A stretch of DNA of 62,657 nt from Deltaproteobacteria bacterium (lineage in GTDB: Bacteria > Myxococcota > Myxococcia > Myxococcales > 40CM-4-68-19): contig VBKI01000085.1 of the NCBI GenBank assembly GCA_005879535.1, positions 1 to 62,657 on the forward strand, written 5' to 3'. Positions 1 to 62,657 of this stretch are shown piece after piece. How positions within the stretch are numbered: position 1 is the first letter of the stretch; the number at the start of each line of letters is the position of its first letter. Below the pieces are notes generated by a model. That model had not been told where the DNA came from, did not search any database, and worked only from the letters and a program-made list of their open reading frames with translations. The position numbers and the translations under genes were made by a program.

Positions 1-823
1 GGCGCCTCACCGGCCGGATGAAGGTGAGGCCGTGCAATGCGCGCAGCCGCACTGGCGCTCCGTCGAGGTAGGCGCGGGCGGAGAGATTGGCCGTGGTCTC
101 GATCCAGCGCATCAAGGTGCCGCCGTAAAGCGTGCCCTGGAAGTTCAGCTTGCTGGCGCGCACCGGCTCGATCTTGTGCACGTACGAGACATGCGGGCGC
201 CGAGGCTCGAGCGTGACGCCGCGGCCGACCGGCAATGGCAACGAGCGCGGGAGCAGCTTGAGCAGCTCGCGTGTAAAGAGAGCCTGCTCGCGGCCGGCGG
301 GGGGAGGCGGCGCGGGCAGCTGCCCGGATCGCAACTTGGTGCGGAACTCGCGCCGCAAGTTGCCTTCCCGGAACCGCGAAACCTCGCCAGGAGTCTGCGG
401 ACGCAGCTGCGGGACGACCGCGGGCCTTCCGTGCGGATCCAGCGCGACGAAGGTCATGTATCCCTTGAGTGAGCGCTGCTCGGCGGCGGGTGTCCCGTGC
501 CGCATCGAGACCGACACGCCCAGCGAGCGCGTCGAGGTGTACCCGACGGCGGCGGTCATCGTGACCCGTTCGCCGACCCGGATCGGGTGGAGCAGCTCCA
601 TTCCGTCCACCGAAGCGGTCGCGACCGGACGGCGGCAGTGGCGGCTCGCCGCCAGCACGCCGACCACGTCCATCCACTCGAGAATCTTCCCGGCGCGGAG
701 GAAGCCCTGCTCGTCCGCGATGTCGGGAGCGACCCACTCGTCGAGGTGTGCCTCGGGCCCGGGGCGGGCCTCCTCCGGCTGCGCTCCCGCCCCGCTGCGT
801 GCGTTCGTATCCTCGGCTGGCAT
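1..823 (-). CDS. Acyl-CoA thioesterase, double hotdog (3' part cut by window edge)
   Basis: The gene reads leftwards off the window start, so only its first 274 residues are visible. Two hotdog-type segments occur in tandem: one around residues 30-125 (contains DGMELLHPIRVGERV) and a second from about residue 225 (NFQGTLYGGTLMRWIE). This is the layout of acyl-CoA thioesterases that release free fatty acid and CoA in the cytoplasm. The linker is rich in Pro and Arg. I chose the ATG at 823 because the hotdog sequence follows soon after and the hexamer TAGCGT ends 8 nt upstream. It lies downstream of the OsmC gene on the same strand, 61 nt away. The substrate cannot be predicted. Confidence 0.85.
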   Translation of the reverse strand, partial: MPAEDTNARSGAGAQPEEARPGPEAHLDEWVAPDIADEQGFLRAGKILEWMDVVGVLAASRHCRRPVATASVDGMELLHPIRVGERVTMTAAVGYTSTRSLGVSVSMRHGTPAAEQRSLKGYMTFVALDPHGRPAVVPQLRPQTPGEVSRFREGNLRREFRTKLRSGQLPAPPPPAGREQALFTRELLKLLPRSLPLPVGRGVTLEPRRPHVSYVHKIEPVRASKLNFQGTLYGGTLMRWIETTANLSARAYLDGAPVRLRALHGLTFIRPVRR

Positions 824-884
824 GGGCAATGACGCTAAGCGCCATGACCCCGCCGTGCACGGACAATCTCGTAACTCTCCGCGG

Positions 885-1322
885 TCAGCCGAGCTGGGCC
901 TTGACCGACAGCTTGACGTTGTTCTTGAGCGCCTGCGAGATGGGGCAACCGTCCTTCGCCGCCTCGGCCGCCTTCTGGAAAGCGGCCGCATCCACGCCCT
1001 GGACCGAACCGCGCACTTCGAGCGCACTTTCCTCGACCGAGAAACCGCCGCCCTGTTTGGGGCCGAAGGTGACGGTCGCGGTCACATCCAGCTTCTGCGG
1101 CGGCTTCCCGGACTGCGCGAGTCCGTGCGACAGCGCCATCGCGAAGCAGCTCGCGTGCGCCGCGGCCAGCAGCTCCTCGGGCGTGGTGTTCGCGCCCGCC
1201 GACTCCGTGCGCGATTTCCAGGACAGCCCGGCGTCGCGGAGCACGCCGCTCGTCCGCGAGCTGACCCGCCCCTTCCCGGACATCAGTTCGCCTTCCCAGA
1301 CCGCTTGCGCTCTGCTCTGCAT
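885..1322 (-). CDS. OsmC-family peroxiredoxin
   Basis: A 145-residue protein of normal length for the OsmC/Ohr family, cytoplasmic thiol peroxidases that reduce organic hydroperoxides. The two expected reactive cysteines are at about 59 (HASCFAMAL) and 126 (DGCPIS). The second motif lacks the VCP form of Ohr, so OsmC or a YhfA-like subgroup is more likely than Ohr. A GGAGG ribosome-binding site precedes the ATG at 1322. It is followed on the same strand by the thioesterase gene. It probably protects against peroxides of fatty acids or other organics; no regulator is adjacent. Confidence 0.9.
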   Translation of the reverse strand: MQSRAQAVWEGELMSGKGRVSSRTSGVLRDAGLSWKSRTESAGANTTPEELLAAAHASCFAMALSHGLAQSGKPPQKLDVTATVTFGPKQGGGFSVEESALEVRGSVQGVDAAAFQKAAEAAKDGCPISQALKNNVKLSVKAQLG

Positions 1323-1424
1323 GGCTCGCCTCCAGTGGGGGCGCTACGAATGAATCGCTGCGCACGACATTGCAAGCGCGAAGCCGTTTGACCTGAACGC
1401 CTGTTCCGTGCAGTAGATCCGGCC

Positions 1425-2447
1425 GTGCTGAAGCCGATCTCGAACCCTCCCAACCCGTGGTCCACCACCGAGGTCGAGTACCTCGAGCAGGCCCCGCCCG
1501 CGCGCCTCGAGGTCTACGAAGATCACACGCGCGAGATCCTCGCGCACAACGACAGTCCCGATGTCGGCTTCAGCTGGAGCGTCAACCCGTACCGGGGGTG
1601 CTTCCACGCCTGTGCTTATTGCTACGCCAGGCCGACGCACGAGTATCTCGGGCTCGGTGCTGGCACCGACTTCGAGCGGAAGATCACGGTCAAACCGGAC
1701 GCGCCGCGCCTGTTGCGCGAGGCGTTCGACCGACGATCGTGGCAGGGAGAGCTGGTCGTCTTCTCCGGCGTCACAGATTGCTACCAACCGCTCGAGGCGA
1801 GCTATCGCCTCACCCGCGGCTGCCTGGAAGTCTGCGCCGAGTATCGCAATCCGGTGGGCATCATCACCAAGTCGCCGCTGATCGAGCGCGACCTCGACGT
1901 GCTGCAGGAGCTCCACCGGAACGCGCGCGTCTCGGTGAGCGTGAGCGTCCCGATCTGGGATCGCGAGCACGCCCATGCTATCGAGCCGTACGTCGCGACG
2001 CCGCGGCGGCGGATGAAGACCATCGAGCGTCTCGCGGCGGCGGGACTGAAGGTCGGCGTGAACGTCGCACCGGTGATCCCGGGACTCTCCGATGCGGACA
2101 TCCCCCGGATCCTCGAAGCGGCGCACGCCGCGGGAGCGCGACGGGCCGGATTCGTCTTCCTTCGGCTGCCAGGATCGGTGAAGCAGGTGTTCGAGCTGAG
2201 GCTGCGGGAATCGCTCCCGTTGCGCGCCGATCGCGTGCTCAACCGTGTGCGCGATGCGCGCGGCGGCAAGCTGTACGACTCGCGCTGGGGCGTCCGGGGC
2301 CGAGGAGAAGGAACGTATGCCGAGGCGGCGCGCGCGCTGTTCGACGCGACAGTGAAGCGGCTCGGGATGAACGAAGGCTTTCACTGCGACGAAGACGCGC
2401 CGACGTTCCGCCGGCCGGGGCGCGGAAATCAGCTGCCGCTTCTGTAA
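1425..2447 (+). CDS. PA0069-family radical SAM protein
   Basis: 340 residues. The radical-SAM cluster motif CxxxCxYC is at about residues 61-68 (GCFHACAYCYARPTHEYLG), preceded by the NPYRG segment typical of PA0069/Rv2578c proteins, which are distantly related to spore photoproduct lyase. These proteins bind a 4Fe-4S cluster and SAM; their substrate is unknown. The C-terminal third has the usual VRDARGGKLYDSRWGVR-type segment and a short FRRPG tail. The start is GTG at 1425. The OsmC gene diverges from it across 102 nt. Confident family call, no function. Confidence 0.9.
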   Translation: MLKPISNPPNPWSTTEVEYLEQAPPARLEVYEDHTREILAHNDSPDVGFSWSVNPYRGCFHACAYCYARPTHEYLGLGAGTDFERKITVKPDAPRLLREAFDRRSWQGELVVFSGVTDCYQPLEASYRLTRGCLEVCAEYRNPVGIITKSPLIERDLDVLQELHRNARVSVSVSVPIWDREHAHAIEPYVATPRRRMKTIERLAAAGLKVGVNVAPVIPGLSDADIPRILEAAHAAGARRAGFVFLRLPGSVKQVFELRLRESLPLRADRVLNRVRDARGGKLYDSRWGVRGRGEGTYAEAARALFDATVKRLGMNEGFHCDEDAPTFRRPGRGNQLPLL

Positions 2448-2479
2448 GGCAAACGCACACCCGGGTCTCCAAACGAAAT

Positions 2480-2509
2480 TTGCATAGTTGCCAGCGCGCT
2501 TCGTACAGT
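2480..2509 (+). promoter_or_regulatory. Candidate sigma-70 promoter of the FecR lipoprotein gene
   Basis: TTGCAT (2480-2485) and TACAGT (2504-2509) are separated by 18 nt. The second hexamer ends 6 nt before the ATG at 2516, so the transcript would start almost at the start codon. The segment is visibly more AT-rich than its surroundings. Confidence 0.45.
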
Positions 2510-2515
2510 CTCGCG

Positions 2516-3400
2516 ATGCGGCGCGCCGTGGCGCTCCTGGCTGTCTTTCTGGCCGTCCCGGCGTGCAGGCGGGACCGGTCTGGCTCGGGCGTGGCAGCAT
2601 CGTCTGCTGGCGGAACCGCAGGGGAAAATGCCGAGGCGGTGGTCACGGGGAAAACCGGCAAGGTGCAGGTACTCCGCGCCGTCGACGGCTCGGTAGAAGA
2701 AGCGAAGGTCGGCGATCGGCTTTCCGTGCGCGACGCCTTGCGCACCGAAGTGGGCGAGGCGGACGTTGCCGTCGACGGCGTCCGGGTCCGGCTGCACGAG
2801 GGAAGCCGGCTGGAGCTGAAGCAGGTGGGCAAGCAGAACCTGCGCGCGCGGGTGCGCGGCAGCGTCGAGTCGGAGGTCGTGCAGAAGGGCAAGCTCGACG
2901 TCGAGATCGAGAACAGCGACGCGATCGCGCACAGCGAAGGCGGCCACTTCTTCGTCACCGCCGACGGCCGCGGCGTGGTCGCCGTCGCCTCGGTGACCGG
3001 CACCGTCAACGTGTCGGGGGGCGGCAAGTCGATCGAGGTGAACAAGGGACAGGTGACCCGTCTGACCAAGACCGATCCTCATCCCACCGTTCCGGTGGAA
3101 GCGCTGCGCCGGGTCCTGCTCAACGTGCAGTGGCCGAACCAGAGAGAAACCAACAAGGCCACCCTGCCGATCGCCGGCCGCGTCGAACCGGGAAGCCGGG
3201 TCTTCGTCCAGGGCGAGCCCGTTGCCGTCGGCGAAGGCGGAATGTTCCGAACGGAAGTGCCGCTGCGGCAGGGCAGGCAGAAGATCGCCGTGGTCACCGT
3301 GGACGCGCTGGGGCGGCGCAAGCAGGTGGAGAGCATCGTCCTGCGCGACGACTCCCTCCCCGACGTGAAGGTGAAAAAGAGGCTCTGGCAATGGCGCTAG
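2516..3400 (+). CDS. FecR-domain lipoprotein
   Basis: 294 residues. The N-terminus has a signal peptide with a lipobox-like end (LAVPAC, Cys about 17), so it is probably an envelope lipoprotein. Residues about 45-190 form a FecR-type beta domain (VGDRLSVRDALRTEVGEA, then VRVRLHEGSRLEL and the VTGTVNVSGGGKSIEVNKGQ return). Residues about 210-285 look like an Ig/PEGA-like beta sandwich. It overlaps the following barrel gene by 10 nt (3391-3400), so the two are translationally coupled and probably work together at the outer membrane. No sigma or anti-sigma segment is present, so this is the stand-alone FecR type common in myxobacteria. The partner ligand is unknown. Confidence 0.8.
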   Translation: MRRAVALLAVFLAVPACRRDRSGSGVAASSAGGTAGENAEAVVTGKTGKVQVLRAVDGSVEEAKVGDRLSVRDALRTEVGEADVAVDGVRVRLHEGSRLELKQVGKQNLRARVRGSVESEVVQKGKLDVEIENSDAIAHSEGGHFFVTADGRGVVAVASVTGTVNVSGGGKSIEVNKGQVTRLTKTDPHPTVPVEALRRVLLNVQWPNQRETNKATLPIAGRVEPGSRVFVQGEPVAVGEGGMFRTEVPLRQGRQKIAVVTVDALGRRKQVESIVLRDDSLPDVKVKKRLWQWR

Positions 3401-4713
3401 TGGTGCTGATTGCTGCATCCCTGACGGCGCAACCTTCCCAACTCGTGCTCGGCAAGGACGCGGGAGCGGATCTGGAAGTGCGTGCCTCCTCCGGCGCGAA
3501 AGTGACGTTCTCCACCACCGTCGGCACTGTCAGCGGCGCCCAGCGACAGGGCAGCGTCGTGCGCGCGCGCTTCAATGCGCCGCCGCTCCGCGTGCCGTCG
3601 GTCGCGCTGGTGCTGGCGCAGATCGACGATGGCGACGATCGCGAGCTGCAGTGGCTGTCGATCCCGCTCTCCGGCTCGGACTCGATGGTGATCCAGACGA
3701 AACCGGGCTCGAAGGTGGAGGCGAACGTCGCCGGGCGCATGGTCGGTCCGATCACCGCCGGCGACGATGGCAACGTGCGGTTGCCGATGGTGGTTCCGCC
3801 GGGCGTCCGCGAGACGACGCTTCGGATCACGGACAAGCTCGGCAACACCAGCGAAAAGCCGCTCGACCTCGAACCGCCGCCCTACTCGCGCCTGCGGCTC
3901 GCTGCGCGCGCCGACGCCGCGAGCCCTTCGTCGCCGCTCGAGGTGGAGATCTTCGTGGTGAAGCCGGACGGCACTCCGGATGACGAGGCGAAGGTGGCGC
4001 TGAGCGCCAGCGAAGGTGAGACGAGGATGCACCGCCGCATTGGGCCCGGCATCTACCTGGCCGAGTTCACGCCTTCGGAAGGCCAGAGCGGCTCGACGAA
4101 ATTGGAGGCGAAGGCGAACGCCCAGCTGTCGACCTTGGACGTTACAGTGCGACCCGAGGCGCCCGGCACGCGGCGCTCGTTCTGGCGAATGTCGGGGTCG
4201 CAGGGACCCTGGAGCGTCTCGACCGGACTTCTCGGCGCCATCGGACGCAGCTTCGACGGCGCCACCGCCGGCGGTTTCCTGGCCGAGGTCGCGGTCCGCC
4301 TGCCGTTGCCGCTGGAAGCGCTGCTCGACGCAGGCGGCGACTTCCTGTCGGAGCTCGGCCAGTACACGGCAGTGCCGGCGCTCGCGGAGAGGGCGAGGAC
4401 GCACGCGTGGCTCGCGCAGATCGGTGTCCGGGGCAGCCTCCAGGTCCTGCGCAAGTTGGACGTCCACGCCACCCTGGCGGCAGGACTTCAGTCGCAGACC
4501 GTCCGCGTCATCTTTCCTCTGAACCTCGGCAGGAACACCGATTCGTCCATCACATCCCGGCTCGCGCCGGCGGTCGGCGCCACCTGGCAGATTGGACCCG
4601 GACGGGCTTTGGGACAGGTCCAGTTCGCCTGGTCGCCGTCGCACGTCGCGCAGTACGCGGGCAGCACCAGCAGCGTCGAGTTCATGCTCGGCTATCTGCT
4701 CAACCTTCGCTAG
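3391..4713 (+). CDS. Putative outer-membrane beta-barrel protein with N-terminal Ig-like domains
   Basis: 440 residues, starting inside the end of the FecR gene. A short signal peptide (MALVVLIAASLTAQ) precedes Ig-like beta repeats to about residue 260, including a DKLGNTSEKP segment like those of bacterial Ig folds. From about 285 the sequence alternates hydrophobic and polar residues and ends in aromatic/hydrophobic strands (VEFMLGYLLNLR), as in an outer-membrane barrel. I recognise no named family. The coupling to a FecR lipoprotein suggests a two-part surface assembly. The barrel assignment is inference from residue pattern. Confidence 0.65.
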   Translation: MALVVLIAASLTAQPSQLVLGKDAGADLEVRASSGAKVTFSTTVGTVSGAQRQGSVVRARFNAPPLRVPSVALVLAQIDDGDDRELQWLSIPLSGSDSMVIQTKPGSKVEANVAGRMVGPITAGDDGNVRLPMVVPPGVRETTLRITDKLGNTSEKPLDLEPPPYSRLRLAARADAASPSSPLEVEIFVVKPDGTPDDEAKVALSASEGETRMHRRIGPGIYLAEFTPSEGQSGSTKLEAKANAQLSTLDVTVRPEAPGTRRSFWRMSGSQGPWSVSTGLLGAIGRSFDGATAGGFLAEVAVRLPLPLEALLDAGGDFLSELGQYTAVPALAERARTHAWLAQIGVRGSLQVLRKLDVHATLAAGLQSQTVRVIFPLNLGRNTDSSITSRLAPAVGATWQIGPGRALGQVQFAWSPSHVAQYAGSTSSVEFMLGYLLNLR

Positions 4714-4725
4714 CGGCCGGCAGTG

Positions 4726-4731
4726 TACACT
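4726..4731 (+). promoter_or_regulatory. -10-like hexamer of glgP
   Basis: TACACT ends 6 nt before the ATG at 4738, with no ribosome-binding site between. It suggests a leaderless or nearly leaderless glgP transcript. No convincing -35 box is visible. Confidence 0.35.
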
Positions 4732-4737
4732 CGCGCC

Positions 4738-7206
4738 ATGAATCGCCCGGTCCGCGCCACCGCTCCGAACGAAGCGGCGGCCCTGCTGCACTCGTTCACC
4801 AACCACCTGCTCTACTCGCTGGCGAAGGATCAGTACTCGGCGACGGAGCTGGATCGATACATGTCGCTGGCGCTGACCATCCGCGACCGCCTGATCGAGC
4901 GCTGGATCAGCACGCAGCAGCGCTACTACCGCAAGGACGCAAAGCGCATTTACTACCTCTCGGCCGAGTTCCTGATGGGCCGGGCGCTCGCGAACAACCT
5001 GATCAACCTCGGGCTCTACGACACCACGCGCGACGCGATGAAGATGCTGAACCTCGACCTCGGCGACGTGCTCGAGCAGGAGGTCGACGCGGGGCTCGGC
5101 AACGGCGGCCTGGGACGGCTCGCTGCATGCTTCCTCGACTCGATGGCCACCCTCGACATTCCCGGGTACGGATACGGCATCCGCTACGAGTTCGGGATGT
5201 TCGACCAGGAGATCAAGGACGGCTGGCAGGTGGAGAAGCCGGACGAGTGGCTCCGGCTCGGCAACCCCTGGGAGATCGCGCGACCGGAGTACGGCGTCCC
5301 GGTGCGCTTCGGTGGGCACACCGAGGAGCACGCCGAGGACCACGGGCGGCTCCGGGTGCACTGGACCGGGGGCGAGCAGGTGGTGGGGATGCCGTACGAC
5401 ACGCCCATCGCGGGTTACGGGTGCAATACCGTCAATACGATGCGGCTGTGGCGCGCGCGCGCCAGCTCGGATTTCGATCTCCGCTACTTCAACGAGGGCG
5501 ACTACGAGAAGGCGGTACTGGACAAGAACCGCTCCGAGACCATCTCCAAGGTCCTCTATCCCAGCGACGTGAAGGTGTTCGGCAAGGAGCTGCGCCTCAA
5601 GCAGCAGTACTTCTTCGTCGCCTGCTCGCTGCACGACATCGTCCGCCGTCACCTCGTCGCCTTTCCCACCCTGGAGAACTTCCCCGAGAAGGTGGCAATC
5701 CAGCTCAACGATACGCACCCCGCCATCGCCATCCCCGAGCTGATGCGCATCCTGGTGGACGAGCACTCCATCGCCTGGGAGAAGGCGTGGGAAATGACGC
5801 AGGCGAGCATCGGGTACACCAACCACACCCTGCTCACCGAGGCGTTGGAGACGTGGCCGGTGGAGCTCTTCCAACGGCTTCTGCCGCGGCACCTCGCCAT
5901 CATCTACGAGATCAACCGTCGCTTCCTGCGACAGGTGATGAGCCGGTACCCGTACGACGAAGCCCGGCTTGCGCGGATGTCGGTGGTCGACGACGGCAAC
6001 GGCACGCTGGAGAGCAAGCGCATCCGGATGGCGTATCTGGCGGTGGTCGGCTCGCACAGCGTGAACGGCGTGGCGGCGCTGCATACGGAGCTCTTGAAGG
6101 CGAACCTGCTGCACGACTTCCACGAGATGTGGCCGGAGCGCTTCCACAACGTCACCAACGGCGTGACGCCGCGCCGCTGGCTGCTCGCCGCCAATCCGCT
6201 CCTGGCCGACGCGATCACCACGCGGATCGGCGACGGCTGGATCACGCAGCTCGACCAGCTCGGCAAGCTGGCCGAGCATGCCGACGACCCGGCGTTTCGC
6301 AGCGAAGTGCGGGGGATCAAGCAGCGGAACAAGGAGCATCTCGCGCGTTACATCGAGGCCGAGTACCGGGTGTCGATCGATCGCGCTTCGATGTTCGACG
6401 TCCAGGTGAAGCGGCTGCACGAGTACAAGCGGCAGCTCCTCAACCTGCTGCACGTCGTCGCGCTCTATCTGCGGTTGAAGAAGAATCCGGATCTGCAGAT
6501 GGTGCCCCGGACCTTCATCTTCGGCGGCAAGTCGGCGCCCGCGTATGCAACGGCGAAGCTGATCATCAAGCTGATCAACTCCGTCGCTTCGGTGGTGAAC
6601 GCGGATCCGCAGATGAACGGAAAACTGCGCGTGGTTTTCCTCGCCAACTACCGGGTCTCGCTGGCGGAGCGCATCTTCCCCGCATCCGACCTCTCGGAGC
6701 AGATCTCCACCGCCGGCAAGGAGGCCAGCGGCACCGGCAACATGAAGTTCGCCCTGAACGGAGCGCTCACCATCGGGACGCTGGACGGGGCGAACATCGA
6801 GATCCGCGACGAGGTCGGCGCGGACAACTTCTTCCTCTTCGGGTTGACCGCGCAGCAGGTGTCCGACCTGCAGCGGCGCGGCTACCGGCCGCGCGAGTAC
6901 TACGACAAGAACGCGGAGCTGAAGGCCGTGCTCGACCTGATCGCCTCCGGCTTCTTCGAGCCCGAGCATCCCGACGTGTTCAAGCCCCTCGTGCAGTCCT
7001 TGCTCGAGCAGGATACGTACATGCTGCTGGCGGACTTCCAGTCCTATGCGGACTGCCAGGAGCGCGTCGACAAGGCGTTCCTCGATCCGGACCAGTGGAC
7101 GCGCATGGCGATCCTCAACATCGCCAAGATGGGGAAGTTCTCCTCGGACCGGAGCATCAGCGAGTACGCGGAGAACATCTGGAAGATCCGGGGCGTGCCG
7201 GGGTAG
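4738..7206 (+). CDS. glgP: Glycogen/starch phosphorylase
   Basis: 822 residues, normal for the family. It removes glucose-1-phosphate from alpha-1,4-glucans with phosphate and pyridoxal phosphate (EC 2.4.1.1). Visible motifs: QEVDAGLGNGGLGRLAAC near residue 115, QLNDTHPAIAIPELMR near 323, FHNVTNGVTPRRW near 466, and the PLP site EASGTGNMKFALNGA near 662, whose Lys carries PLP. No glg synthesis gene is nearby. A small unknown gene follows after 3 nt. I preferred the ATG at 4738 over the GTG 15 nt upstream because TACACT lies 6 nt before the ATG. Confidence 0.97.
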   Translation: MNRPVRATAPNEAAALLHSFTNHLLYSLAKDQYSATELDRYMSLALTIRDRLIERWISTQQRYYRKDAKRIYYLSAEFLMGRALANNLINLGLYDTTRDAMKMLNLDLGDVLEQEVDAGLGNGGLGRLAACFLDSMATLDIPGYGYGIRYEFGMFDQEIKDGWQVEKPDEWLRLGNPWEIARPEYGVPVRFGGHTEEHAEDHGRLRVHWTGGEQVVGMPYDTPIAGYGCNTVNTMRLWRARASSDFDLRYFNEGDYEKAVLDKNRSETISKVLYPSDVKVFGKELRLKQQYFFVACSLHDIVRRHLVAFPTLENFPEKVAIQLNDTHPAIAIPELMRILVDEHSIAWEKAWEMTQASIGYTNHTLLTEALETWPVELFQRLLPRHLAIIYEINRRFLRQVMSRYPYDEARLARMSVVDDGNGTLESKRIRMAYLAVVGSHSVNGVAALHTELLKANLLHDFHEMWPERFHNVTNGVTPRRWLLAANPLLADAITTRIGDGWITQLDQLGKLAEHADDPAFRSEVRGIKQRNKEHLARYIEAEYRVSIDRASMFDVQVKRLHEYKRQLLNLLHVVALYLRLKKNPDLQMVPRTFIFGGKSAPAYATAKLIIKLINSVASVVNADPQMNGKLRVVFLANYRVSLAERIFPASDLSEQISTAGKEASGTGNMKFALNGALTIGTLDGANIEIRDEVGADNFFLFGLTAQQVSDLQRRGYRPREYYDKNAELKAVLDLIASGFFEPEHPDVFKPLVQSLLEQDTYMLLADFQSYADCQERVDKAFLDPDQWTRMAILNIAKMGKFSSDRSISEYAENIWKIRGVPG

Positions 7207-7209
7207 AGG

Positions 7210-7683
7210 ATGCTCCGCAGGATCCTCCGCGCACTCTTCCGTCCTCGTCCGCCGCCTCCCCCGCCGCGTCCTCCGGATCCGCGGCTGGAAGCAGATCCTT
7301 GGCTGGGGCGGCTGTTCGCGCTGCTGCCTGACCGTTACCAGCTCGGCCCTGACGCAGCGGATGGCGCGCAGGTGCTGCGCCGGACCGGGCGGGCGCGATT
7401 CAATCCGATGCCCGTGTGGTTGCGCGCGCAGGAGCGGATGGTGCGCGGAGACTATGAGGTGCGCGGTGACTCCGCAGCGGCGAAAGCGTTGCTCGATGCG
7501 CGCGTCTCGCAGCGGCTTTCCGCGATCGGAATCGTGCAAGCGTCCGAGTCGGTCGAGGATTGGGGCGGAACGGTGCTGACTCGTCGATATGAGGGGCGCT
7601 GCGAGACGTCTGAGCAGGCGGCAGCGGCCATCCGGTTCTTCTGCGAGGAGTCGGAGCAGCAGGTGAACCTGGCCGCGGAGTGA
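7210..7683 (+). CDS. Hypothetical protein downstream of glgP
   Basis: 157 residues, not recognised. The N-terminus is Arg/Pro rich (a proline run at about residues 13-23), followed by a compact alpha/beta-like part with a conserved-looking core (RFNPMPVWLRAQERM) and a C-terminal helix with two acidic stretches. There is no signal peptide or membrane segment. It starts 3 nt after glgP, so it is probably co-transcribed. A regulatory or structural role in glycogen breakdown is possible only by position. Confidence 0.65.
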   Translation: MLRRILRALFRPRPPPPPPRPPDPRLEADPWLGRLFALLPDRYQLGPDAADGAQVLRRTGRARFNPMPVWLRAQERMVRGDYEVRGDSAAAKALLDARVSQRLSAIGIVQASESVEDWGGTVLTRRYEGRCETSEQAAAAIRFFCEESEQQVNLAAE

Positions 7684-7705
7684 CTCCGAGCCGTTCGCAT
7701 CGTCG

Positions 7706-8071
7706 CTACTGCGCCTTCGTCGAGGCCGGATCCCGCGATTTCCCGCGCGGAGCATCTGGCGCGGCGCCGGGCCCCTCCAGGAGCTCCGGGTGGGACTGCA
7801 GGGGCGTTGCCGGCTGCTCGATCCCCAGCCGCACGCGCACGTCGTGATCGAGGCTGGTCAGCACATCTTCGAGGCGCTGCACCCGGTCCTCGATGGCGAG
7901 GTTCTGCTGCTGCGACTTCTGGCGGTGCTCCATCTCGAGCGTCAGCTCGCGCTCCTTCAACTTGAAATACTTGACGGCGATGATTGCGAGAGCAGGAAAC
8001 CCGAACACCATCAGGACGCTGACGATCAAGGCCACCGCCGCGATCAGGTAAGGGATCATGTCCGACGACAT
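7706..8071 (-). CDS. PspB-like small membrane protein with coiled coil
   Basis: 121 residues. One N-terminal transmembrane helix (about 7-32, IPYLIAAVALIVSVLMVFG) is followed by a charged helix (FKLKERELTLEMEHRQKSQ, RVQRLEDVLTSL), the topology of phage shock protein B, and a disordered Pro/Ala-rich tail. In PspB/PspC systems such proteins sense membrane stress, but no pspA or pspC is nearby, so this is a fold-level call. The gene runs convergent to the glgP pair. An alternative start is the ATG 12 nt downstream. Confidence 0.7.
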   Translation of the reverse strand: MSSDMIPYLIAAVALIVSVLMVFGFPALAIIAVKYFKLKERELTLEMEHRQKSQQQNLAIEDRVQRLEDVLTSLDHDVRVRLGIEQPATPLQSHPELLEGPGAAPDAPRGKSRDPASTKAQ

Positions 8072-8149
8072 GAGAGCTATACGGAGCAGACCCGCCGGGA
8101 TTTCGCCGGCCTGGGCCCGATTCGAGAGACCTCACGACATGAGCAGACC

Positions 8150-8470
8150 TCAGGACCGCAGCGTCACCGCCTGGGCCAACTTCTCGCTGACCAGCTTCCC
8201 GAGCTCGCTGAACAGCTCCACCCGCGACCGGGAGTCACGCCAGCACTTCGCCGCATCGTCCCACCCAAAGTGCCAGGCCTGCATGTTCGCCGACATCCAG
8301 ATCTGCTGCGCCGCCGAGTGCGAGTTCACGACGAACTTCGCCCCGTCCTCGAACTCCAGCGTCAGGATGTCTGCGGCCAGATCCGACTCTACTCCGTCCA
8401 CGTCCCGCAGCGCGTCGTCGAGCTTTCGCAACGTTTCCGCCGCGCGGCGGCCGAACTCCTTTTCATCCAT
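8150..8470 (-). CDS. cyaY: Iron donor protein CyaY (bacterial frataxin)
   Basis: 106 residues, the size of CyaY. The N-terminal helix carries the acidic iron-binding ridge (EKEFGRRAAETLRKLDDAL, then DVDGVESD), followed by the beta sheet (ILTLEFEDGAKFVVNSH) and the IWMSANMQAWHFGWD block diagnostic of frataxins. It binds iron and modulates IscS in Fe-S cluster assembly. The ATG at 8470 overlaps the end of the upstream acetyltransferase gene by 8 nt, so translation is coupled. A longer reading from 8539 adds only a non-conserved Arg/Pro stretch. No isc or suf genes are nearby. Confidence 0.93.
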   Translation of the reverse strand: MDEKEFGRRAAETLRKLDDALRDVDGVESDLAADILTLEFEDGAKFVVNSHSAAQQIWMSANMQAWHFGWDDAAKCWRDSRSRVELFSELGKLVSEKLAQAVTLRS

Positions 8471-8942
8471 CGCGCGCCAGCCTTTCCAGGGCGTCGCCGG
8501 CCAGCCGGAACGTCTCCCAGTCGGACAGCATCTTCGCACCGAGGCCGCGGTAGAAGTTGATCGCCGGCGTGTTCCAGTCCAGCACTTGCCAGTTCACCCG
8601 GCCGCACTTCTCCCGCACCGCGATCCGCGCCAGCTCGACCAGCAACGCCTTCCCGATACCCTTCCCGCGGAGGTGGGGCGTGACGAAGAGATCCTCGAGG
8701 TAGATTCCCCAGCGCCCGACCCAGGTCGAGTAGGTGTGGAAATAGAAGGCGAAGCCCGCCGGCGCTCCGTTCCATTCCGCCACCAGGCAGAAGTAACGAG
8801 GTTGCTCGCCGAAGCCGTCCCGGAGGAGGTCCTCCTGCGTCGCCACCACCTCCTGTGGTAACCGCTCGTACTTTGCCAGCTCGTGGATGAATGCGAGCAT
8901 CTGCGGGACGTCGCGAGGCTCAGCCTTCCGGATGACGATCAT
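8463..8942 (-). CDS. GNAT N-acetyltransferase (diamine acetyltransferase-like)
   Basis: 159 residues with a complete GNAT fold: N-terminal IRKAEPRDVPQMLAFIHELA, the ERLPQEVVATQEDLLRDGF segment typical of spermidine/spermine acetyltransferase-like proteins, the acetyl-CoA loop EDLFVTPHLRGKGIGKALL near residues 83-101, and the C-terminal WNTPAINFYRGLGA. It probably transfers acetyl from acetyl-CoA to an amine such as a polyamine or thialysine. It is coupled to cyaY downstream. Its ATG shares the tetranucleotide CATG (8940-8943) with an ATG of the opposite gene, so the promoters face each other at this point. Confidence 0.85.
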   Translation of the reverse strand: MIVIRKAEPRDVPQMLAFIHELAKYERLPQEVVATQEDLLRDGFGEQPRYFCLVAEWNGAPAGFAFYFHTYSTWVGRWGIYLEDLFVTPHLRGKGIGKALLVELARIAVREKCGRVNWQVLDWNTPAINFYRGLGAKMLSDWETFRLAGDALERLARDG

Positions 8943-8954
8943 GGAGCAGGAACA

Positions 8955-8960
8955 TACACT
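8955..8960 (+). promoter_or_regulatory. -10-like hexamer deciding the EEP start
   Basis: TACACT ends 7 nt before the GTG at 8968. It supports the GTG over the ATG at 8941 that overlaps the acetyltransferase start. Confidence 0.35.
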
Positions 8961-8967
8961 CGCGGGC

Positions 8968-9897
8968 GTGCCCCTGCGCATCGTGAGCTACAACGTCCGC
9001 TACTTCGGACATGCGCTCCGTGGCCTCGCCAGCACGCGAGGAAGCAAGCGCGCCATCGCGGATGCGTTGGCCACGCTCGACCCCGCCGCCGACATCATCT
9101 GCCTGCAGGAAGTGGAGACGTTCTCGCTGCGCAGCAGCCTGGTCTTCCGCCGATCACATCGGACGGAGACGCAGCTCGAGTCGTTCATGGCCGAGCTGGA
9201 ACGCGCTTTCGAGCGACGGCCGCCGCCCTTTCCCTATGACGCATTCTACTTCCGGGCCCACGTGAACCGTATCGGCAACACGCCGCTGCAGAGCATGGGG
9301 CTCGCCATCCTCGTGCACCGCTACCGCATCCGGATCGACACCCACAACTGCGAAAGCCCGCACGACATCACCTATCACCACGTGCTCCGCTGGAAGGACC
9401 GCAAGCAGACGCGGATCTGCGCCCACATGAAACTGGTCGGACCGCGCGGGAAGCCGTTCCACATCTTCAATACGCACCTGTCGCTGCCCACGCCGTTCTC
9501 ACGCGAGTTCTGGACGACCTCGCAAAGGATGGGATTCGGCGTGAATCAGCTGCACGAGGCCAAGACGCTGGCCGCTTTCATCCACCGGCACGCCGGAGAC
9601 GAGCCGTTCATCGTCTGCGGCGACTTCAATTCGCTGCCCGACTCGCCGGTATACCGCTTTCTCACCGACGATTGCGGCCTGGTAGGCGTGCAGAAGCACC
9701 TGCGGCAGATTGACCGCGACCCCCGCGATTTCCCCACCGCCGGCTTCATGAGGCTGCGCATGCACCTCGATCATCTCTTCTCGAGCCCCCTCGTGAACTG
9801 GCTCGATCTGGAAGGTACGTGCCGTTTCGGCGATCGCTCGAGCCCCTTCTGGGGAAAGAGCGACCACGTGCCGCTGATCGGGCGCTTCGACCTTTGA
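8968..9897 (+). CDS. Endonuclease/exonuclease/phosphatase family protein
   Basis: 309 residues from GTG 8968 (318 from ATG 8941). The EEP fold is clear: RIVSYNVRYFG at the N-terminus, ICLQEVETF with the metal-binding Glu near residue 45, HIFNTHLSLPTPFSREFW, FIVCGDFNSLPDSPVYRFL near 215, HLDHLFSS and the terminal DHVPLIGRFDL with the catalytic Asp-His. Members are Mg-dependent phosphodiesterases acting on DNA, inositol phosphates or sphingomyelin; the substrate here is open. No signal peptide, so cytoplasmic. The MATE gene follows 12 nt later. Confidence 0.88.
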   Translation: MPLRIVSYNVRYFGHALRGLASTRGSKRAIADALATLDPAADIICLQEVETFSLRSSLVFRRSHRTETQLESFMAELERAFERRPPPFPYDAFYFRAHVNRIGNTPLQSMGLAILVHRYRIRIDTHNCESPHDITYHHVLRWKDRKQTRICAHMKLVGPRGKPFHIFNTHLSLPTPFSREFWTTSQRMGFGVNQLHEAKTLAAFIHRHAGDEPFIVCGDFNSLPDSPVYRFLTDDCGLVGVQKHLRQIDRDPRDFPTAGFMRLRMHLDHLFSSPLVNWLDLEGTCRFGDRSSPFWGKSDHVPLIGRFDL

Positions 9898-9909
9898 TAC
9901 GACGGCTCC

Positions 9910-11238
9910 GTGAACGAGCTGCGAAAGCTGCTGCGCCTGGCGGCGCCCATCGCCTTCACCCAGGCGGGCTACGCCATGATGGGGCTGGTCGACACCGCCG
10001 TCGTCGGCCGCCTCGGGGCGGCCCCGCTCGGCGCCGTCGGCCTCGCCAACGGCCTCTTCCTCGCCGTCGCCATCGTGGGGCTCGGAGCGATGTTGGGCCT
10101 CGATCCGCTCTTTGCGCAGGCGCTCGGAGCGCGCGACGAGGCGCGGGCCCGCGAGCTGATCTGGCAGGGGCTGTGGCTTTCGGCCGTCGTCACGCTGGCG
10201 CTGGCGCTGCCCATCGCTGCGCTGCCGTTCGCGCTCGAGCCCTGGGGCATCCCCGCCGAAGTCGTGGGCGACGCGCGGCTCTTCCTCTGGCTGCGCTTGC
10301 CCGGGCTCTGGCCCATGCTCGCGTTCGCGGCATTGCGCTCGTACCTGCAGGCGCGCGAGCAGCTCCGCGCGCTCGTGGTTGCGACGGTGGTGGCAAACGT
10401 CGCGAACTTCGCGCTGGACGTGGTCTTCGTCTTCGGGCATCTGGGCATGCCGGCGCTTGGCGCGCCCGGATCGGGGCTCGTGACCAGCATCTGCTCGCTG
10501 TTCCAGTTCGCCATTCTCGCCAAGGCGGTGCGACCTGGACGGCGCCAGCCGCCGCGGTCCGCGGACCTGCGCAAGGCTCTCTCGGTGGGAATCCCGGTCG
10601 GCTTGCAGATGGGAGCGGAGGTCGGGGTCTTTGCCCTCGTCGGCGTGCTGGCCGGCCGCCTCGGCGCGTCCAGTCTGGCGGCGCACCAGGTAGCAATCTC
10701 GCTCGCGAGCTTCACCTTCTGCGCCGCGGTCGGTGTAGGAATGGCCGGGACGGTGCGAGTCGGATGGGCGATCGGCGCGCGCGACACGCCGGCAGCACGA
10801 CGCGCAGGGCTGACGGCGTTCGCCGGCGGCGCGGGCATCATGTCCATCGCTGCGCTCTGCTTCTGGCTCCTGCCCGGCGCCCTCGCGCGCATGCTCTCCG
10901 ATCAACCCGACGTCATCGCCGCCTCGCTGCCGCTGCTCGCGGTCTGCGCCGTCTTCCAGCTCTCCGATGGAATCCAGGGCGTCGGCGCCGGTGTGCTCCG
11001 CGGGGCCGGCGATACCCGGTTCGCGTTTCTCGCGAACCTCGTCGGCCACTACGCCATCGGGCTGCCGGTGGCCATCGTGCTCGGCCTGCGTCTTGGCCAC
11101 GGCGTGATCGGGCTGTGGTGGGGCCTGTGCGCCGGCCTCACCGCCGTGGCGATGGCGCTCTTGACGCGTTTTCTGCGCTTGTCGGCGAGAGAGATCGCAC
11201 CTCTGGAGGCGCACCCCGCCGTGGCGCCGCCCCGATGA
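9910..11238 (+). CDS. MATE-family efflux transporter
   Basis: 442 residues with twelve hydrophobic helices in two six-helix halves. The N-terminal signature is typical (LAAPIAFTQAGYAMMGLVDTAVVGRLG), and the second half restarts near residue 220 (ALSVGIPVGLQMGAEVGVFALVG). These inner-membrane antiporters expel cationic drugs or metabolites using Na+ or H+. The start is GTG at 9910. Its stop overlaps the ATG of the next gene by 4 nt (ATGA), linking the transporter to a SIS-domain sugar protein. Confidence 0.92.
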   Translation: MNELRKLLRLAAPIAFTQAGYAMMGLVDTAVVGRLGAAPLGAVGLANGLFLAVAIVGLGAMLGLDPLFAQALGARDEARARELIWQGLWLSAVVTLALALPIAALPFALEPWGIPAEVVGDARLFLWLRLPGLWPMLAFAALRSYLQAREQLRALVVATVVANVANFALDVVFVFGHLGMPALGAPGSGLVTSICSLFQFAILAKAVRPGRRQPPRSADLRKALSVGIPVGLQMGAEVGVFALVGVLAGRLGASSLAAHQVAISLASFTFCAAVGVGMAGTVRVGWAIGARDTPAARRAGLTAFAGGAGIMSIAALCFWLLPGALARMLSDQPDVIAASLPLLAVCAVFQLSDGIQGVGAGVLRGAGDTRFAFLANLVGHYAIGLPVAIVLGLRLGHGVIGLWWGLCAGLTAVAMALLTRFLRLSAREIAPLEAHPAVAPPR

Positions 11239-12122
11239 AGTTCCTCTACGACGCGCAGATCGAATCGCAGCCGGACGCCGTGGTAGCAGTATTGCGCCGG
11301 CCGGCGCCGCGCCTGGATCCGTCGCGTCCGCTGTTGTTCTGCGGCCAGGGGACATCGCTCCACGCGGCGCGCATCGCCGCGGCATGGGCCGGATATCCGG
11401 CGCAGGCTCTCGATTCGCACGACGTCGCCCTGCGGAGCGGAATTCCCTCCGGTGCGCAGGTGGTCGCCATCTCGCACTCCGGTCGCGGCTTCACCGCCGC
11501 GGTGCTACGCAAGGCGCGCGCTGCCGGAGCGAGCACGTTCGCTGTGTGCGGCGACGCGGCAACCGCCGACGCCGATCACGTGGTCCGCACCTGTGCTCCC
11601 GAGCGGGCGCAGACGCACAGCGTTTCGTACGTCACCGCGCTGGCCGCCCTCGGGCAGATGCTCGGCCTCGATCTTTCCAGCGCGCCGCGTCTGCTCCGCG
11701 ATGCGCTCGCCGAGCCCGCGCCCGTCGACGACGCGCGCCGCCTCGCCGGCAAGGATCCGCTGCTCGTCACGGGGTTCGGGCTCGACGCGATCACGGCCGA
11801 GGAGGCCGCGCTGAAGCTGAAGGAAGCGACGTTCCAGTGGGCAGAGGCGCTCAGCGTGGAACAGGCGTTGCACGGACCGCAGGCAGCTCTGCGTCAGGGG
11901 ATGGGCGCAATCCTCTTCATTCCGGACCACGACGATGGCGGCCGCACCGTCCGGCTCCGCGACCTCTGCGCGCAGCTCGGCGTGGAAGTCGTCGACATCC
12001 GGGTTCCGGCTTCCAGCGAAGCGCTCCGCCCGATCGTCTCCATCGTCCCCGCCCAGCGCCTCGCGGCGGAGATTTCCCGCCTGACCGGCGGCGATCCCGA
12101 CCACTCACGACATCCGGTGTAG
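11235..12122 (+). CDS. SIS-domain protein (GlmS isomerase-domain-like)
   Basis: 295 residues containing two sugar-isomerase (SIS) domains: residues about 30-140 (LLFCGQGTSLHAARIAAAW, VVAISHSGRGFTAAVLRKA) and about 175-290 (LLVTGFGLDAITAEEAALKLKEA, EALSVEQALHGPQAAL). This is the isomerase half of glucosamine-6-phosphate synthase without the glutaminase domain, as in AgaS or FrlB-type deglycases that act on phosphorylated amino or fructosamine sugars. Translation is coupled to the MATE gene. The exact sugar phosphate is not evident. The gene converges on the M20 gene with 1 nt between. Confidence 0.85.
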   Translation: MKFLYDAQIESQPDAVVAVLRRPAPRLDPSRPLLFCGQGTSLHAARIAAAWAGYPAQALDSHDVALRSGIPSGAQVVAISHSGRGFTAAVLRKARAAGASTFAVCGDAATADADHVVRTCAPERAQTHSVSYVTALAALGQMLGLDLSSAPRLLRDALAEPAPVDDARRLAGKDPLLVTGFGLDAITAEEAALKLKEATFQWAEALSVEQALHGPQAALRQGMGAILFIPDHDDGGRTVRLRDLCAQLGVEVVDIRVPASSEALRPIVSIVPAQRLAAEISRLTGGDPDHSRHPV

Positions 12123-12123
12123 C

Positions 12124-13199
12124 TCACGGTTTCGCGAACCGCTCCACCGCCGCAGCGAGGATCTCGGTCGCGCGCGCCAGCTCGGCGACCGGCACGAACT
12201 CACCGCTCCGGTGCGCGACGCGGATGTCTCCGGGCCCGAATACGCAGGCACTGGCGCCGAGCCGGACGAGATAAGGCAGCTCGGTCCCGAATGGAATCGT
12301 CTCCGGCGCGTTCTTCGACTCCGCGCGCAGGAAAGCGACGATCTGCGAATCCTCCGGGACCAGCACTCCCGCATCGAGCCGCTGCGCGGCCACTTCGATG
12401 CGGATGCGCTCGTCCTGGATCCGCGCGCAAGCCTGCTCGAGAAGCCTGAGCGTCGAGCCCGGATCCTGCGACGGCAGCGGCCGCCACTCCACGGCCATCG
12501 TGCAGACGCCGGGGATGACGTTCTTCGCCTTGCCTCCGGAGATCACTCCGACGTTCAACGTCGTATGCGGTGGGGCAAACGCCGGGTCGGCTTCCGCCCG
12601 GAGCTCGCCCGCGATTCGCTCCACGTCCCGCAGCACGCGCCCGGCGGCGAGAATCGCGGAGGCGCCGGTCTCCGGATATGCGCTGTGACCCTCAATCCCC
12701 CGGACCGTCACTTCCGCCAGGCAGTAACCCTTGTGCCCGAGCACCGGGATCATCCGCGTCGGCTCTCCGACGATGGCGACCCGCGGCCTGACCGCGCCCT
12801 CCTCGGCGAGGCGTCGGGCGCCGAGACACCCGACCTCCTCGTCGGCGGTGAAGACGAGTTGCAACGGCTTCGCCTGCGTAGAAACGCCTTCGTGTCCGCA
12901 GCGCCTCGCCCCAACACCTTTCCGTCCTCGCGTGCCGGCCGCAGCGCCGCGGTCCACCCTGCGTCGAAGGGGACGCAGTCGGTGTGCCCGACCAGCGAGA
13001 TGCCGCCCTTCTCGCCGCCCCGATGCGCGACCAGGTTTCCCTTCTCCATCCCCGCCGCGTCCTTCCAGAGCTGTCGCCGGGTCGTCAGCCCCAGCGCGCG
13101 GGCGTGTCGCTCGAGCACGCCGAGGATCGGCAGGTTGCTGCGCGCGGACGTGGAGTCGACCGCCACCAGCTCCTCGAGAAGGGCGACGGGGTCGATCAT
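12124..13199 (-). pseudogene. M20-family deacylase (ArgE/acetylornithine deacetylase-like), frameshifted
   Basis: Two overlapping frames together make one M20 metallo-deacylase. The N-terminal frame (start ATG 13199) gives LVGHTDCVPFDAGW and GRGAADTKAF with the metal-binding His and Asp, then leaves frame near 12880. The other frame resumes with LQLVFTADEEVGCLGARRL and runs to the end through IVGEPT, GIEGHSAYP and the C-terminal GPGDIRVAHRSGE metal ligand. Compared with ArgE-type proteins, about 13 residues between ADMKGF and the TADEE block are absent, so roughly 40 nt are lost, not a multiple of three. The start overlaps the hutF stop by 4 nt. It is either a real inactivating deletion or a local sequence error. 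Confidence 0.8.
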
Positions 13200-14536
13200 T
13201 CCCACAGCCTCCGCATCGCGGTGCGAAAGACCGGCAGCGCACCCTCGAAGTCGAGCCCGAGCGGCTCGCCGCGCACCCAGGTCTGGTGGATCGCGGTTCG
13301 CTCCATCGAGAAGACCACGTTCGCCATCAGGTCGTCCCGATTCGCCCCCGCGATCGAGGGGTCGTCGAGATCGACGGAAATGAAATCCGCCGGCTCGCCG
13401 GGACGCAGTGCCCCGCCGCCGAGGGCGAGCGACCGCATGCCGCCCTCGCTCGCGATCCGATACAGCTTTGCGCCGAGACCGCCCACCCCGCCCTGCTCCG
13501 GGTCGAGGATCGCGCGCTGCTCCTGCACGAGCCTCAGGTGGTACTCGAGCTGGCGGCTATCCTCGAGCGGCGAGAGCTGCACCTCCGAGTCCGTGCCCAC
13601 GCAGAGCCGTACGCCAGCGGCGAGCAGGAGATCCGCACGGAGCACGCCGTCGCCGAGATTCCGCTCGGTGGTCGGGCACGCGCACACCGTTGCGCGCGCA
13701 CGTCCGATCGCCGCGATGTCGTCCGTGGTCAGGTGCACGCCGTGAATCGCGGTGGTTCCTTCGCGGAGCGCGCCCAATCGCTCCAGCAGCAACGCCGGCG
13801 TCGTCCCGTGCTCCGCGCGGCACTGCTCGACTTCCAGGCGCTGCTCGGAAACGTGCAGGTGCAAGGGCCAGCCGCGGCGGAAAGCTTCGCCGGCGATCTC
13901 GCGGATCCACTCCGCGGGACAGGCGCGCACGCTGTGCGGTGCCGCGCCGACCGCGACTTGCCGGGAGAGCGCCTCGAGGTTCTTCAGGTACTCGTCGGCG
14001 GAGCCTTCGATGAACCGCTTCTGCCGCGGGTTTTCGGGCATCCGGAACCCGCTTCGCGCGTACGCGACGCGCAGCAGCACCATCCGCAGGCCCGCTTCCT
14101 TCGCCGCGCGCGCGACGGCGAGGTCCAGCTCGTTCGGATCGGCATAGGGCTTTCCCGACGGATCGCGGTGCAGGTAATGGAATTCGCCCACCGCGGTGAT
14201 CCCAGCCCGCGCCATTTCCAGGAAACAGAATCTGGAGACGGCGTAGAGATCCTCCGGAGACAGCCGCTCCGCCGCTGCGTACATCGCCTCGCGCCAGCTC
14301 CAGAAGTCGTCCCGCGGATGGTTCCGGTGCTCCGTCCGCCCGCGGATGGCGCGCTGGAAAGCATGGCTGTGGGCAGCCACGAGTCCGGGAAGCAAAGCGC
14401 GCCCCGGCATGGGAACGACTTCGGCACCCTGGGGCGCATCCCCCACGGATTCCACGAGCCCGTCGCGCACGACCAGCGATGCGCCCGCGTGGACATGGCC
14501 GCCGGAAAAGAGGAAATCGGGCTTCAGGGCGCGCAT
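13196..14536 (-). CDS. hutF: Formimidoylglutamate deiminase
   Basis: 446 residues, amidohydrolase superfamily. HutF converts N-formimidoyl-L-glutamate to N-formyl-L-glutamate and ammonia in the five-step histidine degradation route. Seen: metal motif AAHSHAFQRAIRG near residue 56 followed by EHRNHPRDDFWSWRE, which is characteristic of HutF, then HLHVSEQ near 225, GVHLT near 266 and GTDSEVQLSPLEDSRQLEY near 317. No hutH, hutU, hutI or hutG is in the window; instead the stop overlaps the start of a disrupted M20 deacylase gene. That deacylase might have served in place of the formylglutamate deformylase (inference). Confidence 0.92.
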   Translation of the reverse strand: MRALKPDFLFSGGHVHAGASLVVRDGLVESVGDAPQGAEVVPMPGRALLPGLVAAHSHAFQRAIRGRTEHRNHPRDDFWSWREAMYAAAERLSPEDLYAVSRFCFLEMARAGITAVGEFHYLHRDPSGKPYADPNELDLAVARAAKEAGLRMVLLRVAYARSGFRMPENPRQKRFIEGSADEYLKNLEALSRQVAVGAAPHSVRACPAEWIREIAGEAFRRGWPLHLHVSEQRLEVEQCRAEHGTTPALLLERLGALREGTTAIHGVHLTTDDIAAIGRARATVCACPTTERNLGDGVLRADLLLAAGVRLCVGTDSEVQLSPLEDSRQLEYHLRLVQEQRAILDPEQGGVGGLGAKLYRIASEGGMRSLALGGGALRPGEPADFISVDLDDPSIAGANRDDLMANVVFSMERTAIHQTWVRGEPLGLDFEGALPVFRTAMRRLWE

Positions 14537-14641
14537 GGCCGGCGCGATGTAGCCTCATCTGCGGAAAAAAGCCACATCGGCGCCACGACGCGACCCTCGC
14601 GCATTGTGTAGCATGGGCGGACCCTCGCAGGAGCTTTTCTG

Positions 14642-15736
14642 ATGAATCCTCGGTCCCTGTGCGCGATCGTGCTCGCGCTCGCGCTTCCGGCGCTCGGACA
14701 GACGGAGCCGCAGATCGAGCCGCTGGTCCCTCCCGGATCGGCCCCGGCCAAGACGAAGAAGAAGTCCAGGAAGCCACCGTCTTCCGGCGCGGCGCAGGCG
14801 GAAGGCCAGCTCTCGCTGCCGCCCCTCGCGCCGCTCACCGCGCCGCGACCCTTGAAGGCCGTCGGGGTCCTGGTGCAGGGAGCGCTTCCGGACGATGCCG
14901 CCGCGCGCGTTCGCGAAGGGTTGCGCACCGCCGCGAGCTTCGCGCCCGGCGTCAAGGAGACGCTCGCGCTGGAAGCGCCGCAGCCGTGCGCGGACGAAGC
15001 GTGTTGGGTCACGGCGGGAATTGCAGGCAATGCCGATCACGTCGCCGTTGCCTCGTGGGACACGGGCACGTTGCGCGTGAGACTCGTCGACGTCGGCTTG
15101 CGGAAGGTGGTGCAGGAGGCGCAGCGGACTGGCGTCTCCCCCGATCCCGTGGAAGCCACTGCGTGGACCGAAGCGCTGGGTTGCAAAGTGATGGTGCCCG
15201 CCGGATGCAGCGGCCAGGTGATGGTCGAGGCGGACTTCGGCATCAGCCTGGAGCTGGACGGCGAACCGTTGCGGCCCGGTGAGAAGAGGCTCGTGCCGGT
15301 CGGGGTGCACGCGCTGCGGATCAAGGAAGGCACGAGCGAGTCGCTGCGCGAGCTGCCCGTCCTTCTCGAAGGAACACCGGCGGTCTCGATCGCGTCGTCG
15401 CGACCGACTGCCCCCGCACCGACCGCGGCACCCGTAGCGGCGGTGACCGCATCGCCCTCGCCTCCTCCGGCAAAGCGCACCTGGACGCGGACGGCGGGAT
15501 ACGCCGCCGCAGGAGCGGCGGTGCTCGCCGCCGGTGCCGGCGCCTATTTCGGGGCGAAGAGCAAGTCCGATCTGGACAAGGCCGAATCGGGCTATCGCGC
15601 GAACGGCGGCGCGTACCAGCCCGCGGATCTGCAGGCGCTGCAGTCGGGCAACTCCGCAGCGCACACCGCGAACGCGCTCTACATCGTTTCCGGCGTCCTG
15701 CTCGCGGCAGGCGCCGTCCTCACCTTCGCCTTCTGA
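14642..15736 (+). CDS. PEGA-like envelope protein with C-terminal membrane helices
   Basis: 364 residues. A signal peptide (LALALPALGQ) is followed by a basic and Ser/Pro-rich linker, a domain at about 70-175 with a Cys pair (PCADEACW), a short beta PEGA-like segment at about 200-245 (FGISLELDGEPLRPGEKRLVPVG), a Pro/Ala-rich linker, and two hydrophobic stretches near 285-305 and 345-364 separated by a small polar domain. Such proteins are common in myxobacterial envelopes and their role is unknown. The lipoprotein gene follows 6 nt later, so they are probably co-transcribed. Confidence 0.65.
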   Translation: MNPRSLCAIVLALALPALGQTEPQIEPLVPPGSAPAKTKKKSRKPPSSGAAQAEGQLSLPPLAPLTAPRPLKAVGVLVQGALPDDAAARVREGLRTAASFAPGVKETLALEAPQPCADEACWVTAGIAGNADHVAVASWDTGTLRVRLVDVGLRKVVQEAQRTGVSPDPVEATAWTEALGCKVMVPAGCSGQVMVEADFGISLELDGEPLRPGEKRLVPVGVHALRIKEGTSESLRELPVLLEGTPAVSIASSRPTAPAPTAAPVAAVTASPSPPPAKRTWTRTAGYAAAGAAVLAAGAGAYFGAKSKSDLDKAESGYRANGGAYQPADLQALQSGNSAAHTANALYIVSGVLLAAGAVLTFAF

Positions 15737-15742
15737 CCCGCC

Positions 15743-18178
15743 ATGCGCGCAACCTTCGTCGTGCTTCTCTCCGCGTCGCTCTTGGCCTGCCGGACATCTG
15801 ACCTCGGCGGGTGCTCGAAAGAGGGCAATTGCTCTGCAGGCGCCGTCTGCGACCTCGCGGCGCGCGTTTGCGTCGCGACCGACGCACCGTCCTTCTCCAA
15901 CATCGCCGTTTCCCCTCCAGCCGCCTTCACCGATTCGAACGGGCGCGCGTTCTTCGACACGACGGGCGGACCTCTGTCCGTGTCCGCGTCGATTGCGGGC
16001 CGCGCCGGCGTGGACCCGGCGACCGTTTGTCTCACGGCGAGCGGCGAGACGGGCGCGTGCGCGCATCCCGGGATCGCGGGCGCCGGCACCACGTTCACGT
16101 TCCCGTTGCCCCGGCCGTCAGGCACGTACGACGGGACGACGCCGCTGGATTTCACGATCAGCGCATCGAGCCCGTCGGGGCGCCAGTCGACGACTGCCGT
16201 GCAGCACGTGTACTTCGACAACCAGCCGCCGGCGATCGCCGTCGCCACGGACTCCACGCCGTATGCGCGCACCTTGCCGGACGGAGGTGCGGCACCGATC
16301 ACGGTGTCCGCCACCATCGCCGACGGAGCGGGCGTCGCCTCCGCACAGCTCATCTCGGGCACCACGCGGGTACCACCCGCCAGCTCCGCCGGCAGCGAGT
16401 ACACGTTCCAGTTGAATCCTGCCTCTGCTCTTCCCAACACGGAGGGCGCTTACGCGTTCCACGTCCGCGCAGTCGACGGGCTCGGGCACGAATCCACGGT
16501 CACCGCAAGCCGAACCATCGACGACGCGCCACCCGCGATCGGAACGATCAAGATCTACAAGGACACGGAGCCCGGGAGCGCGGGAGTCACATACCCGGCC
16601 CTGGTGGCGAACACCGGGTGGACCGGCAACAGCTTCATCTTCAACGACACGGTGCACGTGAAGGGCAGCATCAGCGACATGAGCGGCATCGGCCTCGCGA
16701 CATTGCGCGTCGATGGGATCGACCTGTCCGGCGGAACGAGCACAGGGACGGCGCAGTCTCTCGGTTGCACTAGCGGCAGCACGACCTGCTCGTTCGACGT
16801 CAGCGTACAGCTCAACGCCCCGCAGAACGGGGCCTTCCATACCGGCACCGCCACGGCTGCGCTGCCGGGGAGCGCAGCGCTGATTCCGAGCGGCTTCCTC
16901 CACGTCGTGATCGCAGCAGAGGACAATGCGTCGGCATACACTGGCGCAGCGGCGCGCCATGCAGCCTCGCCCAGGGACACACCGGTTCGGGCGACGCGGC
17001 TGCTCTGGAGCACAGTGCTCAACACGACCGCGGCAGCGGTGACGGGCCTCGCCGTTCATCCGGACCTTGATCTCATCGCGACCACGGATGGCGGCGTCAC
17101 GACCCTGTTCAGTCTTGGCGCCGATCAAGGAGCGATCCATTGGAGCACCGATGCGGGCACCGTGTTCGGACCGCCAGCCATCGGCGCTGGAAGCGCGGGA
17201 ACTCCGATCTACACGGCGAATCTGGCGGGCGTGATCAGCGCGTTCGCTCCGGACGGAGGGGTCCTCTGGACGACGGCGACCGGCCACGCCATATCGGTAG
17301 GGCCAGCGGTTGCCGCGGGCACCGTTGCCGGAGTTCCGGTCGACCAAATCATCGTCGCAGACAACGTCAATGCCGCGACCGGACAGACCCTCTGGAGTGT
17401 TGCGGCGCCGGCGAATAAGCCCGCATTGCGCTCGCAGCCAGCGGATGATCGCGACCGGCATGCGTCACCCATGGTGTTCGACGGCGGCGTGTGGTTCGGC
17501 ACTTCGTCCAGCATCGACTGGCACGCCTTGACGGACGACGGCGGTATCGGCCCTTCGGTCGTCGTGGCGGACTCGATCGGAAATCCCTATTACGGCACGA
17601 TCACGGACGGTGCCCGCGTCTTCGCCGCGTCACGCATTTCCACGACCGGTTCGACCTTGCTCGCATTCACACCGCTTCTGGGCACCGCGTGGTCGAAGAA
17701 CCTGACGGATGGGGGGCTGTCCGCAGAGCCGACACTCGGTATCGACGGCAAGCTTTACGCCTCGGAAGCGGACGGTGGCACCGAAGGCCGCGTCACGGCA
17801 TATGAGCCCGCGACGGGCGCCATCGCGAGCATCGTCGTTCCAGCCCTCGGCTCTCCTGGACAGGTGCCACTCCACGGGTCCGACGACCATTGGTACCTCC
17901 CGCGCGCACCAGGCTTCCTTCTCGCGTTCCATCACGGCCAGACATCGTGGACCTTCGACCCGCCGGGCACGGTTCTTCGGGGAGCGATGATGGACTGCAA
18001 CGGCAGGCTCTTCGTCGGCACCGGGGCCTCGTCGCCGACCATCTGGGCGTTCATCACCGACGATCACGGTCTCGCCGACACTCCTTGGCCCTCGTGGCGT
18101 CGCGACGGACGCAACAGCGGCAATGCCGGCGCGCCGAAGTACGGCATCCGTATCGCGCCGAACAGCTGCGATCAGTAA
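15743..18178 (+). CDS. PQQ-propeller-type lipoprotein with Ig-like repeats
   Basis: 811 residues. Signal peptide with lipobox LLAC (Cys about 16), then a Cys-rich knot (GGCSKEGNCSAGAVCDLAAR) that resembles the EGF-like segments of myxobacterial surface proteins. Residues about 45-400 are repeated Ig-like beta modules, each ending in a DNQPP- or DDAPP-type motif. From about 415 the sequence is a beta-propeller of the PQQ/quinoprotein type (blades such as LLWSTVLNT, GVLWTTATG and TLWSVAAPA), ending with PWPSWRRDGRNSGN, a motif seen at the end of PQQ-like propellers. Probably anchored outside the cell. No cofactor or enzymatic residues are evident. Confidence 0.75.
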   Translation: MRATFVVLLSASLLACRTSDLGGCSKEGNCSAGAVCDLAARVCVATDAPSFSNIAVSPPAAFTDSNGRAFFDTTGGPLSVSASIAGRAGVDPATVCLTASGETGACAHPGIAGAGTTFTFPLPRPSGTYDGTTPLDFTISASSPSGRQSTTAVQHVYFDNQPPAIAVATDSTPYARTLPDGGAAPITVSATIADGAGVASAQLISGTTRVPPASSAGSEYTFQLNPASALPNTEGAYAFHVRAVDGLGHESTVTASRTIDDAPPAIGTIKIYKDTEPGSAGVTYPALVANTGWTGNSFIFNDTVHVKGSISDMSGIGLATLRVDGIDLSGGTSTGTAQSLGCTSGSTTCSFDVSVQLNAPQNGAFHTGTATAALPGSAALIPSGFLHVVIAAEDNASAYTGAAARHAASPRDTPVRATRLLWSTVLNTTAAAVTGLAVHPDLDLIATTDGGVTTLFSLGADQGAIHWSTDAGTVFGPPAIGAGSAGTPIYTANLAGVISAFAPDGGVLWTTATGHAISVGPAVAAGTVAGVPVDQIIVADNVNAATGQTLWSVAAPANKPALRSQPADDRDRHASPMVFDGGVWFGTSSSIDWHALTDDGGIGPSVVVADSIGNPYYGTITDGARVFAASRISTTGSTLLAFTPLLGTAWSKNLTDGGLSAEPTLGIDGKLYASEADGGTEGRVTAYEPATGAIASIVVPALGSPGQVPLHGSDDHWYLPRAPGFLLAFHHGQTSWTFDPPGTVLRGAMMDCNGRLFVGTGASSPTIWAFITDDHGLADTPWPSWRRDGRNSGNAGAPKYGIRIAPNSCDQ

Positions 18179-18214
18179 AGTTGCCCCCCGTGCGCGCCGT
18201 GGCATTGGTGCGCC

Positions 18215-18796
18215 ATGCGCGCCATCGAGGCGGTGCTGCTGCAAGGCAGCGAGCTCTACCGCGAGGTGATCCTCGACAAGCTCGCGCACGCGCGCGAGTC
18301 GGTGCTGATCGCCACCGCCAACCTGAAGGACATGCAGGTCGAGCGCGACGGGAAGTTCGTTTCCGTTCTCGCTCTCTTCTCCGACCTCGCGGCACGCGGC
18401 GTCGACCTTCGCATCCTCCACGCCGAATTGCCCTCGCGCCCCTTCCGCGCCTCGTTCGAGAAGCGGCGCCGCCTCACCGCCGGCGGCCTGTCGCTGAAGA
18501 TCTGTCCCCGCGTCCACTTCAAGGCGGTGGTGATCGACGGCGCCTGGGTCTACGCCGGCAGCGCCAACCTCACCGGCGCCGGCCTCGGCGCCAAAGGCGA
18601 AGGCCGGCGCAACTTCGAGGTCGGCTTCTGCAGCGAGGATTTCGAGATCGTCGACCGCGTCAAGGCGCTGTTCGAGGCGATCTGGACGGGCGCCGAATGC
18701 GCCTCGTGCAAGCTGCGCAGCGTCTGTCCGGATCCGATCGGCGCCGAACCGCCGCGCGCGTTCCGCCTCGGCCGCGCGCGCCGGCTCCGCCGCTGA
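18215..18796 (+). CDS. Phospholipase D-like protein, single HKD motif
   Basis: 193 residues with one HKD motif (HFKAVVIDG then GSANLTGAG, near residues 102-125), the active site of PLD/Nuc-type phosphodiesterases; single-motif members usually work as dimers. The N-terminal part (LYREVILDKLAHARESVLI) matches the family. A C-terminal CxxCx5C cluster (ECASCKLRSVC) may bind metal and is followed by an Arg-rich tail, which would suit a nucleic-acid enzyme. There is no signal peptide. It heads a run with DUF763 and AlaX-like genes, 18 nt upstream of the former. Confidence 0.82.
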   Translation: MRAIEAVLLQGSELYREVILDKLAHARESVLIATANLKDMQVERDGKFVSVLALFSDLAARGVDLRILHAELPSRPFRASFEKRRRLTAGGLSLKICPRVHFKAVVIDGAWVYAGSANLTGAGLGAKGEGRRNFEVGFCSEDFEIVDRVKALFEAIWTGAECASCKLRSVCPDPIGAEPPRAFRLGRARRLRR

Positions 18797-18798
18797 GT

Positions 18799-18804
18799 TA
18801 TACT
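18799..18804 (+). promoter_or_regulatory. -10-like hexamer before the DUF763 gene
   Basis: TATACT ends 10 nt before the ATG at 18815 and overlaps the end of the PLD gene region. It may give the DUF763-AlaX pair its own start. No -35 box is visible. Confidence 0.3.
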
Positions 18805-18814
18805 GAACGCCCGT

Positions 18815-20014
18815 ATGGGTCGCACCGGCAGCGCACTCCTTCCCCTGCACGGCGGACGCGTGCCCGACTGGCTCGCGTCGCGCATGGCGCGCCTCGGCGG
18901 AGTGATGGTGGAGGCGCTGGTGCTCGAGGAAGGCCCGCACGGCGTCCTGCGTCGCCTCGCGCACCCGTTCTGGTTCCAGGCGCTCGGGTGCGTGATGGGA
19001 ATGGACTGGCACTCGAGCGGAATCACCACCAGCGTGCTGGGCGCGCTCAAGCGGGGCCTCGCCGGGCGCGAGCGTGAGATCGGCCTGACCGTCTGCGGCG
19101 GCCGCGGCCGTCACTCGCGTCGCACGCCGATGGAGCTGGTGCAGTTCGGAGAACGGACCGGCATCGATGGAGAGGCGCTGGCGCGCACCAGCCGGCTCGT
19201 CGCCAAGGTGGACAGCGCGCTCGTCCAGGACGGCTTCGATCTCTACCTGCACGGGTTCGTCGTCGCGAACGACGGCGCCTGGACGGTCGTCCAGCAGGGC
19301 ATGAACACCGACCGTCGCCAGGCGCGCCGATATCACTGGCTCTCCGAGGGCGTACGCAGCTTCGTGGAGGAGCCGCATGCCGCAATCGAAGGCCGTCCCG
19401 GAGGATCGATTCTCAACCTGACCGACCGGCGCGCCGCCGCTTCACGAGAGGCGGCGCTCGAGTTGTCGCGCGCGCCCGAGCGCGTGCTCCACGAGCTGCC
19501 CCGCCTGCAGATGCCGGCCCATCACGAGGTCCGCCGATCCGACGTCTTCCTCCGGCGCCTGCACGGCACCCTCGCCGCCGCCCGGGAATCCGGGCCGCGC
19601 GATTTCCCCGACTTGCTGCTGCAGCGCGGTGTGGGTGCCCGGACGGTCGAGGCGCTGGCGGCGGTCGCCGAGGTGCTCCATGGAGCGCCCTGCCGCTTCA
19701 GCGATCCGGCGCGCTTCTCCCTCGCGCACGGCGGCAAGGACGGCCATCCCTTCCCCGTCCCCCTGCGCGTGTACGACCGGACCATCTCGGTCCTCAAACA
19801 GGCGGTCGCAGCCGCGCGCCTCGGGCGCACCGAGAAGCTCGATGGCATCCGACGCCTCGACGAACAGGCGCGCCGTCTCGAATCATCGGCGTCTGGGCCC
19901 GACTTCGAGCAATACGTCGCCGGTGAGCAGGCGGATTCTCACGAGTACGGCGGCCGCGACGTTTCCGGCCCCGCCCAAAAGCCGCCGCAACGTCAGCTCG
20001 CCCTCTTCTCATGA
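18815..20014 (+). CDS. DUF763 domain-containing protein
   Basis: 399 residues, full length for DUF763, a family found in archaea and scattered bacteria with no known function. Diagnostic parts: N-terminal RTGSALLPLHGGRVPDWL, HPFWFQALGCVMGMDWHSSG near residue 50, TVCGGRGRHSRRTP near 90, the internal DLYLHGFVVANDGAWTVVQQGMN, and the GGKDGHPFPVPLRVYDRTI block near 309. The C-terminus is a charged helix ending in a QRQLALFS tail. It sits between a PLD-type protein and an alanyl-tRNA editing-like protein, overlapping the latter by 4 nt, so a nucleic-acid role is plausible but unproven. Confidence 0.9.
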   Translation: MGRTGSALLPLHGGRVPDWLASRMARLGGVMVEALVLEEGPHGVLRRLAHPFWFQALGCVMGMDWHSSGITTSVLGALKRGLAGREREIGLTVCGGRGRHSRRTPMELVQFGERTGIDGEALARTSRLVAKVDSALVQDGFDLYLHGFVVANDGAWTVVQQGMNTDRRQARRYHWLSEGVRSFVEEPHAAIEGRPGGSILNLTDRRAAASREAALELSRAPERVLHELPRLQMPAHHEVRRSDVFLRRLHGTLAAARESGPRDFPDLLLQRGVGARTVEALAAVAEVLHGAPCRFSDPARFSLAHGGKDGHPFPVPLRVYDRTISVLKQAVAAARLGRTEKLDGIRRLDEQARRLESSASGPDFEQYVAGEQADSHEYGGRDVSGPAQKPPQRQLALFS

Positions 20015-21171
20015 CCGAACGCCTCTACCTGCAGGATCCTTATCTGAAGTCGTTTCGCGCCCGCGTGCTCGAGGTCCGCGATTTGAACGGACGTCCGGCC
20101 GCCGTTCTCGACCGGACCGCGTTCTATCCGGAAGGCGGAGGACAGCCTGGCGATCGCGGAACGATCGGCAGTGTGAAGGTCGTCGACACGCAGGAACGCG
20201 CCGGCGACGTCCTGCACGTGCTGGACGCGCCGGTCGAATCCGGCGAGGTCGCCGCGGAGATCGACTGGCGCCGCCGTTTCGATCACATGCAGCAGCACCA
20301 CGGCCAGCACCTGCTCTCGGCGGCGTTCGACAAGCTCGGAGCGCCGACGGTCTCCTTCCATCTCGGAGAGCGGATCTGCACCATCGATCTCGATGCAGGA
20401 CTGGGAACCCTGGATTTGGCGCGCGCGGAATCGATGGCCAACGAGAGCATCTGGCGCGATCTGCCGGTCGTCGCGCGAGACTTCACCGGCGAGGAACGCG
20501 CCAGGTTGCCACTGCGCAAGGAGCCCATGAAAGGCGACCGGGTGGTGGTGGTGGAGGGAGTCGACGCCTCGCCGTGCGGAGGAACGCACCCGGCGCGCAC
20601 CGGCGAAGTCGGATGCATCGCCGTCCTTCGGGCGCAGAAGTGGGGCGAAGGGAAATCGCGGATCGAGTTCGCCTGCGGCGCGCGCGTGGTTCGCTTGCTC
20701 CACGAAACCAGCGACCTGGTCAGCGGAGCCGCCGAGGCCCTCAAATGCGCGCCCGCCGACGTCGCGCAGGCGGCGGCGCGCATCGCCGCCGAATCGCAAA
20801 CGCGGAGGAAGGCTGCGGAAGGATTGCTCGAAGAGCTCGCCGGGCTGGAGGCGCTGCGGCTGAAGGCGCAGCCCTCGCCCATCGTCGCGAAGCTTGACCG
20901 TGGAGCCGCCTTCGCCCGGGCCGTCGCACAGCGGCTTTCGCAGGAAGGCGGAACCGCGCTGCTCGCGGCCATCGAAGACGGACGGGCTCATCTCGTGTTC
21001 GCGCGTCCGAAGGGGGCCGAGGGACCTGCGATGGGCGTGCTGCTCAAGGAAGCGCTGGCGGTCCTGGGTGGAAAGGGGGGCGGCGGACCCGACTTCGCGC
21101 AGGGCAGCGGCGCGCCGGAGAAGCTCGACGACGCGCTTGCGCTCGCCGCCCACAGGCTCGTACATCCGTGA
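20011..21171 (+). CDS. AlaX-like alanyl-tRNA editing hydrolase with DHHA1 domain
   Basis: 386 residues resembling the editing half of alanyl-tRNA synthetase without the catalytic domain. The N-terminal AlaX barrel has AFYPEGGGQPGDRG near residue 40, the zinc site HHGQH near 94 and CGGTH near 190. A coiled linker leads to a C-terminal DHHA1-like domain (about 260-386, KGGGGPDFAQGSG). AlaX-L proteins hydrolyse Ser- or Gly-mischarged tRNA-Ala in trans. The ATG overlaps the DUF763 stop (ATGA), so the two are coupled. Confidence 0.9.
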   Translation: MTERLYLQDPYLKSFRARVLEVRDLNGRPAAVLDRTAFYPEGGGQPGDRGTIGSVKVVDTQERAGDVLHVLDAPVESGEVAAEIDWRRRFDHMQQHHGQHLLSAAFDKLGAPTVSFHLGERICTIDLDAGLGTLDLARAESMANESIWRDLPVVARDFTGEERARLPLRKEPMKGDRVVVVEGVDASPCGGTHPARTGEVGCIAVLRAQKWGEGKSRIEFACGARVVRLLHETSDLVSGAAEALKCAPADVAQAAARIAAESQTRRKAAEGLLEELAGLEALRLKAQPSPIVAKLDRGAAFARAVAQRLSQEGGTALLAAIEDGRAHLVFARPKGAEGPAMGVLLKEALAVLGGKGGGGPDFAQGSGAPEKLDDALALAAHRLVHP

Positions 21172-21249
21172 ATTTCGGGCAGAAAGCGGCCGTGGTACCA
21201 TCGCCTTGCTCCCGGCCCCACAGGCCGCCAACCGCTTCACAAGGGCCCG

Positions 21250-23223
21250 ATGCGACTTCCGGTCAAGCTGTCGCTCCTGCTCTCGGCGGCTACCTGCTTC
21301 CCGCTCCTGCTCGCCACCGCGTTCACGCTGCCGCGCGGTCGAGAGGCGCTGCGGAGCCAGCTCGACGAAATCTACGCCCAGGACGCCCGGACGCTCGCGG
21401 GTGAGGTCCACCGGACGCTCGTCGACAAGCTCGACTCGCTCACGCTTGCTGCTTCCACGCTGAGGCTCCACGAGCTCGATCCCGAGGCCCGCGAGCAGGC
21501 GCTGCTCTTGATCTACAAGGAGACGCGGGGCGCGGACATCGTCGGCCTCTTCGACTCCAGAGCAGACGCGGTCGGCAACATCATCCGGTTCGCGAGGCTC
21601 CAGGGCGTTCTCGCCTCGGAGCATGAGCCCATCGACGATGCTGCCCTGTCCATGTACGCCGGCAAGGTGCCGCTGCAGGGCGCGCTCCAGGCGGGTCTCG
21701 CCATCGGGCCCGTCTACATCCTGCCGGACGCCGAAGGACGTCCCATTCCCCGCCTCGTGCTCGCCGTTGCCGTGCCCGGCACGCGCGGAACGCGGTGGGT
21801 GGTCGCGGTGGAGGTGTCGCTGCGCAGGCTCGCCGACAGCTTCGAGCGCTTCCGTCCCGGCGAGTCTGGTGCGGCCTTCCTCGTCGACGGCGAAGGCAAG
21901 GTGATCTTCCACCCGAACCGGGAGCTGATGCTCAAACGGGTGACGCTCCGCGACCATCCGCTGCTCAAGGGCACGCAAAGCGACGACTGGCTGGGCGCGA
22001 ACGCCCCCGTACCGCTCCTGGGGTGGAAGGCGGTGGTGCAGGAGTCCGCCGCCGAGGCGTTGGGCCCGCTGCGCCATCTCGCCCGCGACGCCTATCTCTG
22101 GCTCGCTCTCGGCCTCCTGGTCGCGGTGCTCCTCGGATTCAGCTCGGTTCGCACGGTCACGGCGCCGGTGCAGAAGCTGCGCGAGGCGGCCCTCGCAGTC
22201 ACCGGCGGCGCGCTGGAAACCATCGTGGACGTGAAACGCCGCGACGAGCTGGGCGAGCTCGCCGACGCCTTCAACACCATGACCCGCGGATTGCGCGAGC
22301 GGGAAGGCATGAAGGTCACGCTCGCCCTCTCCGAAACGCTGGAGCTGAAGGAGGTGCTGGAACGCCTCCTCGACAGCCTGGGCCGCGCCGTCCGATTCGA
22401 CGAGGCGTCCGTCCTGGTGGAGACCCGCGACGGCATGGACGTGATCGTCAGCCGCGGACCGCGAGGCAAGGACAAGTCGCAGCGCATCGTGCCGACCGCC
22501 GCGCACGTGGAGCGCGCCGTCACCACGCACCTGCCCGCGCTCAACGACGGCCGCCAGATGATGGCGCTGCCGCTGATCCAGCGTGGCGTGGCGATCGGCG
22601 TGGTCTGCCTGGAGAGCCACCATGCTTACACCGACGCCGAGGTCCGCCTGACGCAGTCGCTCACGCAGCCGGCGGCGATGGCCGTGGAGAACGCGCGGCT
22701 CTTCGACGAGGTCCAGCGCCTGGCCACCCTCGACGGCCTGACCGGCACGTACAACCGGCGCCACTTCATGGAACTGGCGCAGCGCGAGTACGACAACGCG
22801 CGCCGCTTCGGGCATCCGCTGACGGCGATGATGCTCGACGTCGACCACTTCAAACGGATCAACGACCGCCACGGACATCACGTCGGCGACCAGGTGTTGC
22901 GCATCCTCGCCGATCGCTGCCGCACGGCACTGCGCTCGGTGGACGTCCTCGGCCGCTACGGCGGCGAGGAGTTCGCCATCCTGCTGCCCGGGAGCACGCA
23001 GCACCACGCCGCGACCGTGCTGGCGGAGCGCATCCGGCGCCGCGTCGCCGACGAACCCATCCGCACCGACGACGGCGCGGTGAAAGTCACGGTCAGCGTC
23101 GGCGTCGCCGAGCTGGACGAGGAGATGCGGAATCCCGGCGACTTGTTCAAGCGCGCCGACGCCGCGCTCTACGAGGCGAAGCAGGCGGGCCGCAACCGCG
23201 TGGTCGAAGACGCCGTCGCGTGA
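21250..23223 (+). CDS. Membrane diguanylate cyclase (Cache-HAMP-GAF-GGDEF)
   Basis: 657 residues. An N-terminal transmembrane helix (about 8-28) and a second near 283-302 enclose a periplasmic Cache-like sensor domain. HAMP follows (about 303-355, RTVTAPVQKLREA, RRDELGELADAFNTM), then a GAF-like domain (about 370-480) and a GGDEF domain. The active site reads GRYGGEEF near residue 575 and is complete, and an RxxD inhibitory site (RSVD) lies just before it, so product feedback is expected. It makes cyclic di-GMP from two GTP in response to an extracytoplasmic cue. A PilZ protein occurs at 47.5 kb. bioB follows 12 nt later. Confidence 0.95.
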   Translation: MRLPVKLSLLLSAATCFPLLLATAFTLPRGREALRSQLDEIYAQDARTLAGEVHRTLVDKLDSLTLAASTLRLHELDPEAREQALLLIYKETRGADIVGLFDSRADAVGNIIRFARLQGVLASEHEPIDDAALSMYAGKVPLQGALQAGLAIGPVYILPDAEGRPIPRLVLAVAVPGTRGTRWVVAVEVSLRRLADSFERFRPGESGAAFLVDGEGKVIFHPNRELMLKRVTLRDHPLLKGTQSDDWLGANAPVPLLGWKAVVQESAAEALGPLRHLARDAYLWLALGLLVAVLLGFSSVRTVTAPVQKLREAALAVTGGALETIVDVKRRDELGELADAFNTMTRGLREREGMKVTLALSETLELKEVLERLLDSLGRAVRFDEASVLVETRDGMDVIVSRGPRGKDKSQRIVPTAAHVERAVTTHLPALNDGRQMMALPLIQRGVAIGVVCLESHHAYTDAEVRLTQSLTQPAAMAVENARLFDEVQRLATLDGLTGTYNRRHFMELAQREYDNARRFGHPLTAMMLDVDHFKRINDRHGHHVGDQVLRILADRCRTALRSVDVLGRYGGEEFAILLPGSTQHHAATVLAERIRRRVADEPIRTDDGAVKVTVSVGVAELDEEMRNPGDLFKRADAALYEAKQAGRNRVVEDAVA

Positions 23224-23235
23224 TACTGAGCGGAC

Positions 23236-24189
23236 ATGTTCCGCCACGACTGGACGCTCGCCGAGGTCCGCGCGATCCACGATCTGCCGCTGCTCGACCT
23301 CGTCCACCGCGCGCAGACCGTGCACCGCGAGCACTTCGGTGACAACCGGGTGCAGCTTTGCTCGCTGCTCTCGGTGAAGACCGGAGGTTGCCCCGAGGAC
23401 TGCGCGTATTGCCCGCAGGCGGCGCGGTATCACACCGACGTGCAGGCCGAGCCGCTGATGGAGGTCGACGACGTGCTCGCCGCCGCCCGCAAGGCGCGGG
23501 AGGCCGGCGCGACGCGTTTCTGCATGGGCGCGGCCTGGCGCGAGGTGAAGGACGGGCAGCAGTTCGACCGGGTGCTGGAGATGGTCCGGGGAGTGAAGCG
23601 GCTGGGCATGGAAGCCTGCTGCACGCTGGGGATGCTCACCGCGGCGCAGGCGGGCCGGCTGAAGGAGGCGGGCCTCGATGCGTACAACCACAACCTGGAC
23701 ACCAGCCGCGCGAAATACGGCGACATCATCACGACCCGCACGTACGACGAGCGGCTGCGGACGCTGGACAACGTGCGCCGGGCCGGGATCTCGGTGTGCT
23801 GCGGCGGGATCCTCGGGATGGGCGAGTCGGTCGACGATCGGTGCGAGATGCTGCGGATGCTGGCGGCGCAGGAGCCGCATCCGGAGTCGGTGCCGATCAA
23901 CATGCTGGTCGCGATCGCGGGGACGCCGCTGGCAGCCAGACCTCCGGTCAGCACGGTGGAGATGGTCCGCGCCATCGCCACGGCGCGCATCCTCATGCCT
24001 CGCGCCATGGTGCGGCTCTCCGCCGGGCGGCAGCAGATGAGCGAGGAGGCGCAGCTCCTCTGTATGATGGCGGGAGCGAACAGCGTCTTCTTCGGAGACA
24101 AGCTGCTCACCACCGGCAACCCGGAGTACGCGCAGGACATGGCGCTCTTCGAAGCGGCCGGAATCGCGGCCCTCGAACCACGTCTTTGA
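23236..24189 (+). CDS. bioB: Biotin synthase
   Basis: 317 residues. A radical SAM enzyme that inserts sulfur into dethiobiotin using a 4Fe-4S and a 2Fe-2S cluster. Seen: [19 protein letters not shown] near residue 39 with CxxxCxxC, the second-cluster Cys in [17 protein letters not shown] and the Arg-rich C-terminal [22 protein letters not shown] ends 8 nt before the ATG. No other bio gene is nearby. A strong promoter begins inside its stop codon, so the next gene is not dependent on it. Confidence 0.96.
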
Positions 24190-24214
24190 CATCCAGTTAG
24201 CGCTTGGCTAGGTT
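24186..24214 (+). promoter_or_regulatory. Strong sigma-70-type promoter before the leader RNA
   Basis: TTGACA (24186-24191, overlapping the bioB stop) and TAGGTT (24209-24214) are separated by exactly 17 nt. This is the best consensus promoter in the window. It would start transcription near 24221, giving a leader of about 120 nt before the GTG at 24341. Confidence 0.65.
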
Positions 24215-24221
24215 GCGCAGT

Positions 24222-24340
24222 GCCCGGAGGCCCCGGGCGGCGCGGACTTTCGCCCACCTTGAGTGACGCGCCTAACAAATCTCACTCTAAGCGGCTGGGC
24301 TTTTTTTCAGCCATCGTGGTGGGCGGGAAGGTTGCCCGCC
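24222..24340 (+). promoter_or_regulatory. Structured leader: candidate SAM-II-like pseudoknot riboswitch
   Basis: Hand folding gives these elements. A hairpin, 24222-24227 with 24233-24238 (6 GC pairs). Then an H-type pseudoknot: stem 1 GGCGCG 24239-24244 with CGCGCC 24267-24272; stem 2 GAGTGA 24261-24266 with TCACTC 24282-24287; the two abut with no spacer. The first loop begins GACTTT and the last loop TAACAAATC is A-rich, followed by CTAAG after stem 2. Order, adjacency and the loop/CTAA features resemble SAM-II, a class recalled mainly from Alphaproteobacteria and Bacteroidota. Just before the GTG at 24341 a hairpin (24322-24327 with 24335-24340) would hide the ribosome-binding site. The downstream gene is a Cys/Met PLP enzyme, which fits SAM sensing. 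Ligand identity is inference. Confidence 0.5.
24252..24307 (+). terminator. Possible attenuator/intrinsic terminator in the leader
   Basis: GCCCACC (24252-24258) can pair with GGCTGGGC (24293-24300, one bulged C) around the GAGTGA/TCACTC stem, and seven T follow at once (24301-24307). It could end transcription inside the leader. It might instead be the plain terminator of bioB, but no promoter is visible between it and the next gene. Confidence 0.5.
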
Positions 24341-25534
24341 GTGGCCGACAATCGCTCCACCGAACCGAAGCCGGGGACGCTCGCCGTCCACGGCGGAGAA
24401 ACGCGCAAGAAGGCGCACGACTCCGTCACCACCCCCATCGTCTGGTCCGCGACGTATGCGTTCGCGAACACCGCCGAGATCGAGAGCTATTTCAAGGGCG
24501 ACATCGAGCGCGAGGAGTACGGCCGCTACGGCAATCCGACGGTCCGCGCCGCGGAGAAGAAGCTTGCGGCATTGGAGGGAGCCGAGGACACCGCTCTCTT
24601 CTCCAGCGGGATGGCGGCGGCGACCACCGCGCTCTTCGAGCTCCTCAAGGCCGGTGATCACGTCGTCCTCACGAACGACTGCTACCGGCGGACGCGGCAG
24701 TTCGTCACCAAATTCCTCTCGAGGCTCGGCGTCGAGTCCACGTTGGTCGCGCCGGGCGACGAGGAGGCGCTTCGCGCGGCGTTGCGGCCCGGACGCACGA
24801 AGGTGATCCTCGCCGAATCGCCGACGAACCCGTATCTGCGCGTCGCGGACCTCTCCGCCTTCGTCCGCGTGCGCAACTCCTGCCCCGGCACCAACCTGAT
24901 CATCGACGGGACCTTCGCGACGCCGGTGAACCAACGCCCGCTTGCGGAAGGCGTGGATCTGGTCATTCACTCCTGCACGAAATACCTCGGCGGCCACAAC
25001 GATCTGCTGGCAGGGGCGGTCTGCGGGCGGGCCGGGCTGGTGCAGGCGATCAAGGACTTGCGCGGCGTCCTCGGAGGCGTCCTCGATCCGCAGAGCGCGT
25101 TCCTGCTCATCCGCGGTCTGAAGACGCTGCCGCTCCGGGTGCAGCGGCAGAACCAGACCGCGTTGGAAGTCGCGGCCTGGCTCGAGAGACACCCGCGCGT
25201 GCGCCAGGTCTTCTATCCGGGGCTGGAGAGCCATCCCGATCACGCGATCGCGCGCAGGCAGATGCGCGGATTCGGGGGCGTGGTGAGCTTCCGGATCCGC
25301 GGAGATGCGCGCGAGACGTCGCGGGTGATCGACGCGTGCAAGCTCGCCACCATCGCGCCCTCGCTCGGCGCGGCGGAAACCCTGATCGAGCAGCCGGCCT
25401 ACATGTCCTACTTCGAGTTGACCACCGCGGAGCGCGAGGCGATCGGCATCTACGACGACCTCGTGCGCCTCTCGCTGGGTCTCGAGGACGCAGAAGACGT
25501 CATCGCCGATCTGGAGCAGGCGTTGTCGGCGTAG
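24341..25534 (+). CDS. Cys/Met metabolism PLP enzyme (cystathionine gamma-synthase-like)
   Basis: 397 residues of the gamma-family of PLP enzymes (MetB, MetC, MetY, MGL). Seen: GRYGNPTVRAAEKKLAALEG near residue 60, the SSGMAA substrate loop near 88, ESPTNPYLRVADL, DGTFATPVNQRPL, and the PLP lysine in HSCTKYLGGHNDLLAG near 210. The EYGRYGNPT form and gene context favour cystathionine gamma-synthase, but gamma-lyase or O-acylhomoserine sulfhydrylase cannot be excluded. Start: GTG at 24341, at the end of the start-masking hairpin; an upstream in-frame extension would translate the structured leader and is rejected. EamA follows 9 nt later. Confidence 0.88.
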   Translation: MADNRSTEPKPGTLAVHGGETRKKAHDSVTTPIVWSATYAFANTAEIESYFKGDIEREEYGRYGNPTVRAAEKKLAALEGAEDTALFSSGMAAATTALFELLKAGDHVVLTNDCYRRTRQFVTKFLSRLGVESTLVAPGDEEALRAALRPGRTKVILAESPTNPYLRVADLSAFVRVRNSCPGTNLIIDGTFATPVNQRPLAEGVDLVIHSCTKYLGGHNDLLAGAVCGRAGLVQAIKDLRGVLGGVLDPQSAFLLIRGLKTLPLRVQRQNQTALEVAAWLERHPRVRQVFYPGLESHPDHAIARRQMRGFGGVVSFRIRGDARETSRVIDACKLATIAPSLGAAETLIEQPAYMSYFELTTAEREAIGIYDDLVRLSLGLEDAEDVIADLEQALSA

Positions 25535-25537
25535 ACT
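25532..25537 (+). promoter_or_regulatory. -10-like hexamer of the EamA gene
   Basis: TAGACT overlaps the preceding stop codon and ends 6 nt before the ATG at 25544. The same hexamer stands 8 nt before the aldo/keto reductase start at 34309. Confidence 0.35.
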
Positions 25538-25543
25538 CCCGCC

Positions 25544-26578
25544 ATGGACGCGGACGAGCGGCTGCGCGGCTCCGGGCTCGGGCTCGCCGCCGCCTTGCTC
25601 TTCGGTCTCGGCGCGCCGCTGTCGAAGCTGCTCCTTCCCAGCGCCAGGCCGCTCACCCTCGCCGCGCTCCTGTATCTCGGCGCGGGCGCGGCCTTCCTGG
25701 TGGCGCGCCGCCGCGCAGCCGAAGCCCGGCTGACGCGGGCGGATGCGCCCATCCTCGCGGGGGCCGTGATCGCCGGGGCCGCCCTCGGTCCGGTGCTGAT
25801 GCTGTGGGGCCTCTCCCGCGTCAGCGGCCTCGCGGGGTCGCTGCTGCTCAATCTCGAGGCGCCGTTCACCATCGCGCTCGCCGTCTTCGCGTTCGGCGAG
25901 CACCTGTCCGTGCGCGAGGGCCTTTCCGCGGCGGTGATCGTCCTTGGGGCTGCGCTCCTCGGTGCCCGCGGCGAGTGGTCGGGCTCGGTCGCGGGCGCCG
26001 CGGCCATTGCGGTCGCTTGCGCTTGCTGGGCGCTGGACAACAACCTCGCGGCGATCCTCTCGCTCAAGGACCCGGTCCAGGTCTTGCGCATCAAGGCGCT
26101 CTGCGCGGGAGCGGCAAATCTGTTTCTCGCGCTCGCCCTTGGACAGCCGCTGCCGCCCCTGACCGTCTGCGCCGGGGCCCTGGCGGTCGGCGCGGTGAGC
26201 TACGGCGCCAGCCTTCTCCTTTACCTCCGCGCCCAGCGCGCTCTGGGCGCGGCCCGGCAAAGCGCGCTCTTCGCCGTCGCTCCCTTCGCGGGGGCGGCTG
26301 CGTCCATCCCGCTGCTCGGCGATCGGCCTGCGCCAGCGGACTACGCGGGTGCAGCCCTGATGATGCTCGGCGTCGCTGCCCTCTTGCGCGCGAAGCACGC
26401 CCACGTGCACACGCACGAACCGATGGAACATGACCATCTGCACGTCCATGACGTCCATCACCAGCATCCGCATGAGGGTCCGCGCACGGAACCGCACGCC
26501 CACCCCCACCGGCACGATGCGCTCACGCACGCGCATGCCCACGTCTCGGACGCGCACCACCGTCATCGGCATCGGTAG
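25544..26578 (+). CDS. EamA/DMT-family transporter with histidine-rich C-terminal tail
   Basis: 344 residues. Ten hydrophobic helices in two EamA halves (from about residue 10 and about 150; WALDNNLAAILSLKDP opens the second half) fill residues 1-282. The last 61 residues are a cytosolic tail with 23 histidines in HxH and HxHxH patterns plus Asp and Glu, as in metal-storing or metal-gating tails of Zn, Ni or Co transporters. EamA proteins usually export amino acids or small metabolites, so a metal-responsive or metal-exporting variant is possible. The gene's 3' end overlaps the convergent RibD-like gene by 16 nt, inside the His tail. Confidence 0.88.
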   Translation: MDADERLRGSGLGLAAALLFGLGAPLSKLLLPSARPLTLAALLYLGAGAAFLVARRRAAEARLTRADAPILAGAVIAGAALGPVLMLWGLSRVSGLAGSLLLNLEAPFTIALAVFAFGEHLSVREGLSAAVIVLGAALLGARGEWSGSVAGAAAIAVACACWALDNNLAAILSLKDPVQVLRIKALCAGAANLFLALALGQPLPPLTVCAGALAVGAVSYGASLLLYLRAQRALGAARQSALFAVAPFAGAAASIPLLGDRPAPADYAGAALMMLGVAALLRAKHAHVHTHEPMEHDHLHVHDVHHQHPHEGPRTEPHAHPHRHDALTHAHAHVSDAHHRHRHR

Positions 26579-27267
26579 CGAAGGAACAGGTGCGAGCCGT
26601 GTCTCCGCAGCGAGAGCAGCTCCAGCGGAGCACCCGCGAGATCGCGCTTTTCCGTGAGGGCCTTGCGTGCGTCGCCCGGCCAGCGGCCGAAGAGCCGCGG
26701 TGAGAGAGTCAAGAACATCTCGTCGACGAGCCGCGCCGCGGCGAGCTCGGCGAAAAGCCCGGGACCGCCTTCGCAGAGGATTCGCCGGCGGCCGTCCCGG
26801 CGGAGGGTGGCGACGATCTCGTGCGGTTCCAGCTTGCCGCGCAGGACCACTGCGCCTTCTCGCAGGGCGGGGTGGTCCGGATCGATCCTTCCCGAGCCTG
26901 TGACGACATAGAGCGTCGGACGCTCGCGGAGCCCGAGCGCCCGGCGCGTCTCTGCGAACGACGGTGCGGCCCCGGGAAAGATCGACTCCGGAAACCAGAG
27001 ATCGTTCCTGGCGGCGCGCAGAGTTCCAGCGCCGATCAGCACCGCGTCCGCGCAGGCGCGCAACAGACCCATCAGGAAGCGATCCGCCTCCGACCCGCCG
27101 CTGACGATTCCACCGGATTCGCCGCCTGCATCCGGGAATGCAACCACGCCGTCGACGGACTCTACGAAGTTCGTCACCAGGCAATCGGCGGGCAGCGAGA
27201 GGACGCCTCCATATGCAGCGGCGAGGGCCGGCGGAAGCGGCAGCCCCGCCGCGGCGGATTCGAACAT
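26563..27267 (-). CDS. RibD C-terminal-type dihydrofolate/pyrimidine reductase family protein
   Basis: 234 residues. The fold of the RibD reductase domain is seen: LVTNFVESVDGVVAFP near residue 23, DRFLMGLLRACADAVLIGAGTLR near 54, LYVVTGSGRIDPDHP, and the NADPH loop ILCEGGPGLFAELAAARLVDEMFLTLSP near 160-187. RibD reduces a pyrimidine intermediate of riboflavin synthesis, but stand-alone reductase proteins like this often have other substrates, and no rib gene is nearby. ATG at 27267 with GAGG upstream. Divergent from the PfkB gene with 56 nt between. Confidence 0.88.
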   Translation of the reverse strand: MFESAAAGLPLPPALAAAYGGVLSLPADCLVTNFVESVDGVVAFPDAGGESGGIVSGGSEADRFLMGLLRACADAVLIGAGTLRAARNDLWFPESIFPGAAPSFAETRRALGLRERPTLYVVTGSGRIDPDHPALREGAVVLRGKLEPHEIVATLRRDGRRRILCEGGPGLFAELAAARLVDEMFLTLSPRLFGRWPGDARKALTEKRDLAGAPLELLSLRRHGSHLFLRYRCR

Positions 27268-27323
27268 CACCTCGAGCTGGGGAAACGATTGCAAGCCACG
27301 CTCCGCGGTGCGACAAGCGCGCC

Positions 27324-28115
27324 GTGCCGATCCTCGTCGTCGGACACTATTGCCACGACACGCTGGTGCGCAACGCATCCGTCGAGCAGGTCCTCGGCGG
27401 ATCGTCGGCGTACGCTTCCGCCATCCTCGCTGCCCTCGGCGAGGCGCACGAGGTCGTCGCGAAGGTCGGCGACGACTTCCGGTATGCGCACGAGGTCTCG
27501 CGCAAACCGGCGGTCGTCCCCGGTCGCACGACGGCCTTCGTCGACGCTTATCGCGGCGCGGTTCGAACGGAGCGCGTGGATGCGGTCGCTCCCGCCATCG
27601 AGCCGGAGGAGCTTCGCGGTACGTGGGACGTCGGCCTCGCCTGCGCCATCGCCGGGGAGATCCCGCTCCGGACACTGCAGCGCCTCCGCCAGATCAGCAG
27701 GATCGTGCTCGCGGACGCGCAATCCATCCTGCGGGACGTGACCGGGCGCGGCGAAGTGGTCCTGCGGCCGCCGGAGCCTGGGGCCACGGAGGCCATCGAC
27801 GTGTTGAAGGCGAGCCGGGACGAGGCCCAGGTCCTGGACGTGGCCGCGCTGCGCAAGAGGCTGACGTTGATCGTCACGGACGGAGCGCGCGGGTGCACCG
27901 TGCTGAACCGCCAGGGCCAGCTGTCCATCGCGGCGTACCCGGCGGAGGAGAAGGACGCCACCGGCGCCGGCGACTGTTTTCTCGCGGGCGTTGCAGCGGG
28001 GCTCGCACGCGGTCTTCCTGTCGAGGAGGCCGCGCGGCTCGGATCATGGTGCGGCGCGCGCGCCGTGGAACACGTCGGCGTTCCGCGGCTCAGCCCGGGC
28101 GACCGCCTGGGTTAG
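27324..28115 (+). CDS. PfkB-family kinase resembling plant myo-inositol kinase
   Basis: 263 residues, shorter than most ribokinases. ILVVGHYCHDTLV at the N-terminus, LGGSSAYASAILAALG near residue 28, KVGDDFRYAHEV near 48, and the PfkB signature KDATGAGDCFLAGVAAGLA near 212 with catalytic Asp. The YCHD, VGDDFRY, LKASRDEA and AVEHVG parts are those I recall from plant inositol 3-kinase (the Arabidopsis MIK type) rather than from ribokinase. It probably phosphorylates a cyclitol or sugar with ATP. GTG start at 27324. It overlaps the convergent Thr/Pro-rich gene by 4 nt. Confidence 0.82.
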   Translation: MPILVVGHYCHDTLVRNASVEQVLGGSSAYASAILAALGEAHEVVAKVGDDFRYAHEVSRKPAVVPGRTTAFVDAYRGAVRTERVDAVAPAIEPEELRGTWDVGLACAIAGEIPLRTLQRLRQISRIVLADAQSILRDVTGRGEVVLRPPEPGATEAIDVLKASRDEAQVLDVAALRKRLTLIVTDGARGCTVLNRQGQLSIAAYPAEEKDATGAGDCFLAGVAAGLARGLPVEEAARLGSWCGARAVEHVGVPRLSPGDRLG

Positions 28116-28654
28116 AACCGACCCGCCGCTGCGGTGAGCGCGAGGCCGTTCGTGTTGGATACCGCCGGATTGGCGTCAGCGACTGCCCGCCGCGGAGGCG
28201 CCTGCGTCGCAGCCTCGTACACTCCATACCCCGCGCCTGCCAGGATGCCGATGCCGGCGCCGAGCATGAGATTCCGGGCCCAGTTGTTTCCGTTGTCGAT
28301 GAGCGTGATGCCGGCGCCGACCACGGCACCGGCGACTCCTCCGTACAGAGCGTCAGTAGCGATGATCGCGACCGCGGAGCGGCCGGAAGGCGCCGTCGTC
28401 ACGCCACCGACGTCCTCGTCGCTGCGCACGGTAGTTCGCGGCGGCGGTGGCGCATAGCCCGGATCGCCGGGATTCACGACTACCTGGGTCGAGGAAGAGG
28501 GCGGCGGTGGTTGTTGCTGCGTCGTGGTGGTGGTCGTCGTCGGTGGAGGAGGTTGCGCCGCAGGTTGCTGCGGCTGATTGGTGGTCGTCGTGGTCGTCTG
28601 CGCGAACGCGGGCAGCGCGGTGCAGACGAGCGCGAGCGCGATGAATTTCGACAT
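28112..28654 (-). CDS. Exported Thr/Pro/Gln-rich protein with glycine-zipper helices
   Basis: 180 residues, not recognised as a named family. Signal peptide (IALALVCTALPAFAQ) followed by a low-complexity tract of Thr, Gln and Pro (about 20-70), then two hydrophobic glycine-zipper helices at about 98-120 and 125-145 (GGVAGAVVGAGITLID, LMLGAGIGILAGAGYG), which usually insert in or line a membrane. A GGGGAGA ribosome-binding site precedes the ATG at 28654. Probably an envelope protein. Confidence 0.7.
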   Translation of the reverse strand: MSKFIALALVCTALPAFAQTTTTTTNQPQQPAAQPPPPTTTTTTTQQQPPPPSSSTQVVVNPGDPGYAPPPPRTTVRSDEDVGGVTTAPSGRSAVAIIATDALYGGVAGAVVGAGITLIDNGNNWARNLMLGAGIGILAGAGYGVYEAATQAPPRRAVADANPAVSNTNGLALTAAAGRF

Positions 28655-28794
28655 GGATGTCTCCCCGGTGTTTCCGGAACGGTTGTCGCGGCGCCGCCGT
28701 CCGACAATCCCCGGCCTCGCGTGCGCTTGCCGGGCCGCACTACCGACGAGCGGGCCGATTTACTTCCGTTGGAGGCATTCGCACGTTCCCGGGC

Positions 28795-29091
28795 ATGGGC
28801 GGACAAGGAATGATCCCCGAGGACGGCAAGGGCGGAATCGTGGAGGGCACGAAGGAGGCGCAGGAACGGCGCGAAAAAAACGCCTTCGAGCTGCCTCACG
28901 GAGCGGCGCCCCGCGCTGGAATGCAGGGGCGAAAGGAGCGTGGCGCAGCGCCGACACCGACTCTCGAGCGCCCGGGGACGACGCCGGAGGCGACGCCGGG
29001 ATCCGGCGGAGGCGTCGGGAAGACGGAAAAGCCCGAGCCGCCGCGCGAAGGCGGACGCGTCCAGGACCCGAAGAACCGCAATACGCCCTGA
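28795..29091 (+). CDS. Small hydrophilic Gly/Pro-rich hypothetical protein
   Basis: 98 residues from the ATG at 28795, not recognised. It is charged, rich in Gly, Pro, Glu and Lys, with no hydrophobic core, and is probably disordered (GGQGMIPEDGKGGIVEGTKE at the start, EPPREGGRVQDPKNRNTP at the end). The frame stays open further upstream but that part is Arg-rich and unlike the rest. Coding status is likely but not certain. Confidence 0.5.
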   Translation: MGGQGMIPEDGKGGIVEGTKEAQERREKNAFELPHGAAPRAGMQGRKERGAAPTPTLERPGTTPEATPGSGGGVGKTEKPEPPREGGRVQDPKNRNTP

Positions 29092-29093
29092 AG

Positions 29094-30548
29094 TCAGGCT
29101 CCGCCGGCAAGGCGGCGCGGCGCTCGAACCGGGCCGCCCGCCAGCTCCGCGGCGATGCGCCCGAGCGTAGCGATCGCCGCCTCGACGCGCGACGACCAGG
29201 CAACGCCGCAGCTCAACCGGACACAGTTTTCATAGCCCTGACGCGCAGAAAAGATCGGTCCGGGTGCGATGGCGATGCCGGCCGCGAGCGCGCGGTCGTG
29301 CAGCTCGAGGGAAGAGATTCCCTCGGGCATCTCGACCCAGAGCACGCCGCCTCCGTCGGGACGCGTGGCCCGGGTCCCGGCGGGAAAGTGCGCCGCGACG
29401 CAGTCGCCGAGGCTTCGCATCGTCGCGGCGATGGACTTCCGCAGGGAGCGCAAGTGCCGCTCGTAGTGGCCGCCGGCGAGAAACTCGGCCATCGCCAGCT
29501 GCTGCAGCGAAGCGGTCGCGATGGTCTGCGCGAACTTCAGCAGCGACACGCGCTCGCGGAACTTGCCCGCGGCGACCCACCCGACGCGCCAGCCCGGCGC
29601 CAGCGTCTTGGAGAAGCTGCCGCAGTGGAGAACGAGCCCGCGCTGATCGAACGACTTCGCGGCCCGGGGGCGCGAGCTTCCGAAATAGACGTCGCCGTAC
29701 AGATCGTCCTCGATGAGCGGTACGCCGCGACCGGCGAGCAGGGTCACGAGCCGCTCCTTGTTCTCGTCGGGCATCACGCAGCCGAGCGGATTGGAGAAGT
29801 TGGTCACCGCCAGCACGGCGGCGATCCGGCGCGTCTTCAGCACCCGCGCGAGAGCATCGAGGTCCATTCCCTCGCGCGGACAGCTGGGGATCTCCACCGC
29901 TCTCAGGCCCAGCGCCTCGATCAGTTGCAGTGAGCCAAAAAAAGCAGGCGATTCGATGGCGATGGCGTCTCCACGGCGCGCGACGGCCAGCAGCGAGAGC
30001 TGCACCGCCTCCATCGCGCCGGAGGTGACGATGAAGTCGTCCGGGGAAAGCGCGCACCCCCACTCCAGCGACCTGCGCGCGAGCTGCCGCCGGAGCGAAC
30101 GCGCTCCCGGTGGAAGCTCGTACGTGAATCCCCGGCCCTCGCGCGCGATCCCCGCCGCAATGCGCCCAAGCTTTCCCCAGGGGAACAACTCGGGATCCGG
30201 CTGGTTGCAACCGAGCGGGACCAGGTCCGGGTCGCGCGCGCTCTCCACGACTTTCGCGACCAGCGCGCTGACGGTTACCGGCGTGGCGCCGGCGGACGGT
30301 CGCGTCGCCGGCGGCTCGGGTGGGAGCGCCCGCTGACGCCGGACGTAATGTCCGGACTGCGGACGGGCCTCGATCAGGCCGCGCGCCTCGAGCGTCAGAT
30401 ACGCCTGCAACACGGTGGAGACGCTGACCCTCTCCCGTTCGGACAGCCCGCGCACCGAGGGCAGGCGATCGCCGGGGCGCAGCGCTCCGACTCTCAAGGC
30501 TTCCTCGATCTTTCCGGAAACGCGCTCGTACAAGCGGATCTGGTGCAT
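29094..30548 (-). CDS. MocR/GntR-type regulator with aminotransferase domain
   Basis: 484 residues. An N-terminal GntR winged helix (about 5-70, YERVSGKIEEALRVG, GDRLPSVRGLSERERVSVSTVLQAY) is joined by a Pro/Ala linker to a fold-type I aminotransferase domain (about 110-470). The PLP lysine lies in HCGSFSKTLAPGWRVGW near residue 320, and NFSNPLGCVMPDE near 250 is the family form of the NPxG site. MocR proteins such as PdxR and GabR use PLP or an amino-compound adduct as signal. It is divergent from a Cys/Met PLP enzyme across 115 nt, which is probably its target. Its own -10 hexamer CAGACT ends 6 nt before the ATG. Confidence 0.93.
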   Translation of the reverse strand: MHQIRLYERVSGKIEEALRVGALRPGDRLPSVRGLSERERVSVSTVLQAYLTLEARGLIEARPQSGHYVRRQRALPPEPPATRPSAGATPVTVSALVAKVVESARDPDLVPLGCNQPDPELFPWGKLGRIAAGIAREGRGFTYELPPGARSLRRQLARRSLEWGCALSPDDFIVTSGAMEAVQLSLLAVARRGDAIAIESPAFFGSLQLIEALGLRAVEIPSCPREGMDLDALARVLKTRRIAAVLAVTNFSNPLGCVMPDENKERLVTLLAGRGVPLIEDDLYGDVYFGSSRPRAAKSFDQRGLVLHCGSFSKTLAPGWRVGWVAAGKFRERVSLLKFAQTIATASLQQLAMAEFLAGGHYERHLRSLRKSIAATMRSLGDCVAAHFPAGTRATRPDGGGVLWVEMPEGISSLELHDRALAAGIAIAPGPIFSARQGYENCVRLSCGVAWSSRVEAAIATLGRIAAELAGGPVRAPRRLAGGA

Positions 30549-30554
30549 GTGCGC

Positions 30555-30583
30555 AGTCTGGCGGGAACCGGCACAGCCTGCAA
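30555..30583 (-). promoter_or_regulatory. Candidate promoter of the mocR-like gene
   Basis: On the minus strand TTGCAG (30583-30578) and CAGACT (30560-30555) are 17 nt apart, and the second hexamer ends 6 nt before the ATG at 30548. The transcript would be leaderless. Confidence 0.5.
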
Positions 30584-30593
30584 GGGCGCCGCT

Positions 30594-30608
30594 CTGTGCT
30601 GGTCACAG
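30594..30608. promoter_or_regulatory. Candidate operator CTGTG-N5-CACAG between mocR-like and PLP-enzyme genes
   Basis: A perfect 5+5 inverted repeat lies in the 115-nt divergent region, 11 nt upstream of the -35 hexamer of the MocR-like gene and 55 nt before the other gene's ATG. A plausible binding site for the MocR-like regulator; no experimental support. Confidence 0.4.
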
Positions 30609-30663
30609 TTGAGCGACACTGCATCTGTTCCGATCCGCGCGCCGCAGGGTAGATCATGCGACC

Positions 30664-31809
30664 ATGCGTCCGGATACCCTGCTCGTCCATGCCGGTGAGC
30701 CGCGGCCGCGCGACGGCGGCGCGGTGGCGATGCCGATCTACCAGTCGAGCACGTTCGAGGAGACGGAGGCGCGGGGCTACCACGACATCCGCTACGCACG
30801 CCTCTCGAACACGCCCACGCACGAAGCGCTCCACGCCAAGCTGGCTGCGCTCGAGGAGGCAGAAGCGGCGCTGGCGACGGCCAGCGGCATGGCGGCGGTG
30901 AGCGCGGCGCTCCTCTCCGTGCTCCGGGCAGGCGATCACGTCGTTGCGCAGGACGGCCTCTACGGGGGCACGCACGACCTGCTCACGCGCGATCTGCCGC
31001 GGCTCGGAATCACGGTGACGTTCGTTTCCGGAGACGATCCCGCAGCCTGGCGCGCCGCCGCCACACCGAAGACGCGCGTGTTCTACGTCGAGGCGCTCAC
31101 CAACCCACTGCTGCGCGTCGCCGATCTTCCCGCCGCCGCTGCGTTCGCCCGGGAGCGCGACCTGGTCTCGATCATCGACAACACCTTCGCGACGCCGCTC
31201 GCCTTCCGGCCGCTGCGACATCGGTTCGATCTGGTCCTGCACAGCGCGACCAAGTACCTGAATGGCCATAGCGACGTCATCGCCGGCGCGGTGATGGGAT
31301 CCGCGGCGCGGGTCCGCGAAGTGAAGCGGACGCTCGACCACCTGGGTGGCTCGCTCGATCCCCACGCCTGTTTCCTCCTGCAGCGGGGGCTGAAGACGCT
31401 GGGCGTCCGCTACCGTCAGCAGTGCGCGACCTCGCTGGCGGTGGCGAAGTTCCTCGAGAAGCAGCGGGCGGTGGCGCGCGTGAACCACCCTGGGCTCGAG
31501 AGCCATCCCCAGCACTCGCGGGCGCGCGAGCTCTTCGCTCACTTCGGAGGCATGCTCAGCTTCGAGCTGAAGGGCGGAGCCGACGCGGCCGAGCGGATGT
31601 TCTCGGAGCTGAAGATCCCGCTGCATGCGCCCAGCCTGGGTGGTCCGGAGACGCTGGTCACCCGGCCGGCGGCGAGCTCGCACGTCGGGCTCACGGCGGA
31701 GGAGCGCGCGCGGATCGGAATCTCCGACGGACTGGTCCGCGTCTCCATCGGGCTCGAGGCCGCGGAGGACCTGATGGAGGACTTCGCTCAGGCACTCCGG
31801 GAGGGGTGA
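30664..31809 (+). CDS. Cys/Met metabolism PLP enzyme (cystathionine beta-lyase/gamma-synthase-like)
   Basis: 381 residues, second gamma-family PLP enzyme of the window. Seen: YQSSTFEETEARGYHDIRYARLSNTPT (with the start of the family's Y-x-R-x-x-NPT site), ATASGMAAVSAALL near residue 76, EALTNPLLRVADLP, DNTFATPLAFRPL and the PLP lysine in HSATKYLNGHSDVIAG near 197. The beta-lyase/gamma-lyase subgroup is likely. It is transcribed away from the MocR-like regulator. With the enzyme at 24341 it may cover both steps of a transsulfuration route. The response regulator gene converges on it with 4 nt between. Confidence 0.88.
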   Translation: MRPDTLLVHAGEPRPRDGGAVAMPIYQSSTFEETEARGYHDIRYARLSNTPTHEALHAKLAALEEAEAALATASGMAAVSAALLSVLRAGDHVVAQDGLYGGTHDLLTRDLPRLGITVTFVSGDDPAAWRAAATPKTRVFYVEALTNPLLRVADLPAAAAFARERDLVSIIDNTFATPLAFRPLRHRFDLVLHSATKYLNGHSDVIAGAVMGSAARVREVKRTLDHLGGSLDPHACFLLQRGLKTLGVRYRQQCATSLAVAKFLEKQRAVARVNHPGLESHPQHSRARELFAHFGGMLSFELKGGADAAERMFSELKIPLHAPSLGGPETLVTRPAASSHVGLTAEERARIGISDGLVRVSIGLEAAEDLMEDFAQALREG

Positions 31810-31813
31810 GGGC

Positions 31814-32473
31814 TCAGCCAAGCCGAAGCGCGGAGACGTGCGCCTCGATCGCCCTGACCAGCTTTTCGTTCGTCCTCAGGAAGCGCGCCATCTGCACCAG
31901 CTTCTCGGCGGCCTGGACCAGCCGCGCGTGGCGATCGCGCGACGCGAGCACCAGGGACTCCGTGCCCTCGTCGGCGCGTCCGGGGCCCACGTGCTCCGCC
32001 ATGGCGAGCTGGATCTGGAGATCGCGGACGCGGCTGTCCTTGTCCTTCAGCTCCTGCTGCAGAGCGGTGAGCTTCACCAAGAGACCGTCGCGCTCGTCGC
32101 GCAGGCGTACGCCCCGGATCGCGGACTGGACCCGGTCCGCGATGGTGTCGAGCTCCGGAGAAGGCTTCTCGACGTAATCCTGGGCGCCGATCCGCAGCGC
32201 TTCCACCGCGGAACCCATCGAGGGATAGGCCGTCATCATGATGCATGCACAGCGCGGCTGCCGCCTGCGGAGGTGCCGCAACACTTCGACGCCGTCGATT
32301 CCGCGGCCCAGGTTCTTGTCCACCAGCGCCGCGTCGAACTGCTGCTCGCTCACCAGCTCGAGCGCGCGCTCTCCCGAAGGAGCGCCCACTGCCGCGAAGC
32401 CGGCGGCGCCGAGCGTCTGCCCCAGCAGCCGGACCAGCTCTGGTTCGTCGTCGACGACGAGGACCTTCTGCAT
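31814..32473 (-). CDS. Response regulator, receiver plus coiled coil
   Basis: 219 residues from the ATG at 32473. CheY-like receiver at about 2-120: acidic pair in VLVVDDEPE, phospho-acceptor Asp in DAALVDKNLGRGIDG near 51, Thr in IMMTAYPS and Lys in DYVEKPSPE. The remainder (about 125-219) is charged helix with heptad pattern and no DNA-binding or enzyme domain. The receiver loop LVDKNLGRG differs from the common DxxMP form. It probably signals through protein contacts. No kinase is adjacent. Confidence 0.85.
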   Translation of the reverse strand: MQKVLVVDDEPELVRLLGQTLGAAGFAAVGAPSGERALELVSEQQFDAALVDKNLGRGIDGVEVLRHLRRRQPRCACIMMTAYPSMGSAVEALRIGAQDYVEKPSPELDTIADRVQSAIRGVRLRDERDGLLVKLTALQQELKDKDSRVRDLQIQLAMAEHVGPGRADEGTESLVLASRDRHARLVQAAEKLVQMARFLRTNEKLVRAIEAHVSALRLG

Positions 32474-32560
32474 TGCAGAGCAAGACAACCGCGAGGCGGA
32501 CCTGGGAGCAAGGCGTGGAGATCGCACCTTTGCCCACCGTCTGGCATTCTCGGCTCCGTG

Positions 32561-34297
32561 GTGAACAGAACGGCTACATTACGGAGGCTGCTTTCGCTGG
32601 CGCGCCCCGAGTGGAAGCTCCTCGGCGCCGGCGTCCTGTTCCTCGGCCTCGGCAGCGCGATGGCCCTGCTCTATCCGCAGGGCATGCGCATCATCATCGA
32701 CGGCGTCCTCGGAGGCGGGAGCCCGGCGCAGATCGACCGCGCGGCGCTGTTCATGGTCCTGGTCGCGTTGCTGCAAGCCGTCGCCGTGTCCGCCCGCTTC
32801 ACCCTGATCTCGCTGGCCGGCGAGCGCGCGGTGACGCGCATCCGCGAGCGGCTCTTCTCCGGCATCCTCGACCAGGAGATTGGCTTCTTCGATCGGCGGC
32901 GCACCGGCGAGCTGACCAGCCGCCTCGCCTCGGACACCGCCGTGCTCCAGAGCGCGGTCAGCGCGAATATCTCCATCGGGCTGCGCAGCGTCGCGCAGAT
33001 CGCCGGGGGCATCGGCTTCCTTCTCTGGACCTCGCCGGTCCTCACCGGCCTGATGCTGGCGGTCGTGCCGCCCATCGCGCTCGGCGGCGTGCTCTACGGC
33101 CGGCGGGTGCGGAAGCTCTCCCGCGACGTGCAGGACGCGCTCGCCTCCGCCAACGAAGTCGCGGAGGAGGCCATCTCGGGGATCCGCACCGTGCGCTCGT
33201 TCGCCGCGGAGGGCGCCGAGACCGCGCGTTATTCGACGAGGACGCGCCACGCCTATGCGCTGGCGAAGAAGCGCGTGCTCGCCGGCGCGAGCTTCATGGC
33301 GTCGGGATCGTTCGCTGCGTATGCGGCCGCGGCGGTGGTGTTCTGGTACGGCGGCAGGCTGGTGCTCCGCGGGGAGATGACGGTGGGCGGCTTGACCAGC
33401 TTCCTGGTCTACACGCTGATCGTCGCCTTCTCCCTGGGAGCGCTGGCGGATCTCTGGGCCGACTTCATGCGCTCGCTCGGCGCGGCCGAGCGCATCTTCG
33501 AGCTGCTCGACCGCACGCCGGAGATGGCGCCGAGCGGCGGCGTGGTGTTGCCCCAGGTCCGCGGCGAGGTCGCGCTGGAGGACGTCAGATTTGCGTATCC
33601 CTCGCGCAAGGACGTCCTGGTGATCGACCGCGTTTCGCTCCGCCTGTCTCCGGACGAGGTGGTCGCGGTGGTGGGACCCTCGGGCGCCGGCAAGAGCACG
33701 CTGGCGGCGCTGATCGCGCGACTCTACGACCCGGATGAGGGGCGCCTGCGGCTCGACGGACGGGATCTGCGCGACTTCGACGTCGGCTTCCTTCGTCGGC
33801 AGATCGGCACCGTGGCCCAGGAGCCGATCCTCTTCTCCACCAGCGTGGCCGAGAACATCCGGTACGGGCGACCGGGAGCATCGGATGCGGAGATCGAGGC
33901 CGCAGCGCGGGCCGCGAACGCGCACGCGTTCGTGGCGAGATTTCCGCAGGGATATCAGACGCTGGTGGGCGAGCGCGGCGTCCAGCTCTCGGGCGGGCAG
34001 AAGCAGCGCGTGGCCATCGCGCGCGCGGTGCTGAAGGACCCGCGCATCCTGGTGCTGGACGAGGCGACCAGCGCGCTCGACGCGGAGAGCGAGCACCTGG
34101 TGAAGGAGGCGCTGGAACGGCTGATGAAGGGCCGCACGACGTTGATCATCGCGCACCGGCTGTCCACCGTGAAGGATGCACACCGGGTGGTGGTCCTCGA
34201 CGCGGGGCGCATCGTCCAGAGCGGGCCGCACGCGACGCTCCTACGGGAAGACGGATTGTACCGGCGACTGGTGGAGAAGCAGTTCGTCGCCGCGTAG
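32561..34297 (+). CDS. ABC exporter, fused permease and ATPase
   Basis: 578 residues, a half-transporter of the MsbA/LmrA type. Six transmembrane helices fill about 15-310 with the ERAVTRIRERLFSGILDQEIGFFD coupling region near 88. The nucleotide-binding domain has Walker A GPSGAGKST near 373, the signature LSGGQKQRVAIARA near 475, Walker B ILVLDEATSALD near 497 and the H-loop IAHRLST near 530. It probably forms a homodimer exporting a lipid, peptide or drug. Two GTG codons (32558, 32561) are candidate starts; CATTCT ends 7 nt before the first. It is divergent from the response regulator gene. Confidence 0.93.
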   Translation: MNRTATLRRLLSLARPEWKLLGAGVLFLGLGSAMALLYPQGMRIIIDGVLGGGSPAQIDRAALFMVLVALLQAVAVSARFTLISLAGERAVTRIRERLFSGILDQEIGFFDRRRTGELTSRLASDTAVLQSAVSANISIGLRSVAQIAGGIGFLLWTSPVLTGLMLAVVPPIALGGVLYGRRVRKLSRDVQDALASANEVAEEAISGIRTVRSFAAEGAETARYSTRTRHAYALAKKRVLAGASFMASGSFAAYAAAAVVFWYGGRLVLRGEMTVGGLTSFLVYTLIVAFSLGALADLWADFMRSLGAAERIFELLDRTPEMAPSGGVVLPQVRGEVALEDVRFAYPSRKDVLVIDRVSLRLSPDEVVAVVGPSGAGKSTLAALIARLYDPDEGRLRLDGRDLRDFDVGFLRRQIGTVAQEPILFSTSVAENIRYGRPGASDAEIEAAARAANAHAFVARFPQGYQTLVGERGVQLSGGQKQRVAIARAVLKDPRILVLDEATSALDAESEHLVKEALERLMKGRTTLIIAHRLSTVKDAHRVVVLDAGRIVQSGPHATLLREDGLYRRLVEKQFVAA

Positions 34298-34308
34298 ACT
34301 CCGCCCCC

Positions 34309-35256
34309 ATGGACCGCTACCTCGATCCCCGAAGCGAAGGATCCCCGCCCGCGCTGGTCGTCGGCACGATGAACTTTGGCAAGCGCACGCCGGAGCTGGA
34401 AGCACATCGCATCGTCCAGCGTGCCCTGGAGCGCGGCCTCACGTTCTTCGACACGGCCAACGTCTACGTCGACGGGGAGTCGGAGCGGGTCCTGGGGCGC
34501 GCCCTGGGCAAGAAGCGCGCGGAGGCGCAGATCGCCACCAAGATGGGAATCGGCAAGATGAGCGACCCGGAGGGGCTCGCCCCGGAGCGCATCGCCGCGG
34601 CCATCGACGAGAGCCTGCGCCGGCTGGGGACCGACCACGTCGAGCTGTACTACTTCCACAAGCCGGACCACTCCCGTCCGCTGGAGCCATCGCTGCGGGC
34701 GGTGGAGAAGCTGATCGCGTCCGGCAAGGTGGGCGCGTTCGGCGTCTCGAACTTCGCCTCCTGGCAATTGCTGGAGATGATCCAGGCCGGCTTGAAGCCG
34801 CGCGTCTCGCAGCAGATGTACAACCTGCTCGTGCGCCAGCTCGAGATCGAGTACTTCCGCTTCACGCGGAAATACGGCGTACACACCACCGTCTACAATC
34901 CGCTCGCCGGCGGGCTTCTCGCCGGCAAGGTGCCGCGCGACGTGGCTCCGGAGCCGGGCTCCCGCTTCGACCGCAACCCCATGTACCAGCGCCGCTACCT
35001 GACCGAGCGCTTCTTCGATCTGGCGGATGCCTTCGCGGGTCTGGCAGCCGAGGCAGGACGCACGCGCGTCGAGCTGGCGTACCAGTGGGTCGCGGCGCGA
35101 CCAGGAGTGGATTCGATCCTGCTCGGCCCCGCCTCCGTCGAGCAGCTCGATGCCGCAATCGATGCCGTGAAGAGACCACTGCCGAAGGAGGTCATCGATC
35201 GAGCCGACGAGCTCCACCGCGCCTTCCAGGGAACCGACGCAAGCTACGCGCGGTAA
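34309..35256 (+). CDS. Aldo/keto reductase
   Basis: 315 residues forming the AKR barrel. The catalytic tetrad is visible: Asp and Tyr in FFDTANVYVDGESE near residues 46-52, Lys in IATKMGIGK near 79, His in ELYYFHKPDHS near 113. The NADPH-binding end has SILLGPASVEQL near 268. It reduces carbonyl compounds with NADPH, with unknown substrate. TAGACT ends 8 nt before the ATG. The ABC exporter gene is 11 nt upstream on the same strand. Confidence 0.93.
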   Translation: MDRYLDPRSEGSPPALVVGTMNFGKRTPELEAHRIVQRALERGLTFFDTANVYVDGESERVLGRALGKKRAEAQIATKMGIGKMSDPEGLAPERIAAAIDESLRRLGTDHVELYYFHKPDHSRPLEPSLRAVEKLIASGKVGAFGVSNFASWQLLEMIQAGLKPRVSQQMYNLLVRQLEIEYFRFTRKYGVHTTVYNPLAGGLLAGKVPRDVAPEPGSRFDRNPMYQRRYLTERFFDLADAFAGLAAEAGRTRVELAYQWVAARPGVDSILLGPASVEQLDAAIDAVKRPLPKEVIDRADELHRAFQGTDASYAR

Positions 35257-35296
35257 CATTCGCGCCGCGCGGATCGTCGCGCTCGCAGCGGACGCC

Positions 35297-35584
35297 GTGC
35301 AGATCGCCATCGCCCCACTCTTCGGGGAGGGATTCGCTTCCCCGTTCAACGACGCCCTCGACCTGGCGGTGGCGGCGATTCTCATCAAGCTGCTCGGCTT
35401 TCACTGGGCATTTCTTCCCACGCTGGCGGCGGAGGCGATGCCCGTGCTGGACCTCGCCCCGACCTGGACGGCAACGGTGCTGTTCGTGACCGGCTCGCAG
35501 CGGCGGACCTGGTGGCTGGTCGCTGGACTCAGCGTCCTCGCCGCCGTCGCGCTCTGGTGGTTCTTGCGATCGCATGGGTCCTGA
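35297..35584 (+). CDS. Small membrane protein, unknown
   Basis: 95 residues from GTG 35297, not recognised. Three hydrophobic stretches are seen: about 18-40 (LDLAVAAILIKLLGFHWAFLP), a weaker one near 55-68, and 70-88 (WWLVAGLSVLAAVALWWFL). The reading frame stays protein-like upstream to an ATT codon at 35258, just after the aldo/keto reductase stop (IRAARIVALAADAV), so the true start may be that rare codon. It overlaps the lipase-like gene by 11 nt. Confidence 0.65.
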   Translation: MQIAIAPLFGEGFASPFNDALDLAVAAILIKLLGFHWAFLPTLAAEAMPVLDLAPTWTATVLFVTGSQRRTWWLVAGLSVLAAVALWWFLRSHGS

Positions 35585-36386
35585 GCGCGCCTCGGCGGGG
35601 CACGTCGGATGGATGGCGCGGGAGCTGCCGGCGCCCGTGGATGTGACGCCACGATTTCTCGAGCTGTACGAACGACCGCCGCGCGTAGCGGTGCCGGTCC
35701 TGCTCGTCGCGGGGATCTTCACCCAGTACTACCCCGGGTATCTGCGGCGCGTGCGCAGGGCGCTGCGCGCCGCGGAGTTGCCGATCGATACCGAGCAGAC
35801 GCTGGCCGCGAACGCCCGCACCATCCGCGACCGGGTGCTCCTGGAACGGCGTCCGGTGGTTCTGCTCGGTCAAAGCAAGGGACCGCTCGACATCCACGCC
35901 GCGCTCTCGCTCCATCCGGAGATCGTTCCGAAGGTTCGCGCCCTGGTTTCCGTGCAGGCTCCCTTCGGCGGGACGCCCCTCGCATCGGACGCGGAAGCAG
36001 CGCCGCTGGCTCGCGGCCTGATCCGCGGAGTGGTCGGCGGTCTTCTGCGCGGGTCAGCCCGCGCTTACTTCGAGATGGGGTATGCCCAGCGGCGCGAATT
36101 CCTCGCCAGACACCAGCCGCTTGCCGACGTACCGACGGTGGCGCTCGCATCGGTGACTGCGCGCGCCGGTCTGTTCCTGGAGAAGACGCGTCGGTACATC
36201 ACCGAGACGTACGGCGCGCAAAACGATGGTTTCGTCCCGCTGCAGGATGCGCACATCCCCGGAGCGCGTCTGGTGCGCCTGGAGGGGATCGATCACGCCT
36301 CCATCGCCCTGCGCTGGCTGCGCCCTCGGGGGCCCTTCGAACCGGGGCGGGTTGCGCAGGCGCTCGTCGCGCTGGCGGTGGAGTGA
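35574..36386 (+). CDS. Alpha/beta hydrolase, lipase-like
   Basis: 270 residues. The nucleophile elbow reads VVLLGQSKGPLDIHAAL near residue 96, so Ser in a GxSxG site. A candidate acid is in AQNDGFVPLQDA near 218 and the His in EGIDHASIALRW near 240. The N-terminal VPVLLVAGIFTQYYPGYL fits the oxyanion strand of lipase/esterase folds. There is no signal peptide, so cytoplasmic or attached. It starts inside the preceding small membrane gene, so they are coupled. The substrate is unknown. Confidence 0.85.
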   Translation: MGPERASAGHVGWMARELPAPVDVTPRFLELYERPPRVAVPVLLVAGIFTQYYPGYLRRVRRALRAAELPIDTEQTLAANARTIRDRVLLERRPVVLLGQSKGPLDIHAALSLHPEIVPKVRALVSVQAPFGGTPLASDAEAAPLARGLIRGVVGGLLRGSARAYFEMGYAQRREFLARHQPLADVPTVALASVTARAGLFLEKTRRYITETYGAQNDGFVPLQDAHIPGARLVRLEGIDHASIALRWLRPRGPFEPGRVAQALVALAVE

Positions 36387-36387
36387 C

Positions 36388-36393
36388 TACCTT
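36388..36393 (+). promoter_or_regulatory. -10-like hexamer before the 109-residue gene
   Basis: TACCTT ends 6 nt before the ATG at 36400, overlapping the end of the lipase-like gene region. Leaderless start is possible. Confidence 0.25.
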
Positions 36394-36399
36394 CTGCGC

Positions 36400-36729
36400 A
36401 TGAAACTCCGCCGACTGATCCAGGCAGGCGCAGTGGTCCAACTCACACGGTACGCGCTGAATCGCCGCCGGGAAGCGCGCAGGCGGCACCGGCGCCAGAC
36501 GGCGGTCAACTTGATCACACTCGCCGCCGGAGGCGCCGCCGCGTGCTGGTTCATCTCGCAGCGGCGTGAAGCGACACCACCGTGGGTCCTCAAGAAGCAG
36601 CGCAAGGAGGAGCGGCGGGAGGCGGCGCGGCACGGGCGCGAACGGCCAGCAGCCCGCCCGGGTAGCGTGCACGTCGAGGAGGGCGCGGACACCGACCTCA
36701 AGGTGCCGGTCGGCGAGCAGATCGAGTAG
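36400..36729 (+). CDS. Small basic single-span membrane protein, unknown
   Basis: 109 residues, not recognised. A very basic N-terminus (about 1-42 with many Arg) is followed by one transmembrane helix at about 42-62 (AVNLITLAAGGAAACWFI), then an Arg/Lys/Glu-rich helix and an acidic tail (VEEGADTDLKVPVGEQIE). The positive N-terminal side suggests the N-terminus is in the cytoplasm. It lies between the lipase-like and OPT transporter genes on the same strand. Confidence 0.65.
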   Translation: MKLRRLIQAGAVVQLTRYALNRRREARRRHRRQTAVNLITLAAGGAAACWFISQRREATPPWVLKKQRKEERREAARHGRERPAARPGSVHVEEGADTDLKVPVGEQIE

Positions 36730-36801
36730 CCGGCTGCCGGCTACATTGACCTCCGGCTCGCGTCTCGGGTACTCAACCGCCGCCCTTGCAAGGAGGCGGA
36801 C

Positions 36802-38865
<2,064 letters not shown>

Positions 38866-38866
38866 C

Positions 38867-39172
38867 TCAGCGCGGATTCTCCGCGGGCTGCGGTTCCTCG
38901 CCCGCTTTCGCGGGGCACGTGTGCGGCGGGTCCGTCTGTTCGCCCGTTTCGGGTGTGCAGAACGGGACTGCCGCGTCCGGTGAGATGGCAACGGCAGCAG
39001 CGACTAACCCGGCTTGAATGAGCGTGTTCGTCGCGTCTGCACCGGGATCACCGCTGTCTGCCGTCCAGATGAAGGGGTCGTGTGCTCTCTCGCCGGGCGA
39101 ACGCGAACGCACGGGCTCGTGGACACAGCCGACACTCGCGAGCACAAGCAGGAGGACGGTCGCATGGCGCAT
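38867..39172 (-). CDS. Small lipoprotein, unknown
   Basis: 101 residues. Signal peptide with lipobox LASVGC (Cys about 16) and a short mature part with one moderately hydrophobic helix (TLIQAGLVAAAVAIS) and two Cys near the C-terminus. No family recognised. The gene is divergent from the repeat-bearing lipoprotein across 140 nt. ATG at 39172 chosen because it opens the signal peptide directly. Confidence 0.7.
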   Translation of the reverse strand: MRHATVLLLVLASVGCVHEPVRSRSPGERAHDPFIWTADSGDPGADATNTLIQAGLVAAAVAISPDAAVPFCTPETGEQTDPPHTCPAKAGEEPQPAENPR

Positions 39173-39312
39173 GTGTCTGAGTGTAGCCGAGCGATTGGCA
39201 GGCGGGTACGAGCGCCCGGATCCCACTGGGTTGCAGCCAGGGGACAACTCGGCCGTTGAAAATACGGTGTGTCGTTCCCAAATCGGTCTCGGGAGGCCGT
39301 GGGGGTCTGTCT

Positions 39313-40707
39313 ATGCGCACCACCCTTTCCCTCTGCGCCGCGACGCTCATAGCGCTCGCGACCGCAGCGTGCGGCTCGATCAACGCAACGCCTGTACCTC
39401 CCGGATCAGACGGAGGAAGCGGCGGAGGCGGGCAGCCGGATGCCGGTGGCGGTGGTGGCGGGCAACCGGATGCCGGTGGCGGTGGTGGTGGGCAACCGGA
39501 TGCGGGTGGCGGCGGCGGTGGCGGGCAGCCCGACGCGGGTGGCGGCGGCGGTAGCGGACAGCCGGATGCGGGTGACACCGGCGGCGGCGGTGGCGGACAG
39601 CCGGATGCGGGTGACACCGGCGGTGGCGGACAGCCGGACGCAGGTGGCGGCGGCGGTATCACGCAGGACGAATGCGCCGGGCTCGGCCCGGACGCGGTGG
39701 CCCAGCCGACGGCCTCGGCTGCGCTGTCCGCCAGCCGTTACGACCGTTGCAGCGTGGGTTCCACGGACGGGTCTGGCACTGTGGCTTTGATGCTAGACAA
39801 CAGCAACAATGGGCCTCCGGATCGATTCACGGTCCATCTCTTAGCCCCGTCCGGGACGGAGCGCGGGACCTACAGCGGCTACAGCACGGTCCTCATCGAG
39901 GAACTCGCTGGATTCGAGTTGAGCTACTGGGACCTCCAGCAGGGCGAGCTGGCGGCGATCGACGAGAACGGTTCCGTGGTGGCGACGACGGGAAAGACCG
40001 TCGACGTTTCCTGGTTCGTCGTAAACGATCCCCTGGGCGGCATGGTGGTGGTCTCGGGGAAGTTCGATGAGACGTCGCCCGCCGTGGTTGTCGCGTACGA
40101 CGATCACCTGAACCGGCGCTGGCGGACGCAGCTGTCGTTCAACCAACGACCGCTCGCGCTCGGCGTCGATCGCCAGGGAAACTCGCTGGTCCTCTTCAAT
40201 GCCGCCAGCGGCAAGGTGGGCGGCATCTGGATCGATCATTCCGGCAACGCGGGGGCAGAGTTCCAGGCCACGGAAGGAATCACCGAGCCGAATTCGCTGC
40301 TCCTCACACCGCGCGTGGAGAGCGGCTTGTTCTTGCGAGGAGAAACCGGTTCCAGGTGGATCCGGCAATTCGACTCGATGGGTACGGGCGGCGCGCCACC
40401 CGACTGGCTCGCGGCGCGTCCGGGGACCAAGCTGCACATGGCGCGCAACGGCCGCGCCTACGCGGTCATCTATGAACAGCGTGCGGACGGTGCCTGCGAG
40501 GCGAACATCGAGGTGGTCGCGAGCTCCGGCAAGAGCTGCGGAACGGCGGTCTTTCCCTCCGACCGGGGGGCCGGGTCCATCTGCGCCGGCACATTGACCG
40601 TGGGCTACGACGGTACCGTCATCGAGATGGTCGGGGACACGTTCGTCAACGACGGCTTTGGCACTCGGAACTGCAACTTCCGCTGGTGGAAGGGGTTCCT
40701 GCAGTAA
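39313..40707 (+). CDS. Lipoprotein with GQPDAG tandem repeats and propeller-like domain
   Basis: 464 residues. Signal peptide with lipobox (ATAACGS, Cys about 20), then a linker of seven GQPDAG units in poly-Gly (about residues 38-115), then a globular part (about 118-464) of beta-rich repeats such as WRTQLSFNQRPLALGVDRQG with three Cys in the last third. Gly/Asp-Ala linkers of this kind are common in myxobacterial surface lipoproteins. The globular domain may be a beta propeller. A strongly purine-rich leader precedes the start. No function can be given. Confidence 0.75.
   Translation: MRTTLSLCAATLIALATAACGSINATPVPPGSDGGSGGGGQPDAGGGGGGQPDAGGGGGGQPDAGGGGGGGQPDAGGGGGSGQPDAGDTGGGGGGQPDAGDTGGGGQPDAGGGGGITQDECAGLGPDAVAQPTASAALSASRYDRCSVGSTDGSGTVALMLDNSNNGPPDRFTVHLLAPSGTERGTYSGYSTVLIEELAGFELSYWDLQQGELAAIDENGSVVATTGKTVDVSWFVVNDPLGGMVVVSGKFDETSPAVVVAYDDHLNRRWRTQLSFNQRPLALGVDRQGNSLVLFNAASGKVGGIWIDHSGNAGAEFQATEGITEPNSLLLTPRVESGLFLRGETGSRWIRQFDSMGTGGAPPDWLAARPGTKLHMARNGRAYAVIYEQRADGACEANIEVVASSGKSCGTAVFPSDRGAGSICAGTLTVGYDGTVIEMVGDTFVNDGFGTRNCNFRWWKGFLQ
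39421..39660 (+). repeat. In-frame tandem repeat encoding GQPDAG units
   Basis: Seven imperfect units of about 24-36 nt, each encoding GQPDAG plus a poly-Gly or DTGGGG spacer. Synonymous changes are scattered among the copies, so the array is older than a fresh slippage event. Length variation between strains is expected. Confidence 0.85.
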
Positions 40708-40713
40708 CAGGCG

Positions 40714-40914
40714 CTAGGGCTTCTTCTCCACCCTGAAGTCCCCCGTCTTCACGTCGAAGTGCAGGCGGAACTGCGCGCCGTCCGGGCTCTTGAAATCCAC
40801 CTGGTGCTCGAAAACGGTGCGGGCTTCCTGGATGAGGAACTTGAGGTAGTCCCGGTTCCCTTCCTGGAACGACTTGAGCGCGGCCAGCCCGTCGGGGTCG
40901 CCCGTCAGGTTCAT
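40714..40914 (-). CDS. Small conserved-looking hypothetical protein
   Basis: 66 residues: an N-terminal helix ([21 protein letters not shown]) followed by a beta meander ([21 protein letters not shown]). It looks like a compact soluble domain. I do not recognise the family. Its start faces gcvP across 67 nt, so both may use this short divergent region. Confidence 0.6.
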
Positions 40915-40981
40915 GGCCGCGGACTCTAGCAGATGGGCGCAGTTCCCGTTATCTTGCGCCGCCCAAAGGGAGCCCGAACAG

Positions 40982-43834
40982 ATGCAGCCGACCCGTCACC
41001 CTGATCGATTCGTCGACCGCCACATCGGGCCCAACACCCGGGACGTGGAGGAGATGCTCGCGGCGCTCGGAGTGCGGAACCTCGACGAGCTGATCGACCG
41101 GACCGTACCGGCCTCCATCCGGATGCAGAAGCCGCTCGATCTGCCGGCCGGTCGCTCCGAATTCGGCCTGCTGCGCGAGCTGTCCGGGATCGCCGCGAAG
41201 AACCAGGTGTTCCGCAGCTACATCGGGATGGGGTACTCGGACACGGTCACTCCGCCCGTCATCCAGCGCAACATCCTCGAGAACCCCGGCTGGTACACGC
41301 AGTACACGCCGTACCAGCCGGAGATCTCGCAGGGCCGTCTGGAAGCGCTGCTCAACTATCAGACGATGGTGGAGGACCTGACGGCGCTGCCGGTGGCCAA
41401 CGCGTCGCTGCTCGACGAGGCGACGGCCGCCGCGGAAGCGATGACGATGTTCCACAACGTCGCCGCCAACGCGGGCAACGCCTTCTTCGTCGCCCAGGAC
41501 TGCCATCCGCAGACCATCGAGGTGGTGCGGACGCGGGCGGCGCCGTTCGGGATCGAAGTGATCGTCGGCGATCCCGCAAGCTTCGACCCCGCCCGGCAGA
41601 AGGTGTTCGGCGCGCTGCTGCAGTACCCCGCGACGGACGGCGCCGTCCGCGATCCGCGGAAGTTCATCGAGAGGGCGCACGCCCAGGGCGCTCTCGTGGT
41701 GGTGGCCGCCGACATCCTCGCCCTGACGCTGCTCACCCCTCCGGGGGAGCTCGGCGCGGATTGCGTCGTCGGCTCGACGCAGCGCTTCGGCGTGCCGCTG
41801 GGCTACGGGGGACCGCACGCGGCGTACTTCGCGACGAAGAACGAGTACGTCCGGCACATGCCCGGCCGCATCATCGGCGTCTCGGTCGACGCGCAGGGCC
41901 ACACCGCGCTGCGGATGGCGCTGCAGACGCGCGAGCAGCACATCCGCCGCGAGAAGGCGACCAGCAACATCTGCACTGCCCAGGCGCTGCTCGCCATCAT
42001 CTCCGGGATGTACGCCGTCTATCATGGGCCCAACGGGCTGAAGGCGATCGCGCAGCACGTGCACGGCCTGACCGCGCAGCTCGCGCGCGGCCTGGCCCAG
42101 CTCGGGTACAAGCTGCGGCACGAGGAATTCTTCGACACCGTCGCGGTGCAGGTCGACGCCGCGCAGCTCGGCACCATCTTCACCGCCGCTGAAGCGGGGA
42201 AGATGAACTTCCGCCGCATCGACGGCCACACCATCGGCGTCGCCCTCGACGAGACCACCACTCCGGAGGACGTCCGCGACGTCCTCGCAGCGTTCGCCGG
42301 AGCGCGCCCCGTCTCCGAACCCACGGCCGACGATACCCGCCTCCCGCGCTCGTTGCTGCGCAAGAGCGGCTACCTCGGCCATCCCGTCTTCAACACCCAC
42401 CACAGCGAGACCGAGATGCTGCGCTACATGCGGCTGCTCGAGTCCCGCGACCTCTCGCTCACCCGCAGCATGATCCCGCTCGGCTCCTGCACGATGAAGC
42501 TGAACGCGACGGCCGAGATGCTGCCCATCAGCTGGGCGGCGTTCTCGCGGCTGCACCCGTTCGCGCCGCGGACCCAGACCGCGGGATATACGCAGATCTT
42601 CCAGGAGCTGGAGGCGATGCTCGCCGAGATCACCGGCTTCCCCGGCGTGTCGCTCCAGCCCAACTCCGGCGCGCAGGGCGAATACGCCGGCCTCCAGGTG
42701 ATCAAAGCGCATCACCAGGCCCGAGGCGACGGACACCGCAACGTCTGCCTGATCCCGCAGTCGGCGCACGGCACGAACCCGGCGTCGGCGGCGATGGTGA
42801 ACTACCGCATCGTGGTGGTGAAGACCGACGAGAACGGCAACGTCGACGTCGCGGATCTGGAAGCGAAAGCGGCGCAGCATGCCAAAGAGCTCGCCGCGCT
42901 GATGATCACCTATCCCTCGACGCACGGCGTGTTCGAGGAGGAGATCCGGCGCATCTGCGACGTCGTGCACCGCCACGGCGGGCAGGTTTACATGGACGGG
43001 GCGAACATGAACGCCCAGGTCGGCCTCTGCCGGCCCGGCGACTTCGGGCCCGACGTCTGCCATCTCAACCTGCACAAGACGTTCTGCATCCCGCACGGCG
43101 GGGGCGGTCCCGGAATGGGACCCATCTGCGTGGCCAGACACCTCATCCCGTACCTGCCCGGGCACCCGGTGGTGCGAACGGGCGGAGAGAAGGCCATCGG
43201 ACCGGTCTCCGCCGCGCCCTGGGGCAGCGCCAGCATCCTTCTCATCTCCTGGGCGTACATCAGGCTGATGGGCGCGCAGGGCCTGACACAGGCCACCAAG
43301 GTCGCCATCCTGAACGCGAATTACGTGGCGAAGCGTCTCGATGCGCACTTTCCCGTCCTCTACAAAGGCAAGAACGGCTTCGTGGCGCACGAGTGCATCG
43401 TCGACGTGCGCAAGGTGAAGCGCGACGCGGGCATCGAGGTGGACGACGTCGCAAAGCGTCTAATCGACTACGGCTTCCATGCGCCCACCACTTCGTTCCC
43501 GGTGATCGGCACCCTCATGGTCGAGCCCACCGAGAGCGAGCCGAAGGCGGAGCTGGACCGCTTCTGCGAGGCGATGATCGGCATTCGCAAGGAGATCCGG
43601 GAGATCGAGACCGGCAAGGCGGGCCGCGACCAGAACGTCCTCAAGGGCGCGCCGCACACCGCCGAAGTGCTCACGGCGGACGCCTGGGATCGGCCCTATT
43701 CCCGGCAGCATGCGGCCTACCCGGCGCCGTGGGTCCGCGAGCACAAGTTCTGGCCCTCAGTCGGGCGGCTCAACCACGTGTACGGCGACAAGAACCTGCT
43801 CTGCTCCTGCCCTCCTCCCGAAGCCTGGCGCTGA
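40982..43834 (+). CDS. gcvP: Glycine dehydrogenase (decarboxylating), P-protein
   Basis: 950 residues, so the fused two-half form of the glycine cleavage P-protein, which decarboxylates glycine with PLP and passes the aminomethyl group to GcvH lipoate. Seen: N-terminal [34 protein letters not shown] near residue 103, the second half from about 460 ([23 protein letters not shown]), and the PLP lysine in [18 protein letters not shown] near 697. GcvT and GcvH are not in the window. An AAAGGGAG ribosome-binding site precedes the ATG at 40982. Confidence 0.97.
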
Positions 43835-43848
43835 TCTAAGCTAGAGGG

Positions 43849-44337
43849 ATGGCGTCCGAGGAGCTGGTGTCGTTCCTCTCGAAGACCTCCTTCTTCGGCG
43901 GGCTCGTGCCCGACGTCGTGGCCATCGTCGCCGGCATGCTGAAAGAGAGGCGCGTCCCGGCCGGCGAGCTGCTCTTCGCCGAAGGCGACACCGGCAAGTC
44001 GATGTACATCGTGATGGAAGGCGCCTTGATCATGCAGCGCCACTGCAGCGACGGAACGCAGGCGCGCCTGCTGATGATGCGCCCCGGCGCGTTCTTCGGG
44101 GTTCCTTCGCTGATCGAGATGGAGCCGCGCCCGTTCTCCTGCCGCGCCGAGAAGGATTCGGTGCTGCTCGAGCTCACCAACCTCGACCTCTACAAGCTCT
44201 ACAAGACGGATCTAAAAACCTACATCCTCCTCTTGCAGAACATCGCCCGCGAGCTGTGCCGGAGGCTGCGCAAGGGGGGCGAGCGCATCGCGGCCCTCGA
44301 GGACGCGCTGCACGCCGCCACCGGTCGCCACGAGTAG
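43849..44337 (+). CDS. Cyclic nucleotide-binding domain protein without DNA-binding part
   Basis: 162 residues holding one cNMP-binding fold (about 10-135): LLFAEGDTGKSMYIVMEGALIM near residue 44 and the phosphate-binding-cassette region ARLLMMRPGAFFGVPSLIEMEPRPFSCRA near 74-102, where the family Arg is present. No helix-turn-helix follows; the C-terminus is a helix with RRLRKGGERIAAL. It may bind cAMP or cGMP and act through protein contacts. TAAGCT ends 6 nt before the ATG. It follows gcvP by 14 nt. Confidence 0.85.
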   Translation: MASEELVSFLSKTSFFGGLVPDVVAIVAGMLKERRVPAGELLFAEGDTGKSMYIVMEGALIMQRHCSDGTQARLLMMRPGAFFGVPSLIEMEPRPFSCRAEKDSVLLELTNLDLYKLYKTDLKTYILLLQNIARELCRRLRKGGERIAALEDALHAATGRHE

Positions 44338-44341
44338 CCGC

Positions 44342-44394
44342 CCGCACCGGTAGGTGCGGCTTGGCCGCTGACGCCGGAAAGGTGCGGCTTTGCG
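44342..44394. repeat. Intergenic palindromic repeat, copy A
   Basis: CCGCACC (44342-44348) and GGTGCGG (44353-44359) form a hairpin, followed by a partial second copy of GGTGCGGCTT near 44381-44390. The same core occurs inverted at 51591-51609, and a related GCGGCTA-type array at 59847-59907. Confidence 0.5.
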
Positions 44395-44417
44395 GGTATG
44401 CTTCAGACTGTACTTTC

Positions 44418-46175
44418 ATGGGCCGCACCCGCTACGGGCATTCGCAGTCGCCGCCGCTCCGCCGGCTGCCCGGCTCCGCGCTTCGCGCAGTCTTCGCCGA
44501 AGGCTATTCGGCGACGGACTTGCGCCGCGACGTTCTCGCGGGCGTGGTGGTCGGCATCGTGGCGCTGCCGCTCTCGATGGCGCTGGCCATCGCCGTCGGC
44601 GTGCCGCCGCAGCACGGGCTCTACACCGCCATCGTCGCCGGCATCGTAGTACCCCTGCTGGGCGGCTCGCGCTTCCAGGTCACCGGGCCGACGGCGGCGT
44701 TCATCGTCATTCTCGCGCCCATTTTGGTCCGACACGGGCTGGCCGGGCTTCTGGTCGCGGGCGGGATGGCGGGAGTCCTGCTGATAGCGATGGGCCTGTT
44801 CCGACTAGGCCGGCTGATCCAGTTCATCCCGCATCCGGTGACGACCGGGTTCACCGCCGGCATCGGCACCGTGATCGGCGTCCTGCAGATCAAGGATCTG
44901 CTCGGCCTCTCTCCTGCGCGGACACCCGACCATTTCCTCGAGCGGGTCTGGTCGTACGTGCAGGCGCGCCACACTGCGCGGGGCTCCGAGCTGTTGATCG
45001 GCTCGCTCACCCTGGCGGTGCTCGCGTTTTTGCCGCGCTGGACCAAGCGCGTGCCGGCGCCGCTGGTTGCGCTCCCGCTGGCGGCCTTTCTCGCCTGGGC
45101 ACTGCACCTCGAGGTGGCGACCATCGGCTCGCGCTTCGTCACCGTCATCTCTGGCGTCGAGGTGCACGGTATCCCGCGCCTCCCGCCGCTGCCGGTACTG
45201 CCCTGGCACATGGGAGGGGACCTGCCGTTGACGCTCGCCACTTTTCGCGCGCTGTTTCCCCCGGCCATCGCCATCGCGCTTCTCGGAGCCGCCGGCACCA
45301 GGCACGACCCTGACTCGGAGTTGGTCGCGCTGGGAGTCGGCAACATCCTCTGTCCATTCTTTGGCGGCATCGCTTGCACGGGCGCGATCGCGCGCACCGC
45401 GACGGGCATCCGCTACGGCAGCCGCTCTCCGATGGCGACCGTGATCCATGCGGTGGTCGTCCTGCTGGCGGTGCTGGTGCTCGCGCCGCTGATCTCGTTC
45501 CTCCCGATGGCGGCGCTCGCCGCGCTGCTGGTGATGGTGGCGTGGAACATGTCGGAGGCGCGGCACTTCGTCCACATCGTCCGCGTGGCGCCGAAGAGCG
45601 ACGTGGCGGTGCTGCTCACCTGCTACGCGCTGACGGTGGTGTTCGACATGGTGGTGGCGGTCACCGCAGGAATGATCCTGGCCGCGTTCCTCTTCATGAG
45701 GCGCATGGCCGAGGTGGCCTCGGTCGAGCTCGTCGACGAGCAGCATCCGCACCTCAAGCTGAAGCTGCCGCGCGAGGTGGTGCTCTACGAGGTGAACGGT
45801 CCGCTGTTCTTCGGCGCGGCGGAGTCGGCAATGGACGCCCTCAAGGCCATTGGCCAGCGGCCCAAGGTGCTGATTCTTTATCTTGGCGCGGTGCCGGCCA
45901 TCGACGTCACCGGGCTGGTCGCGCTGGAGAGCACGCTCTCGCGACTGCGGCAGCAGGGCGTCTTCTGCATCATGGCCGGGCTGCGGGAGCAGCCCGCGTC
46001 GGTGCTGAAGAAGGCCGGCGTACACGAGGAAGTCGGCCGCCTGCACATCGTCCCGACGCTGGAAGACGCCGCCGCCGACGCGGTCGCCTACCTCGAGGTT
46101 CCGCAGCCCCTGCTCAATCCGCAGCTCGTCGATAACGCATTGACGCGGCGCGGTATCAAAGAACGCACGCCATAA
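44418..46175 (+). CDS. DauA/SulP-type anion transporter with STAS domain, missing a conserved segment
   Basis: 585 residues. The SLC26/SulP membrane domain (about 20-440) is followed by a STAS domain (about 465-570, AVPAIDVTGLVALESTLSRLRQQG). The sequence is closest to the DauA subgroup, which imports C4-dicarboxylates: VTGPTAAFIVILAPI, RHDPDSELVALGVGNILCPFFGGI, MVAWNMSEA. Between ALLGA and AGTRHDPD the IESLL...DGM block of about 13 residues found in DauA-type proteins is absent. It normally forms the start of transmembrane helix 8, near the anion site, so activity is doubtful. The reading frame is kept. ATG at 44418 chosen as the first Met before the fold. Confidence 0.88.
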   Translation: MGRTRYGHSQSPPLRRLPGSALRAVFAEGYSATDLRRDVLAGVVVGIVALPLSMALAIAVGVPPQHGLYTAIVAGIVVPLLGGSRFQVTGPTAAFIVILAPILVRHGLAGLLVAGGMAGVLLIAMGLFRLGRLIQFIPHPVTTGFTAGIGTVIGVLQIKDLLGLSPARTPDHFLERVWSYVQARHTARGSELLIGSLTLAVLAFLPRWTKRVPAPLVALPLAAFLAWALHLEVATIGSRFVTVISGVEVHGIPRLPPLPVLPWHMGGDLPLTLATFRALFPPAIAIALLGAAGTRHDPDSELVALGVGNILCPFFGGIACTGAIARTATGIRYGSRSPMATVIHAVVVLLAVLVLAPLISFLPMAALAALLVMVAWNMSEARHFVHIVRVAPKSDVAVLLTCYALTVVFDMVVAVTAGMILAAFLFMRRMAEVASVELVDEQHPHLKLKLPREVVLYEVNGPLFFGAAESAMDALKAIGQRPKVLILYLGAVPAIDVTGLVALESTLSRLRQQGVFCIMAGLREQPASVLKKAGVHEEVGRLHIVPTLEDAAADAVAYLEVPQPLLNPQLVDNALTRRGIKERTP

Positions 46176-46270
46176 GTCTGGCTCCTCGGGCTCGTTCTTT
46201 GGCCCGTAGACCCCGGAACCCAGAATCAAAAGTTGCCTTTACTACACTCAAAAGGCGATGCTGCGCCCCT

Positions 46271-47473
46271 ATGCTGGACGAAGGACTGCGCTCGCTCATC
46301 GCCCTACACGGCGTTGGGGAGACCCGCAGTGGCGGGATTCTCATCGTAGACGATGAGAAACCCAACCTCACAGTCCTGCGAGATTTCCTCGAAGCCGGGT
46401 ACCGCGTCCACGAGGCGCAGTCCGGAAACGAAGCGCTGGAGATCGCGAAAGCGTCCGCGCTGGACGTGATCATCGCCGACCAGCGCATGCCGGAGATGAC
46501 CGGCGTCGAGCTGCTGGAAAGAGTGCGCGAATTCAAGCCTGACGTCGCAGGCATCATCCTCACCGGCTTCACCGATCCCCCCGCGCTGATCTCGGCGATC
46601 AACCGCGCCCGCGTCTTCCGGTTCTTGAAGAAGCCTTGGCAGCCGGACGACATCCTCGAAGCGGTCCGCCAGGCCAGCGAGCACGTGTACCAGACCCGCG
46701 CCATCCAGCGCCTCGTCGCGCTGCTGGCGAAGCGCACCGACGAGCTGGACGCGAGCCTGGTCCAGATCCGCCGCACGCAGTCGCATCTCTTGCACCTCGA
46801 GCGCCTGGGAACCATGGGCAAGCTCGCCGCGGGCGTCGTCCACGACCTGCGCAATCTCATGGTCAGCCTCGGTTACGTCGAGAGCGTCCTGCAGCAGCGC
46901 AGCGTCGCCCCCGACGTGATGGAGAGCGTGCAGGTCGGAATGCAGGGCGTGGGCAACCTGATCCATACGCTCGAGGCGATGCACCAATTCGCCCGCGGCG
47001 GCGTTCTGACCATCCAGAAATCCATGCTCCAGCCCTCGGTGGTGGTGCACGACGCTCTCGCCATCGCCCGCATGGACATGGGGTTCCGGGCGCACAAGGT
47101 GGCGGTCAACATCGAGGAGGGCCTTCCTCCCGTCCACGGTGACCGCCAGAAGTTGACGCAGGTGCTGGTGAACCTCGTGCGCAACGCCGTCCAGGCCACG
47201 GCGCAATGGCGTCAGATCGGAGTGGAGGCCTCGCGCAAGAACGGCCACGTCGTCTTCGCGGTCGAGGACGAGGGTCCCGGCGTGCCGCCCGACCTCAAGG
47301 AAAGCCTCTTCAAGCCGTTCGTCACCAGCAAGGGCGAAGGGGGCATGGGCATGGGCTTGTACATGGCCAAGCTGATCATCGATTCGCACCAGGGGGAGAT
47401 CGCGGTTCTCGACCGGCCAGAAGGCGGCGCGCGGTTCGAGGTGCGGCTGCTGCCGGCGGAGGAAACCCGGTGA
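46271..47473 (+). CDS. Receiver-histidine kinase protein (first gene of phc-like trio)
   Basis: 400 residues with reversed order: an N-terminal receiver (about 22-140; IVDDEK, phospho-acceptor Asp 70 in VIIADQRMPEMTG, Lys in FRFLKKPWQ) followed by a soluble kinase with H-box GKLAAGVVHDLRNLM (His 191) and an HATPase domain (NLVRNAVQA near 305, EDEGPGV, GGMGMGLYMAKLI). There is no membrane segment. The layout matches receiver-kinase proteins such as Ralstonia PhcR. Its stop overlaps the GTG of the PilZ-methyltransferase gene (GTGA). The upstream 95-nt gap holds an AT-rich stretch with TACACT at 46243, a possible operon promoter. Confidence 0.92.
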   Translation: MLDEGLRSLIALHGVGETRSGGILIVDDEKPNLTVLRDFLEAGYRVHEAQSGNEALEIAKASALDVIIADQRMPEMTGVELLERVREFKPDVAGIILTGFTDPPALISAINRARVFRFLKKPWQPDDILEAVRQASEHVYQTRAIQRLVALLAKRTDELDASLVQIRRTQSHLLHLERLGTMGKLAAGVVHDLRNLMVSLGYVESVLQQRSVAPDVMESVQVGMQGVGNLIHTLEAMHQFARGGVLTIQKSMLQPSVVVHDALAIARMDMGFRAHKVAVNIEEGLPPVHGDRQKLTQVLVNLVRNAVQATAQWRQIGVEASRKNGHVVFAVEDEGPGVPPDLKESLFKPFVTSKGEGGMGMGLYMAKLIIDSHQGEIAVLDRPEGGARFEVRLLPAEETR

Positions 47474-48945
47474 CGGTCACCCTCCACCGCGTCCACACCT
47501 ACGAAGAGCTGGAAGGCGCGCAAGGCCGGGAGGTGTTCTTCCGTCCTCACCGCTACCGCGCAACCGACCTCCTGCCCCTGCATTGCGAGGTGGTGCTGGC
47601 GTTCTCCGACGGCGACCGTCCGGGGGCCCTGGTCGACGTCTCGCAGAACGGCGCCGCCTTCGAATGGCCGGACGACCTGCCGGTATCGGTTGGCGATCAT
47701 CTGGAGACGCTCGCGGTCCGCTTCGACGAGCACGAGCCCTACCGCGGAGAGGCCCGCGTCGGCTCCGTCCGCGATCTGAACGGGATCCGCGTCGTCGGTG
47801 TTTCCTTCGAAGGGCCGCTCCTGCCGATCGACGGCATCCTGGAGCTGCGCACCATCAAGTCGTTCGCCCAGACCGGGGTGCCGCCGGCGCTCTGGCGCGT
47901 TCCAGGGCACGAGCGCTTCAAGGTGCTGATCTCCGAGCTGCGCCTCTATCTGGAGGACGTCGAGCCGCAGCTCAAGCGCCTCGAGAGCGACCTGCCCTGG
48001 CACGTGCTGCACGGCGACGGGTCGCCGGCGCGCGCGGCGCTGATCGAGCGGATGCGGACCACGGTGGTGGCGGACATCCTGCGTGCGAGCGAGGAGATCG
48101 ACGCCGCCTCGCGCAACGCGCCACCCGAGCACGCGCAGGCCATGCTGCAGTGGTCGCGCCGTCACCTGCACTCGCTGCTCATGCAAGCGCCCTCCATGAA
48201 CCGCGCCGCCGCCAAGCCGTTCGGGTATCCCGGCGACTACGAGGTGATGCGGTTCATCTACGAAAAGCCCTTCGAGGGACCGACGCTGTTCGCCAAGGCG
48301 ATCAGCTTCGCGTTCGATCAGACCCGCGCTTCCTGCGCCGTCCGCCACCGCAAGGACCTGATCAAGCGCGAGGTCCGCGCCCTGATCCAGTCGCGGAGGC
48401 GTCCCGTCCGGATCCTCGCCGTCGCCTGCGGTCCAGCGCAGGATCTCCTCGAGCTGTTCGCCGAAATCCAGGACCTGCGCGGGCCCATCGAGATCGTTCT
48501 CTTCGACCAGGACAAGGGCGCGCTTGCCTACGCCTACCGGCGCCTCAAGCCGGTGATCGACCCGCTGCAGGGACAGGTGAAGGTCATCTACCTGCACGAG
48601 TCGATCAAGCGACTGCTCCGCGACGCGAATCTCTTCGTGCCGTTCGGCGGCTTCGACCTGATCTACTCCGTGGGACTGTTCGACTACCTGCGTACGCCCA
48701 CCGCCACCGGTCTGGCGCGCAACCTGGTGGCGCGCCTGCATCCAGGCGGCCGCGCGCTGATCGCCAACATGGTCCCGGAGAGCCCCAGCCGCTGGTACCT
48801 CGAGTACCACCTCGACTGGTTCCTCAACTACCGGACCCGCCAGCAGCTCCTCGACCTGGCCAGCAGGGCCGCTCCCGGAGCGCGCTTCAACATCCTCGAG
48901 GAGGAGAGCGGCGTGAATCCGTTCGTGGAGATCTTCCGCGATTGA
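47470..48945 (+). CDS. PilZ-domain protein fused to PhcB-like SAM-dependent methyltransferase
   Basis: 491 residues from the GTG at 47470. Residues about 20-128 look like PilZ: an Arg cluster FFRPHRYR (25, 28, 30) and a complete DxSxxG (DVSQNG, 56-61), the cyclic-di-GMP motifs, though the RxxxR part is degenerate. A helical region follows, then GYPGDYEVMRFIYE near 252-265 and a class I methyltransferase (about 310-491) with the SAM loop ILAVACGPAQDLLEL near 315. The GYPGDYE block and fold are what I recall from PhcB-type methyltransferases that make 3-hydroxy fatty acid methyl ester signals. It is coupled to kinase genes on both sides. A direct PilZ-signal-synthase fusion would let c-di-GMP tune signal output (inference). 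Confidence 0.8.
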   Translation: MTVTLHRVHTYEELEGAQGREVFFRPHRYRATDLLPLHCEVVLAFSDGDRPGALVDVSQNGAAFEWPDDLPVSVGDHLETLAVRFDEHEPYRGEARVGSVRDLNGIRVVGVSFEGPLLPIDGILELRTIKSFAQTGVPPALWRVPGHERFKVLISELRLYLEDVEPQLKRLESDLPWHVLHGDGSPARAALIERMRTTVVADILRASEEIDAASRNAPPEHAQAMLQWSRRHLHSLLMQAPSMNRAAAKPFGYPGDYEVMRFIYEKPFEGPTLFAKAISFAFDQTRASCAVRHRKDLIKREVRALIQSRRRPVRILAVACGPAQDLLELFAEIQDLRGPIEIVLFDQDKGALAYAYRRLKPVIDPLQGQVKVIYLHESIKRLLRDANLFVPFGGFDLIYSVGLFDYLRTPTATGLARNLVARLHPGGRALIANMVPESPSRWYLEYHLDWFLNYRTRQQLLDLASRAAPGARFNILEEESGVNPFVEIFRD

Positions 48946-51563
48946 TGGACGCACTGCCGGCAGCGTTCGAGGAGCGTTGGGCGCGCTGGCTGCTGGAGAG
49001 CAATCGGCGACGGACGCGCACGGGCCTGTACATCGCCTGCGCGCTGTTGCCGTTCTTCGGCGTTCTCGACTACATGCTCGCGCCCCCGGGCACCCTCCGG
49101 ATCCTCTGGGGCGTGCGCCTCGCGGTGCTGATGGTCACCTACGCCGCGTTTCCCATCGTTCGGACCCGTTTCTTCGAGCGGCATCCGAGCGCGCTCACCA
49201 GCGCGTACGTGGCGCTGATCGCCTTCAGCATCAGCGCCATGACCGTCTTCCTGGGCGGGCTCGCCTCGCCCTACTACGCGGGCCTGTCGCTCGTGATCAT
49301 CGGCGCCGGACTGCTCTTCATCTGGCCGGCCAAGGTAGTGGTCACGACCCACTCGCTGATCGTGCTCTCCTTCGTCCTCCCCAACCTGCTGGTCGGCGAA
49401 TGGGAGCCGCTCTCGCAGGCGCTCTCCAACCTCGCCTTCCTTCTCGGCATCGCCGTGGTGGGCGGCACCGGCCAGATCGTCCTCTACCGCTCGCTCCGCG
49501 AGCAGGTGCTCAACCAGGTGCGACTGGAAGAGACCAAGGCCTCCCTGGAGGCTGCCCACGAGCAGCTCAAGGCGCTCGACAGCTTCAAGTCGCAGTTCTT
49601 CGCCAACATCACCCACGAGTTCAAGACGCCGCTGGCGATGGTGCTCGCGCCGCTGGAGCTGATCCTGCAGGGCGAGATGGGGGAACTGTCCGCCGCGCAC
49701 CGGGGGACGTTCGAGTCGATGTTCCGCAGCGGCCTCAAGCTGCTGAAGATGATCGGCGATCTGCTCGACCTCTCGCGGATGGAGGAGTCGAAGCTGCGCC
49801 TGAAGGTCGCCGAGCACGACCTCGCCGAGTATCTGCGCGCCCTGGTCTCGCAGGTGCAGCCCTTGGCGCAGCGCAAGGGCATCGAGCTTTCGCTGCGGGT
49901 CGAGGCCAGGTCCACGGTGGTCTGGTGCGACCTGGAGCGGATCGAGCGCGTGTTCCTGAACCTGCTCTCCAACGCGACCAAGTTCACGCAGCCGGGCGGC
50001 CACGTCCAGGTCATCGTGCGCGAGGCCAGCGCGCGGATCGAAGTGGTGGTACAGGACGACGGTCCGGGATTTCCGCCGGAAAAAGCCGACAGGATCTTCG
50101 AGCGCTTCTACCAGGTGGACATGGGTGGGACGCGAAGGTACGGCGGCACCGGCATCGGGCTCGCCCTGGCGAAGGAGATCGTCGAGCTGCACGGAGGGCA
50201 GATCCGCGCGGAGTCCTCCGGCGGCGCGAAGTTCACGGTCGGGCTGCTGCGCGACCGGGATCACTTCCCTGCGGAGGTGCTCGACCGGCGCGGTCCCGCC
50301 CGGGACGTGCCGGAAGGACATCGCGCGAACGATCGCGGCCTGATGGACTTTGCCGTGCAGATGTCGGCGCGCGACGAGTACCGGCTCCTCGACATCGCCG
50401 AGGCGACCGAGCGCCGCGTCTCGGTCCGCGACAGCGACGAAGACCAGAAGGCCCACCTCGCCCTCGTCGTCGACGACACGCCGGACATCATCCGCCTGGT
50501 GCACAACTCGCTGCGCGCGCATTTCAAGGTGATCTCCGCCGACGACGGGCTCAAAGGCCTGGAGATGGCGGTGCGGGAGCGGCCTTCGCTGGTGATCGCC
50601 GACCTCATGATGCCGGGCATCGACGGCCTCGAGCTGACCCGCAGGCTGCGCAACAGCGAGGAGACGCGGCACATCCCCATCCTGATGCTCACCGCCAAGG
50701 GAGACCTCGAGGACCGCGTCGCCGGCCTGGAGACCGGGGTCTCGGCCTACCTGGCAAAGCCGTTTTCGCCGCGCGAGCTGCTCACCACGGCGCGCGCGCT
50801 GGTGCAGGCGCAGGAGACCACGGCCGACATCGTGCTCACGCAGCGCATGGATTCGCTGGAGATCGTCGCCGGCGGCCTGGCGCACGAGATCAACAATCCG
50901 CTGAACTATCTCAAGAACGCGCTGGCGCGCGTCCGCATGGACGCGGAGGCGCTGGTCGCGGGAAGGCTTTCCGCGGAAGAGCTGCCGCGCGTCGAGAAGC
51001 GGATGCGGGAAATGTTCGAGCTGGCGGAGGGCGGCATCCGTCGCATCGCCGGCACCGTCGAGCTGATGAGCAGCTACAGCAAGGCTGGATACTCGCGCCA
51101 ACTGCGTCCGTACGATGTCTTCGGTGCCGTCCGCGAAGTGGTGGCGATGGTGCTGCCGGCGACGGGCCGGCCGGTGCAGGTGGACCTGGACCTTCCGGGG
51201 GAAGGAACGATCGAGTGCGTGCCCGAGGAGTTCAACCAGGTCCTCTCGAACCTGGTGCAGAACGCGATCGAGGCGTGCCCCGAAAGCGGCGGACTGGTGA
51301 GGGTGCGCGGAAGCCGCGAGGGGGAGAACGTCGTCATCTCCGTCAAGGACAACGGCCCGGGCGTGCGACCGGAGGACGCGACGCGGATCTTCACGCCGTT
51401 CTTCACCACCAAGGGGCCCGGTCGCGGAATGGGCATGGGGTTGACCATCGCCTGGCGCGTCGTGCAGAGCCTGGAAGGAACGCTGGAATTGCGCCCTGGG
51501 CCCGGAGCGGAGTTCGTGCTTCGGCTGCCGCGCAAGCAGTCGCGGCTGCGCGCGGTCTCTTGA
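48945..51563 (+). CDS. Membrane hybrid kinase: sensor HK-receiver-second HK (PhcS/PhcR-like fusion)
   Basis: 872 residues. About six hydrophobic helices (27-185) with little periplasmic sequence, then kinase 1 with H-box FFANITHEFKTPLAM (His 224) and HATPase to about 435 (NATKFTQ, DDGPGFPP, GGTGIGLALAK), a receiver (about 505-620; acceptor Asp 553 in IADLMMPG, Lys in AYLAKPFS) and kinase 2 with H-box LAHEINNPLNYLKNAL (His 647) and a second HATPase (QNAIEACPE, DNGPGV, GRGMGMGLTIAW). This equals a PhcS-type sensor joined to a PhcR-type receiver-kinase. The membrane part may sense a lipid-like signal. The start overlaps the methyltransferase stop (TGATG). Confidence 0.93.
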   Translation: MDALPAAFEERWARWLLESNRRRTRTGLYIACALLPFFGVLDYMLAPPGTLRILWGVRLAVLMVTYAAFPIVRTRFFERHPSALTSAYVALIAFSISAMTVFLGGLASPYYAGLSLVIIGAGLLFIWPAKVVVTTHSLIVLSFVLPNLLVGEWEPLSQALSNLAFLLGIAVVGGTGQIVLYRSLREQVLNQVRLEETKASLEAAHEQLKALDSFKSQFFANITHEFKTPLAMVLAPLELILQGEMGELSAAHRGTFESMFRSGLKLLKMIGDLLDLSRMEESKLRLKVAEHDLAEYLRALVSQVQPLAQRKGIELSLRVEARSTVVWCDLERIERVFLNLLSNATKFTQPGGHVQVIVREASARIEVVVQDDGPGFPPEKADRIFERFYQVDMGGTRRYGGTGIGLALAKEIVELHGGQIRAESSGGAKFTVGLLRDRDHFPAEVLDRRGPARDVPEGHRANDRGLMDFAVQMSARDEYRLLDIAEATERRVSVRDSDEDQKAHLALVVDDTPDIIRLVHNSLRAHFKVISADDGLKGLEMAVRERPSLVIADLMMPGIDGLELTRRLRNSEETRHIPILMLTAKGDLEDRVAGLETGVSAYLAKPFSPRELLTTARALVQAQETTADIVLTQRMDSLEIVAGGLAHEINNPLNYLKNALARVRMDAEALVAGRLSAEELPRVEKRMREMFELAEGGIRRIAGTVELMSSYSKAGYSRQLRPYDVFGAVREVVAMVLPATGRPVQVDLDLPGEGTIECVPEEFNQVLSNLVQNAIEACPESGGLVRVRGSREGENVVISVKDNGPGVRPEDATRIFTPFFTTKGPGRGMGMGLTIAWRVVQSLEGTLELRPGPGAEFVLRLPRKQSRLRAVS

Positions 51564-51580
51564 CGGACAAGCCTAAAACG

Positions 51581-51617
51581 TAGCGGCAAAGCCGCACCTC
51601 CGGTGCGGCAGCCGCTA
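51581..51617. repeat. Intergenic palindromic repeat, copy B
   Basis: Nested inverted repeat: TAGCGGC (51581-51587) with GCCGCTA (51611-51617) and GCCGCACC (51591-51598) with GGTGCGGC (51602-51609). It is the best-formed copy of the family also seen at 44342. It includes the stop codon of the coiled-coil gene and may stop transcription from both sides, though no T run follows. Confidence 0.6.
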
Positions 51618-52130
51618 GGCCCTCGCCTTCGGCGACAGCAGCGCAACCTTGTTCTTCGCCGCGAGGATCTGCTGCCGCAGCACTTCCGCCTGGCGCGCGA
51701 CCTCGTCCATCTCCTTCTCCTGCGCCGTTTGCGCGATGGCCGCAGCCTCCTCGGCGATCTGCTGCATCCGCGGCTCGATGCCCTCGACGGAAGGCGTCGC
51801 TCCCCTCAGCGCTTCCTGGACCTCTTTTGCCATCTGCCCGAGGCCGGCCATGCGTTGCAGGACGTCGGCGAACTCCTTCCGCCGCGCGGCAATCTGTTGC
51901 GCGCTCTGCCGCGTAGCCGCGACCGCCGCCACCAGATCCTGGACGTGGCCGCGGATCCGATCCTGGCTCTCGGCCGCCCTCGTCAGCGCCTCCGTGGCGC
52001 GCTCGAGATTCCTCTCGGTCGAGAGCTTGAGCCGGCCGGCCTGCTCCGCCAGGTCCTCGAACTTCCGCAGCTCACGATCGAGCGCGAGCGCGGCCTCGGC
52101 CAGCTCGCTTGGCTTGTCGTCGCGACCCAC
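51615..52130 (-). CDS. Coiled-coil protein, unknown
   Basis: 171 residues, nearly all helical with heptad repeats (AEAALALDRELRKFEDLAEQ, LERATEALTRAAESQDRI, EVARQAEVLRQQILAAKNKV), no signal peptide and no Cys. Not assignable to a family; methyl-accepting, PspA-like or structural helical proteins look similar. The GTG start at 52130 directly follows the stop codon of the lipoprotein gene (TGAGTG), so the genes are probably translated together. Confidence 0.65.
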   Translation of the reverse strand: MGRDDKPSELAEAALALDRELRKFEDLAEQAGRLKLSTERNLERATEALTRAAESQDRIRGHVQDLVAAVAATRQSAQQIAARRKEFADVLQRMAGLGQMAKEVQEALRGATPSVEGIEPRMQQIAEEAAAIAQTAQEKEMDEVARQAEVLRQQILAAKNKVALLSPKARA

Positions 52131-52721
52131 TCAGCCGCCGCAGGAGTGGGTCGGAGTGGAAAGGTAGGTGGCGAGGCCGGGGCAGCTCGTGGCGTGAAAG
52201 TCGCCGCTCACCACCTCGCCGGTCTCGAATCCCACCGTATAGGTCCCGCTGTAGGCGCCCCCCGAGATGGAGGTGATCTTCACCGCGCCGGAGGTGGCGA
52301 CCGCGGATTGCGCGGCGATCTGCTCGCAGGCGGCATCGTTCACGCCGAAGGTGACGACGGCCGCGTGCGGCGGGGGAATTCCCGGGGCGTTCGGGTTGAC
52401 GACATCGAAGGTGCCGGGCCCCGCAGGCGCGGTGGCCGTCAATGTCTGCCGGTTGAAGTCGGCGATGAACAGGACCAGCGCTTTCCCGTTCTTCGGCTCG
52501 CTGTTCGCGGTCACCCGGCCGCAGACGCCGGGAACATCCGTCAGCACGACGCCGCCAACGTCGGCGGAGATGGGCCCGAGGGACACCCGCGCAGGCGACG
52601 AGATGGCGTCGGCCGGCTTCATCGGCTGCCCGCGGACGACGCCGTTGAAGCTGCCGCCAGCGCTGCCGCTGCCACAGCCCAGCGCGCCGAGGAGAATGGC
52701 GATGGGGACGAACCGGACCAC
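52131..52721 (-). CDS. Lipoprotein, unknown
   Basis: 196 residues. Signal peptide with lipobox LGALGC (Cys about 16) and a beta-rich mature part with several Cys that may form disulfides (VPGVCGRV, NDAACEQI, ATSCPGLATYL, THSCGG). One strand pair (GAVKITSISGGAYSGTYTVG) is repeated in similar myxobacterial lipoproteins. No family named. GTG start. It lies 6 nt downstream of gshB on the same strand. Confidence 0.7.
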   Translation of the reverse strand: MVRFVPIAILLGALGCGSGSAGGSFNGVVRGQPMKPADAISSPARVSLGPISADVGGVVLTDVPGVCGRVTANSEPKNGKALVLFIADFNRQTLTATAPAGPGTFDVVNPNAPGIPPPHAAVVTFGVNDAACEQIAAQSAVATSGAVKITSISGGAYSGTYTVGFETGEVVSGDFHATSCPGLATYLSTPTHSCGG

Positions 52722-52727
52722 GGCCCC

Positions 52728-53690
52728 TCACATACTCGCCGCGGCCCGCGCATGCAATCCGGCACGCTGGAGCGCGAAGTCCACGACGCGCGCCTCGAGC
52801 GAGTCGCCGCTCAGCGCGTCGATCTCCACCAGGCCCGTCGGGCTGGTGACGTTCACCTCGGTGAGCTTGCCGCCGATGACGTCGATGCCCGCAAACCAGA
52901 GGCCAAGATCGTTGAGGGCCGGCGCCAGCCGGCGGCAGATCTCGCGATCCCGCGCCGTGAGCGATGCGGGCGCTGCGATGCCGCCGGAGGCGAAGTTCGC
53001 CCGCAGCTCTCCCTCGCGCGGCACCCGGAGCACGGCGCCGATCGCCTCGCCGCCGAGGAGGATGATGCGCTTGTCGCCCTCGCGCACGGCGGGCAGATAG
53101 GCCTGCGCCATCACCGGAACGCGTCCGCTGTCGGTGGCGATCTCCAGCAGCGCCGGGAGATTCGGGTCCCCGCGCCGCACCCGGAGGACGCCCTGTCCAC
53201 CACAGCCATCGAGCGGTTTCACCACGCCATCGCCTCCCTGCGCGTCGATGAACGCGCGGAGCCGGGTGATGCTGGCGGATACCAGGCTCGGCGGCACCAG
53301 GTCGGGGAAGCGCAGCGCGAACAGCTTCTCGTTCGCCGCCCGCAGGCCGCGCGGGTCGTTGATCAGGAGCGGGCCCGGTCCCAGCTCGACCAGCTGCGTG
53401 GCGCGAACGAACCCGATGTCGACGGGAGGATCCTTTCGCAGGAACAGGATGTCCAGCTCCGAAAGCGGTGCGTCGAACTCTCCCACGACCCTGAAGTGCG
53501 CTCCGGGCTTGCGCTGGACCTCGACCGTGCGCATGTGCGCGCACGTCTGGCCATCCGCGAAGTAGAGCCAATCCTGCCGCAGCTCTCGGATTTCGAGGCC
53601 ACGCCGCTGGCACTCGAGCATCAGGGCAAAGGTAGAATCGTGCTCCACCCGCACCCGTTCCAGCGGGTCCATCAGGAAGCCGATGCGCAT
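52728..53690 (-). CDS. gshB: Glutathione synthetase
   Basis: 320 residues, normal for GshB, an ATP-grasp enzyme joining gamma-glutamylcysteine and glycine. Seen: RIGFLMDPLERVRVEHDSTF at the start, FLRKDPPVD near residue 82, NDPRGLRAANEKL near 110, the ATP-binding loop VVKPLDGCGGQGV near 157, and GGKLTEVNVTSPTGLVEID near 275 with metal-binding residues. No gshA is nearby. ATG at 53690 is placed at the conserved N-terminal strand; the longer reading adds 12 unlike residues. A lipoprotein and a coiled-coil gene follow closely. Confidence 0.94.
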   Translation of the reverse strand: MRIGFLMDPLERVRVEHDSTFALMLECQRRGLEIRELRQDWLYFADGQTCAHMRTVEVQRKPGAHFRVVGEFDAPLSELDILFLRKDPPVDIGFVRATQLVELGPGPLLINDPRGLRAANEKLFALRFPDLVPPSLVSASITRLRAFIDAQGGDGVVKPLDGCGGQGVLRVRRGDPNLPALLEIATDSGRVPVMAQAYLPAVREGDKRIILLGGEAIGAVLRVPREGELRANFASGGIAAPASLTARDREICRRLAPALNDLGLWFAGIDVIGGKLTEVNVTSPTGLVEIDALSGDSLEARVVDFALQRAGLHARAAASM

Positions 53691-53787
53691 GCCGGGGAAG
53701 CTGTGCCTTGGCTTGCGCCGCGGCACATTTCGGCCGTCGAGGTGCCGGCTGCTTGCCTGCTATGCGAGCTCGGAGCGCTGCCGAAAG

Positions 53788-53822
53788 GCGAAGGCCCGGA
53801 GCGTCTCCGCCCGGGCCTTCGC
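53788..53822 (-). terminator. Intrinsic-terminator-like hairpin between two minus-strand genes
   Basis: A perfect 12-bp stem, 53788-53799 with 53811-53822, and an 11-nt loop. On the minus strand it lies 26 nt after the lipoprotein stop and is followed by only a short CTTT run, so it is a moderate terminator. Confidence 0.6.
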
Positions 53823-53847
53823 GCCGAAGCAGCGTTCTTTCTCGAGC

Positions 53848-54912
53848 TTAGACGCCGGCCGGGCCGAGCAGCGCCGAAGGATCGAATGCGTCCTCGGTGC
53901 CGTCGGTCCAGTCGACATAGAGCTGATTGTTCTTGGACACGATGTTGCCCGCCACGGCGCCGTCGTACTCGACGTCGCCGCCCGCCGACCAGGTGGCGGT
54001 GCCCGTGCCGGTACCGCTGGTCGTGGTGGTCACGTTGACGTTGAGGTTGAACGCCACCGAGTGGTCTGTGGTGACTCCATCCTGCTTGAGAACGTCGACG
54101 CCGATGCCACCGTTCCAATGGATGACGGTGGTATCCGTGGTCCCGCTGGTCGAGTCCTGCATCGACAGGCCCCAGTGCTCGTTGGCGCGGACCAGGCCGA
54201 TGTGATCGGTCGCGGTCCCATTGACGTTGATGTTGACGGTGGTGCTGTTCGAGCCCAGCGACACCGACACGGCATAGGTGATGTTGAAGTCGGCGTTGAC
54301 GTGCACCACGCTGCCGTTGCGCGAGAACATCATCGCGCCGCTGACGGAGACCGAAGCGCTGGAGCTACCGGTGACGTTGCCGGTGTAGTGGAGGTTGGTG
54401 CCCGTCCAGGGGCCGGCGATCACCTCGATCTTGAGGTCGAAGCTGGTGGTGTTGTCCGTCCAGGTCACCTTCGCCTTGTCACCGGTTTGGTAGTCGACCT
54501 CAAGGTACGTGTCGGCGGTGCAGCCCGCGGTTCCTGCCGCGATCAGCGTGGCGGTTCCACCCTGGCTGCGGAGACAGCCGGTGGGGATCGTCGCCGACTT
54601 CGAGCTGCCGCCGAGGCGCAATGCCTGCTGCACGCCGCCCGCGCCAGGAGCGACGGCTGCTGCCGCCATCTGATCGGGATCGGGCAATCCCGTGCTCAGA
54701 TCTACGGCCGACACGTCCCCGGAGGCGGCGGCGTCGCCGACGCTGCTGCCGATGGACTGCAGGCCGATCGAAGCCTGCGTGTTGGTGGATGCCGAGCTCA
54801 TCCCGAGCTGGGCTTGGGAGGCGGTCGCCTTGATCTCCGGCGTCGCCATGATCGTGGGCTTGCTGCCGCATGCAGCGGCAGCGATGGCTGCTGCAACCAG
54901 AATCCTTCGCAT
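53848..54912 (-). CDS. Thr/Ser-rich lipoprotein, unknown
   Basis: 354 residues. Signal peptide with lipobox AAAACGS (Cys about 15). A Ser/Ala/Gln-rich region follows, then from about 100 a beta-sandwich-like domain rich in Thr, Asn, Val and Ser with regular short strands (NVNINVNGTATDH-type, LNVNVTTTTSGTGTGT) and a WTDGTEDAFDPS end. Composition suggests a secreted surface protein; no family recognised. A GGGAG ribosome-binding site precedes the ATG, and a possible sigma-54 promoter is upstream. Confidence 0.72.
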   Translation of the reverse strand: MRRILVAAAIAAAACGSKPTIMATPEIKATASQAQLGMSSASTNTQASIGLQSIGSSVGDAAASGDVSAVDLSTGLPDPDQMAAAAVAPGAGGVQQALRLGGSSKSATIPTGCLRSQGGTATLIAAGTAGCTADTYLEVDYQTGDKAKVTWTDNTTSFDLKIEVIAGPWTGTNLHYTGNVTGSSSASVSVSGAMMFSRNGSVVHVNADFNITYAVSVSLGSNSTTVNINVNGTATDHIGLVRANEHWGLSMQDSTSGTTDTTVIHWNGGIGVDVLKQDGVTTDHSVAFNLNVNVTTTTSGTGTGTATWSAGGDVEYDGAVAGNIVSKNNQLYVDWTDGTEDAFDPSALLGPAGV

Positions 54913-54969
54913 TTCGTTTGGCTCCCTGGTGAGGTCTGTTTGAAAGCAAAAGCAGATTGCCAGGAGGAC

Positions 54970-54984
54970 GCCACAAAAGTGCCA
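54970..54984 (-). promoter_or_regulatory. Candidate sigma-54 promoter (GG-N10-GC)
   Basis: On the minus strand TGGCAC (54984-54979) has GG followed after 10 nt by GC (54971-54970). The -24 half is consensus, the -12 half only partly so. It would start transcription near 54958, about 46 nt before the lipoprotein ATG. A perfect 12-bp palindrome GGTCACGTGACC (54987-54998) lies just upstream. Confidence 0.35.
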
Positions 54985-55073
54985 CTGGTCACGTGACCGG
55001 AATCACTCGCGCGGGAGGGAAACGTGCGGCACGGGAAGCGAGGGTGCGCGGGAGTGGGAAAAGGGCGCCGACT

Positions 55074-55910
55074 TCAGCGCAGCGCGAGGATCCACGCGGC
55101 CAAGGGCGCCGAGGCTGCGATCGCGGCGAGCACGAGCTGCGCAGCGCGGCTGCGGAGCGGCGGCACCAGCGAGATGCCCGCGCCCAGCAGCACCCCGGCG
55201 ACGAAGCCGCAGAGGTGGCCGGCAAAGTCGGCGCGCTTCGAGGTGCCGAGGAACGCGAGCAGCGCAAGGCCGGCGCCGAGAGCCACCCAGGGCCGGCGGC
55301 GATGCTGGGGAAGCGCCGCCAGCGACCCCAGCGCGCCGAACACGGCCGTGGAAGCGCCCACGGAGACGAATTCGCGGCGCACCAGCTCGGCGGCGAGGAA
55401 CGTTCCACTGGCGCCCGCGACGAGCAGGAGGATCGCCGCCACTCCGGGCCCGAGAGCGCGAGCGAGGAGCGCGAGGAGCAGCCCTCCCAGCACTGCGTTC
55501 CCGACGGCGTGTCCCGCGTCGGCGTGCAGCGTCAGCGCGGTCACAGTCCGCCACGCCTCGCCGGCGAGGATGGCGGCAGCGTCCGCGCTCCCCCGGGAGA
55601 ACCATCGCGAGTCTGCCGACTGGGGCCCGGTCCAGACGTGGAAGGCAAGAAGAGCGAAAAAGAAGGCCAGCCCACTGGCGACCGCCGCCGCCGGAGGGCG
55701 CGGCGGTTCCTCCCGTTGCGATCGGGCGACGGGATTTTCCCGCTCGAAGGCGGCGATTGCCGCTTCGGCGCGGGCAGAATCGTCGTCGGCGATGATCAGC
55801 GCCCACCGCTCCTCGCCGGCGTTGCGCAGCTCGTGGCCGATGCCCTCCTCGTCGAGGACGAGGGAGAGATCCATCGCGCGCCGGAAATCGCTCACCAACC
55901 GCAGCAGCAC
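55074..55910 (-). CDS. Rhomboid-family intramembrane serine protease
   Basis: 278 residues. A soluble N-terminal part (about 1-70) precedes six hydrophobic helices. The rhomboid motifs are complete: LTLHADAGHAVGN near residue 127, catalytic Ser in VGASTAVFGALGSL near 188, and catalytic His in DFAGHLCGFVAGV near 232. It cuts membrane proteins within the inner membrane. The soluble N-terminus with GIGHELRNAGEERW resembles a small regulatory domain found in some bacterial rhomboids. Its start faces the M20 dipeptidase gene across 45 nt. Confidence 0.9.
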   Translation of the reverse strand: MLLRLVSDFRRAMDLSLVLDEEGIGHELRNAGEERWALIIADDDSARAEAAIAAFERENPVARSQREEPPRPPAAAVASGLAFFFALLAFHVWTGPQSADSRWFSRGSADAAAILAGEAWRTVTALTLHADAGHAVGNAVLGGLLLALLARALGPGVAAILLLVAGASGTFLAAELVRREFVSVGASTAVFGALGSLAALPQHRRRPWVALGAGLALLAFLGTSKRADFAGHLCGFVAGVLLGAGISLVPPLRSRAAQLVLAAIAASAPLAAWILALR

Positions 55911-55955
55911 GCCGTCAGCCTACACGGCGCCGTCCTGTGATAGGAGAGCGCGGCC

Positions 55956-57365
55956 ATGCCGACTCTCGACGCGCCGCGCACGCTGCAGTCCTCGCAGCGG
56001 ATCTGGGAGCAGGAGATCGTCCCTGCCCTCTACGAGTACATCCGGATTCCGAACAAGTCCCCCGCCTACGACGCGCGCTGGCAGCAGAACATGGACCGCG
56101 CCGTGTCCCTGATCGAGGGGTGGTGCCGCAGGCAGGCGGTCGAGGGACTGGCGGTGGAAGTGATCCGGCTGGAGGGCCGGACGCCGGTGATCCTGATGGA
56201 GATCCCGGGCCAGGGCAGCGAGACGGTGCTGCTCTACGGGCATCTCGACAAGCAGCCGGAGATGACCGGGTGGCGCCAGGGGTTGTCGCCCTGGAACCCG
56301 GTGCGCGAAGGCGACAAATTGTACGGGCGCGGCGGCGCGGACGACGGATACGCGAGCTTCGCCTCGCTGGCAGCGCTGCGGCTCGTGCAGGAGCAGGCGC
56401 TGCCGCACGCGCGCTGCATCGTGTTGATCGAAGCCTGCGAGGAGAGCGGATCGACCGACCTTCCCGCCTACATCGCGCACCTCGCGCCGCGCATCGGAAA
56501 GCCCTCCCTCATCGTCTGCCTCGACTCGGGGTGCGGCAACTACGACCAGCTTTGGATGACCACCTCCCTGCGGGGCCTGGTCGGCGGCAACCTGCGCGTG
56601 GAGATCCTCGGCGAAGGCGTCCACTCGGGAGACGCGAGCGGAATCGTGCCCGAGTCCTTCCGCATCCTCCGTCAGCTGCTCAGCCGGATCGACGACGAGC
56701 AGAACGGGAAGGTGAAGCTCGACGCAGTCCACGTGCAGGTGCCCGCCGAGCGCCTCAAGCAGGCCCGTCTCACCGCCGAGGTCCTCGGCGACGAGGTGTG
56801 GAACAAGTTCCCCTTCGTACCGGGGGCGCGGCCTGCGGTCACGGACAAGGTCGAGATGATCCTGAACCGCTCCTGGCGGCCGGCGCTCAGCATCACCGGC
56901 ATCGAAGGGCTACCGCCGCTGGAGAGCGCGGGGAGCGTCCTGCGGCCGTTCACCGCCTGCAAGATCTCGCTGCGCATTCCTCCCCGGATAGACCCGGTGG
57001 CCGCGACGCGGGCGGTGAAGGACGCGCTCGAGAAGGACCCACCGTACGGCGCGCGGGTCAGCTTCGAGGGCGAGAAATCGGGAATCGGCTGGGACTCGCC
57101 GCCGCTGGCGCAGTGGCTCTCGTCTTCGGTGGATCGGGCCTCCCGCAACTATTTCGGAAAGCCGCCGATGGCGCTGGGCGAGGGCGGAAGCATTCCCTTC
57201 ATGGGGATGCTGGGCGAGAAGTTTCCCGACGCGCAGTTCCTCATCACGGGCGTGCTCGGTCCGGGATCGAACGCCCACGGCCCGAACGAGTTCCTGCACA
57301 TTCCCACCGGGATCCGCCTCACGGCGTGCGTGGCGAGCGTGATCGCCGATCATTTCGCCAGATGA
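55956..57365 (+). CDS. M20-family metallodipeptidase
   Basis: 469 residues, full length. Metal ligands: His in LLYGHLDKQPE near residue 95, the bridging Asp in YGRGGADDGYASF near 131, Glu-Glu in EACEESGS near 165, Asp in CLDSGCGN near 192, and the C-terminal His in GSNAHGPNEFLHIP near 445. The lid or dimerisation domain occupies about 210-390. It resembles carnosinase-like cytosolic nonspecific dipeptidases. An AGGAG ribosome-binding site precedes the ATG. It overlaps the next gene by 4 nt. Confidence 0.92.
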   Translation: MPTLDAPRTLQSSQRIWEQEIVPALYEYIRIPNKSPAYDARWQQNMDRAVSLIEGWCRRQAVEGLAVEVIRLEGRTPVILMEIPGQGSETVLLYGHLDKQPEMTGWRQGLSPWNPVREGDKLYGRGGADDGYASFASLAALRLVQEQALPHARCIVLIEACEESGSTDLPAYIAHLAPRIGKPSLIVCLDSGCGNYDQLWMTTSLRGLVGGNLRVEILGEGVHSGDASGIVPESFRILRQLLSRIDDEQNGKVKLDAVHVQVPAERLKQARLTAEVLGDEVWNKFPFVPGARPAVTDKVEMILNRSWRPALSITGIEGLPPLESAGSVLRPFTACKISLRIPPRIDPVAATRAVKDALEKDPPYGARVSFEGEKSGIGWDSPPLAQWLSSSVDRASRNYFGKPPMALGEGGSIPFMGMLGEKFPDAQFLITGVLGPGSNAHGPNEFLHIPTGIRLTACVASVIADHFAR

Positions 57366-57805
57366 AGATCGTCATCGCGGTGCTGCTGCTCGCGCTCCCG
57401 CTCTGGTGCGCGTGGGCAATCTACGCCGCGGCGCGGATGGGCAAGCTGACCTTCCCGCGCGCGCTCGTCTACGGCACCGGCCTGGTCTTCCTGCTGCTGG
57501 GAAATCCGCTGGCGAATGCTTATCTGCTCTCGCCCATCGATCATGCGTTGCAGCGCGCGCTGTTCGAGAAGGCGCGCGGCGCAGGGCTGCTGGGTGCAGA
57601 CGAGGCGAAGGTCCGCGCGGTGCTCGGCAATCCATGGAAAACGCGCCAGCTCGAAGCTCCGTACTCCGTGCTGCTCTACGTGCCGTGCAGGGTCTGCATG
57701 GCCTCCTATGCCGCGCCGTTCATCGTCTATCTGCGGTCAGGGACCGTCGAGGGATTCCGCTCCGGCCCCGGCGAAATGCTGAAGGCGAAGCGCGACGCTC
57801 AGTGA
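57362..57805 (+). CDS. Small membrane protein coupled to the dipeptidase, unknown
   Basis: 147 residues, unrecognised. Two N-terminal hydrophobic helices (about 3-24 and 34-55) are followed by a soluble alpha/beta part of about 90 residues that includes DEAKVRAVLGNPWKTRQLE and a Cys pair in VPCRVCMAS. The ATG overlaps the dipeptidase stop (ATGA). Its 3' end overlaps the convergent VWA gene by 7 nt. Confidence 0.65.
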   Translation: MKIVIAVLLLALPLWCAWAIYAAARMGKLTFPRALVYGTGLVFLLLGNPLANAYLLSPIDHALQRALFEKARGAGLLGADEAKVRAVLGNPWKTRQLEAPYSVLLYVPCRVCMASYAAPFIVYLRSGTVEGFRSGPGEMLKAKRDAQ

Positions 57806-58980
57806 CGCGCGCCGCCTTTCATCAAGTGGTGGACTGCTTCCAGAAGCCCGTCCTGGGTGAGCCGGTACATGGGCAAGATCCGGCGAATCACTTCGGCGGT
57901 GCCATACCAGGCCACCTGGGGCTCCGGGTTCAGCCATGCGGCGTGGAGGAAATGCTGCGCAAGATGGGCCAACCAGGCGACGCCCGGTGCGCCCGAGTCC
58001 TCGCTGAAGCTCCAGCGCGACCCGCTCGACTGCAGCTCCCAGGGGCTCATCAGCGCGTCGCCGACCACGATCAGGCGCCAGGAGGGATCGCAATCCTGCA
58101 AGAGCCGCAGGACGGGGATCCCGCGGATCAGGCCGGCGCTCTCGTACACGCGGCCGTAGATGCAGTTGTGGAAGTAATAGGTGCGCAGCTCCTTGAAGTG
58201 GGTGGCGCGCTTGGCGGCGGAGAAGAGCCGTTCGCAGACGTGCGCGTGCGGATCCATCGACCCGCCGACGTCGAGGAGCAACAGCACTCGCAGATTCGAC
58301 CGACGCGGAGGCCGTAGCGCGATCTCCAGCTCGCCCGCATTGCGCGCGGTCTTGTCGATGGTGGTCTCGATATCCAGCTCGTCCAGCGCTCCTTCGCGGA
58401 CGAAGGCGCGCAACCGGCGCAGGGCAACCTCGATGTGCCGGGTGTCGAGGGTGACGTCGGACCGGAGATCGCGGAAGTGCCGCTCGGCGGCCACCTCCAG
58501 AGCGCCGCGACCGCCGGGGGCCTGTCCTACCTTGATCCCGGTGGGGTGCGTTCCGCCGCTGCCGTGCGGTGAGGTCCCTGCCGTCCCGACCCAACGGTTG
58601 CCGCGGTCATGGCGGGTCCTCTGCTCGGCCAGGCGCATACGCAGGCGGTCGCGCGCCTCCACCAGATCGATGCGCTCCAGAAGCTCCTTCTCCAGCTCCG
58701 TGAGCTCCCTCTTCGCAACCGGCTGCTCCAGCCATTCCAGGAGCTCGTCCGTCAGCGCCAGCGCCTCGTCCGGCACGCCGCGGAAGTGGTGCGCGAACGC
58801 ACGGTCGAAGGCGTCGAGATCCTGCTCGCGGTGAACGCAGAGGGCGCGGGCAACTTCGTAGAAGCCGTCCAGGATTCCCCGATGTAGCTCGAGGGCCAGC
58901 GCCTGGGCGAGCGAAAGCGCCTCCTGAGCGCCGACCCGCACGCCGCGATCGCGCAGCTCGTAGAGGAAGGGAACGAACAT
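57799..58980 (-). CDS. VWA-domain protein of the MoxR-associated (CoxE-like) type
   Basis: 393 residues. The N-terminal 150 residues are helical (FVPFLYELRDRGVRVGAQEALSLA), and the C-terminal VWA domain has the MIDAS sequence LLLLDVGGSMDPHAHV near residue 240 and the second Asp in RLIVVGDALMSP near 307. Gly replaces the first Ser of the usual DxSxS, so metal binding may be altered. Such proteins act with MoxR ATPases as chaperones that insert metal or activate partner enzymes; the partner is not in view. It starts 3 nt after the MoxR gene. Confidence 0.87.
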   Translation of the reverse strand: MFVPFLYELRDRGVRVGAQEALSLAQALALELHRGILDGFYEVARALCVHREQDLDAFDRAFAHHFRGVPDEALALTDELLEWLEQPVAKRELTELEKELLERIDLVEARDRLRMRLAEQRTRHDRGNRWVGTAGTSPHGSGGTHPTGIKVGQAPGGRGALEVAAERHFRDLRSDVTLDTRHIEVALRRLRAFVREGALDELDIETTIDKTARNAGELEIALRPPRRSNLRVLLLLDVGGSMDPHAHVCERLFSAAKRATHFKELRTYYFHNCIYGRVYESAGLIRGIPVLRLLQDCDPSWRLIVVGDALMSPWELQSSGSRWSFSEDSGAPGVAWLAHLAQHFLHAAWLNPEPQVAWYGTAEVIRRILPMYRLTQDGLLEAVHHLMKGGARH

Positions 58981-58983
58981 CGG

Positions 58984-59820
58984 TCAGGCCCTCGGGCGCC
59001 GTCCGCGCGAGGCCGCCTCCGCGAACGCGATCAGGTCCTGCTCGCGCTTGAGCAGCGCGCCAAGGAAGGGCATGCCGGCGTCCAGCTCGACGGACGCGAT
59101 TCCCGCCCGCCGCAGCACGGCGATCCAGTCGATCAGCTCGCTCGTCGAGGGACGCTTCCGCAGCCCGTCGACGTCTCGCAGCGAATAGAATGCCCGTAAC
59201 GTCTGGTCGAGCAGCCTCTGATCCAGATCTGGATGATGGACGCGGACGATCCGCGCCATCAGGTCCTTCTCGGGGAACTCGATGAAGTGGAACACGCAGC
59301 GGCGGAGGAACGCGTCCGGCAGCTCCTTCTCTGCATTGGAAGTGATCACCACCACGGGCCGTTCGCGGGCGATCACCTCGTCACCGGTCTCGGTGACGAC
59401 GAAGCGCATCCGGTCCAGCTCGTGCAGCAGGTCATTGGGGAATTCCAGGTCTGCCTTGTCGATCTCGTCGATCAGGAGGACCACCCGATCGCGCGACGCG
59501 AACGCCTGCCCGAGCGGGCCGTGCCTGATGTAGCGGCGGATGTCTTTCACGTCTCCGTCGCCGAAGCGCGAGTCGTAGAGGCGCTGGACGGTGTCGTAGA
59601 CGTAGAGGCCGTCCTGGGCGCGGGTCGTGGACTTCACCGGCCAGTGGATCAGCCGCAGGCCCAGCCCGGACGCGATTGCCTCCGCGAGCTGCGTCTTTCC
59701 CGTTCCCGGTTCGCCGCGCACCAGGAGCGGCCGCTCCAGCGCGAGGGCGCAGTTCACGGCAGACTCGAGCGCCGACGAGGTGAGGTACTTGTCCGTGCCG
59801 CGGAACTTGCGGAATTCCAT
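58984..59820 (-). CDS. MoxR-type AAA+ ATPase
   Basis: 278 residues from the ATG at 59820. Walker A RGEPGTGKTQLAEA near residue 39, Walker B VVLLIDEIDKAD near 114, sensor 1 in VVVITSNAEKELP near 157, the RRCVFHFIEFP arginine-finger region near 172, and sensor 2 near 232. It probably remodels or activates a target with the adjacent VWA protein. TAGGGT ends 7 nt before the ATG, which supports this start over a GTG 9 nt upstream. Confidence 0.92.
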   Translation of the reverse strand: MEFRKFRGTDKYLTSSALESAVNCALALERPLLVRGEPGTGKTQLAEAIASGLGLRLIHWPVKSTTRAQDGLYVYDTVQRLYDSRFGDGDVKDIRRYIRHGPLGQAFASRDRVVLLIDEIDKADLEFPNDLLHELDRMRFVVTETGDEVIARERPVVVITSNAEKELPDAFLRRCVFHFIEFPEKDLMARIVRVHHPDLDQRLLDQTLRAFYSLRDVDGLRKRPSTSELIDWIAVLRRAGIASVELDAGMPFLGALLKREQDLIAFAEAASRGRRPRA

Positions 59821-59846
59821 CGCTGTCACCCTAACCGCAGTGAAGC

Positions 59847-59907
59847 GTAGCCGCTATGCGGCCTTCGGCGGCCGCGGCTATGCCGCCTTCGGCGGGTGCG
59901 GCTACGG
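59847..59907. repeat. 24-bp-period palindromic repeat array
   Basis: The word GCTATG or GCTACG recurs at 59853, 59877 and 59901, giving two full copies and a partial copy of a 24-bp unit with a CCTTCGGCGG core. It sits between the MoxR gene and the divergent peptide transporter. It is related in composition to the repeats at 44342 and 51581. Confidence 0.55.
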
Positions 59908-59946
59908 AGCTTCCATCCGGCCGCCAGCACGCGGTAGACAGTCCCC

Positions 59947-61371
59947 GTGCCCCCCGCGCAGCCGAGGATGCCGCCGCAGGTCCCGTTCATCATCGGGAAC
60001 GAAGCGTGCGAGCGGTTCAGCTTCTACGGGATGAGGAACATCCTCACCATCTTCCTCATCGACTGGCTGCTCAAGAACCACGTTCCCGCGCAGGCCGAGC
60101 GCGAGGCGGCCGCCAAGGCCGCGTTCCATCTCTTCGTCTTCGGCGTCTACTTCACGCCGCTGCTCGGGGGCTTTCTCGCCGATCGCTTCCTGGGGAAGTA
60201 CAGGACCATCCTCTACATCTCGCTGCTGTACTGCGCCGGGCACGCCTGCCTGGCGATCTTCCACGACGATCGGAACGGCTTCTACGCAGGCCTGGTCCTG
60301 ATTGCATTGGGGTCGGGCGGGATCAAGCCCTGCGTATCGGCGCTGGTCGGCGACCAGTTCACCGCGGAAAACAAGCAGCTCGTCAACAAGGTCTTCGCGA
60401 TGTTCTATTGGAGCATCAACCTCGGGTCGTTCTTCGCCTCGATGCTGATCCCCAAGACGCTTCGGCTCTTCGGTCCGGCGGTCGCGTTCGGGATCCCTGG
60501 CATCCTGATGGGTATCGCCACGCTGGTCTTCTGGATGGGCCGCGGCCTGTACGTGAGAGTCCCGCCATCGGGCCGCGATCCGCATTCGTTCACGGCGGTG
60601 ATCGCCAGCGCCTGGCGCAACCGGCGCCAGGGCGGTCGCTTCCTGGATCGCGCGCGCACCGAGCACCCCGAAGAAGCAGTCGAAGGCGTGAAGGCGGTCT
60701 TCCGCGTGCTCTCGATCTTCGCCTTCATCCCCTTCTTCTGGATGCTCTTCGACCAGAAGGCGTCCACCTGGGTGGTGCAGGCGCGGTCGATGAACCTGCG
60801 GATCGGCTCCTGGACGTTCGAGCCGGCGCAGATGCAGCTCGTGAACCCGGCGCTGGTGATGCTGCTCATCCCCTTCACCACCGGCTTCGTCTACCCCTTC
60901 CTCAAACGACTCGGCTGGGAGCTGACTCCGCTGCGCCGGATGCCCATCGGGATCGCGCTGGGGGCGACCTCCTTCGTCATCGCCGGAATTCTCAACGTTC
61001 CCGTGGCGGCGGGAGAGAAGATCTCCGTGGTGTGGCAGGTCGTGCCCTACGTCGTCCTGACAGTGGGGGAGATCCTGGTCTCGGTGACCGGCCTGGAGTT
61101 CGCGTACACGCAGGCGCCCTTGAAGATGAAGAGCGTGATCCAGAGTTTCTGGAACCTCACGACGGCGGCGGCGAACCTGGCCGTGGCGCTCGCTTCTGCG
61201 CTCGCCTTCTTCAGCGGAACCGTGCTGTTCTTCTATTACGCCGGCTTCGCTTACCTGGCAGCAGCAGGCCTCGCTCTCGTGGCGCGCCGCTACAAGGTGG
61301 TCGAGTGGTACCAGCGTGCTTCCGCTCCCGCGCCCGCGCCGCGCGGGCGCACCGTCGCCGAGCCGGCATGA
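59947..61371 (+). CDS. POT/PTR-family peptide transporter
   Basis: 474 residues with about fourteen hydrophobic helices. The proton-coupled oligopeptide transporter motif ExxERFxYY appears as NEACERFSFYGMRN near residue 19, and FFYWSINLGS-like MFYWSINLGSFFA near 155 is the PTR2 signature. It imports di- and tripeptides or related compounds with protons. GTG 59947 is used as start, with TAGACA ending 6 nt upstream; ATG 59968 is an alternative. The M20 dipeptidase at 55956 could process its substrates. Confidence 0.93.
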   Translation: MPPAQPRMPPQVPFIIGNEACERFSFYGMRNILTIFLIDWLLKNHVPAQAEREAAAKAAFHLFVFGVYFTPLLGGFLADRFLGKYRTILYISLLYCAGHACLAIFHDDRNGFYAGLVLIALGSGGIKPCVSALVGDQFTAENKQLVNKVFAMFYWSINLGSFFASMLIPKTLRLFGPAVAFGIPGILMGIATLVFWMGRGLYVRVPPSGRDPHSFTAVIASAWRNRRQGGRFLDRARTEHPEEAVEGVKAVFRVLSIFAFIPFFWMLFDQKASTWVVQARSMNLRIGSWTFEPAQMQLVNPALVMLLIPFTTGFVYPFLKRLGWELTPLRRMPIGIALGATSFVIAGILNVPVAAGEKISVVWQVVPYVVLTVGEILVSVTGLEFAYTQAPLKMKSVIQSFWNLTTAAANLAVALASALAFFSGTVLFFYYAGFAYLAAAGLALVARRYKVVEWYQRASAPAPAPRGRTVAEPA

Positions 61372-61396
61372 TGCGCCAGCGCGGGTCCCCGCAGCC

Positions 61397-62657
61397 CTAC
61401 TCCGGCAGCGTATAGCGCTTTTCGATGGCGTCCCGGATGCGCTTGCGGCTCTCCAGACCGCCGTTGCCCTCGATCTGCTCGGCATCCGCGGCCAGGCCGT
61501 CGTCCTTGATCACCGTCCGGAACCACTTCGAATAATCGCGCTGGCCGAGGTGGTGCATCCAGGTCTCGTCGTCCACGCCTTCGGCCATCTGGAGGAAGAT
61601 TCCCAGGTTCTGCGCCCGCAGCTTGAGCTTGCCTTGCGGCCCGCGGAACACGAACGCCTCGCCCGCCAGGTTCCCCGCCGCGTACTTGCGGCGATGCCTG
61701 CGGAGCTGCGCCTTGCCGGGGACCAGCCGAAGCGGCTCGGCCTTGCCTTTGGACCAGGCCAGGACTTCTCCATCGCGCAGCTCCACGGCTTCCATCCGAC
61801 CGAAGGGCCGGAGCGTCCGCTCCGGCTTCTTGCCCACCGCGAGCGCCATGTCGACGGCCTCGAGCATCGCCGATGACACCTGTTCCGGGTGCACGGTGAT
61901 CATCAGGACGCCGCCGAGGTCGCGCGGCAGCGTGAGCGGCGCAGGTTGCCAGGAAGCGGGAAAGAGATGGTGGGCCTCGTCGATGACGATCCAGTGGGGG
62001 CGGCCCGTGCGCGTGCGCATCTCCTGCAGCCGCGGCAGGAGCGCCGCGAAGAACGATGGCCGGTCGTGCAGCGGAACGGCGACGAGGCTGACTCCGACGT
62101 GCACGGTCGGCTTGGCGAGGAGGTCGACGACCTCGCCCACGGTCGGAGGCCGTTCGGAGGTCCCGATGCTCACCACGCCTTCGAAGCCTTCGTAGTCGCC
62201 TTCTGGATCGACGATGCAGCACTGGTAGCCCGCGCACATCAGGCGCTCGATGAAGCCTGTGGCGGCAGTGGTCTTGCCGCTGCCGGAGGGGCCGGCGATC
62301 AGCAGGCGCCGGCCGGCCGGAGCGATGTGCGTCGCCGTCCCGTCGCGCCGGTTTCCCAGCAGCAGCGCGTGACGCGCGACCACGACGGAGCGAAGGTCGT
62401 CCTCCAGGATACGGCCGATCAGCTCTTCAACGCCGGCGCCGCGCGCCCCACGTGTGACCAGATCGGCGCGGTCCTTGAGCACGTCGAGCGCATTGGCGAC
62501 GGCCACGCCGCACTCGCTCGCGGCGAGCATCGCGTGGTCATTCTCGGCGTCCCCGACGGCAACGGTATTGCGCATCGACAAGCCCAGCTCGGAAAGCGCG
62601 GTGGCGAGGCCCGTCTGCTTGTTCACGCCCGAAGGCAACAGCATCACCGCGCCCTTG
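61397..62657 (-). CDS. HAD-type phosphatase domain fused to P-loop ATPase (5' part cut by window edge)
   Basis: The gene enters from the right window edge and its N-terminus is missing; 419 residues are visible. It opens with the C-terminal half of a Cof-type HAD phosphatase (LLPSGVNKQTGL, NTVAVGDAENDHAML, with motif IV acidic residues), then a P-loop domain with Walker A LLIAGPSGSGKTTAA and Walker B HWIVIDEAHHLFP, like HerA/DUF87 ATPases. The last 100 residues (RHRRKYAAGNLAGEAFVFRG, DYSKWFRTVIKDDGL) match neither. The combination suggests a nucleotide- or sugar-phosphate-related control protein; its job is unknown. It converges on the peptide transporter gene. Confidence 0.82.
   Translation of the reverse strand, partial: KGAVMLLPSGVNKQTGLATALSELGLSMRNTVAVGDAENDHAMLAASECGVAVANALDVLKDRADLVTRGARGAGVEELIGRILEDDLRSVVVARHALLLGNRRDGTATHIAPAGRRLLIAGPSGSGKTTAATGFIERLMCAGYQCCIVDPEGDYEGFEGVVSIGTSERPPTVGEVVDLLAKPTVHVGVSLVAVPLHDRPSFFAALLPRLQEMRTRTGRPHWIVIDEAHHLFPASWQPAPLTLPRDLGGVLMITVHPEQVSSAMLEAVDMALAVGKKPERTLRPFGRMEAVELRDGEVLAWSKGKAEPLRLVPGKAQLRRHRRKYAAGNLAGEAFVFRGPQGKLKLRAQNLGIFLQMAEGVDDETWMHHLGQRDYSKWFRTVIKDDGLAADAEQIEGNGGLESRKRIRDAIEKRYTLPE

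Follow-up and report, generated by a model that had tools for sequence, protein, structure and literature searches.

A conserved gene trio in a myxobacterial genome, distantly related to the Phc quorum-sensing system, links a PhcB-type methyltransferase bearing a PilZ domain to a PhcS-type membrane sensor kinase

Three overlapping genes (g1, g2 and g3) in the window, a 62,657-nucleotide stretch of DNA from a member of the Myxococcales, probably form a phc-like cassette for cell-to-cell signaling, which would combine a signal synthase and its receptor with an input from c-di-GMP through a PilZ domain. In the phcBSRQ system, the genes are arranged in the order B-S-R-Q, and the system controls the LysR regulator PhcA. 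PhcB is reported to make 3-hydroxy fatty acid methyl esters, with PhcS as their receptor (PMC8578825, PMC11960443). Like the Phc system of Ralstonia, Cupriavidus and Paraburkholderia, the trio features a PhcB-family methyltransferase that adjoins a six-helix sensor kinase and a REC-kinase, and the two synthases have the same predicted N-terminal barrel. In contrast to the Phc system, the trio has the order REC-kinase, synthase, sensor; a sensor and a REC-kinase are fused in g3, with a further REC-kinase in g1; and its synthase, with about 26% identity to PhcB, keeps a c-di-GMP motif. An earlier note had read the trio as a rearranged phcBSR system, which stands with respect to the homology of the synthase and the sensor and to the conservation of the unit, whereas g1 shares only its layout with PhcR. 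Because phcQ is absent, the order is different, and the strict RxxxR motif is missing, the trio is a distant relative of the phc system and not a strict phcBSRQ member.

All three genes lie on the + strand and, as the earlier note had stated and the sequence confirmed, are coupled by GTGA and TGATG overlaps. The first, g1 (46271..47473; ATG at 46271, TGA at 47473), encodes a soluble receiver-histidine kinase of 400 aa according to its translation and Pfam matches to REC and HATPase_c, with the receiver domain at residues 23-133 (46337..46669; PF00072, 88.9 bits). The start of g2 lies within the stop of g1 in a 4-nt GTGA overlap (47470..47473), which suggests translational coupling, and g2 (47470..48945; GTG at 47470, TGA at 48945) encodes a PilZ-methyltransferase of 491 aa that is a PhcB-like putative signal synthase. 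A TGATG overlap (48943..48947) joins the stop of g2 to the start of g3 (48945..51563; ATG at 48945, TGA at 51563), which encodes a membrane hybrid kinase of 872 aa with approximately six TM helices followed by HK-REC-HK. Its Pfam content is two HisKA/HATPase pairs and one REC, which correspond to a first kinase (49587..50246; H224, invariant in 15 orthologs), a receiver (50463..50789; PF00072, 91.3 bits; D553) and a second kinase (50802..51539; H647). These phospho-sites, together with D70 and H191 of g1, are intact and conserved among orthologs that span the site, with D70 kept in each of these and H191 present in 13/13.

The order g1-g2-g3 is identical in 17 genomes of two families, and g1 lies directly upstream of g2 at 13/13 loci. 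The recurrence of the trio across these genomes indicates that the arrangement is not due to chance. Genes flanking the trio are common to the genus at most, and the conserved unit consists of g1-g2-g3 alone, with neither phcQ nor a transcription factor. Each of the three outcomes that the earlier note had named as contrary to its reading failed to occur: the methyltransferase did not group with unrelated methyltransferases, the N-terminus did not prove to be something other than PilZ, and the trio was not unconserved in relatives.

Profile comparisons, genome searches and a tree all identify the methyltransferase of g2 as a relative of PhcB over its full length, in agreement with the earlier note. 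Alignment of the g2 profile to a Burkholderiales PhcB profile using hhalign gave a probability of 100 and an E of 1.4e-49 over 414 columns, and a search of three complete genomes (Ralstonia pickettii, Cupriavidus necator and Paraburkholderia xenovorans) with g2 recovered PhcB alone. One half of the tree (support 94/82) united PhcB and the g2 orthologs with the intermediate locus L051, which was sister to PhcB (98/85). The tree also ruled out the methyltransferases of Rhizobium and Pantoea and the small Myxococcaceae-like ones as closer relatives of g2. Alignments revealed a signature block, GYPGDYEVM in g2 (residues 252-260; 48223..48249) and GYAGDYxMV in PhcB, within which G252, Y253, G255, D256 and Y257 are invariant among the orthologs. 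The methyltransferase domain previously assigned to residues 240-491 is present, but its onset is nearer 225-240, after a helical stretch that the AF2 model places at residues 146-237; we delimit the class I SAM methyltransferase region as residues 225-491 (48142..48942) from the PhcB profile match and the fold match of the model to 3ocj (Z 19.7). The Pfam match of g2 to class I methyltransferases is weak, as are the matches of the full g2 profile to PDB sequences, all of which are methyltransferases. Relatives of g2 were not found in the viral contigs searched. Counting against the signaling reading, identity to PhcB is only about 26%, and class I methyltransferases switch substrate easily.

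The membrane domain of g3 (residues 1-205; 48945..49559) resembles the six-helix sensor domain of PhcS, as judged from hhalign (E 6.2e-13 to PhcS sensor domains), hydropathy, an S-P-Y-Y-A-G-L signature and a reciprocal search. Its single match in the R. pickettii genome, and likewise in the C. necator genome, was PhcS, which in P. xenovorans was the third match and insignificant. With PhcS as the query, the genome that carries the trio returned 64 kinase matches, and the membrane part was matched only by g3 and one paralog. Overall, g3 has the appearance of a PhcS-type sensor kinase joined to a PhcR-type REC-kinase, in keeping with the fusion that the earlier note had proposed. PhcR itself is a receiver-histidine kinase without a DNA-binding domain. 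The soluble g1 shares this layout and aligns to PhcR over its full length (E 1.2e-39), yet other Burkholderiales kinases outscore PhcR in the same genomes, which does not support orthology; as far as these scores can tell, the likeness is an architectural match only.

The pairing of methyltransferase and sensor extends beyond the trio. Among 60 genomes, 16/16 sensor matches at E<=1e-30, and 21/23 at E<=1e-10, begin 3-156 bp downstream of a methyltransferase of this kind. At L051, the order is methyltransferase, membrane HK-REC-HK and REC-HK, which is the phcB-S-R order. More divergent pairs from the same phylum (L054, L157, L158, L160, L163 and others) retain the arrangement in which a methyltransferase from this superfamily immediately precedes this type of sensor domain; they differ from the trio in that the kinase output is swapped for a SpoIIE phosphatase or a nucleotide cyclase and the methyltransferase N-terminus lacks DxSxxG. 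The SpoIIE-group methyltransferases form a separate clade in the tree, and the PilZ likeness of their N-termini (18.0) is close to that of the best shuffled control (17.7).

The earlier note had also proposed a PilZ-like N-terminus for g2. This domain (residues 30-114; 47557..47811) is real by the measure of Pfam, in which it matches PF07238 with 25.2 bits against a curated cut-off of 22.5 and is recovered in 14/14 orthologs, and the AF2 model features six strands in small-beta-barrel order, with a pLDDT mostly of 60-76. Fold searches with the full-length model returned methyltransferases only, because that domain filled the list, and no useful match came from PDB sequence searches, whether the query was g2 at full length, the PilZ profile or a profile of the PhcB N-terminus. 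Canonical PilZ receptors of c-di-GMP carry the motifs RxxxR and DxSxxG. In g2, DxSxxG is intact as DVSQNG (residues 56-61; 47635..47652), whereas the arginine pair that precedes the barrel is FRPHR (residues 24-28; 47539..47553), and FRPxR gives RxxR rather than RxxxR in 17/17 orthologs, such that the "c-di-GMP-type" label given previously fits the first motif and not strictly the second. Residues 1-39 of the model have a pLDDT below 50, which leaves the arginine positions without a usable model. g2 also carries GYPGDYEVMRFIYE. Both DxSxxG and the two arginines are invariant in the 17 orthologs, whose identity falls to approximately 50%, a pattern suggesting that a ligand site is under selection; DxSxxG is found in 0/18 PhcB sequences and is retained only by the trio branch and its neighbor L051. 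The g2 synthase may be gated by c-di-GMP, and the genome that carries the trio encodes 14 GGDEF domains.

The fusion of PilZ to a methyltransferase had been taken for a myxobacterial addition, a view that our comparison with PhcB overturns. The N-terminus of Ralstonia PhcB appears to be the same barrel in degenerate form, with the same six strands, and the trio barrel profile scores higher against PhcB than 60/60 column-shuffled controls. The presence of this degenerate PilZ-type domain implies that the fusion is ancestral, and the unusual feature of the trio is the kept c-di-GMP motif rather than the fusion itself. A PhcB R22C substitution strongly reduces signal production (PMC6989110), and we place this position in the N-terminal barrel, outside the methyltransferase region.

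In the mechanism that we propose, g2 would methylate some precursor within the cell, most plausibly an acyl compound, and so produce a small signal able to cross membranes, which would be bound by the six-helix sensor of g3 and switch the g3 kinase. Phosphate would travel through the receiver and second kinase of g3, and through g1 as a soluble REC-kinase, to regulators whose genes lie outside the trio. Binding of c-di-GMP at the PilZ domain of g2 would raise or lower signal output, such that an internal messenger feeds an external signal. The inferred parts of this scheme are the signal chemistry (3-hydroxy fatty acid methyl ester synthesis), perception of the signal by g3, the direction in which phosphate passes, and the binding of and control by c-di-GMP. 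We entertain, with somewhat less than even confidence, a broader reading in which phcB-phcS is one branch of a large, undescribed class of cassettes that join a PhcB-family methyltransferase to a six-helix receptor whose output module, be it a histidine kinase, a SpoIIE phosphatase or a nucleotide cyclase, can be exchanged, and in which the trio synthase additionally retains a functional c-di-GMP receptor through which signal production is gated and the second messenger is coupled directly to an extracellular signal.

The c-di-GMP step alone is contested by the possibility that the cassette is real and its PilZ domain is only a structural lid that does not bind the messenger, as appears to be the case for PhcB, which retains its barrel without the motif. 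This possibility, which is otherwise compatible with our reading, deserves serious if minority weight: the absence of strict RxxxR is consistent with it, whereas the invariance of DxSxxG and both arginines across divergent orthologs suggests a selected ligand site.

Two further explanations would replace diffusible signaling altogether. In one, g2 is a CheR-type protein methyltransferase that modifies the adjacent membrane sensor for adaptation and synthesizes no signal. A receptor-modifying enzyme would fit the observation that the gene nearly always adjoins the receptor, whatever the output domain, and weak CheR-type Pfam matches in 7/14 g2 orthologs (best E 0.013, below the cut-off) and 14/18 PhcB leave room for a protein substrate. 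However, these matches are far under the cut-off, with none in g2 itself at E up to 1; we noticed neither chemoreceptor-like methylation helices nor a partner methylesterase for g3; and PhcB, the nearest relative with a tested function, reportedly produces 3-hydroxy fatty acid methyl esters for which PhcS is the receptor. Taken together, these points make this explanation improbable. In the other, the pair monitors the membrane of the cell that carries it: the target of g2 would be a membrane lipid or acyl pool, and the six-helix sensor would report on the state of that membrane. Similar sensors have very lipophilic ligands whose binding site is believed to lie inside the membrane (PMC4821796), which would allow an internal lipid, and coupling to c-di-GMP would suit a switch in motility or surface behavior. 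Because the only tested relatives, PhcB and PhcS, work through the culture fluid (PMC6989110), we regard membrane monitoring as unlikely and retain the signaling cassette as our preferred reading.

CqsA and LqsA, the synthases for CqsS and LqsS, are not known to be methyltransferases. By published description, CqsS and LqsS of Vibrio and Legionella resemble g3 in combining a histidine kinase with six short membrane helices, and their ligands are lipophilic (PMC4821796). The PilZ-domain c-di-GMP effectors PixA and PixB of Myxococcus xanthus, like g2, link PilZ to another functional domain; the partner in PixB is also an enzyme, although an acetyltransferase rather than a methyltransferase (PMC8316039). 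In the open-licence literature searched, where absence is weak evidence, we found neither a PilZ-methyltransferase adjoining a sensor kinase nor a description of PhcB with PilZ, of PhcS with CqsS and LqsS, or of the SpoIIE combination. Phc-type signaling in that literature belongs to Ralstonia and its relatives. If our reading is correct, the same synthase-receptor logic would operate in another phylum with several outputs, a hidden PilZ-derived domain in Ralstonia PhcB would account for the effect of R22C, and the level of c-di-GMP would be directly linked to production of a quorum signal. The pairing of methyltransferase and sensor would also offer a route to receptor-ligand pairs for orphan six-helix sensors. 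The host of the trio is a soil-type bacterium.

Translation, Pfam and motif checks confirmed the three overlapping genes and their domains as the earlier note had described them, all in tandem on the + strand: g1 (46271-47473), a soluble receiver-histidine kinase of 400 aa; g2 (47470-48945), a 491-aa protein in which a PilZ domain is followed by a helical stretch and then a class I methyltransferase; and g3 (48945-51563), 872 aa with approximately six membrane helices followed by kinase, receiver and kinase. The GTG start of g2 falls within the g1 stop, and g2 and g3 are joined by a TGATG overlap. The full expected set of phospho-sites is present (D70 and H191 in g1; H224, D553 and H647 in g3) and is kept in every ortholog covering them. 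Using 60 related genomes, we found full-length g2 relatives in the organism's own family and one further family of its order. Among the surroundings fetched, REC-kinase, PilZ-methyltransferase and membrane HK-REC-HK co-occur in identical order in 17 genomes including that of the window, so the trio is conserved among relatives; this count takes in three less than complete loci (L040 and L156, where a contig end truncates g3, and L049, where the frames are split). All three genes match in 13/13 compared loci, whereas genes beyond them are common mainly within the genus, which indicates that the unit under selection is exactly g1, g2 and g3. In one genome (G057), a PilZ-methyltransferase stands as an orphan, lacking both kinases (L047 4852-6564, contig C133), and a second copy has its REC-kinase on the opposite strand.

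Searching plasmids turned up a Paraburkholderia locus encoding a methyltransferase, a six-helix kinase and two receivers consecutively, and one genome scan then provided 80 Burkholderiales loci. In Ralstonia pickettii (L125), the order is methyltransferase, membrane kinase, REC-kinase and receiver protein, which correspond to the phcB, phcS, phcR and phcQ set described for Ralstonia (PMC8578825). The g2-ortholog profile matched the PhcB profile over 414 columns (probability 100, E 1.4e-49), and g2 as query returned PhcB as the sole match in each of three whole Burkholderiales genomes. In a maximum-likelihood tree, one half (94/82) unites the trio methyltransferases, PhcB and locus L051, with SpoIIE-linked methyltransferases forming a separate clade. 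These results bear out the proposed relationship between the g2 methyltransferase and PhcB. The L051 enzyme is sister to PhcB (98/85), and its locus, ordered methyltransferase, membrane HK-REC-HK and REC-HK as in phcB-S-R, is intermediate between the trio and phc arrangements. A strongly PhcB-like methyltransferase, placed inside the PhcB clade, also occurs in a genome from the same phylum as the window (L167 3276-4475), apparently without N-terminal barrel or adjoining sensor, and perhaps arrived by horizontal transfer.

The PilZ-like N-terminus with intact DxSxxG was likewise substantiated: g2 passes the Pfam cut-off, 14/14 orthologs scanned match PilZ, and DxSxxG and FRPxR occur in 17/17 trio methyltransferases. 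The predicted model places six strands here, with modest confidence. As a c-di-GMP-type receptor domain it keeps DxSxxG, but its arginine motif is RxxR rather than the RxxxR by which PilZ domains are defined in Myxococcus studies (PMC8316039). Of the 14 GGDEF domains encoded in the genome, one (diguanylate cyclase type) lies at 22723-23199 of the window, so the organism probably makes c-di-GMP. No Pfam PilZ match was found in 18 PhcB sequences; residues 10-85 of the PhcB model nevertheless form six strands in the same order as the g2 barrel, and the PhcB N-terminal profile scored 26.5 against the trio barrel (best of 60 column-shuffled controls, 17.4). By alignment, DxSxxG has decayed to NxQxxS in PhcB, and among other relatives it occurs in L051 only. 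The R22C substitution in Ralstonia PhcB, outside the methyltransferase domain, strongly lowers culture-fluid signal (PMC6989110), and residue 22 falls in the second barrel strand, which indicates that the N-terminal barrel is important for how much signal the synthase yields. Because PhcB shares this predicted barrel, the fusion pointed out earlier is not unique to this organism; the special trait of the g2 branch is the retained c-di-GMP-type motif.

The claim of PhcS- and PhcR-like partners held for the sensor. The membrane domains of g3 and PhcS matched in profile comparison (probability 97.9, E 6.2e-13) and have in common an S-x-Y-Y-A-G-L-like block. The g3 sensor returned PhcS as sole match in R. 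pickettii (E 6.7e-5) and C. necator (E 0.006); in P. xenovorans PhcS ranked third, insignificantly. Conversely, PhcS had 64 kinase matches in the window's genome, its membrane part being covered in g3 and one paralog only. Although g1 aligns with PhcR over its full length, other kinases of the same Burkholderiales genomes outscore PhcR, which suggests that g1 is PhcR-like in layout alone. A full REC-kinase was detected in 58/80 Burkholderiales loci and in none of the remaining loci; on the Paraburkholderia graminis plasmid, a single 134-aa receiver occupies the phcR place (L031 7343-9092).

Across 60 genomes, sensor matches start 3-156 bp behind a same-strand methyltransferase of the g2/PhcB family in 16/16 cases at E<=1e-30 and 21/23 at E<=1e-10, including methyltransferases only 32-38% identical to g2. 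The next gene carries a g3-type sensor domain in 15/20 further loci with divergent methyltransferases. In the checked divergent loci, the kinase is replaced as output: directly behind the PhcB-family methyltransferase, the six-helix PhcS-type sensor is fused to a SpoIIE phosphatase (L157 5592-7046, L158 5232-6671, L160 4907-6340, L163 5550-7187) or a six-helix sensor to a class III adenylate/guanylate cyclase (L054 5784-7247). A constant sensor with a changing output would be the pattern of ligand-maker and receptor. An enzyme that modifies the receptor would give identical linkage, and it remains a rival to the ligand-maker. The literature we searched contains no description of this wider pairing with exchangeable outputs, and the pairing is our most interesting lead.

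The trio is best read as a variant of phc-type signalling, not as a strict phcBSRQ operon; the original interpretation holds at its core, with corrections to parts of it. Beyond the gene unit, homologies and motif retention shown above, we infer that g2 would produce a methylated lipophilic signal, which g3 would sense within the membrane; g3 would pass phosphate via its receiver and second kinase, and via g1, to regulators encoded elsewhere, and c-di-GMP may act on the g2 PilZ domain, setting signal output.

A further locus (L135; G000 contig C47, 220000-238000) has members at 7658-10261 (-), 10035-11483 (+), 6774-7895 (-), 5009-6781 (-) and 11449-12255 (-). Here a REC-kinase lies back to back with a paralogous membrane HK-REC-HK whose sensor is of the PhcS type, and an AMP-ligase, an AurF-like oxygenase and a short-chain dehydrogenase adjoin. 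The locus is possibly a second signalling cassette using a different synthase.
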